DNA from: a virus
Reading direction: 5' to 3' (one strand)
Length of the DNA stretch: 29,463 nucleotides
IMG/VR virus record: IMGVR_UViG_3300044733_002581
Coordinates: 1-29,463 of that record
Part shown: in pieces, positions 1 to 29,463 of the stretch
Layout: each line of letters opens with the position of its first letter
How positions within the stretch are numbered: position 1 is the stretch's first letter
The notes under the pieces: model-generated
What the model saw: the letters and a program-made list of their open reading frames with translations, nothing else
What the model was told of the DNA's origin: nothing
Databases searched by the model: none
Made by a program: the position numbers and the translations under genes

Positions 1-529
1 CAACCTCATCAAGAAGTACCCAACGGCAAGGAGCAGAACGCAGGCCCGTAGCTGAGTTCGCCCCGGTAAGGAGGAGGATTCCACCTGGAAATTCTTTTGA
101 AAACATCGTGTTGCCTGAATCGCGGCTTCGAGCCGGAGCGACCTTCTCCGCCAGACACGGTGTCTCATGAATCAACGAGTCAAGACGTTGCTTGCTCAAT
201 CTTTTAGCCATCTCGATCGTCGGCTGCACAAAAAGTGCTGGGCCGGGCGCGTGGGCAATCATGTACCCAACGACGTTGTTGATCGCTTCTGTCTTGCCAA
301 GCTGCGCACCAGCCATGAACACCACCTTCTGCACAGGAGAGCTGGCGGACATGGAGTCCATGATTTCTTTCAGATACGGCGTCCGGTCTGTGCGCCAGGG
401 GCCAGGTTCAGCACTCGCCTTGTTGGACAACATCCTGTACATGTCGGCCCACTGACTTACGGTCAAGTCAGGATCAGGCTTCAGGCCGTCACGGAACGCA
501 TGCCTGTAGATCAGGGCACCATCACGCAT
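1..529 (-). CDS. terL: Terminase large subunit, GpA family (partial, runs off left edge)
   Basis: The first 176 codons are present, reading leftward out of the window. TerL is the packaging ATPase/nuclease that pumps DNA into the prohead. The visible part is the start of the ATPase domain: a Walker A-like GAQLGKTE at residues 74-81 and a Walker B-like VLLDEV at 171-176, right at the edge. The QLGKTE form and the spacing fit the lambda gpA family. The nuclease domain is off-window. The ATG at 529-527 is the only possible start, because an in-frame stop lies two codons upstream. It overlaps the end of terS by 8 nt, so translation is probably coupled. Established for the family: gpA-type terminases usually make cos ends. 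Confidence 0.93.
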   Translation of the reverse strand, partial: MRDGALIYRHAFRDGLKPDPDLTVSQWADMYRMLSNKASAEPGPWRTDRTPYLKEIMDSMSASSPVQKVVFMAGAQLGKTEAINNVVGYMIAHAPGPALFVQPTIEMAKRLSKQRLDSLIHETPCLAEKVAPARSRDSGNTMFSKEFPGGILLLTGANSATGLRSAPCRWVLLDEV

Positions 530-1004
530 CGGTCAAGGTCTCCAAAGCCCTGCGGATCTCGCTGGTCAACGTCTGGTGGATGACGACCGGGTCAGACTCA
601 GCAGCCAACTGATTGCTGACACGATCAGGAATATTCCCCAAAGCATCACGTACAGCACGAGCAGAAGTGAAAGCCTCACGCTGCACACGAGAAACCTCCA
701 CAAGCTGATCTTCTTTGACTTCGAGGTCCAGTCGAGCCAGTTCGGCACGGAAATGCTCAGACTTCGCACGGCTTTCATTAAAGGTCGGGATCTCAAGTTC
801 AGAGGATGTCTTACGCGTGGGACTCGTTGAGACAAGCGGGTTGCCCTCGGTGTACGCCTTGACCGCTGCTTCCTTGTCCCATTCGATCTTGTTGCGGACA
901 ACCATGAAGCAACCGTCGAAACGGCCCTGACTCTTCATTTGGCTGATGCGAGCCTGCGTGATGCCAAGCTCCTCGGCCAGCTCTTTGGTGTTACAGACAG
1001 TCAT
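522..1004 (-). CDS. terS: Terminase small subunit (Nu1-like)
   Basis: A 160-aa protein. Residues 5-25 (NTKELAEELGITQARISQMK) form a helix-turn-helix like the winged-helix DNA-binding region of Nu1-type small subunits. The rest is charged and helical, as expected for an oligomerisation and TerL-binding part. TerS recognises the packaging site and recruits TerL. Its end overlaps the terL start by 8 nt, which supports the call strongly. The ATG at 1004 is preceded by purine-poor sequence without a clear Shine-Dalgarno. The gene is the first of a leftward transcript, divergent from the small ORF at 1313. Confidence 0.85.
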   Translation of the reverse strand: MTVCNTKELAEELGITQARISQMKSQGRFDGCFMVVRNKIEWDKEAAVKAYTEGNPLVSTSPTRKTSSELEIPTFNESRAKSEHFRAELARLDLEVKEDQLVEVSRVQREAFTSARAVRDALGNIPDRVSNQLAAESDPVVIHQTLTSEIRRALETLTDA

Positions 1005-1045
1005 AGACGCAATTTAAGGCAGGTAGCGCGGTTTTAAGCGAAATA

Positions 1046-1075
1046 GTGCCACAGGAGCTTTTCTTGGCATATAAT
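1046..1075 (+). promoter_or_regulatory. Candidate promoter
   Basis: The hexamer GTGCCA at 1046-1051 matches TTGACA at 4 of 6 positions. It is followed after 18 nt by a perfect TATAAT at 1070-1075. It would drive a rightward transcript with a leader of about 230 nt, the small ORF at 1313 and the terminator at 1464-1486. The dyad at 1097-1111 would lie just inside the transcribed region. Confidence 0.35.
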
Positions 1076-1096
1076 TGTCAGCTTTTTGATTTTGGC

Positions 1097-1111
1097 GTCT
1101 CAAAGTGAGAC
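1097..1111. promoter_or_regulatory. Inverted repeat, operator-like
   Basis: GTCTCA-AAG-TGAGAC: two perfect 6-bp arms around a 3-nt centre, just downstream of the candidate -10 at 1070-1075. The same arms recur with a longer centre at 9649-9671, in the other divergent intergenic region. This suggests a shared DNA-binding regulator, which is inference only. Confidence 0.4.
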
Positions 1112-1312
1112 AAACCTGGGAATGCTGCGACACGCATAGTTCTAACGCTAGAGAAAGAAGGGGGTTCGAAATTACCTGCAGCGCAGCTCGCAATAAGGAC
1201 CCGCAAATGAGAATCAATAAGGCCGTGAAGAATTGTTACAATCTGCCACCTACCGGCAGGATCTGCGCTATATTATCAATGGCCAAATGGCCGCCAATCG
1301 CAACCGTTAATT

Positions 1313-1456
1313 ATGTCTCTTTATTCAATCCTCAGCGCTCAACATAAAGAATTGGGCCGCAAATTAGAGGAAGCAAATAAGCTCAACAATGAGCACATTG
1401 AGAAGTGTAAACAAATTCTTTCAAAGTTAAAAGAACTGGAGTGCATCGAGGAGTAA
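1313..1456 (+). CDS. Small coiled-coil protein, function unknown
   Basis: A 47-aa ORF. It is rich in Lys, Glu and Leu with heptad-like spacing (KLEEANKLNNEHIEK, then KLKELE), so probably one helix or a coiled coil. I do not recognise it. In favour: the composition is protein-like and a strong intrinsic terminator begins 7 nt after its stop. Against: no Shine-Dalgarno is visible before the ATG. The transcript could instead be a noncoding RNA ending at the same terminator. It runs against its leftward neighbours on both sides. Confidence 0.5.
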   Translation: MSLYSILSAQHKELGRKLEEANKLNNEHIEKCKQILSKLKELECIEE

Positions 1457-1463
1457 AGAATTG

Positions 1464-1486
1464 GGGGGCAATTGCCCCCTTTTTTT
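1464..1486 (+). terminator. Intrinsic terminator of the small rightward transcript
   Basis: A perfect 16-bp palindrome, GGGGGCAATTGCCCCC, is followed directly by seven T residues. It ends the rightward transcript carrying the 47-aa ORF. Confidence 0.85.
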
Positions 1487-1490
1487 GTGC

Positions 1491-1517
1491 AAAAAAAAAC
1501 CCGGCACAATGGCCGGG
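1491..1517 (-). terminator. Intrinsic terminator of the leftward gene at 1548-2195
   Basis: Read on the minus strand: CCCGGC, a 6-nt loop, GCCGGG, then nine T residues. It lies 31 nt after the stop of the 215-aa gene. With the plus-strand terminator only 4 nt away, it forms a back-to-back barrier between convergent transcripts. Confidence 0.85.
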
Positions 1518-1547
1518 GAAAGATAACAACAATGATGCAGAATCTGA

Positions 1548-2195
1548 TCAGTAACAAGGCTCAATTGGCATGAGTCGAACAGGGAATGAGCAATCTTTGA
1601 AGCGGGCCAAGAAACAGCCCAGGCGATCAGACCATGCAGGCTTTGAGTATGTCAACCGCTCCAATTCGTAGAACGGAGACGAACTGTAACAGCTTGAGAT
1701 CCTGTCGTTCAATGGGTCAAGATCTTTTTCGTCGTAGCGATCTTGGTTGATCGGTTCAGCCCACCAGCCTAGTTTCCACTCGAAAAATTGAGTATCACCT
1801 AAGCAATCATCGCAGAGATCAAAGATCATCGCGGGGCCGTATGCGCTGTAGCGGGGGTCACCCCCGGCGCCAATCTCGACGACGACAAAACAATCGCGAG
1901 TCCAGATCCAGTCAGGAGCGTTAGCCGGAGTGTAAACAGTGAACACAAAGAAAGAATCAAGATCATTCTCAGAGTTGTAAGAATTGTCCCTGATTGCCTC
2001 TTTGTATTCACAACCTTTCATGAGTTCGAATAGAGCCAGAAGATCGTCTTCGCACTCATTAGCCCACTTGTCGGCCAGTTTATCGGCCAGGGCGGAGGGC
2101 AGTTTCATGGGTGAGCCTAAAGACTCCTTAATGTGGTCTTCTGTGCTGATGCTGCAGCACTCGGGCCATTTTTGATCAATGTTGATCAGTTGCAT
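1548..2195 (-). CDS. Hypothetical acidic protein
   Basis: A 215-aa protein I do not recognise. It is acidic and rich in Trp, Tyr and Cys, for example DWIWTRDCFVVVEIGAGGD near residues 95-113 and FDLCDDC near 128-134. It has no signal peptide or membrane segment, so it is probably cytoplasmic. The two close cysteines in CDDC could bind metal or form a disulfide, but no full motif is present. It is a single-gene unit: a weak hairpin lies upstream at 2237-2254 and a strong terminator follows the stop. No clear Shine-Dalgarno precedes the ATG. Confidence 0.7.
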   Translation of the reverse strand: MQLINIDQKWPECCSISTEDHIKESLGSPMKLPSALADKLADKWANECEDDLLALFELMKGCEYKEAIRDNSYNSENDLDSFFVFTVYTPANAPDWIWTRDCFVVVEIGAGGDPRYSAYGPAMIFDLCDDCLGDTQFFEWKLGWWAEPINQDRYDEKDLDPLNDRISSCYSSSPFYELERLTYSKPAWSDRLGCFLARFKDCSFPVRLMPIEPCY

Positions 2196-2236
2196 GATTT
2201 GGTTGCGATTGGAAAGGGGAGCGGTTGAGCCGCTCA

Positions 2237-2254
2237 GAAAACCCCATACGGGGC
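2237..2254 (-). terminator. Weak candidate terminator
   Basis: On the minus strand: CCCC, a 4-nt loop, GGGG, then TTTTC. The stem is short and the T tract brief. It sits 13 nt after the small ORF ending at 2267 and before the gene starting at 2195. Confidence 0.4.
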
Positions 2255-2266
2255 TTGTTGAGAGGA

Positions 2267-2377
2267 TCAGCGCCGTGAGCGCATCAGGTTAAGGGCCTCG
2301 ATCTGAATCCCCAGGGGGAAGTAGGGGAAGCATTGAGCGGGGAGCAGTACGGCCAGGCGGGCCAGGATCGGGGGCAT
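2267..2377 (-). CDS. Very small hydrophobic protein, function unknown
   Basis: A 36-aa ORF starting 4 nt after the stop of the upstream small membrane-protein gene. Its N-terminal two thirds are hydrophobic (MPPILARLAVLLPAQ, then FPYFPLGI) and its C-terminus is basic (MRSRR), so a single membrane segment is possible. The close spacing suggests coupled translation. No family is recognised and the length is near the limit of what composition can support, so it may be non-coding. Confidence 0.35.
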   Translation of the reverse strand: MPPILARLAVLLPAQCFPYFPLGIQIEALNLMRSRR

Positions 2378-2381
2378 CGGA

Positions 2382-2540
2382 TCAGGCTCCCATAGCGAGG
2401 AGGACCGACAGAATGCCGACCATGGCCCACAAGACCAATTGGCGCTCCTCGAGGTCTGCGATGCGCTCGGCTTGTGAATCGATCAGCTCGCAGGAGGCAT
2501 CGATGATGTCCGCCTTTGTGCTGCGTTCGTTGACGTTCAT
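2382..2540 (-). CDS. Small membrane protein with coiled-coil N-terminus
   Basis: A 52-aa protein. Residues 1-33 are helical and charged (ELIDSQAERIADLEERQ) and residues 34-52 form one hydrophobic segment (LVLWAMVGILSVLLAMGA) at the very C-terminus, as in a tail-anchored protein. I chose the internal ATG at 2540: the upstream ATG at 2588 adds 16 residues in a different style, and neither has a clear Shine-Dalgarno. Function is unknown. A lysis-related or membrane-anchoring role is conceivable, but it lies far from the lysis genes. The repeat region lies directly upstream. Confidence 0.6.
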   Translation of the reverse strand: MNVNERSTKADIIDASCELIDSQAERIADLEERQLVLWAMVGILSVLLAMGA

Positions 2541-2673
2541 GTGTTCTAGGTGCGATTGGATAATTGGCGCGGAACCCGCGACCTGCACAAATCATAGGGC
2601 CGCACCCTGGGGGTAGGGATCGCCTGTAACTTTTTTTATCATAATTTCTTCTTATGTTTCAATATACAAAGTA

Positions 2674-2889
2674 GTACAAGTGACCCCTGGGAGGTTTGTA
2701 CTATAGGCCATGTGTACTGCAGTTCAGCCGTACTACTCAGCACTATTGAGATCGACTCTCAATTGCATTAGTGCCGTATGCGCATTGCCGCATAGTAGTG
2801 CATTTGTACCATAGTACGCTTGTACTGTAGTGCGTCTGTACTTGAGTACATTTGTACTGTAGTACATTTGAACCATAGTACATTTGCAC
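2674..2889. repeat. GTAC tetramer array in 8-bp register
   Basis: From 2798 to 2889 twelve tetramers start exactly every 8 bp. Eight are GTAC (2806, 2814, 2822, 2838, 2846, 2854, 2862, 2878); the others are GTGC (2798, 2830), GAAC (2870) and GCAC (2886). The 4-nt spacers alternate between ATTT-like and TGTA/CATA-like, giving a 16-bp unit. A degenerate block upstream has GTAC at 2674, 2698, 2714 and 2730, again at multiples of 8, shifted by 4 bp from the main block. No gene is convincing here. It could be a multimeric protein-binding site, an origin element or a control region for the genes starting at 2540 and below. Confidence 0.8.
2745..2763. repeat. Inverted repeat between the two GTAC blocks
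   Basis: ATTGAGA-TCGAC-TCTCAAT: perfect 7-bp arms around 5 nt. It sits between the degenerate and regular parts of the GTAC array, close to the 4-bp phase shift. Its arms contain the hexamer TTGAGA/TCTCAA, also part of the dyad at 9649-9671, though here the arms are in the opposite order. Confidence 0.45.
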
Positions 2890-3012
2890 CTAAACCAGGG
2901 TCGCTCCGGTACAAAAATCGCCTTAAACCGACCCCTTGCAAGAACTTCGAAGTTTTCTTAAACCGACCCCTCGCAAGAACTGAGCACCTTAAACCGACCT
3001 GCCGCAAGAACT
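2889..3012. repeat. Four 25-bp iteron-like direct repeats
   Basis: Three clear copies of CTTAAACCGACC followed by a 4-nt variable part and GCAAGAACT start at 2922, 2957 and 2988. A degenerate copy starts at 2889 (CCTAAACC). Spacing is 33, 35 and 31 bp, so gaps between copies are 6-10 bp. A perfect 12-bp palindrome, AACTTCGAAGTT (2943-2954), overlaps the end of one copy. The block begins where the GTAC array ends and touches the stop of the gpZ-like gene. The gaps are too short for a CRISPR array. Iterons of an origin or binding sites of a regulator are the better guesses. Confidence 0.75.
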
Positions 3013-3810
3013 TCAACGCAAAACGATTCGTGAAAAGTTTTTTGCAAATTCACGCTCAACGCTCGATCGTGCGATGTCGAGGAACTTGAACTTACCGCTG
3101 TAAGTCGGGAGGGCCGTCTCAGTCATGACGCGGTAGTAACGCAGCCCTGAGCGCTGACGATCAACAAAGTAAATACCAGGCTTGGGTGAGTTGGTGAAAC
3201 GACGCCTGAAGTACGGCTCGTAGATCTCCTCCTCGTCCAGATAGATGTATTTGCTCAAGCTTTTAGGGTTCAGGGATGCTTCACCTGTTCCGGGGCGTCC
3301 GTAGATGTCAGCAGAACTGACGTTACCGCGCAGTGCCGAAAGAATCTGCGTGTACTGACCAGGACTCATGTTCCCGTACTGATTCACACGTGTCTTGGGG
3401 CTTCTCAGGTTGGCGAGCATGACCTTGCCGCGTTGACCGACCTGTGATGAGCGCCCATTTGACAGCTCCACAACGGTGTTTAACAGGGCACCCTGGAATC
3501 GTGTGGGGTAATACTTGCCACCGTAGATCTGTGGGAGTAGGTATTTGGCGGGTGGGTTGCCTTTAGGTGCCTCATCACGAATGAAGATCTTGGCTTCGAG
3601 CAGCTCAGGCGATGCTTTCCTGTACAGGAATGCGTTCTGGGTGAACGGGACGGGATTGTTGAACGTGTTCTTGGCTTGTGATTTCAGCTCTTGCGTCGTT
3701 GCAAAGACAGCTTGATTGAGCGCCAATGCGCCTGCACGTGGGATCTGAATGCGCTGCAGTTCAGTGATCTTCCCGATGATGTTTTTGGGGTCGAATTCGA
3801 TCGTGATCAT
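3013..3810 (-). CDS. Putative tail/head-tail joining protein, gpZ-like
   Basis: A 265-aa protein. Residues 20-100 have the pattern I associate with the prophage minor tail protein Z family: an Ala-rich helix (RAGALALNQAVFATTQELKS), then FNNPVPFTQNAF, then an Arg/Lys-rich strand, DEAPKGNPPAKYL and QIYGGK. Such proteins act in tail completion or head-tail joining. The ATG at 3810 is chosen because AGGAGG sits 6 nt before it; an upstream ATG at 3843 lies inside the terminator. It is odd that a virion gene stands alone here, between the recombination operon and the repeat region, with a terminator upstream and no clear promoter. The family call is from motif memory and could be wrong. Confidence 0.6.
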   Translation of the reverse strand: MITIEFDPKNIIGKITELQRIQIPRAGALALNQAVFATTQELKSQAKNTFNNPVPFTQNAFLYRKASPELLEAKIFIRDEAPKGNPPAKYLLPQIYGGKYYPTRFQGALLNTVVELSNGRSSQVGQRGKVMLANLRSPKTRVNQYGNMSPGQYTQILSALRGNVSSADIYGRPGTGEASLNPKSLSKYIYLDEEEIYEPYFRRRFTNSPKPGIYFVDRQRSGLRYYRVMTETALPTYSGKFKFLDIARSSVEREFAKNFSRIVLR

Positions 3811-3833
3811 GCTGCCTCCTTTTGACACAGCAT

Positions 3834-3873
3834 AAAAAAACACCCCGGTGAAGCCAATGCCTCAAGTCCGGGG
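3834..3873 (-). terminator. Intrinsic terminator after rusA
   Basis: On the minus strand: CCCCGG, a 19-nt loop, CCGGGG, then TG and seven T residues. It lies 19 nt after the rusA stop and closes the leftward recombination operon. The T tract ends just before the gpZ-like gene's Shine-Dalgarno, so that gene needs read-through or an unseen promoter. Confidence 0.7.
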
Positions 3874-3891
3874 CGCCCAATCGCAAATGAA

Positions 3892-4341
3892 TCATACCAC
3901 ATCACAAGGGGCCTCGTGCTCAAGGTCCATGACTGTGATCATGACGCCAGGGGGTTCCTGCGCGACGCAGAAGCGTTTCTGTGCTGTGAGCAGAAAGCAC
4001 TGAGCATCATCCTGGATAACCCTTGCGAGAGTGAGGCTGTCGAGGATTGCACGAGCAAGTTTGTCGATGTCAGGCTTGCTGGTCTTGTACTGCGGGGCAT
4101 TGGACTTGAGTTGCCCTTTGCTGTTGTAGTGCGATTTGGGGCGCTGAAAGCGAAACACGAGGGAGATGCTGACAGGGCCATGGATCGTTGAGATTGACAG
4201 GGACAAGGCATCGGCAATGCACTGCTCACGCCAAGGTTTCAGGGCCTTGCAGGACTCGATCAGGCGCCCGTTGCCAACGTGTCGTTTGCTGCCTTGAGGA
4301 GCAGGGATGCCGATCGTGTTCCAAGAGAACGTCTTGTTCAT
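3892..4341 (-). CDS. rusA: RusA-family Holliday junction resolvase
   Basis: A 149-aa protein, slightly longer than E. coli RusA (about 120 aa). It cuts four-way DNA junctions during phage recombination and clears branched DNA before packaging. Visible family features: GIPAPQGSKRH near residues 11-21, PWREQ at 36-40, FRFQRPKSHY at 63-72, and the core KPDIDKLARAILDSL at 89-103 followed by IQDDAQ at 109-114. D91, D93 and one of D111/D112 match the acidic metal-binding residues of the family, and K94 the catalytic lysine region. It is the last gene of the leftward operon, overlapping the preceding gene's stop by 4 nt. Confidence 0.93.
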   Translation of the reverse strand: MNKTFSWNTIGIPAPQGSKRHVGNGRLIESCKALKPWREQCIADALSLSISTIHGPVSISLVFRFQRPKSHYNSKGQLKSNAPQYKTSKPDIDKLARAILDSLTLARVIQDDAQCFLLTAQKRFCVAQEPPGVMITVMDLEHEAPCDVV

Positions 4342-4538
4342 TCAGTTTTGAGCTTGAGGCGTGTTTTGCCGTTGACTCTTTGCCAATAGTATTCGCTGCG
4401 TTGCAGGATGTATTCGTGCGTGTAGATGCTGGTGCCGCAGTCTGTGCACTTGATGTGACGAAGTGTGAAGTCAGGACTGGGGTAGGTTTTGATAACTCGC
4501 AGGTTATCGCCGCCGCAGGAGGAGCAGGCGTGTTTCAT
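4338..4538 (-). CDS. Small NrdR-like zinc-ribbon protein
   Basis: A 66-aa protein with C-x2-C near residues 5-8 (CSSCGG) and C-x2-C near 31-34 (CTDCG), the latter in the context RHIKCTDCGTSIYTHEYI. This resembles the N-terminal zinc ribbon of NrdR, where R-x-R-x-C-x2-C-x6-TYE is typical. There is no ATP-cone domain, so it is not a full NrdR. A DNA- or protein-binding role is likely. The start at 4538 makes an ATGA overlap with the upstream gene; an ATG 21 nt further upstream is less likely. It shares its fold pattern with its upstream neighbour, so the two may be paralogues. Confidence 0.7.
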   Translation of the reverse strand: MKHACSSCGGDNLRVIKTYPSPDFTLRHIKCTDCGTSIYTHEYILQRSEYYWQRVNGKTRLKLKTE

Positions 4539-4864
4539 GCTTTGTAGTAGTAAGAACATTCAGAGGCGAAGGAGCCGCCAGCTTCAGGGATGTCTAGGGA
4601 GCAGTGATCGTTCTCCCATTGCGTGCAGTTGTGACAATCAAAGACGTTGCCCTCACTGAACAGATGCGTACGCAGGAAGTCGAGCTTCTGTTGCAGCACC
4701 TTGTACTTGTCGAGCGTTTCTTGCGTGACTTCGTACGTTGTCCAACTGTGTTTACAGGCAATGCAACGACGCCTGATGCGCTTTGCTTGATTGTTGAACG
4801 TCAGGTGTGACTCGATCACGTTGATCTTTGTCGCGTGGCATTCAGGGCATGTACGACCGCTCAT
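4535..4864 (-). CDS. NrdR-like zinc-ribbon protein with extra cysteine cluster
   Basis: A 109-aa protein. Residues 6-45 form an NrdR-type zinc ribbon: CPEC, then RIRRRCIACKHSWTTYEV, very close to the NrdR signature. A helix follows (ETLDKYKVLQQKLDFLRTHLF). A second cysteine group, CHNC near 77-80 plus C near 88 and 103, could bind another metal. The ATP-cone of true NrdR is missing. It may be a small transcription regulator or a nucleic-acid-binding accessory protein. It overlaps both neighbours by 4 nt (ATGA), inside the operon that ends with rusA. Confidence 0.75.
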   Translation of the reverse strand: MSGRTCPECHATKINVIESHLTFNNQAKRIRRRCIACKHSWTTYEVTQETLDKYKVLQQKLDFLRTHLFSEGNVFDCHNCTQWENDHCSLDIPEAGGSFASECSYYYKA

Positions 4865-5613
4865 GGGTTGACTTTTTCAAAGTGATGATTGTTTGCGCAA
4901 CGGCCGGTCGTGACAGCTTTGTAAATGCCGCTACGTGTGACAAAGAACGCACGAGCAGCTTCTACATATGAGCTGTAGACAACACCAGTTTCAATGCAAC
5001 GCACAGGTTGCTTTTCTGCGATGCCCCTATTGCGCTTGGGATAGGTCTCAAGGATTTTTTCAACCATGTCCATATTTTCAAAAATAATGAACAGTACGTC
5101 ACGATCAAAGCCGCCAAACAACTCAGGGCGTTTGCGTGCAAATTGACGTACATTTTCAATGCGCATGTAAACCTTGGCTTTTGGATTTCTAGCTGACTTT
5201 GTGGTTTTGAGGCCCAACTTACGCCAGTAAGAAACCGCATCTTTTGAGCAGTTCAACAGTCGCGCCAATGACGAAATCGTATAAGTGCCGTGTTGTGGCT
5301 GAAAAGAGTAGCCAAGGCTTGACAGACGCGCCTTGATTGCAGCGAGTGAACGCTGTGGCCTTTGATTTTGTTTTGCTTTTGCGTTGAAGACGCCGCAGAG
5401 CATTTTGATCGGGAGCGACTCTGCGAGTGAATGAAGCAGTTCAAGGTCACCTCTTGTCCAGGGTGCACGTGTGCGTGCGTTGTGCAGGCGATGACAATGA
5501 AACGAGCATGTTTCGCGTGATGTGAGCCGCCCTTTCGAGATGAACTGAGGGATGAATTCAGTGTTGCAGATGATGCATTGACGAGGGCGAAGTGCTTGAT
5601 GCTTCAAGGTCAC
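4861..5613 (-). CDS. Modular DNA-binding protein (zinc finger, Myb-like, HTH, NUMOD1-like)
   Basis: A 250-aa protein built from four putative DNA-binding units. Residues 12-45 hold C-x2-C and a later C-x3-H (CIICN, then CSFHCHRLHNAR), like zinc fingers next to HNH enzymes. Residues 50-105 (APWTRGDLELLHSLAE and on) look like a Myb/SANT helix bundle. Residues 110-140 (YTISSLARLLNCSKDAVSYW) form a helix-turn-helix. Residues 203-248 (CIETGVVYSSYVEAARAF, then SGIYKAVTTGR) match NUMOD1, a module of homing endonucleases. No nuclease motif is seen. It may be a remnant or relative of a homing endonuclease turned regulator. It starts with GTG in a GTGA overlap. Confidence 0.65.
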   Translation of the reverse strand: MTLKHQALRPRQCIICNTEFIPQFISKGRLTSRETCSFHCHRLHNARTRAPWTRGDLELLHSLAESLPIKMLCGVFNAKAKQNQRPQRSLAAIKARLSSLGYSFQPQHGTYTISSLARLLNCSKDAVSYWRKLGLKTTKSARNPKAKVYMRIENVRQFARKRPELFGGFDRDVLFIIFENMDMVEKILETYPKRNRGIAEKQPVRCIETGVVYSSYVEAARAFFVTRSGIYKAVTTGRCANNHHFEKVNP

Positions 5614-5861
5614 ATGTAAATGAATTCAGAGGGGGTGCGAGCAATGAGTCGCATGGCACTGACGACAGTGTGCCCATCAGGCGTGAAGCCGTCGTCGTTT
5701 TGCATGGCGCGTTCAAGAATGTCGCAGATTTTGTCCATTGCTGCCCTGGCTTGTTTACGACGCAGATCAGTGATGTCAACAGATGTTTGCTGATCAATTG
5801 CGTAAGCAACGAGATCGATTGGGTTGAAGTCTTCCATTGTGGGGTTGGGGGAATAATTCAT
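5610..5861 (-). CDS. Hypothetical protein
   Basis: An 83-aa mostly helical protein I do not recognise. It contains a helix rich in Arg, Lys and Ala (TDLRRKQARAAMDKICDILERAM, roughly residues 31-53) and then DGHTVVSAMRLIA. There is no membrane segment and no cysteine cluster. It overlaps the next gene by 4 nt (GTGA) and follows the HNH gene by 12 nt, so it belongs to the leftward operon. The ATG at 5861 lacks a good Shine-Dalgarno. An internal ATG at codon 9 is the alternative start. Confidence 0.6.
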   Translation of the reverse strand: MNYSPNPTMEDFNPIDLVAYAIDQQTSVDITDLRRKQARAAMDKICDILERAMQNDDGFTPDGHTVVSAMRLIARTPSEFIYM

Positions 5862-5873
5862 TTTGGAGTTAAT

Positions 5874-6383
5874 TTATGCACCTCTTGCAAATTCGCCAAA
5901 CAGTTCAACAGCACGCTTGCAATAGGCAATATGAGCTAACTCAGGAGAATCAAAATGACCAATAAAAATTTTTTTACTGTTAATTTTAATTTCAGCACAC
6001 CATTTGTTGTGACTTTTTTTGAAATGAACTCCTTTATAGCCACTTTTGTTATCTTTATGCATTGATTGATTTGCTCCATTTTGCGACCCCGTAGCCAAGC
6101 GCAAATTTGATGGTCTGTTATCATATCTGACGCCATTTATGTGATCAATCTGCTTGCATCCTGGATCTGTATTTGTTAAAAAATACCACGCTACTCTATG
6201 GGCACGATAATATTCCCGGTCAATGCCAATTTGAATGTAACCATCTGTAGTTTTGTTTCCAGCAATGCTTCCGACGCGAATATTATGTCTTGGAACCTTC
6301 CAATAAAACAAACCAGTTTCTTTGTCGTAAGACAAAATTTCACGAAGATATTCTAGGTCTGGCAAAGGTCTAGCTTCACTCAT
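5874..6383 (-). CDS. HNH homing endonuclease with AP2 DNA-binding domain
   Basis: A 169-aa protein. Residues 58-105 contain the HNH core: YRAHRVAWYF, CKQIDHINGVRYDNRPSNLRLAT, then QN-x2-N. Residues 115-165 are an AP2-type domain: SGYKGVHFKK, W128, then IFIGHFDSPELAHIAYCKRA and LFGEFA. This layout is typical of free-standing phage homing endonucleases that cut intron-less or rival DNA and spread by repair. The gene is visibly richer in A and T than its neighbours, which fits recent arrival. Its start overlaps the upstream gene as ATGA, so it has merged cleanly into the operon. Its own target site cannot be read from the window. Confidence 0.92.
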   Translation of the reverse strand: MSEARPLPDLEYLREILSYDKETGLFYWKVPRHNIRVGSIAGNKTTDGYIQIGIDREYYRAHRVAWYFLTNTDPGCKQIDHINGVRYDNRPSNLRLATGSQNGANQSMHKDNKSGYKGVHFKKSHNKWCAEIKINSKKIFIGHFDSPELAHIAYCKRAVELFGEFARGA

Positions 6384-6724
6384 GACCGCACCGTCCAGAA
6401 AGGTGCACCGATCTTTTCTGTAGCGCGACTCAATGCGACTGCTGTTGATTGCAGTGACTTGAGTGTTTCTTGTGCATCAAGCACTTCTTGACAGTTTCCG
6501 TAGTCGTAGGTGACACGACCTTTGCTGTAGATGAAGTTGATGTCGTCGCATTTGTAAGTGTTGTCAGCGTCTGTCTTGAGGTGATCTAGGTCGCCCGCAA
6601 GAACGTGTTGCGTTAGTTCGGCCTGAAGATCCTTGATTTCTGTTTCAAGGGCACGTTGTTGTTGCTTGAGCCGGGCTAGTACGCGCAACGAGTTCTCTGC
6701 ACTGCGCTGATAGTTGTCTGTCAT
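6380..6724 (-). CDS. Hypothetical coiled-coil protein
   Basis: A 114-aa protein from the ATG at 6724; a longer reading from 6769 adds 15 residues without better evidence. Residues 1-45 form a probable coiled coil (RVLARLKQQQRALETEIKDLQAEL). A middle part with YKCDDINFIYSKGRVTYDYG follows, then another helix. Small recombination-associated phage proteins often have this helix-strand-helix build, but I cannot name a family. Its stop overlaps the HNH gene's start by 4 nt. No clear Shine-Dalgarno is present. Confidence 0.65.
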   Translation of the reverse strand: MTDNYQRSAENSLRVLARLKQQQRALETEIKDLQAELTQHVLAGDLDHLKTDADNTYKCDDINFIYSKGRVTYDYGNCQEVLDAQETLKSLQSTAVALSRATEKIGAPFWTVRS

Positions 6725-6772
6725 TGTTAAGCGATTGAGTGTCAACAAGGAAAGCGATTGCGAAGGCAAGGA

Positions 6773-6985
6773 TCAGAAAAAAAGTTGAGCGCATTGTTCT
6801 TGAGCTTCAGGTGACAGGGATTCGTTTGTGGGTTCAGGGTTTGATGTATCGAACCAACGAATTTGATTCCAGAACTCCATGTACTCATGAGCAGCGCGAC
6901 GTTTTGCGTCAACGAAACTCAATGCCTCAACGTAGTCAATCACGTTGGCTGATTTGATCTCAAAGTAATAGCGTTTTGTGTTCAT
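6773..6985 (-). CDS. Hypothetical protein
   Basis: A 70-aa protein starting at the ATG at 6985, which makes an ATGA overlap with the upstream gene; the longer reading from 7054 would run deep into that gene. The sequence begins MNTKRYYFEIKSANVIDYVEA, with VDAKRRAAHEYMEFW after it, suggesting a small strand-helix fold. The C-terminus is acidic and Gln-rich. No family is recognised. Confidence 0.6.
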   Translation of the reverse strand: MNTKRYYFEIKSANVIDYVEALSFVDAKRRAAHEYMEFWNQIRWFDTSNPEPTNESLSPEAQEQCAQLFF

Positions 6986-7170
6986 AGCAGGTAGAGGTTG
7001 ATGAAGTGTTGTGCATCGGCAAGAGAGTCGAAAGTACGACGATGTGTAGCCCAACCGGGGACGAGGGGATCAACTAACCAGACAGCAAAGCCGCCGAAGT
7101 CAGAAGTAATTCTTGCGATTGGGGTGCCGTCATGAAGGACGAGGATGGGGACCTGTCCCTTGGCACCCAC
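6982..7170 (-). CDS. Hypothetical small protein
   Basis: About 62 aa if the GTG at 7170 is used. That GTG has AGGGG 10 nt upstream and avoids a 43-nt overlap with the exonuclease gene. A TTG at 7239 is the longer alternative (85 aa). Visible sequence: GAKGQVPILVLHDGTPIARITSDFGGFAVWLVD, a beta-rich core, then a helix DSLADAQHFINLYLL. Function is unknown. It lies between the exonuclease gene and the next small gene in the leftward operon. Confidence 0.55.
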   Translation of the reverse strand: MGAKGQVPILVLHDGTPIARITSDFGGFAVWLVDPLVPGWATHRRTFDSLADAQHFINLYLL

Positions 7171-7196
7171 ATACTCTACACCCCTAGCTGTAGGCG

Positions 7197-7928
7197 TCAA
7201 GGGTTCTGCAGCGCAAATGCTGAAAGTCTTTGAGTCCAATGAGTCTCATGCCGAGAAAGTTCTTCCTTGTTTGCAGCCACAGGGAAGGCAGGCTGATCAG
7301 GAAAGGCATACAGCGCAATAAATCGTTGCACTTGAATCCCGTAGTTCTCAGCTAGGCAGATCCTGTACGCCTGCATCTGACACATGGCCTCATCGCTGAT
7401 CTGCCGTGTCGGCTTCGCCTTGTTAGGCGCTTTCGTCTTTAGGTCAAACAGGCAGAACTCACCGTTGATCTTGAGCAGCGCGTCAAGGGTGCCAGCAAAG
7501 GGCACGATGCCTTCATGACTGCAGACCTGATGCTCAGTGCAGACCACGTGATCTAGGTATTCCCACAGAGGCGCCTTGATGATGTTTTCGCACCAGGGGG
7601 CGATCGCTTCAGGGATTTCAGGGTTCTGCTTCAACAGGAACTGCTCAAACCAGTCGTGAATTGCAGCACCTCGACGAGCGGCCTGATCACGTGTCTCATC
7701 AGGATCACCACCCTCAGCAATGATCTTGGCCTTCCAGCGCCTCAAGGCTTGACGTGTGGCTTCTGATTGCGTTGCTGAGAGGATGCTGGTGATGCTGCTG
7801 TAACGCAGGTCAGGGCGTGTTTCATTCCAGTAGTAACGCGGCTGGCCTACCGGATTGCGTTGAATCAGTGGCAGGCGCTGCAGCGGCACAAAATCAGCAC
7901 TGTTTGTGCCTATAGTAACGAGGCTCAC
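7197..7928 (-). CDS. PD-(D/E)XK exonuclease (RecB/Cas4-like)
   Basis: A 243-aa nuclease of the RecB-like PD-(D/E)XK group. Visible motifs: RRGAAIHDWFEQF at 85-97 (motif with H91), E132, the catalytic FAGTLDALL at 144-152 (D149), FCLFDLKTK at 158-166 (D162, K164) and the QMQAYRI motif at 184-190. These are the catalytic residues of phage recombination exonucleases that resect DNA ends for an annealing protein. The likely partner is the DUF1071-like protein at 9903-10655. It starts with GTG in a GTGA overlap with the upstream gene. It could also act in DNA degradation or repair, but the nuclease fold itself is well supported. Confidence 0.88.
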   Translation of the reverse strand: MSLVTIGTNSADFVPLQRLPLIQRNPVGQPRYYWNETRPDLRYSSITSILSATQSEATRQALRRWKAKIIAEGGDPDETRDQAARRGAAIHDWFEQFLLKQNPEIPEAIAPWCENIIKAPLWEYLDHVVCTEHQVCSHEGIVPFAGTLDALLKINGEFCLFDLKTKAPNKAKPTRQISDEAMCQMQAYRICLAENYGIQVQRFIALYAFPDQPAFPVAANKEELSRHETHWTQRLSAFALQNP

Positions 7929-8158
7929 AAGATAAAGTCGTCCTCTTGAATGTTTTCTACATTTTGTTGACGAAGTAGGTTGCGATACACAGGAGCGTTG
8001 CTGTTAACTTTCTGAGCAATTAACCAACGACGATAGTCGGCGTAATTCAAAGCAGCTCCCGGAGGCGGCTTGTCAAGGTCTTCGATGGTCCAATAACCCG
8101 ATGAGATACCACGCCGCAAAACAGCCATGGCAGCAAGGGTTTCGTAAGCACGGTTCAT
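7925..8158 (-). CDS. Hypothetical protein
   Basis: A 77-aa protein with no recognised family. It starts MNRAYETLAAMAVLRRGI and has a Trp/Tyr-rich middle (GYWTIEDLDKPPPGA, then YADYRRWLIAQK) and an acidic tail. It overlaps the genes on both sides by 4 nt, so it is firmly inside the operon with the exonuclease and could be a partner of it. That role is a guess from position. Confidence 0.65.
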   Translation of the reverse strand: MNRAYETLAAMAVLRRGISSGYWTIEDLDKPPPGAALNYADYRRWLIAQKVNSNAPVYRNLLRQQNVENIQEDDFIL

Positions 8159-8658
8159 TGCTTAATTTTTTTTAAGTAGTTTTCAAGCGTTGACATTTCA
8201 TTCAACGCAAATTTTGGAACGTAATACGAGTCTCCTCGGCCTATTGGGTTATCAATAAATTGTTTCTTCATACCATTGGCGCCAAGAATCCAACCCTGTA
8301 AACGAATTAATTTATGTGCATAAGTTACAAAAACAAAAAGTTTTAAAGGGTCTTCATCCAAAAAGATTGGCAAGCGTCGATTGTGACCCAAGGAAGTTTT
8401 AACGTCAATGTTCGGCGGAAGATCAAATTTTGCGTATTTATCGTTATAACCAAAAGCCAAATTAGCGATTCCTAAGTATTTTGCAACGGCCATCTCGCCG
8501 ATGGCGCCAGCAACATCAATTTGCCAGCCCTTTGCATCTTGTTGAGGTCCATTTAATCTTCCGGCGCGATTTTTTGATTTGTTGTGTTCGTGCCTTAAAG
8601 TTGCCTCTGCTTCACAAAGCAGAATTTCACGAGCAGTCAATGCGAAATCAATACTCAT
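8155..8658 (-). CDS. Putative PD-(D/E)XK-fold nuclease-like protein
   Basis: A 167-aa protein. Residues 47-65 (IDVAGAIGEMAVAKYLGIA) hold a helix with a conserved-looking Gly-Glu. Near 79-90 comes FDLPPNIDVKTSLGH, where D-x-K after a strand resembles the core of restriction-endonuclease-like folds. The C-terminal half is beta-rich (FVFVTYAH, GWILGANG, GDSYYVPKFAL). Similar small phage proteins of unknown role share this build, as I recall. I infer a possible endonuclease and am not sure. The gene is richer in A and T than its neighbours. It overlaps both neighbours by 4 nt (ATGA). Confidence 0.5.
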   Translation of the reverse strand: MSIDFALTAREILLCEAEATLRHEHNKSKNRAGRLNGPQQDAKGWQIDVAGAIGEMAVAKYLGIANLAFGYNDKYAKFDLPPNIDVKTSLGHNRRLPIFLDEDPLKLFVFVTYAHKLIRLQGWILGANGMKKQFIDNPIGRGDSYYVPKFALNEMSTLENYLKKIKQ

Positions 8659-8978
8659 TGGAAATCAGTTTCCTTGTAAGAACCCATTGACGACAGACTG
8701 CCCCAGACCTTTTCTTTCACAGCATTCCGCTGTTCCCGATCGGCTATCGGATGCTTGACAAATCTCGACGAGCGAGGGCTGTGGGGATCCTCCTCGCCTG
8801 CGTTAGGGCAGAACGTCCAGTAGCAACCATCTGAGTCGTAACGCCCCAAAGGATGCCCGTAGCAGCAGTTGGGTGGTGGATTCATGCTTTTTGACGGAGC
8901 AAAGCTGGTCTTGGAGCTTTTCGGGTCAGCGACTTGCCAGACGTAGGTGCCGCTCAGTTCAGGTGCGTAGATCTTCAT
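8655..8978 (-). CDS. Hypothetical protein with cysteine-rich centre
   Basis: A 107-aa protein beginning MKIYAPELSGTYVWQVAD. The middle (residues 37-58) contains CCYGH, GCYWTF and CPN, enough Cys and His for one zinc site. The C-terminal part is basic. The ATG at 8978 follows the previous stop after a single base, while longer readings run into that gene. No family is recognised. Position inside the recombination/replication operon suggests a nucleic-acid-related role, which is inference only. Confidence 0.6.
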   Translation of the reverse strand: MKIYAPELSGTYVWQVADPKSSKTSFAPSKSMNPPPNCCYGHPLGRYDSDGCYWTFCPNAGEEDPHSPRSSRFVKHPIADREQRNAVKEKVWGSLSSMGSYKETDFQ

Positions 8979-8979
8979 T

Positions 8980-9603
8980 TCACTCGTAAATGACGTAGCC
9001 GCCGACAGTCTGAGGGCCAGCAGGGACATGGTCTTCAAGCAACACAGCGTAACGCTCATCGCGCAGCCACCTAAACGCGTCGGGAAGGGGCGCGCACCAC
9101 TCGTTGAAGAACTTGGCCTGCTTGACCTCCTCGACCGCCCTTCTAGCCGCTTCTAGCAGCCTCTCAGGCGATTCCAGCTTCACAGCGTCACCCCAAGCCT
9201 CAAACGCCTTCTTCTTGCTCTGCGCATTCGCCTTCATCGGTGCTCGCTGGTACTCGTTCCAAAACGCTGTAAACGCATCGTTGTACTCGGGTCTTACGCG
9301 CTTTTTTTTCGAGCTAACAGCTTTAATTGATTGTTTTGGATTTATTTCTTTTAGAGAAGAAACATTAGTATTACTATTTAAAGAAGAAAGAAAGGCTTCG
9401 CTTCCCTCCGGTCGCTCCGCCAGCGTAGCAGGCATGTCAAGCATCTGCTCGATCAAAAGGGCGCAAAAGGTAGCCGTGGGAAGGGATCTGGGTTTTTTGA
9501 CGAGGAGTTTTTCGGCTGTGAAGGCGTCCAAAGTCAGCTTGACAACCATTCCGTCGCTTGGACCTGAGGTGTCTTCGAGTTCCACGAGGTGCGTGAAAGG
9601 CAC
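8980..9603 (-). CDS. Putative replication-associated protein
   Basis: A 207-aa protein, first of the leftward operon. Residues 106-190 (YNDAFTAFWNEYQRAPMK, then KKKAFEAWGDAV and APLPDAFRWLRDE) resemble the C-terminal region of many phage replication proteins: F-x2-FW-x2-Y, then K-x-A-x2-AW, then P-x-P-x2-WL. The N-terminal half is not recognisable, and a Ser/Lys-rich linker near residues 75-104 joins the two. It may help start replication or load a host helicase. The GTG at 9603 is preceded by AAGG at short spacing; other starts are possible. It is divergent from the gene at 9727. Confidence 0.5.
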   Translation of the reverse strand: MPFTHLVELEDTSGPSDGMVVKLTLDAFTAEKLLVKKPRSLPTATFCALLIEQMLDMPATLAERPEGSEAFLSSLNSNTNVSSLKEINPKQSIKAVSSKKKRVRPEYNDAFTAFWNEYQRAPMKANAQSKKKAFEAWGDAVKLESPERLLEAARRAVEEVKQAKFFNEWCAPLPDAFRWLRDERYAVLLEDHVPAGPQTVGGYVIYE

Positions 9604-9648
9604 TCCACCTTAAGGGGTCTTCCGGTCACCGCAAGTGACTCGTGGTGC

Positions 9649-9671
9649 GTCTCAACGAATTCATTTGAGAC
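9649..9671. promoter_or_regulatory. Inverted repeat, operator-like
   Basis: Perfect 7-bp arms GTCTCAA (9649-9655) and TTGAGAC (9665-9671) around 9 nt, in the divergent intergenic region between the two early operons. The first 6 bp of the arm match the dyad at 1097-1111. A shorter dyad, GTCAC-CGCAA-GTGAC, lies at 9625-9639. A regulator binding here could control both operons. Confidence 0.45.
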
Positions 9672-9683
9672 TCAACCCAACCG

Positions 9684-9713
9684 TTGACAGAGTGAGTATG
9701 GTGTTCAGGTACT
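9684..9713 (+). promoter_or_regulatory. Candidate early promoter
   Basis: A perfect -35 hexamer TTGACA lies at 9684-9689, about 40 nt before the start at 9727. The best -10 candidate, TACTCC about 19-20 nt later, is weak, so the call rests on the -35 and the position between the dyad and the first rightward gene. Confidence 0.35.
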
Positions 9714-9726
9714 CCAGGCATTCCTC

Positions 9727-9903
9727 ATGCCCATCACCCTCAAGGCCAAGACCCAATCCACCAAAACCGTCATGCTGCAGATTGACCCTGCACTGCATCA
9801 ACGCATCAAGTTCATCGCCAAGGACCACAACATGTCGGCCGCTGCTGTCATGCGTCAGATCCTTGAGCAGGGCATTCAACAGGTGGAGGACGCTCGCGCC
9901 TGA
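9727..9903 (+). CDS. Ribbon-helix-helix (Arc/CopG-like) protein
   Basis: A 58-aa protein. A beta strand (KTVMLQIDPALHQRIKFIAK, residues 13-32) is followed by a turn and two helices (NMSAAAVMRQILEQGIQQ), the classic ribbon-helix-helix order in which a strand pair enters the DNA groove. It is probably a dimeric transcription repressor. As the first gene of the rightward operon it may control its own promoter and the divergent one through the dyad at 9649-9671. CAGG lies before the ATG as a modest ribosome-binding site. Its stop overlaps the next start by one base. Confidence 0.75.
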   Translation: MPITLKAKTQSTKTVMLQIDPALHQRIKFIAKDHNMSAAAVMRQILEQGIQQVEDARA

Positions 9904-10655
9904 TGTCCGAAAGAACTCCCGTCTATCCCCAACTGGCGGGAGTCATCACTCTCTCTGACGTCAAGCAGAAAGGGTCTGGCTCCTACGCCGCTGATTACGT
10001 CCCCTGGGCCAAGATCACGCAGCTCCTGAACGAACACGCCAACGGCTGGCTCCCTGAACTTCAGAACTCTGAGCAGGGCGGCTACGTGCACCTGGCACCC
10101 AACAACACTGGGTACATCAAGATCCAGTTTGTTCACAGCTCAGGTGACTACACCCCGTATTGGCCATTTGCGATCACTGACAATCGAAACAATCCCATCC
10201 CCTTCGAGAAGATCAGTGCTCGCGATCTGGCTGATTCCCATCGCCGTGGAATTTGCTCTGCTGCCGCTGCTTTCTTTGCTCTGGGCTACGAGCTTTGGGC
10301 ACGCGATGAAGTAGCAGCTTCTAGTGCTGAGACAGTTGAAACTCAACCTGAGAATCATCTGCTTGCTACTTTCGCGCCAGAACCAAAGGCCGCTGCCAAG
10401 CGCACTAAACCCGCGCCTGAGGCAAAAGCACCTGCACCTGCCGCACCTGAGGCAACAGTCAAAAAGGACCTCATTGATCGCTGCGTCGATCTGGTTCAAG
10501 CAAAACTGGATCGCATTGATCAAGTCGCTTGGATCGCTGACAAGGCAACCAAATGGGACCTTGACGGCCCTGGCAGTAAACTGGCTCAAATGTCAGTTGA
10601 TCAATTGCAATCCTGCGTTGATGAATTGACACGCAAACCTGACCTGCAGAAGTAA
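9903..10655 (+). CDS. Putative single-strand annealing protein (DUF1071/Sak3-like)
   Basis: A 250-aa protein. The N-terminal domain (residues 25-135) has SYAADYVPWAKITQLLNE, a beta-rich middle (GYIKIQFVH, YTPYWPFAITD), and ADSHRRGICSAAAAFFALGYELW. This is the order seen in DUF1071/Sak3 annealing proteins: a Y-L-P-WA start, a Y-P-V-x-D strand and a final helix with R-x2-A then GLG-x-L-W. Residues 160-185 are an Ala/Pro/Lys linker and 186-250 a helical tail, perhaps for protein contacts. It would anneal DNA ends made by the exonuclease at 7197-7928. The family call is by motif memory; another ssDNA-binding role is possible. Confidence 0.55.
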   Translation: MSERTPVYPQLAGVITLSDVKQKGSGSYAADYVPWAKITQLLNEHANGWLPELQNSEQGGYVHLAPNNTGYIKIQFVHSSGDYTPYWPFAITDNRNNPIPFEKISARDLADSHRRGICSAAAAFFALGYELWARDEVAASSAETVETQPENHLLATFAPEPKAAAKRTKPAPEAKAPAPAAPEATVKKDLIDRCVDLVQAKLDRIDQVAWIADKATKWDLDGPGSKLAQMSVDQLQSCVDELTRKPDLQK

Positions 10656-10834
10656 TGGCAACTCCCGCAGGAAACAAGATGCGGGTGCAAGTTCTCCTTG
10701 ACCCTGAAGCGCTGGAACGTATGGAGCGCGAAGTTGCGCTTCGTTACAACTCAGACTCCAGGGTCACTGTTTCTTCTCTCGCAAACGAGATCATCAAGTC
10801 TCACTACGCAATCCTTCAACACCCAAATGAGTAA
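10655..10834 (+). CDS. Second ribbon-helix-helix-like protein
   Basis: A 59-aa protein. A strand (KMRVQVLLDPEALERMEREV, residues 8-27) is followed by helices ending SSLANEIIKSHYA, fitting the ribbon-helix-helix pattern. It differs in sequence from the protein at 9727-9903, so the two are not recent copies. It is probably a small DNA-binding regulator. It starts in a TAATG overlap with the annealing-protein gene and overlaps the next gene by 8 nt. Confidence 0.65.
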   Translation: MATPAGNKMRVQVLLDPEALERMEREVALRYNSDSRVTVSSLANEIIKSHYAILQHPNE

Positions 10835-11129
10835 TTCAACTGCGTTCAACGCCAAATTCCGCATTGTCGAGAATCGCAATCGCAAAAGCGACAAATCGCC
10901 TGAGCAGAACATCATCGTTGATTTCACCGCCAAGGAAGCCGTACAGGCCGCCAACTATCTGATGACGATGGCCGAGGCTGCAGAGGTCAACAACAAGACC
11001 GTGCGCATCTACACCGGCAAGGACACCTTCACCGAAGAAGTTGGCTTCAGCCTTTGGGGTGGTCTCTGGGGTAACAAGGGATCGTTCAGCCCACTCAAGC
11101 CTGACAGCGTCAACGACCCCATCTTCTGA
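10827..11129 (+). CDS. Hypothetical protein in early operon
   Basis: A 100-aa protein starting MSNSTAFNAKFRIVENRN. The middle (VDFTAKEAVQAANYLMTMAEAAE, roughly residues 30-52) is helical and the end is Gly/Trp-rich (SLWGGLWGNKGSF). A longer reading from 10698 would cover the RHH gene and is rejected. The 8-nt overlap upstream and the TGATG overlap downstream support this start. No family is recognised. A ssDNA- or recombination-related role would fit the neighbours but is not shown. Confidence 0.65.
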   Translation: MSNSTAFNAKFRIVENRNRKSDKSPEQNIIVDFTAKEAVQAANYLMTMAEAAEVNNKTVRIYTGKDTFTEEVGFSLWGGLWGNKGSFSPLKPDSVNDPIF

Positions 11130-11377
11130 TGACAATCGACGCCCTTTCGCCTGACGATGCACCGCAAACAGGCCCCGGTATTTCCTATTGCATTGCAAAC
11201 CACGCACGGATGTTTGACTTTGAATTACGCATTCCTGGCCAGCGCCCCCTCCGTGGTTGTATTCGTGCTGTTGATCAAAAGGATGCAGAACGTATCTTGT
11301 TCAATCGGCATCCACAAGCCAGCAGCATTGACATCGGCAAAGGGCGTTCGATTATTCCTTCAGCAAAGAAGACTTGA
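11129..11377 (+). CDS. Hypothetical protein
   Basis: An 82-aa protein with no recognised family. A beta-rich centre (FDFELRIPGQRPLRGCIRAVD) is followed by a helix (QKDAERILFNRHP) and a basic tail (IGKGRSIIPSAKKT). That strand-helix arrangement resembles small proteins with a WGR- or Ada-type half-domain only vaguely. It begins in a TGATG overlap, so it is translated with the early operon. Confidence 0.6.
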   Translation: MTIDALSPDDAPQTGPGISYCIANHARMFDFELRIPGQRPLRGCIRAVDQKDAERILFNRHPQASSIDIGKGRSIIPSAKKT

Positions 11378-11386
11378 TCCTTCCTG

Positions 11387-11602
11387 ATGAAAACCAAAGC
11401 TTTCCGCCTGACCAATCTCCCCGGTCATCTTGCGCGTTTCTTGAACACCAAACCTGCGACAGAAGGTGCTACTGACGTCAGCGCCATGAACAACAGGATG
11501 CACCTACTCGATGCGCTCTACAACATGGACGGACGTAGTGACCCTTCACACGAGTCTCATGGCCTATACACCGGCCTCACAGCTAAATACGTTCAGCGTT
11601 GA
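11387..11602 (+). CDS. Hypothetical protein
   Basis: A 71-aa protein starting 9 nt after the preceding stop. It is basic and polar with no membrane segment (MKTKAFRLTNLPGHLARFL, then MNNRMHLLDALYNMDGRSD). I do not recognise it. CCTT before the ATG is not a Shine-Dalgarno, so it probably depends on coupling to the upstream gene. Confidence 0.55.
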   Translation: MKTKAFRLTNLPGHLARFLNTKPATEGATDVSAMNNRMHLLDALYNMDGRSDPSHESHGLYTGLTAKYVQR

Positions 11603-11674
11603 CCTGTCCTTAATTTTTGAGAAACGGCGTTGAAGAACTTGCCAAGCTACCGTTCTGGCAGATGGGTACCTGTC

Positions 11675-12073
11675 ATGGCTGCTCCTAATGCTGACTTTCA
11701 GTTCACTGAGGGCCATGTCAGGATCCTTCTCTGGATGTGCGAAACGCATCAAGACTGGATTGATAATGCCACCGCAGAAATCATGCGGAATGGCGAGGTG
11801 CCATCAGAAAATTTGATGCACTGCCGTGAAGGTATCTCAGACCTCAAATGCTGGGGTCTGCGTCTCATGGAAGTGATCGAAGCAACACCAGATGACGAAG
11901 AAGACGAAGAATATGATGATGATGAGTCGGACGAGGACGACTATGAATTCCCGCAACTGGTCAATTTCGCAGCGGATCTTGAAAGACAGTGGAGCGGTAA
12001 TCGAGGTCCTGGAAGACGGCGGAGAGGTCCTCTATCGAAGTTGCGCTCATGGCTACTGTCAATACTCCAATGA
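11675..12073 (+). CDS. Hypothetical protein with strongly acidic stretch
   Basis: A 132-aa reading from the ATG at 11675; a TTG at 11630 would add 15 residues. Residues 1-70 look like a small helical domain (FTEGHVRILLWMCETHQDWIDN, then EGISDLKCWGLRLMEVIEAT). Residues 73-93 are almost all Asp and Glu, as in DNA-mimic or histone-like-binding tails. The last 40 residues are basic (GRRRRGP) and share DNA with a second frame that looks more protein-like, so the true end is uncertain. A frameshift or an overlapping gene pair are both possible. Confidence 0.6.
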   Translation: MAAPNADFQFTEGHVRILLWMCETHQDWIDNATAEIMRNGEVPSENLMHCREGISDLKCWGLRLMEVIEATPDDEEDEEYDDDESDEDDYEFPQLVNFAADLERQWSGNRGPGRRRRGPLSKLRSWLLSILQ

Positions 12074-12149
12074 CCTGTGGCAGGCTGAGATCTATTGCGA
12101 TCACTTGATTGCAAAGGCGATCCCAGATGTAACGCAGGCGATGAGTTAG
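11943..12149 (+). CDS. Hypothetical protein overlapping the acidic-protein gene
   Basis: A 68-aa frame starting at the ATG at 11943, with GAGGA 6 nt before it, the best ribosome-binding site nearby. The sequence SGAVIEVLEDGGEVLYRSC, then HLIAKAIPD, looks like a real strand-helix protein. It shares 131 nt with the gene at 11675 in another frame. Its stop overlaps the stop of the leftward gene at 12146 by 4 nt, so two transcripts converge here. No family is recognised. Confidence 0.5.
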   Translation: MNSRNWSISQRILKDSGAVIEVLEDGGEVLYRSCAHGYCQYSNDLWQAEIYCDHLIAKAIPDVTQAMS

Positions 12150-12364
12150 GAGCTGAGTTCTGTTTGGCGTGTCAGATTGCTTGCCGCCTCCTTGGCTAGC
12201 CACTTCGCCATTGTGCGTTGCTGATGCGCCATCTGATTCAACAGGAGCGCCATCTTGTACAACGACTCCAGGTCCTTGTGCGCGTACCTTTCCTGAATCG
12301 CTTGCGCAGTTGAGATTTCCGAGAATTGCGTTTCAGCGCTGATCTCGATTGGATTCCAGTTCAT
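12146..12364 (-). CDS. Hypothetical helical protein
   Basis: A 72-aa protein from the ATG at 12364; an ATG at 12394 is the longer alternative. It is mostly helical (FSEISTAQAIQERYAHKDLESLYKMALLLNQM), then basic near the end. It overlaps the gene at 12333-12527 by 32 nt and faces the rightward early operon tail to tail. No family is recognised. Confidence 0.5.
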   Translation of the reverse strand: MNWNPIEISAETQFSEISTAQAIQERYAHKDLESLYKMALLLNQMAHQQRTMAKWLAKEAASNLTRQTELSS

Positions 12365-12527
12365 AAGCAGCTTGTGCAGCCTCGACTGCCACATTCTCTA
12401 CATCAAAGCAGGTCGCTAGGTAAAAGACAGTATTTGATTTCACAAACCAAGGACGCCAGTAACCCATCAGGTCGTAGCGAACCCATTCAGCCCCGTAGCC
12501 GTCGCGCATAAATTGACCTGGACTCAC
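12333..12527 (-). CDS. Hypothetical small protein
   Basis: A 64-aa protein that starts with GTG at 12527, behind GAGGAAAG at good spacing; the ATG at 12509 is the alternative. The first half is aromatic and Gly-rich (YGAEWVRYDLMGYWRPWFVK), the second a helix (VENVAVEAAQAAYELE). It is divergent from the HNH gene at 12589. No family is recognised. Confidence 0.5.
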   Translation of the reverse strand: MSPGQFMRDGYGAEWVRYDLMGYWRPWFVKSNTVFYLATCFDVENVAVEAAQAAYELESNRDQR

Positions 12528-12588
12528 GATTTTCTTTCCTCGTCTTTTTCAAAATCTTGCCTAGGATTTGCGCAACAGGGAGCGCGTC

Positions 12589-12903
12589 ATGCACTCTTGG
12601 ATCGACGAGACCAGTCTGATTCCAAAGAGAGAAACAAGGGCGCAATTCAGGTTAAAGATCTTTGAAGCTTTTAGTGGCAATTGTGCATACTGTGGTGAGC
12701 ACGCAAAGTCGCTTGATCACGTTATCCCAAGACATCGCGGTGGGCAAACGATTGTAGAGAATCTCGTCCCAGCTTGCTTGCGCTGCAACGGATCTAAGAG
12801 TTCGATAGAGTGGACTCTCTGGTATAGACAGCAAGAATTTTACTCAATCGAGCGTGAAATTGAGATCTGGCAGTGGCTGTATCAGTTCAGGGATGAACTT
12901 TAG
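12589..12903 (+). CDS. HNH endonuclease
   Basis: A 104-aa protein with a complete HNH site: CAYCG (C32, C35), SLDHVIPRHRGG (D43, H44), ENLVPACLRCNGSKS (N58, C63, C66, N67). The four cysteines form the zinc site typical of the short HNH group. The ATG at 12589 has AGGGAG 6 nt upstream. Free-standing HNH genes in phages are homing enzymes or, next to terminase, packaging cofactors. Here it stands alone on the plus strand between leftward genes, so homing is the simpler idea. Its 3' end overlaps the dCTP deaminase gene by 17 nt, tail to tail. Confidence 0.9.
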   Translation: MHSWIDETSLIPKRETRAQFRLKIFEAFSGNCAYCGEHAKSLDHVIPRHRGGQTIVENLVPACLRCNGSKSSIEWTLWYRQQEFYSIEREIEIWQWLYQFRDEL

Positions 12904-13411
12904 AAGCTGATACTTTACTGTCGTTGTTGTAATGACCGACCTTGGCGTAACTGACGTCCGGTTCTTCACTCATTTCAAAGAAGATTATCTGCCCAATTTT
13001 TAACCCAGGGTACAGGGGTAGTGAATGCATCTTGCGTGCATTTTGCAGTTCTAGTGTCAACCTAGACCCATGCCAACCAGGGTCGCACCAGCCTGCCAGC
13101 ATGTGACTATAGCCAGCGCGTGCCCTGCTGCTCTTGAGCGCAAACTGACCACAGACGCTTTCCGGCAGATTGAACGTCTCGATCGTCTCCGCCAGGACGA
13201 ACTCACCAGGGCGCAGCCAGTACGGGTCCTGTGCGCTGTATCCAGTCAGGTCAAGAAGCTCAAGATCCATGTCCATAGGCCGCTCAACCATCAAGTGATA
13301 GCCAAGCCTTACATCCAATGACGCAGGGTTCAGCAGCTCCTCCATGAACGGAGTGACCATTGCATGGTTCTGGCACAGCTTGCGAATTTGCCAGTCACAC
13401 AGGACAGACAT
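12887..13411 (-). CDS. dcd: dCTP deaminase
   Basis: A 174-aa protein close to the usual length. It converts dCTP to dUTP, a step toward dTTP. Family marks: NPASLDVRLG at 28-37, PGEFVLAETIETFNLP at 68-83, the active-site run ALKSSRARAGY at 91-101, WCDPGWHG at 108-115 and TLELQN at 119-124, where E121 aligns with the catalytic Glu. PGLKIGQIIFFEM follows. Whether it is mono- or bifunctional (with dUTPase activity) cannot be told. The start at 13411 makes a TGATG overlap with the endolysin gene, so it is the last gene of the late operon. Confidence 0.9.
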   Translation of the reverse strand: MSVLCDWQIRKLCQNHAMVTPFMEELLNPASLDVRLGYHLMVERPMDMDLELLDLTGYSAQDPYWLRPGEFVLAETIETFNLPESVCGQFALKSSRARAGYSHMLAGWCDPGWHGSRLTLELQNARKMHSLPLYPGLKIGQIIFFEMSEEPDVSYAKVGHYNNDSKVSASKVHP

Positions 13412-14433
13412 CAGTAATCCCAGCGGATACGAGGACGACCTTGACGCATGCCGAGGTGCACAAAGCCTTTCTTGGCCCCGTAACCAACGCTGCACGGCCA
13501 GGTCTGATCACAATACTCTTGCACTTTGTAGATGTCCACGTCCTTCACCCAGAAGTCCACAGCGCCCGTGTCAGGCTTGTTGTACAGGTGCTCTGAGTTG
13601 GCAGCACCACCAACAGCAGCATTGACAGCAGGGGGGCGATACCCGCTCGTGATCACAATCGCCTTGTTGCCAAACTTTGCACGCACCTTCTCAAGGAACA
13701 CGCAAAGCTCAACAGCAGTGTCACATTGCGACTGATTCGCAAAACGACGCCTGTTGTCATAAAGCGCAAGCTCGCCGTACAAGATATTGGGTGTGATCTT
13801 GTAATCAAACGGCTTGTCAGGCGTAAACCCACCAGATGGCTTTGGCTTGTTCACAGGGTCCTGTTCATTCATCAGCTTGATCAATTTGTCCGCATAGGCA
13901 GGGTCTGTCGCATAACCCTCTTTGACCAGCCATCGAGCAGCGTCCTCACGTGTTGCAGCGTTATTGCAACCCTTGTACACGTTGTAATCCTTGTACCAGC
14001 GCTCGACCAGATAGAACACGCAGGTCTCAAGGTCAGGGAAGTCCAGGAACGAATCAAGGATCGTGATCCATCTGCCGTTCACATATTCTTTCGTGTTACG
14101 ACTGGTGCCTGTGCCCTTCAGCCCGAAGTAATTGTGCTCGCCTGATACATGCCTGCCAAAGCCAGACTCAAGCGCCCACTGCGCCGCAACAAGCTCAGGG
14201 AATTTCGCACCACCTTTCTTTGCCGCTGCAACAACGCCAACCCAGTTGTTATCAAAAACATCCTGCTTGCCAGCCTGCGTCCAGGTCTTGAACCACTCCT
14301 GATCCCTGTTCAACAAATCAGGGCATTCCTTTAACAACTCCGCTTCCAATTCAAAGATCGCCGCAGTTTGATGCGGTAACGCTTTGTAATATTTGAACAG
14401 ATCAACTAGCTTCAGGCGGTTCTGGGTTTTCAT
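13411..14433 (-). CDS. Endolysin: glucosaminidase plus M15A-type peptidase
   Basis: A 340-aa protein with two cell-wall domains. The N-terminal part (residues 1-60) is a helical leader seen, as I recall, in cyanophage lysins. Residues 65-190 are a FlgJ-like glucosaminidase: AAQWALESGFGRH with E89 as the likely catalytic acid, and NYFGLKG. After a Pro-rich linker (195-210), residues 215-335 are a D-Ala-D-Ala-carboxypeptidase-like peptidase of the M15A type: SGYRPPAVN, SEH (H282), AVDF (D293) and VHL (H326), the zinc ligands. No signal peptide is seen, so a holin is needed. The ATG at 14433 is preferred to an upstream one at 14466. Confidence 0.9.
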   Translation of the reverse strand: MKTQNRLKLVDLFKYYKALPHQTAAIFELEAELLKECPDLLNRDQEWFKTWTQAGKQDVFDNNWVGVVAAAKKGGAKFPELVAAQWALESGFGRHVSGEHNYFGLKGTGTSRNTKEYVNGRWITILDSFLDFPDLETCVFYLVERWYKDYNVYKGCNNAATREDAARWLVKEGYATDPAYADKLIKLMNEQDPVNKPKPSGGFTPDKPFDYKITPNILYGELALYDNRRRFANQSQCDTAVELCVFLEKVRAKFGNKAIVITSGYRPPAVNAAVGGAANSEHLYNKPDTGAVDFWVKDVDIYKVQEYCDQTWPCSVGYGAKKGFVHLGMRQGRPRIRWDY

Positions 14434-14746
14434 CGTTCCAAGGGGAAGAGATTGACATTGGCCCACCTAAAAGACGACTGTCACCTGTCTGCTCTGGTGT
14501 GACGTCTTCATGAATCACGACAGGACGACGCTTTGATCGCTCATCTTCAAGATCAATGACCTTGTTGACACGATCAATCTCACGATCAAGCAGTGGCGTC
14601 AACGTCGCGTGAAACTTATGTTCCTGCGCAGCACGCTGTAAATCATGCCGCCAGTCACGGCTTTGATAACGCCACAGCCATGTCGTCTTGTCGTTCAGCG
14701 CTTTGGGAAGACAAGCTTCAGCACTTTGATCAGAAGCTGCACCCAA
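14402..14746 (-). CDS. Hypothetical protein of the lysis region, start uncertain
   Basis: Up to 114 aa. The only long-form start is TTG at 14746, which would overlap the 45-aa membrane gene by 52 nt. The sequence looks protein-like only after about residue 17 (LNDKTTWLWRYQSRDWRHDLQ), so translation may begin near the stop of that gene, perhaps at a CTG in a CTGA overlap. Residues 35-75 are helical and charged (LDREIDRVNKVIDLEDERSKRR) and the end is Pro-rich. It has no membrane segment and no lipobox, so it is not an obvious spanin. It overlaps the endolysin start by 32 nt. Confidence 0.55.
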   Translation of the reverse strand: MGAASDQSAEACLPKALNDKTTWLWRYQSRDWRHDLQRAAQEHKFHATLTPLLDREIDRVNKVIDLEDERSKRRPVVIHEDVTPEQTGDSRLLGGPMSISSPWNDENPEPPEAS

Positions 14747-14832
14747 GAGTTTTCGCGGATTGGCAGCAGCGCAATGACTTCAGAACCAGCAGCGACCAGG
14801 ATCGCAACAGCAGCAACAGTGGTGGGGTCCAT
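14695..14832 (-). CDS. Small membrane protein, candidate holin
   Basis: A 45-aa ORF. Residues 4-24 are hydrophobic (TTVAAVAILVAAGSEVIALL), followed by PIRENSWVQLLIKVLKLVFPKR, an amphipathic basic helix. Similar small proteins recur before endolysin genes in cyanophages, as far as I recall. Membrane segment, basic tail and position make it a holin candidate, beside the 76-aa protein just upstream. It lies 24 nt after that gene. A small membrane protein of other use is the alternative. Confidence 0.6.
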   Translation of the reverse strand: MDPTTVAAVAILVAAGSEVIALLPIRENSWVQLLIKVLKLVFPKR

Positions 14833-14856
14833 GACGGTTAGGTGTCTGCTACTAGC

Positions 14857-15087
14857 TTACTTTTGCATTTCGAGTTTGATAAGCCTGCCCTCGTGATCCA
14901 TAACACGTCCTTCCAAATTGCTCACCTGCTTCTCAAATTTCAACTGATTGCTCAAGACGTCATCCAGCTTGGTAGGCACTGTATAGACAAGGTAGAAAAT
15001 GCCAGTCGAGACGGCAACGGTTGCGGCAACACCAACGCCAGCAATGACGTCCTGCTTGACACCACGCCAGAAATTAGGTTCAGACAT
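14857..15087 (-). CDS. Membrane protein with coiled coil, candidate holin
   Basis: A 76-aa protein. Residues 12-36 form one membrane segment (DVIAGVGVAATVAVSTGIFY) and residues 42-76 a coiled coil (LKFEKQVSNLEGRVMDHEGR). The short N-terminus and long charged C-terminus resemble phage holin or holin-partner proteins such as the XhlA group, where order is reversed. It sits three genes upstream of the endolysin, so a role in lysis timing is likely but not proven. Confidence 0.6.
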   Translation of the reverse strand: MSEPNFWRGVKQDVIAGVGVAATVAVSTGIFYLVYTVPTKLDDVLSNQLKFEKQVSNLEGRVMDHEGRLIKLEMQK

Positions 15088-15113
15088 GGCTCGACCGCAA
15101 ATACTTTTTGATC

Positions 15114-15251
15114 TTACCTACCCTGACCGCGTAATTTCTTGCGCCCTTTTCTTTCAGGCCTGGACTGCTTTCCTTGACCTTGAGAGGTAGTTTTTGGCGG
15201 GCCTGGCTGGTGCTCAATACGTGCTGCACCTACCTTAGATTTGACAGCCAT
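15114..15251 (-). CDS. Small basic cyanophage-type protein
   Basis: A 45-aa, strongly basic protein: MAVKSKVGAARIEHQPGPP, then a run rich in Lys, Arg, Gln and Gly. I recall proteins with this MAVKSK...RIE-x-QPGPPK start as small conserved genes in many cyanophages, with unknown function. The charge suggests nucleic-acid binding. It starts in a TAATG overlap with the gene at 15251-15760, which supports translation. Confidence 0.7.
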   Translation of the reverse strand: MAVKSKVGAARIEHQPGPPKTTSQGQGKQSRPERKGRKKLRGQGR

Positions 15252-15760
15252 TATTCTTCAGCAGGCTCTTCCTCTGCCTCCTCTGCAGGCTCTTCTGCCA
15301 CCGGCTGCGGCGCGTAAGGATCAGCAGGCCACACGGGGTAGTTGGCGCCAGTGATGTAGGCAGCTAAGTCGTCGGTGTCAAGCGTGTCACGGATCACGCC
15401 CACCTTCACACCAGTAGCCAGCCGGATGTCCTCACGCCAGGTCTTGAGTAGCGGGTCAGCAGCCTTGCCGTTGTCGGCCTCGCGGATGATGATCCAGTCA
15501 GTAGGGGCCAGCAGCGTGTTCGCCGTGGTGCGTGTCTGTTGCACCCACTGCTCGACCAGTTGGCCGTGGTCTTTAGGCAGCCCCGGTCCCCAGTAGAACC
15601 GCTGATCGTATGGCTCAGGATCTGGTTCCCACACGATGCCGAGCCGATCGCGGTCAAGCTGTGTGCTGAGTCTCAGCCAGTTAGCGGGATATTGGATGCC
15701 TTCGTAGCTCCATGGCGCATCCATGGGAAGGGTCCGGCCGTCTGGGAGTGCGTAAGGCAT
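15251..15760 (-). CDS. Putative tail fibre-associated/assembly protein
   Basis: A 169-aa protein. Residues 80-120 (TLLAPTDWIIIREADNGKAADPLLKTWREDIR) match the pattern LL-x-TDW-x2-R-x-A-D-x-G...W-x3-R found in tail fibre assembly and tail-chaperone-like proteins of many phages. The N-terminal part (LPDGRTLPMDAPWSYEGIQYPANWLRLST) is like fibre-linked domains that begin with a substrate-contact loop. The last 25 residues are Pro/Glu/Ala low-complexity. It lies downstream of the fibre genes, which fits an assembly role. Confidence 0.6.
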   Translation of the reverse strand: MPYALPDGRTLPMDAPWSYEGIQYPANWLRLSTQLDRDRLGIVWEPDPEPYDQRFYWGPGLPKDHGQLVEQWVQQTRTTANTLLAPTDWIIIREADNGKAADPLLKTWREDIRLATGVKVGVIRDTLDTDDLAAYITGANYPVWPADPYAPQPVAEEPAEEAEEEPAEE

Positions 15761-15814
15761 AGCTAAGGGGTCCGTTCTGGCAGTCTAGATCCAAGCCAGC
15801 ACAAGGGGAAGCGA

Positions 15815-16006
15815 CTACTCAAGTTCACGGTAATCACCGTTGATTTCAGTGATCAGCACATCGGCTGCTTGCCAAAAACCTTCCTTTCGCAGCCATGAAG
15901 CGGCGTAGCAAACAGCTTCCAGAGCAGTTTCCCTAAAGTGGTGGGCGTCGTCACTATTACTGATAACTTCGGTGATGGTATCAAGAAGGGTAATTTCGTT
16001 AGACAT
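15815..16006 (-). CDS. Hypothetical small helical protein
   Basis: A 63-aa acidic, helical protein (LLDTITEVISNSDDAHHFRETALEAVCYAASWL). I do not recognise it. The layout resembles the short accessory proteins around it in the late operon. It starts at the ATG at 16006 and lies 14 nt after the stop of the gene at 16021-16269. Confidence 0.6.
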   Translation of the reverse strand: MSNEITLLDTITEVISNSDDAHHFRETALEAVCYAASWLRKEGFWQAADVLITEINGDYRELE

Positions 16007-16020
16007 GGAAGTTGGAATGA

Positions 16021-16269
16021 CTACGAGGGGTCAGGGAGCTGCTCCAGGGCGCGGAGAAGGATGTTGTAATGGGCTGAGTCCAGTTCAGCGTCATCCAATA
16101 CTGCCAGCGCCTGCTCCTTTAAGCTCGGCGGCTCAGGTTGGGCCAAGTAAGTCTGAGCGTCAGCAAGTGCCGATTTGATGTCCGGGGCATACTCGTCAAA
16201 ATACAGATTGCTTGCAGCGATATCCAGTTCTTCGGTCAGACGCTGAATTAGCTTGCGGGTGTCAGTCAT
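16021..16269 (-). CDS. Small protein with PSLKEQA...LLRxLE module
   Basis: An 82-aa protein. The N-terminal 45 residues are helical (MTDTRKLIQRLTEELDIAAS). The C-terminal 35 residues, from PPSLKEQALAVLDDAEL to ILLRALEQL, repeat the C-terminus of the neighbouring gene at 16262-16597. The start at 16269 overlaps that gene by 8 nt. Function unknown. Confidence 0.65.
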   Translation of the reverse strand: MTDTRKLIQRLTEELDIAASNLYFDEYAPDIKSALADAQTYLAQPEPPSLKEQALAVLDDAELDSAHYNILLRALEQLPDPS

Positions 16270-16369
16270 TGATTGACTCCAGGCCACGAAGAAGGATGTC
16301 GTAGTGCGCTGGATTTATCTGAGCATCTTTCAGCACTGCGATGGCCTGCTCCTTCAAGCTCGGTGGCTT
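16056..16369. repeat. Imperfect direct duplication of a 79-nt coding module
   Basis: Positions 16056-16134 and 16291-16369 align without gaps over 79 nt with 58 identities (about 73%, counted by eye). Each encodes the C-terminal module of one of the two neighbouring small genes. Most differences appear to be at third codon positions, so the copy is old but kept at protein level. Confidence 0.8.
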
Positions 16370-16597
16370 GGGGCGGCGTGTGGCACGGAGTTGTCGTGAT
16401 TCACCAGACCAACCTTCTCGATCTAGCCACTCACAGCACGCCTCCAGCTCCTGATCGGCGCCCCATTGGGCAGCGCGGGCGGCGATGAAGTCTTCAAGCC
16501 GTGGTCGCTCTGACTCGTCCAACGCGTCCCACGCAATCCACCAGTCACCAATGACTTCCGGCGGTGGGGTGATGGGGTGCTTGTAATCTTGGGTCAT
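16262..16597 (-). CDS. Picocyanobacterial-type hypothetical protein with same C-terminal module
   Basis: A 111-aa protein. It begins MTQDYKHPITPPPEVIGDWW, has AAQWGADQELEACCEWLDREGW near residues 42-63 and ends with PPSLKEQAIAVLKDAQI to ILLRGLESI. I recall many marine Synechococcus and phage proteins with these three blocks, all of unknown function. This is one hint that the host is a picocyanobacterium. GGAGGA lies 7 nt before the ATG. The last module is shared with the next gene. Confidence 0.75.
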   Translation of the reverse strand: MTQDYKHPITPPPEVIGDWWIAWDALDESERPRLEDFIAARAAQWGADQELEACCEWLDREGWSGESRQLRATRRPKPPSLKEQAIAVLKDAQINPAHYDILLRGLESIND

Positions 16598-16703
16598 CGT
16601 CGATCCTCCAATCGGCGGTCATGGGGCAGGGTGTTAGCGCACCGCTGCTCCGCCACCTTACCACCGTGTCAAGCCGCCACACAGGTCTTGTTCTCTAGTG
16701 GGG

Positions 16704-19142
16704 TCAGCGGGCGCGGGCGTAGTTGAAGGGTGATTCGGCAAAGGCGGCGTAGACAAGCGTGTTACCGCTGCCATTGGATGCAGTGTTTGTATTTCGCACT
16801 TTGAAGCCATTTGCCGTAAAATCAATAGCAAAGGCCGAATTGTCGCCTTCTGCCCCAGAAGTATTTGGCAGGAGATATTTTTGAGCGGCATTGTAGTCAC
16901 TACGAGCCGCATCCCAGATCTGCCATGAATCGCTGCCAACGCTGGCATTTTTGATAAGCAGCCACCTCGGCCTAAACCCGGTATAAACAAACGGCCCATC
17001 CGAGCTGCCGTTGCCTGTATAGCTGCCAAAAGAAGAGTACCCGACTACTGGGGCGAAGCAGTAGGCGACGCAGTCAATTCCTGTTCCGTAGAACGACTGG
17101 CTCATGGTGAATACGGTGGATGTCGGATCAACGCCGCCGAACGGAACAAAAGATGTTGTAAAAGCCGCTGTCGTAAAAACAAGCCGCCCATCTTTTGCGT
17201 TGCTTATTCCACCGTGGTAGATGTCCCAGTTGTAGGTCGCATTACGCGACTTCATGATGATCAGTTTTGGCGCAACATTTAGACCGTGGCCGATTGTGGC
17301 GTTACCACTGGACGAGTTTGTACTCCATGTGACTACGGAAAACCCAGCCGTCGCGTTGGCCCTGACACTAGAAGTGATGGAGCCTGCTGTGTTGTTGGGG
17401 TCGGTGGAGCTTCCGGCGTCCCAAATCCAAGCGGCGTAGGTGGCTGAGCTGGTGTTGAGTTTGGCAAGACTGCCTATGGTGAAGGTGTTGGTGCCAAATG
17501 CGGTTAGGCCGGTGCTTTGCGTTGTTTCTGCGGCGATACTGTTGCTAACAAGATCCTTCTGAACATCACGCACCGCGTCGTAGAGCGCATGATCAGTTGC
17601 CCCGGACCGACCTTTGATCCACACGAGGTCGGGCGTAAAAGCAATGCTGGTTGGTGTGCTGCTGGCGTAGGGAAGCGTCAGGCTTGACCCAGTGCCGGTG
17701 TAAAGCACCACATCCATCGCCGTATTACTTTTCACCACCGCCGGAGTGGGCAGGTTTGCCGTGTTTAGCGCCTTGAAGCCGCTGGGGGCCGTGTAGGCGA
17801 AGGCGCGTTGGCCGAAGTTGAATTGGACTTCGCATGTTCCAGAATCTTTCTGCGGGCGAAAAATTGGCAAATAAGTGCCAGCGGTCAGCGTGTAGGCCGG
17901 GCTTGTGCCTGATGCCGGAACCGAGGAGTCAAACCAAGTCCCGTTTTTGCCGAAAAAGATCTTATTGTTATCAAGATCAAAGGCGCACATAAATACATCG
18001 CCAGCACCTAGCGACGATCCGTAGGTGGCTTGACTATTGCTATTGATCTTCTTTGATGGCTCAAACACAAACGCATACGATAGGGAATCTTGCCCCGGAT
18101 ATTGCGTTGTAATATTGTTTTGACCGATGCCAATCGCAGTGTTATTGCCAGCGGAAACAAGGGTGGTCTCAAAATACCATTTGCCAGATGACACGCCAAT
18201 CGTGCCGTTTCCGCGATACTCTGCCGACCCAACCAAGCCGCCTACAACTTGTAAATTGCCGTTTGAGAGGGTGAGGCTAGAGCTGGTGGCGACTGGGTTA
18301 GCCGTGCAGTAATTCCCCCTAACCTCACCGCCCACGCCTGTATCCGTCTGCGACCCATTAGTGGGAACGTCTACGAGGGAGTCGTTTCCTGAACCAGATG
18401 CCACTGAGAAATTGTTAGGCGTCCAGTTATTGCTGCCTGCGCTGTCTTTGCCGAGGGTTGTGGCGCTGGTGCCGGAGTTATCCGAAAAGGTCAGCCTGAA
18501 GCCGTTGGTGCCGTAGCTGATGCCCGTTGGGGTTTTTGGCATCCATTGCCCAGTGATCGCATCAGTCTCTGCAAACGTCGATGGCGTGGTTGCGGTGCCG
18601 TCGAGCAGATAAATGTCGGCTAAATACCCATCAAAGTAAAAAGAAGAAGTGCCGCTAATTTGATGTGCGTTAGTGCTGTTAATCCAGCCTTCGTCGTTTT
18701 GGGTGTATGTGCCTACATTGGTGACTACTTGCTCTACGCCATTCACGTAAAGTTTCATGCCAGCAGCCTGGGTGGCTTGCGTTGTGTCTATCTTTACTAC
18801 TACGTGATACCAAGCAGAAACATCCCGAAATACGGCTGTTGTATAAATATTTGAACTTGTATTGCCTAAATAAAAATAGAGTTTATCGTCAGTCTCAAAA
18901 TAAAGAGCGCCGCGATAAGACCCCCCACCAAGTGACTGTAATAAATACTGCAAAGTGCCAAGCTTTGATCTCTTCACCCAGCAGCTAAAGGTCCAAGTGC
19001 GGCGGTTACCAGCAGATGCGGGGGTTCTGGACAAGTAGGCACTGTCACTACTATTGAAGCGCAGCGAGCGTGAGATACCCCCAGCGGCAGCACCTGCAGC
19101 GCTAGTGAGCAGCAGCGGATTGACGGAACCGGGGACAAGCAT
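16704..19142 (-). CDS. Tail fibre / receptor-binding protein with LamG, SPRY-like and C-terminal repeat domains
   Basis: An 812-aa protein. Residues 25-195 are a LamG/concanavalin-like domain (RTWTFSCWVKRSK, WYHVVVKIDTTQ, LYVNG, YLADIYLLDG). Residues 300-445 look like SPRY (GKWYFETTLVS, CAFDLDNNKIFFGKNGTWF). Residues 475-812 hold blocks such as YTGTGSSLTLPY, FTPDLVWIKGRSG, YAAWIWDAG and, again later, YTGNGSSDGPFVYTGFRPRWLLIKNAS, a form seen in phage surface proteins (DUF7483-like, from memory). Such sugar-binding folds suggest that it reads host surface glycans. It overlaps the upstream fibre gene by one base (TGATG). The N-terminus is short, so it may attach through the 261-aa protein. Confidence 0.8.
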   Translation of the reverse strand: MLVPGSVNPLLLTSAAGAAAGGISRSLRFNSSDSAYLSRTPASAGNRRTWTFSCWVKRSKLGTLQYLLQSLGGGSYRGALYFETDDKLYFYLGNTSSNIYTTAVFRDVSAWYHVVVKIDTTQATQAAGMKLYVNGVEQVVTNVGTYTQNDEGWINSTNAHQISGTSSFYFDGYLADIYLLDGTATTPSTFAETDAITGQWMPKTPTGISYGTNGFRLTFSDNSGTSATTLGKDSAGSNNWTPNNFSVASGSGNDSLVDVPTNGSQTDTGVGGEVRGNYCTANPVATSSSLTLSNGNLQVVGGLVGSAEYRGNGTIGVSSGKWYFETTLVSAGNNTAIGIGQNNITTQYPGQDSLSYAFVFEPSKKINSNSQATYGSSLGAGDVFMCAFDLDNNKIFFGKNGTWFDSSVPASGTSPAYTLTAGTYLPIFRPQKDSGTCEVQFNFGQRAFAYTAPSGFKALNTANLPTPAVVKSNTAMDVVLYTGTGSSLTLPYASSTPTSIAFTPDLVWIKGRSGATDHALYDAVRDVQKDLVSNSIAAETTQSTGLTAFGTNTFTIGSLAKLNTSSATYAAWIWDAGSSTDPNNTAGSITSSVRANATAGFSVVTWSTNSSSGNATIGHGLNVAPKLIIMKSRNATYNWDIYHGGISNAKDGRLVFTTAAFTTSFVPFGGVDPTSTVFTMSQSFYGTGIDCVAYCFAPVVGYSSFGSYTGNGSSDGPFVYTGFRPRWLLIKNASVGSDSWQIWDAARSDYNAAQKYLLPNTSGAEGDNSAFAIDFTANGFKVRNTNTASNGSGNTLVYAAFAESPFNYARAR

Positions 19143-19927
19143 CAGCTCAGGTTGGTAATCAGGGTGGCGGTGATCTGCGTGGTGGACTGCACCGCATAAA
19201 TCAGGCAGTCACGAGCATTTGCAGCAGTGCTCAGAGTTGGGGCCGTGCCGCCAGTGAAGTCATACTGTGACCCATAAGCCAGCGTCCTGCCACCAGTGCC
19301 ATCCTGCGTGATCCAGATCGCACCGCTTTGCCCTGCTGTCAGATTGGTCGGGTTGGCCAGTGTCCTGTTGCCGCCCAGCGTGACCGAGAAGTTGTTGGCC
19401 ACCGCAAAGTCAGGCGTGATCGTTGCGCCATCAGTCAACGCCGAAATGCTGCCACGCTGCGCCGCTGTAAATGACTGCGCAAGATTCAGGCCCGCAACTG
19501 TGATCGAAGCATCAGGCAGCGTGATCGTGCGGTCTGCGGTCGGGTTGGTCACCGCCAGCGTGGTCTCGTTGCCATCGGCGCTGCTGCCCTCAAACACCAG
19601 CGAGCCAGCCGTGCCGATCTCAAGCGCACCTGTGACCGTGCCACCAGCCAGCGGCAGATAGGTGCTCGCCGCAGTCGCCGCAGTCAGCAGCCCCAAGTTG
19701 GCAGCCGTGACATCACCGACCGTGATCCATGCATTGTTTGCCGCGTTGCGCAGCTTCAGCAATGCTGGACTCACACCGGTATCAATCCACCACTGAAACG
19801 CGTAGGTCGTGGTCGGTTCGGTTGAGCCGCTGTTCTGACTGACGATCGCCGCCAGGATCGTGTTCAGCTCAGATCTGAAGTTGGCACCTGACTGGTTAGC
19901 CAGTGAGTAGTCGGTTGCCTGAGCCAT
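19142..19927 (-). CDS. Tail fibre / baseplate-linked structural protein
   Basis: A 261-aa protein. It starts with a helix (RSELNTILAAIVSQNSGS), then AFQWWIDTGVSPALLKLRN-x-ANNAWITVG, a pattern common at the N-terminus of cyanophage fibre proteins, then STYLPLAGGTVTGALEI, the LPL-x-GG-x-TG-x-L repeat element of phage fibres. The rest is Thr/Ala/Gly-rich beta structure. It probably links the J tip to the LamG/SPRY fibre. It begins in a TAATG overlap with J. Confidence 0.8.
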   Translation of the reverse strand: MAQATDYSLANQSGANFRSELNTILAAIVSQNSGSTEPTTTYAFQWWIDTGVSPALLKLRNAANNAWITVGDVTAANLGLLTAATAASTYLPLAGGTVTGALEIGTAGSLVFEGSSADGNETTLAVTNPTADRTITLPDASITVAGLNLAQSFTAAQRGSISALTDGATITPDFAVANNFSVTLGGNRTLANPTNLTAGQSGAIWITQDGTGGRTLAYGSQYDFTGGTAPTLSTAANARDCLIYAVQSTTQITATLITNLS

Positions 19928-22900
19928 TAGGTGATCTCCCGGCCGTGGCCGACCGCCAGATAATCGAAGGTCCTGCTCACTATGCTACCCCCGCTGTTCC
20001 TAAATGTGATCTGAAACCCGGTTCGCGTCACGCTCGAAACCGTGAAGTAGTCGCCCTGACTCGTGTCCTGCGCAGTAATGCCGATACTTGGCGCGGCATA
20101 GAACGCCTTTGGGAACGTCGCCGTATAAGTTCCCGCACCGCTCGTAAGGTTGCGTTGGGTTTCAGTGCGCCGCTGGAACTGCGTCACAACACCAAGCTGC
20201 TCAATGATCATGTTCTGATCTGGGTTGCTGGTGGTCGCTTCGAGCTTGAACTGGAATCCTCGACCGCGCGTGGTGCCATTAACAAACGGCTGCCATAGCC
20301 CCCACGTTGGCGTGCCTGACGGGTTGTCGTTAGTGGTGCGCACATACAGGCTGGCGTTGGTTGCGCTCAGATCATCGCCGTCAATGTCATCCCACAGATC
20401 GATCAGGTCCACCCGCTCATCCCAGAAAGCGCTAGGCGAGAACGCACGAGTCTGCAGGATGGCCCGCAGGTCGATGTCATAGACAACACTCAGATCCAGT
20501 GTGCTCACGAACTGATACGACCCCGAGCTAACCGTCTCGCCGTAAAAGTCGATGTTTGACACCGCGTCCCAATCCGGGATGTCATCCACCAGGCCAGACA
20601 CGCCCAGTGCTAGACCGCCCTCGTCGGAGCTGTAGATCATGTCCGTCCGCGCACCTTGAAACGGTGGGCTGTCGTCGTCTTCGCGATAGGTCTGCACCAA
20701 TAGCGCATCTTGCGGTTCAGGCAGATCCACCACCACCGACGCAGTGCCGTCTGATTCGTTGCCGGTCGAGTCAACCGCACGGATGAAGTAGGTGCCTTCA
20801 AGCAATGGCACGATCTTGCGGGTGCTGCTGCCTGCTACTGCTGGCACGATGTCATTGGCGCGGCCCCATGTGGCGTTGATTCCGATCTGCGGGGTGTGGC
20901 GGATGCGCACCTGACCACCCAGACGCACGTCAAGGTCAACAGCCTGCGGCCAGTACAGCTCAGCGTTCTTCTCGTCGATCGGTGCGATGAACAGATCAGG
21001 GATGGTGGCTGGTGGTGCTGTCTTGCCCAGCGCAAGGAAGGTCAATGTTGCAATGCCAGACCTGCGCAGCCCAGAACTAAGCGCCGTCAATTCAAACTCA
21101 TACCGCCCCGCCGATGCATTGAGAATCTCGTGGTCTGGCGCCCGCGTGCTGACTGTGCTCCAGTTGCCACCATCAACGCGATAACGCAGCTCAAACCGTG
21201 CCGCGATTGGGTCAGGCTGCCAGCTAATGAGCACCTTGCTGTAGACCTGCCCGCCGCTTTCATACAGCAGTTCAGATGCCTGCAGTCCTGTTGGTGTGTT
21301 AGGCGTGCGGTCGAGAACCGTGATGTCACGCTGCTGCAGCGGCAGGTCGCGCTCGATGTAGTCGAACTTCGTGTTGTTGTAAGACAGCGCGGCGATGGCA
21401 AACAGGCCGCCGTCCTGCTCCTGCACTGACAACACACGCCACAGTGATGGCCGCAGGCTTGTGGTGCCGATCACCCATGGTGCACCGACAGGCGGCACAG
21501 CGTTCAAGCTGGTGGGCAGCGTCAGCGTGCTGCCGTTGAGTGCGGTGCCGAGTACATCTGCAATCGACTGCGTGGTGGCATCAGGTAACACCACGTTGAA
21601 GTCGAACTGTGCTGGCATCCCGTCGTAGAACATGTCTTCGGCTGAACGGTCGAGCTGCAGCGCTTGCGCCGTGCCACCTGTAACCCGACCAGCACGGAAC
21701 CTGCCAGCACGCACAGGATCAGCGACGCGGATCACCATCCCAGGGCGCACCACCATGCCCTCAGCCGTTGATGTGGTGAAGCTGCACACCTCCGTCTCGT
21801 TCTGTTCGGAGTACAGCAGCCACTCGCCAACACGCCGCGCTTGTCCGCGACTTGTGCACGCGAATGCCGACACCTCGACTTTGACAACCCCGAACTTGCT
21901 AATTCCGATCGCGTCTTCGACCACCTCATAAGCAATGTCTCGCGTTTCTAGATCTAGGTAGCTGACGACCGCAACCGTGTGCCGCGTCTTTAAGCTGCTG
22001 CCGCTATAGGCGAACCCTTCCTCGGTCACGTTTGATTGCGTGAACACATAGCTAGGGTCAACCGGCCGGTCCTGCGCAATCGTCAGGCTGCCGGTGCTCC
22101 AATACGGCTGCGCCCTGAAGACCGAAGAAAGATCGTTGACCAGTTTGTAGGCCTCTTCCTGCGTCTGGATATTTACGTTGCAGGAGAACCGTGGCTCTTG
22201 ACCGCCAAAGCCATCAGGCACTAACGCTGAGGCGTATTGCGACGCGGCGAAGAAAGACCACTTGTCGAGCGTGCTATCGCTGATGTGATCACCAAAGCCG
22301 TATCGCTTCGACGTGAGTAGGTCCCACAGCACCCAAGCCGGATCGCTGGTCCATTTGGCGCTTTGAAATGTGCCGTCCCAGACGCCTGCGTAAATCAATC
22401 GGCCTGTGGTCGCGTCAACCGTCGCGTTGCTGGGGATGCGCACCTTGATGCCACGCACCCGATACGACCGCGAGGGGATGCTGCTGAATTGTTCAGCGCT
22501 GATGGTCATCCCAATCACGGCGCTGTTGGGATATGCCGTCTTGGCGTAAATCAGTTCGGTGTAGCTTGCCCAGTAGATCTCATCCTGAATACTTTCCGAT
22601 CCGCCACTAACAGGGGCATCATCCGTCAGCCGCACCACGCGCACACTGACCGGCGGCGCCTGCGTCAGGTCAACGCGGTAGCGTCGTTGATACAGGTCAG
22701 CCGAGCGACCAACGAAAGAGTCCTGGATGGCTGTTGTATAAGGTCCACCGTTGTACGAAACTTGAATCTGGAACTCAACCGTTGTGCCATCAACGTTGCC
22801 GTTACTCCTAAAGATCTGCAGCGCTGGTGCTGATAGCGTGACTCTGACGCCATTGACGTTCACGTCGGTGATCGTGCGTGTGACCGGCGATGCTTTCGTG

Positions 22901-23292
22901 ACTTTTACGTTGACCGGTTCTTCACTTTGAACAGATGTGCCAACTTCAGTCAGATAGGTCTGGTTCTGTGTGCCAAGCCTGAAGCTGATTGTTGTGTACT
23001 CAAAGTTCAGATCAGCGCGGGTCAGTGTCGCCGCAGGGTCTGCACCTTCGCGCAGCACAGGCGTGTTGTTGAAATAGATGTCCTTGAGCGCTGCGTTGTA
23101 CCAAGCCGTGGTGCCGACCGTGTAGCCGCGCTGACTGGGAAATCCTTCAATCTCGCCTTCACTCAACAGGTCAATGACGCGGGCAAACTGCTTGGATTCA
23201 AGGTTGTCCTTGGCAACCGATGCGCCAGAGACACCCCCGCCGCCACCTTTACCACCACCACCGCCGCCGCCGCCAATGATCAGGTCATCCAT
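19927..23292 (-). CDS. J: Tail tip attachment protein J (host specificity)
   Basis: A 1121-aa protein, near lambda J's 1132. It forms the tail hub and tip. Residues 6-20 are a poly-Gly run broken by one Lys, a known J start style. Residues 30-120 (SKQFARVIDLLSEGEIEGF, then LKDIYFNNTPV) and 320-340 (VLWDLLTSKRYGFGDHI) are typical J blocks. Residues 660-870 contain two fibronectin type III-like domains (TPTGLQASE to FLALG; PATIPDLF to VVVDLPEP). The C-terminal 250 residues are probably the host-contact and trimer part (FPKAFYAAPSIGITAQD). It starts in a TGATG overlap with gene I. Confidence 0.93.
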   Translation of the reverse strand: MDDLIIGGGGGGGGKGGGGGVSGASVAKDNLESKQFARVIDLLSEGEIEGFPSQRGYTVGTTAWYNAALKDIYFNNTPVLREGADPAATLTRADLNFEYTTISFRLGTQNQTYLTEVGTSVQSEEPVNVKVTKASPVTRTITDVNVNGVRVTLSAPALQIFRSNGNVDGTTVEFQIQVSYNGGPYTTAIQDSFVGRSADLYQRRYRVDLTQAPPVSVRVVRLTDDAPVSGGSESIQDEIYWASYTELIYAKTAYPNSAVIGMTISAEQFSSIPSRSYRVRGIKVRIPSNATVDATTGRLIYAGVWDGTFQSAKWTSDPAWVLWDLLTSKRYGFGDHISDSTLDKWSFFAASQYASALVPDGFGGQEPRFSCNVNIQTQEEAYKLVNDLSSVFRAQPYWSTGSLTIAQDRPVDPSYVFTQSNVTEEGFAYSGSSLKTRHTVAVVSYLDLETRDIAYEVVEDAIGISKFGVVKVEVSAFACTSRGQARRVGEWLLYSEQNETEVCSFTTSTAEGMVVRPGMVIRVADPVRAGRFRAGRVTGGTAQALQLDRSAEDMFYDGMPAQFDFNVVLPDATTQSIADVLGTALNGSTLTLPTSLNAVPPVGAPWVIGTTSLRPSLWRVLSVQEQDGGLFAIAALSYNNTKFDYIERDLPLQQRDITVLDRTPNTPTGLQASELLYESGGQVYSKVLISWQPDPIAARFELRYRVDGGNWSTVSTRAPDHEILNASAGRYEFELTALSSGLRRSGIATLTFLALGKTAPPATIPDLFIAPIDEKNAELYWPQAVDLDVRLGGQVRIRHTPQIGINATWGRANDIVPAVAGSSTRKIVPLLEGTYFIRAVDSTGNESDGTASVVVDLPEPQDALLVQTYREDDDSPPFQGARTDMIYSSDEGGLALGVSGLVDDIPDWDAVSNIDFYGETVSSGSYQFVSTLDLSVVYDIDLRAILQTRAFSPSAFWDERVDLIDLWDDIDGDDLSATNASLYVRTTNDNPSGTPTWGLWQPFVNGTTRGRGFQFKLEATTSNPDQNMIIEQLGVVTQFQRRTETQRNLTSGAGTYTATFPKAFYAAPSIGITAQDTSQGDYFTVSSVTRTGFQITFRNSGGSIVSRTFDYLAVGHGREIT

Positions 23293-23885
23293 CAGACGGC
23301 CACCTCTTCAGTGTTGATGCCAGCCGAGATGGTCACGCTGCCGACAACAGTCTCGCCATAGATGATCGGTACGGGCACGCCTTGACGACTCACGTTCTGG
23401 ATACCGCTGAAGCTGTAGGACTTGCGCGGATCGTTCACGCTGTCAGTGCCTGCAGAAAGCTGCGGCGTAGGTGACAACATTTGCGCAATACCACCCAAAA
23501 TCAATGCGCCACCCAGTAAACCAATTTGAGTCACCGTTGCACCAGCAAGGCCCAGGCCAAGGCCAGGAATGAAAATTGCAGCAGCAACCAGTGCAACGCC
23601 AGCCAAGATTCGCCCAATGTCACCGGCGCCCTGCACCACCGGCACTATGCGAATTGCTTCCAAGCCTGCAACCGGATAATGCAATTGCTCAGGATGCTCG
23701 CCAGCCTCAAGTTCAAACCGGCCCACGCTCACTTTGTAATGATGCTCGGCCATGTGGGCTTCGAGCTTGGGAAAGTTGGCCAGCAAAAAACGCACCGCCT
23801 CTGCAGGGGAACTGACCGCCGCCTTGAACGAACGCTGTCCCAGGAATTTGGCCAGTGGCCCGTAAACCTTGATAACCCTCAGCAT
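23292..23885 (-). CDS. I: Tail assembly protein I
   Basis: A 197-aa protein. Residues 1-75 are a ubiquitin-like fold start (LRVIKVYGPLAKFLGQRSF, then SPAEAVRFLLANFPKLEAHM), and residues 88-140 are two hydrophobic Gly-rich segments (AGDIGRILAGVALVAAAIF, GLLGGALILGGIAQML). The order matches lambda gpI, which acts in tail tip assembly and is not in the virion. The ATG at 23885 makes a TGATG overlap with K; a GTG three codons upstream is less likely. Confidence 0.88.
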   Translation of the reverse strand: MLRVIKVYGPLAKFLGQRSFKAAVSSPAEAVRFLLANFPKLEAHMAEHHYKVSVGRFELEAGEHPEQLHYPVAGLEAIRIVPVVQGAGDIGRILAGVALVAAAIFIPGLGLGLAGATVTQIGLLGGALILGGIAQMLSPTPQLSAGTDSVNDPRKSYSFSGIQNVSRQGVPVPIIYGETVVGSVTISAGINTEEVAV

Positions 23886-24595
23886 CACGCGCACCTGCTG
23901 GAGTGTCTGAGCACACGGCCCGTGTTCTTCTGATAATAGCCGCCGTAAATGTCTCGGGAACTAAGGCGGTGACGAATGTGATGCAAAATCATTTGCTCGC
24001 CAACGTAGACGGCAACATGATTCAGGCCACGTGAATCCATCGAGATCAGCAGCGCATCGCCCACCTGCACCTGATCATCAGGCACGATCACAAACCCGGT
24101 GTCGGTGAAGCACCGCTCAAACATCGGGTTAACGTTGAAGTCCGCTGGGTTGTGCGGCCGTTCCCAATCACGCAGCTCAAGGCCCCATACCTCGGCGTAC
24201 CAGTCACGCACCAACGTCCAACAGTCAGCCACGCCCCACACCCACTCGCGGCCAATCAATGGTGCCTTGTAGCCGTTTGGCTTGTGCTCGCACCATGCTT
24301 TAGTGCCAGGGTTGACGATGAACCACGGCAGGCCGCTCTGTTCGCACGCCATGCGGTCAGCATCACTGGGCTGCGCCGGAGTGGTCGGGTGGCTGTGGAC
24401 GATCGCCACAATCTCGCCGGTATCTTCAGCCGCTGCGTAATCATCAGGGTCAAGGATAAAGAAGTCCTTTGGTGTTGGCGCTAGGTTGCGGCACGGCCAG
24501 TAGCGTTTGCGGCCTTTGACAACCACCACCAACCCGCATGCCTCTCGCGGTGTCTCGGCCAGCGCATGGGTCAGCGCGTCATCCTTCCACGCCAT
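23885..24595 (-). CDS. K: Tail assembly protein K: JAMM/MPN plus NlpC/P60
   Basis: A 236-aa protein. Residues 10-95 are a JAMM metalloprotease-type domain with E18 and the motif H67-S-H69-P, S77, D80. Residues 115-236 are an NlpC/P60 peptidase with C125 (VADCWTLV) and H193 (LNHVAVYVG), and a possible third residue in ILHH. Lambda K has the same two domains. It is thought to act in tail tip assembly and local wall cutting at entry. The complete catalytic sets suggest both parts could be active. TGATG overlaps join it to L and I. Confidence 0.92.
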
Positions 24596-26166
24596 CAGAC
24601 AAACCCTCCAACGCCAGGAAACGAGCCGAACGGCAGCTCGGCGTTTTCACCGAAGCGTGCCTTGCAACTACTCAACCTTTTACCGCACACATCTTGTAAT
24701 TCAGTACCTGTGCCGTCTTGAATGCGTGGTTCTCCCGCGCGTGAAATACCAGCAGCCCACAACACCGTGCTTGCTGCGTTCAGGACCACTAGGTTGCCGT
24801 CGTTTTGGATCACGGCCCGATTGGCGTAACTACCTGCTGTACTGATCTGATAAACCGAAGACACAGTCACGAGAGTGCCATAGCCAACAGGGCTGCGGAA
24901 CGGGTTGGTTGGGCTTGTCGTGATGGTGGCATTAAAAGTTTCATTCAGACGCCACAAGCCACTTGCGCTCACAACTGTTGCTGCAGCTCCTGTGCCACCT
25001 GTCTGACGCCATCTATTCGTTCCATCTGGATACAATGGCGCTTCGGCCGCTGGAATAACTTCACAAGTAGCTGATAATTGTAAAGTTATTGATCGGCTAC
25101 CAACGGTGAACGTATAGTTAGCGGTTCGCACTGTGCCTGTTGCGTAAGTGTCGGCATCCCCCAAGATCTCGTGAAAGAACGCACCGTTGCGGCCTGCGCG
25201 AATGTCAGTAGGAAGCCAGTCAAGCCATGTGACACCCGTAGGTGTGCCAATATTTGCAGTATTTGTTGACCAGATAGCAGCGTTGTTGGATGTGTAGAGC
25301 ACCAGATTGCCATCACTTTGCATCGTCAAGCGATAGCCGCCTAGGTTGGCCGTATTGGCTTGCCATAGAAACCCTTGGCTTACCTGCTGCGACTTGTCGC
25401 GGATGAACAGATCACCACGAGGCCCAAGCCGCGCCACATACCAGCGGTTCGCTGAGGTCAGCTGCTGCTCAAGGAAGATGCTTGACCCTGCGTTCAACGT
25501 GGCAGTGCCTACCGGAAAATCTGGCGCTGGGGAGCTGCTCAGTGGGGTGTCGTTCTCGTCAAAGTAGTTAGTCCCGGTGTAGCCGCACTCCGGTCCGCGA
25601 TATTTCCATTGGCAAATGTTTGCAATGCACTGCCGCTTGGGTGCACGCACGCCTGCTAAATCAAACGCAGCCGCCAGCTCAAACTCCACAAAGTCCCGCG
25701 TCTCGGTCACCTTACGATCGACGTAGAAAATCTCTTGCGGCGCCTCGGCGTTTGGGTCGGGTGTGCCGTATGGGTTGACGCCACCTTCAAAGTTGATCGG
25801 GTCTAAAAAACGGCTGAGCGTGCGGATCCTGATGAACTTTGCACCGGTCAAGTCATTGCCGATCGTGGTCTCGTTGACCGCAAACATGATCGCGGTGACC
25901 GTGCTCAACAGGTTGGCGATCCGGATCTTTGGCCGTGGCAGTTGTCCGTTGCCGCTGTATTCAAAACCTTCGGCCTCAACCGGCAGTGCGATGTATGGGT
26001 TGCCTTTCCAAACGATGTCGCCCGTGCCGGTCAGCTTGCCATTGGCGCCGTTGTGGAAGCGATAGATCTCGTTCGTGCCATGCACAGCCGCGTTTAGGTG
26101 CAGCTCATAAAGGTCGATAATCGCAAACGGGGAGCTTTTGATCAGCTCCTCAAACATCATTGTCAT
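24595..26166 (-). CDS. L: Minor tail protein L with inserted bulb-type lectin region
   Basis: A 523-aa protein, more than twice the 232 aa of lambda L. Residues 1-205 follow the normal L pattern up to [21 protein letters not shown] (C180, C185, C194). Residues 488-523 are the normal L end: [15 protein letters not shown] (C494, C501) and LPFGSFPG. Between them about 280 residues are inserted. The insert has two B-lectin-type signatures, QSDGNLVLY at 283-291 and QNDGNLVVL at 454-462, with WSTNT and VLWAAG. Lambda L's C-terminal domain binds an iron-sulfur cluster through cysteines, so the insert splits that site in sequence. It may show a sugar-binding arm at the tail tip. Confidence 0.9.
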
Positions 26167-26504
26167 ATGTCAATCACCTGCCTAAAACGGGCGCTAATAG
26201 TATTCAAGTTGTAAGCGACAATCTCATTGCTCCATTCGCTGCAGACAAAAGCTGTTGTAGAGCCGTGTGGTGTCGTCCAGTTGAATTGCTCAACGCCAGC
26301 GCGTGCTGTTAAGAAATTGAGAATTTCAGATCTTTCTGCATCAGTGCGATTTTCAAACACTAAATCCCACTGCTTGAAATCGGTGCGCAGACCGTAGCGC
26401 AAACGCTGCTCATAACCGTCGCCAAATTTCACGGTTCGAACATTGGGTTGACTGACCTGCGTTGCAGGGTAACTGGCGATCCAAGTGAAAGTAGTGGCTG
26501 CCAT
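26163..26504 (-). CDS. M: Minor tail protein M
   Basis: A 113-aa protein, close to lambda M (109 aa). Visible: FTWIASYPATQVSQPNVRTVKFGDGYEQRL, QWDLVFENR, EILNFLTARAGVEQFNWTTP, then CSEW. The F-GDGYEQR and F-x-WT-x-P elements are typical of the phage minor tail M family, part of the tail tip built around the tape measure's end. It begins 2 nt after the tape measure stop and overlaps L as ATGA. Confidence 0.92.
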   Translation of the reverse strand: MAATTFTWIASYPATQVSQPNVRTVKFGDGYEQRLRYGLRTDFKQWDLVFENRTDAERSEILNFLTARAGVEQFNWTTPHGSTTAFVCSEWSNEIVAYNLNTISARFRQVIDI

Positions 26505-26506
26505 GT

Positions 26507-29128
26507 TTATGCCGCGAGTAAGCCGCCAGGGCGTTTCTGACGAATCAATTCTGCCTGTACGGCGCCAGCAATAACGCGTCCCAGAGCGTTGCCCTGCCCT
26601 TGATCACCCTGCACGTTAGTGCCCTTTGCGTCAACGTTCACGACAACATTGGTGCTGCCACCATTCTTCATCGTCACAGGGATTGTACGGCCATCAGGGA
26701 GGGGCACATACGCTTCTGGCTGGCTGCCTTCACCAAACATGGCAAGCTGCGGTGAATTTGCGATACCACCAGCGGCGTAACGCTTCAGCAGCATTGGACC
26801 ATTGGCGGTCATGACACCACCATCGGCAAAACCTAGAAACTTGCCAAGCGCACTTCCTGTTGGGACAAAAGTCTTAAGCAACTGGAACGTCGCAAAACGG
26901 ATAAGAATTTTTGACAAGTCCTGCAAAACAGAGCGTGTAAAGTCGGCAAAAGAAGCTTTGCCTGTTGAGACAAATTCAGCAAACTGATCGCTCAAGCCAA
27001 TAAATGCATTGCCTAGGCTTGCGCCAAGATTTGCGGCCAAGTTGTCAGCGCTTTTAATTGTGTCAGCAAATGATTTTGCAAGTTGATTACCAAAGCCTTC
27101 TGTTGCCTTCAATGTTTCCATCAAGGCATCACGCAAGCGCTTAACGGCGGCGGCCAGCTCTTCAGAACTTAAAGTTTTTGCTGCGCGTTCAATAAATTCG
27201 GCAATCTGCCTATTGATATTTGCGCGTTCACGATCTCTCTCGGTCAGCAATCTTGCGTTTTGTTCAGTTTGAAGAATAATTTTCTCAAGCTGAGCACGTT
27301 CTTCTGTCTGTGCTTTTGTGAATTCGAGATCCGCTTGTTGAAGGCGAACAAACAAAGTTTTCCTGTTAATTCGCGCTGTTTCAATTTCAAGGTTACTTGT
27401 CGCAAGTCTTGTCAAATACTCCTCGATTGTCATGCCATTCTTCAGGAGCTGTTGCCTATTTTCTTTAAGATCTTTCGCCTGCTCCTCTTCGAATCTGATC
27501 TTTTGATTGGCACTTAATATTTGCCCAATAATTGGAAGAATCTGTTCGTCATATTCAAATCCTTTTTTCTTGGCTATCAAAATTAGCTCTTGTATGCGCA
27601 AGCTGCTATCTGCGAGTGCAGCATTTCTTTCTGACTTGCTAACCAGATCAGTCAAGCGAAGTACAGGCACTTTGGCCTCTTTTGCCTTTTGATCTTCGGT
27701 GATTCCGGGCAGTCTTGAAGGAGGCTCGCCTTGGCTTGTTTCAATTGCTTTTTGAGCAGCTTCGAGCGCACCCTTCTGCGCAATCAAGGAAACCCTGCGT
27801 TCTTCAAGGTTTTTTACAAAGCGGCGCTCGAATCCAGTTAGCGGCCTTTGCAGTCCAAGACGCTCGTAGCCAGTCAATTGTTTGTCGAGAACCGAAACCT
27901 GTTTTGAAAGATCAGCAATTTGTTCTTTTCTATTTTTACCCAAACCAAGGAACGCGTTAAGCTTCCTAATTGCTTCATCTATAACCTTGATAATGCCAGC
28001 AAATATATTTTGAAACGCCGCACCAATCGGCTTCAACAAGGTGCCAACGCTTTCGCTCAATCGAGCCAACGAAGTTTTTAGCCTGTCACCAGCAGCGTCT
28101 GGGCCATTGGCAATAATCTGCGCTGACTTCCCGTAACGCTCAAATAATTTCTCGGCAAAAAGTTGGAAATCCTGAAGGCTTACCTGACCTTTTTCAAGAG
28201 CTTTATCAAGCTCCTGTGGGGTCATGCCAAGCGATTCGGCAAACAAACTAAATGCACCCGGCAGTCGCTCACCAATCTGCTGCCTCAATTCTTCAGCACT
28301 AACCTTGCCCTTGCTGAAGACCTGTGAAGTTGCTGTTAAGGCAGAATCAAGCTGCTCAAGGCTTCCGCCAGTACCCCTAATGCCAGAGGCGACACCAATG
28401 AATGCCTTCTCAGCATCACGAACATTACCACCAGCACCTTTGACTGATGCGGTGAGCTGCGTGAATTGACGAGTCAGAATGTCCTGCGGAATTGCAAGTG
28501 AACGGCTAGTACGGTCAATGAAATTCAGTGCTCTTTGGTATTCCGATGCGTTCTTAGTTACAAGTTCAAGCGCTTGCCTTTGCTTCGAGAGTTCAGCAGC
28601 AAAAGTTGCAGTCTGGCCCAGGACTTGACGAGTCTGTCCAACACCAGCGCCTATGCCAGCGCCAACTATTGATCCAGGAACGCCACCGACAACACCACCC
28701 ACAAGGGCACCAGCGGCCCCTTCAAAGCCGCCGAAGACACCTGCGCCAGCAACGGTGCCCGCAATTTGAGCGCCTTTGATTAGGCCACGCCCTCGACCCG
28801 CGGGGGCAATTCCACCCCTCTGTCTATTTTGAAGTTCGGCTAATTGACGATCGAGACGATCAGCTTCTGCTGTTGCCTGCCTAAATTCAGAGCTTGCAAT
28901 GTCAACGCTATTCGCAATCTCACGCCAAGCACTCGAATACCCTTTCAGGTTGTTGATACTTTGCGTTGACGTTTGCTGAATTCTGCGAAGCTCTGCAGAT
29001 GCCTCCTTGAAGTTAATATTTGTTGCAGCAGTTTGTTGCGCAAGATTTTTCAGGCTGCCTTGAAGCCGCGTGAGCTGCTCACCGCCCTGCTCCTTGATCC
29101 GTACCAGCAGTTCAGTGACTTGGCTCAT
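26507..29128 (-). CDS. H: Tail tape measure protein (lambda H-like)
   Basis: An 873-aa protein similar in length to lambda H (853). Residues 1-100 are a coiled coil; 110-165 a Gly/Ala-rich hydrophobic stretch that may enter the membrane at DNA injection. Residues 175-350 match the tape measure core domain (SLAIPQDILTRQFTQLTASVKGAGG, EELRQQIGERLPGAFSLFAESLGMT). Then come long coiled coils, and a lambda-type C-terminus (SFADFTRSVLQDLSKILIRFA, FADGGV, RYAAGG, GEGSQPEAYVPL). At roughly 0.15 nm per residue this predicts a tail of about 130 nm. It starts in an ATGA overlap with the chaperone gene. Confidence 0.95.
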   Translation of the reverse strand: MSQVTELLVRIKEQGGEQLTRLQGSLKNLAQQTAATNINFKEASAELRRIQQTSTQSINNLKGYSSAWREIANSVDIASSEFRQATAEADRLDRQLAELQNRQRGGIAPAGRGRGLIKGAQIAGTVAGAGVFGGFEGAAGALVGGVVGGVPGSIVGAGIGAGVGQTRQVLGQTATFAAELSKQRQALELVTKNASEYQRALNFIDRTSRSLAIPQDILTRQFTQLTASVKGAGGNVRDAEKAFIGVASGIRGTGGSLEQLDSALTATSQVFSKGKVSAEELRQQIGERLPGAFSLFAESLGMTPQELDKALEKGQVSLQDFQLFAEKLFERYGKSAQIIANGPDAAGDRLKTSLARLSESVGTLLKPIGAAFQNIFAGIIKVIDEAIRKLNAFLGLGKNRKEQIADLSKQVSVLDKQLTGYERLGLQRPLTGFERRFVKNLEERRVSLIAQKGALEAAQKAIETSQGEPPSRLPGITEDQKAKEAKVPVLRLTDLVSKSERNAALADSSLRIQELILIAKKKGFEYDEQILPIIGQILSANQKIRFEEEQAKDLKENRQQLLKNGMTIEEYLTRLATSNLEIETARINRKTLFVRLQQADLEFTKAQTEERAQLEKIILQTEQNARLLTERDRERANINRQIAEFIERAAKTLSSEELAAAVKRLRDALMETLKATEGFGNQLAKSFADTIKSADNLAANLGASLGNAFIGLSDQFAEFVSTGKASFADFTRSVLQDLSKILIRFATFQLLKTFVPTGSALGKFLGFADGGVMTANGPMLLKRYAAGGIANSPQLAMFGEGSQPEAYVPLPDGRTIPVTMKNGGSTNVVVNVDAKGTNVQGDQGQGNALGRVIAGAVQAELIRQKRPGGLLAA

Positions 29129-29463
29129 GACTTGCGCTCGTTCATGACTGTCAAGGCTTCTCGCTCCATGATCTGTACGCCTTCGAAAATGACGACAGGT
29201 TCCTTGACTGAATACAGTCTACAGAGAGACTCCAAACTAGGGTAGTGAAGGCCAGTCGCACCTGACATCCCAACATTCCATTGCGTCTGCATGCGCAAGA
29301 ACATCATCACGATGTCCCAGTTCTCTTCCCACACCCCAAAGTCACGCGCCTTTCGTTGAGACCGCAAATCTGCAATCGCCTCAGGCATCAAACCCAAGGC
29401 GACTAAATCATCTTCAGTTTCCTCGTCCTCGCCACTCGCCCCAAAACAATGACGAGCAGCGTC
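29125..29463 (-). CDS. Tail assembly chaperone-like protein, DUF1799 type (start off-window)
   Basis: The frame is open from the right edge, so the gene is cut at its 5' end and 112 residues are visible. An internal TTG at 29397 is not a convincing start, since the upstream part (ETEDDLVALGL) continues smoothly. Features: FGVWEENWDIVMMFLRMQTQW, then GMSGATGLHYPSLESLC, the form I know from DUF1799, found just before tape measure genes as the gpT-like part of the tail assembly chaperone. In lambda gpG and gpGT arise by frameshift. The slippery site, if any, would lie beyond the edge. Confidence 0.78.
   Translation of the reverse strand, partial: DAARHCFGASGEDEETEDDLVALGLMPEAIADLRSQRKARDFGVWEENWDIVMMFLRMQTQWNVGMSGATGLHYPSLESLCRLYSVKEPVVIFEGVQIMEREALTVMNERKS

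Follow-up and report, generated by a model that had tools for sequence, protein, structure and literature searches.

What binds a row of regularly spaced GTAC tetramers in a virus genome, and what might it control? The row lies in a 29.5-kb virus record (IMGVR_UViG_3300044733_002581), whose full 29,463 nucleotides were analyzed and are called the window here. The window contains lambda-type tail genes, a RusA resolvase, an exonuclease, and terminase genes, and its terminase small subunit is a distant relative of those in Synechococcus phages S-CBS1 and S-CBS3. The preliminary description had reported twelve GTAC-like tetramers at exact 8-bp steps, and this was reproduced: twelve tetramers with at most one mismatch from GTAC are chained from position 2798, whereas the longest 8-bp chain in 200 dinucleotide shuffles had a mean of 2.9 and a maximum of 4. 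Five exact GTAC pairs at spacing 8 were found in the window versus a shuffle mean of 0.07; the equal periodicity in shuffled controls that had been named as refuting the array was not seen. The 4-bp shift of a degenerate block from the 8-bp register was also recovered (108 bp separates the degenerate and main blocks), and the helix geometry is right, 32 bp being about three turns. The overlapping ORFs are short and unsupported, with no convincing gene there, in agreement with the view of the array as non-coding and similar to protein-binding sites.

The tetramer itself was not supported as the functional unit. Tandem Repeats Finder returned a period of 16 with 5.7 copies of the unit TAGTACATTTGTACTA (2796-2886), and a repeat search gave a start-to-start distance of 16 between the array copies. 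The array consists of six head-to-tail copies of the 14-bp dyad AGTAC-ATTT-GTACT, one every 16 bp (2797-2890), and the GTAC spacers alternate because the true repeat is 16 bp long. Ten of ten positions of the dyad AGTAC-N4-GTACT are kept in two boxes and 8-9 of 10 in the other four. The contiguous palindromic 16-bp units exclude a CRISPR array or iterons, as had been noted from the letters; repeats similar to plasmid and phage iterons do adjoin the array, which is itself a different kind of repeat. An NtcA box (GTA-N8-TAC) was rejected since the array dyad, GTA-N6-TAC, has the wrong spacer, and no known RNA element was matched in Rfam between 900 and 4000.

The array is positioned at the border between the early genes and the leftward packaging-late operon. 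The features of the region are listed below, with scores from the host LexA matrix introduced after the list.

2..529, minus strand: terminase large subunit, truncated at the edge of the window (phrog_15, E 5.5e-79)
522..1004, minus strand: terminase small subunit, downstream in the same direction (phrog_57, E 4.3e-28)
2382..2540, minus strand: small membrane protein ORF, 52 aa, first gene of the leftward operon downstream of the array; 98% identical in L003
2534..2547, plus strand: weak LexA-type box spanning the small membrane gene's start codon (matrix 8.2); the L003 copy is better, CGTTCATTTGTACT
2673..2734, plus strand: degenerate block of up to four LexA-type boxes (starts 2673, 2689, 2705, 2721; 16-bp repeat family)
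2747..2761, no strand assigned: degenerate Fur/Zur-type palindrome, 11/14 positions of TGAGAATNATTCTCA; relatives carry good ones here
2797..2810, plus strand: LexA-type box 1, AGTGCATTTGTACC; matrix 16.6, the window's third best
2813..2826, plus strand: LexA-type box 2, AGTACGCTTGTACT; dyad 10/10 positions; matrix 15.4
2829..2842, plus strand: LexA-type box 3, AGTGCGTCTGTACT; dyad 9/10 positions; matrix 10.3
2845..2858, plus strand: LexA-type box 4, AGTACATTTGTACT; fully matches the published consensus; matrix 22.5, the window's best
2861..2874, plus strand: LexA-type box 5, AGTACATTTGAACC; matrix 16.0
2877..2890, plus strand: LexA-type box 6, AGTACATTTGCACC; matrix 16.7
2921..3014, plus strand: three iterons TTAAACCGACC-N4-GCAAGAACTT (starts 2921, 2956, 2987; from repeat search and Tandem Repeats Finder), conserved in relatives
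3013..3843, minus strand: minor tail protein gene, ending at the iterons (phrog_1924, E 4.7e-41)

The 14-bp core of the array unit matches the published cyanobacterial LexA box, which has the consensus AGTACWNWTGTACT and, in Nostoc, the form RGTACNNNDGTWCB (PMC3091678). A matrix was built from 23 sites in the lexA, recA, and umuD operators of presumed hosts. Five array copies were the five best sites of the whole window, with 22.5 for the top site versus a best score of 15.7 in 50 shuffles. Three boxes of the degenerate block scored 8.3, 8.6, and 5.0, and its boxes at 2705 and 2721 are weaker than those at 2673 and 2689.

The 11 host genomes are small and cyanobacterial, and their size and LexA and UmuD content suggest picocyanobacteria. 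In 11 of 11, a box GGTACANATGTATT ([AG]GTACANATGTATT) precedes lexA by about 50 bp; roughly half of these promoters have a second box at exactly +16 bp (e.g., GGTACAAATGTATTAGAGTACATTTGTTTT), and two degenerate boxes, likewise at 16-bp spacing, precede lexA of a Lake Pavin MAG. The recA genes carry AGTACACATGTACT or AGTACGCATGTACT about 99 bp upstream, and LexA-type boxes are present at umuD and dprA too. The strict box is rare, occurring at 1-4 places per picocyanobacterial genome, and is overall commoner than the reversed control. In marine Synechococcus, lexA, recA, and umuC are induced by mitomycin C (PMC3744912). The phage array and the host lexA operator share the same 14-bp dyad and the same 16-bp tandem spacing; they differ in that the former has six contiguous copies in a phage genome and the latter one or two boxes. 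The six copies represent one evolutionary event rather than independent support, so the independent support comes from the consensus match, the tandem spacing, and the recurrence in other phages. Host LexA is a probable binder of the array boxes, judging from sequence, and the filament-forming, RHH, or zinc-ribbon binder suggested earlier was not supported, as the dyad fits the LexA operator of the presumed hosts both in sequence and in tandem spacing.

Viral contigs were scanned for two boxes in tandem with any gap of 0-28, which yielded at least 118 loci, and those listed were examined. A period of 16 was observed in 38 of the 118 listed loci and any other period in at most 14. Among the listed loci are T7-like phages, in which the large terminase shares 89% identity with its counterpart in Prochlorococcus phage P-SSP6, phages encoding a protein related to the minor tail protein of the window, and a 55-75 kb group of putative cyanophages. 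No psbA-type photosynthesis gene was found in 41 viral-contig records checked for signs of a cyanobacterial host, and a BLAST search for the array in cultured phages gave no real match. Isolate S-CBP42, annotated with an integrase, has three LexA-type boxes directly upstream of its RNA polymerase gene (L241 27504-27568); none were found there in seven other isolate podoviruses, so this case is sporadic. In the CRISPR array of a Lake Pavin cyanobacterial MAG (L029, L230), 2 of 101 spacers, TTTGTACCGTAGTACGTTTGTACCGTAGTACGTATGA and GGCTAGTACATTTGTACCGTAGTGCATTTGACGCACTGCGAC, match GTAC arrays in many phage loci, which ties the arrays to cyanobacterial hosts independently. Rows of LexA-type sites, often mixed with metal-repressor sites, recur in many cyanobacterial viruses.

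The box content at this place varies from 0 to 6 GTAC units among related phages. Near-identical phages have six units at the same site (the window and L002), two (L003), or two plus two (L004, L011, and L019), and the difference between the six units of the window and the two of L003 is exactly 64 bp. In the more distant L005-L007, L023, L024, and L027, at most one GTAC box occurs, alongside several boxes TTGAGAATGATTCTCATTWTCA. These Fur-type boxes agree in up to 15 of 16 fixed positions with the cyanobacterial Zur box of WH8102, NTNANAATGATNATCATTNTNAN (PMC9337993). Relatives carry arrays of 2-4 such boxes, and the window one degenerate copy. In one host genome, the same Fur-type box precedes a gene for a COG0523 metallochaperone GTPase, a typical Zur target. 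A second Fur/Zur-type trio with an exact 29-bp spacing is located about 200-300 bp upstream of terS in L006 (3761-3841), L007 (9143-9223), and L070 (18780-18860). Iterons adjoin the boxes in every one of these relatives. L135 and L159 have, in order, iterons, four GTAC boxes, one Fur-type, two GTAC, three Fur-type, and then TTGACCTTATATATGG, with Fur-type boxes just upstream of a conserved promoter-like TTATATATGG. No array was present in S-CBS1, S-CBS3, or the terminase region of P-SSP6.

In many relatives, the boxes are followed directly by a gene for a protein of 60-75 aa that begins with a hydrophobic segment and has an HTH in its C-terminal part; in the window lineage, the small membrane protein (2382-2540) replaces it. 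Members of this membrane-HTH family are found, for example, in L063 (13018-13200), A1, and L280-L322. The family was fetched from viral contigs blind to the boxes, giving 43 loci, some of them closely related and hence not 43 independent cases, of which 41 had usable upstream DNA. The 900 bp upstream of the gene contained 58 GTAC and 60 Fur-type boxes, versus 0.99 and 0.09 in shuffles, and the 900 bp downstream at the same loci contained none of either kind. At least one kind of box was present at 30 loci, and successive GTAC boxes were again mostly 16 bp apart.

The fixed position of the boxes favors control in cis of the adjacent leftward operon by host LexA. We tentatively read the array as a multi-copy operator of this kind, to which Zur/Fur control was added in relatives, and give this account somewhat less than an even chance. 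LexA dimers would occupy successive 14-bp dyads 16 bp apart, as on the tandem lexA operator of the host; since 16 bp is 1.5 turns, neighboring dimers would lie on alternate faces of the helix and every second dimer on the same face. Intact LexA coating the region would keep leftward transcription low, and with it expression of the small membrane protein and the late genes, and phage replication or sunlight damage would activate RecA, with LexA self-cleavage and release of the operon to follow. In relatives, the Fur/Zur-type boxes of the same region, some adjoining TTATATATGG, may combine several host stress repressors. Parts of the arrangement are odd for simple repression, as some 260-350 bp separate the best-kept boxes from the nearest start codon downstream, and the block closer to it is degenerate. 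A search for a sigma-70-type promoter between 2200 and 3100 found none. Close relatives swap most copies for Fur-type boxes and S-CBS1 and S-CBS3 have none, so LexA control would not be essential.

Six near-contiguous copies also exceed the need of one promoter, which counts against simple control in cis, and the excess and variable copy number favor titration of host LexA (in relatives, of Zur/Fur too) with no nearby promoter to control. Sites added by replicating genomes would derepress recA, umuDC, and other SOS genes without DNA damage, aiding phage replication and repair. Whole-unit differences between near-identical phages are consistent with this, as are the interchange of boxes for two unrelated host repressors at the same place, the up to 13 boxes of L155, and the fact that one phage genome can equal the 1-4 strict sites of a picocyanobacterial host. 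However, titration needs no particular place, and the boxes have a fixed one, on the upstream side of the small membrane gene in every case and on the downstream side in none; this account is rated as rather improbable. Cis control and titration can both be true together. A broader version, in which host LexA and Zur/Fur operator arrays form an exchangeable stress-sensor island between the iterons and the membrane-anchored HTH gene, set the timing of late transcription, and also sequester host global repressors as copies of the phage genome accumulate, appears unlikely.

It is unlikely in our view that the GTAC boxes belong to a regulator made by the phage itself, such as a CI-like repressor, the membrane-HTH protein, or a zinc-ribbon protein, with the likeness to LexA sites due to convergence. 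Tandem palindromic operators are typical of phage repressors, many relatives have the membrane-HTH gene directly after the boxes, and the window phage encodes an NrdR-like zinc ribbon; against this, the window lineage has a long array without the membrane-HTH gene, and the same box with 16-bp tandem spacing is shared by unrelated phages and host SOS genes. A phage-encoded LexA was rejected, as no LexA-family protein was detected in 13 viral records searched. The three 28-bp iterons of the window, spaced 31-35 bp apart at the end of the minor tail gene, would fit a replication origin or a packaging/partition site, in which an initiator or terminase would bind the iterons, and the GTAC dyads would either be bound by an accessory protein or fold into cruciforms. 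Three to four iterons adjoin the array region across phages of differing box content, and the region is upstream of the terminase genes. The array RNA folds well (z -3.9), which is no special sign because any run of palindromes should fold. The match to host LexA operators would be left unexplained, and iterons occur without any GTAC box in L281, L282, and L285, so iterons and array are separable; an origin or packaging role for the region is rated as quite unlikely.

Control of phage genes by host LexA is already known in a few temperate phages. The P1 promoter of Bacillus phage GIL01, for instance, is under repression by host LexA, which acts there through several SOS boxes (PMC4551915, PMC6182141). 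GIL01 and the window array are alike in having several host LexA-type sites in a phage control region. GIL01 is temperate and uses the cofactor gp7, whereas no cofactor or integrase was recognized in the window, and unlike GIL01, the array has 16-bp phased boxes, with Fur/Zur-type boxes added in relatives. Neither an integrase nor a repressor was recognized among the window proteins searched or, in a partial search, in the ORF list of a 39-kb relative (G003). The literature searched contained no report in cyanophages of long phased arrays of LexA sites, of combined LexA and Zur/Fur sites, or of such arrays associated with iterons and a membrane-HTH gene. The control DNA of these viruses appears to be wired to the stress alarms of the host; if this is so, sunlight damage and metal status would bear directly on the infection of abundant photosynthetic bacteria. 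The array, already targeted by a cyanobacterial CRISPR array, is a sequence signature for finding such phages.

Several minor observations were made in the window and its relatives. The NrdR-like zinc-ribbon protein (Pfam PF22811; window 4535-4864) is encoded in the early operon with an adjacent small cysteine-pair protein (4338-4559). The iteron core ACTTGCAAGGGGTCGGTT was absent from the host genomes searched and is also found in the otherwise unrelated phages L017, L018, and L020. A palindromic repeat AAACAGTGCTGTTT adjoins the GTAC array in several copies in L015, L018, L020, and L178. The region of cyanophage L020 is closely matched by L030, a contig of a gammaproteobacterial MAG, which is probably a misbinned phage contig. 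L219 has a second 16-bp array, TAGTACATTTGTTCGC in four copies (11076-11140), next to the usual one; just one of its half-sites is perfect. The longest array seen, in L155 (570-850), has 13 boxes, eight or nine of them consecutive at 16 bp.
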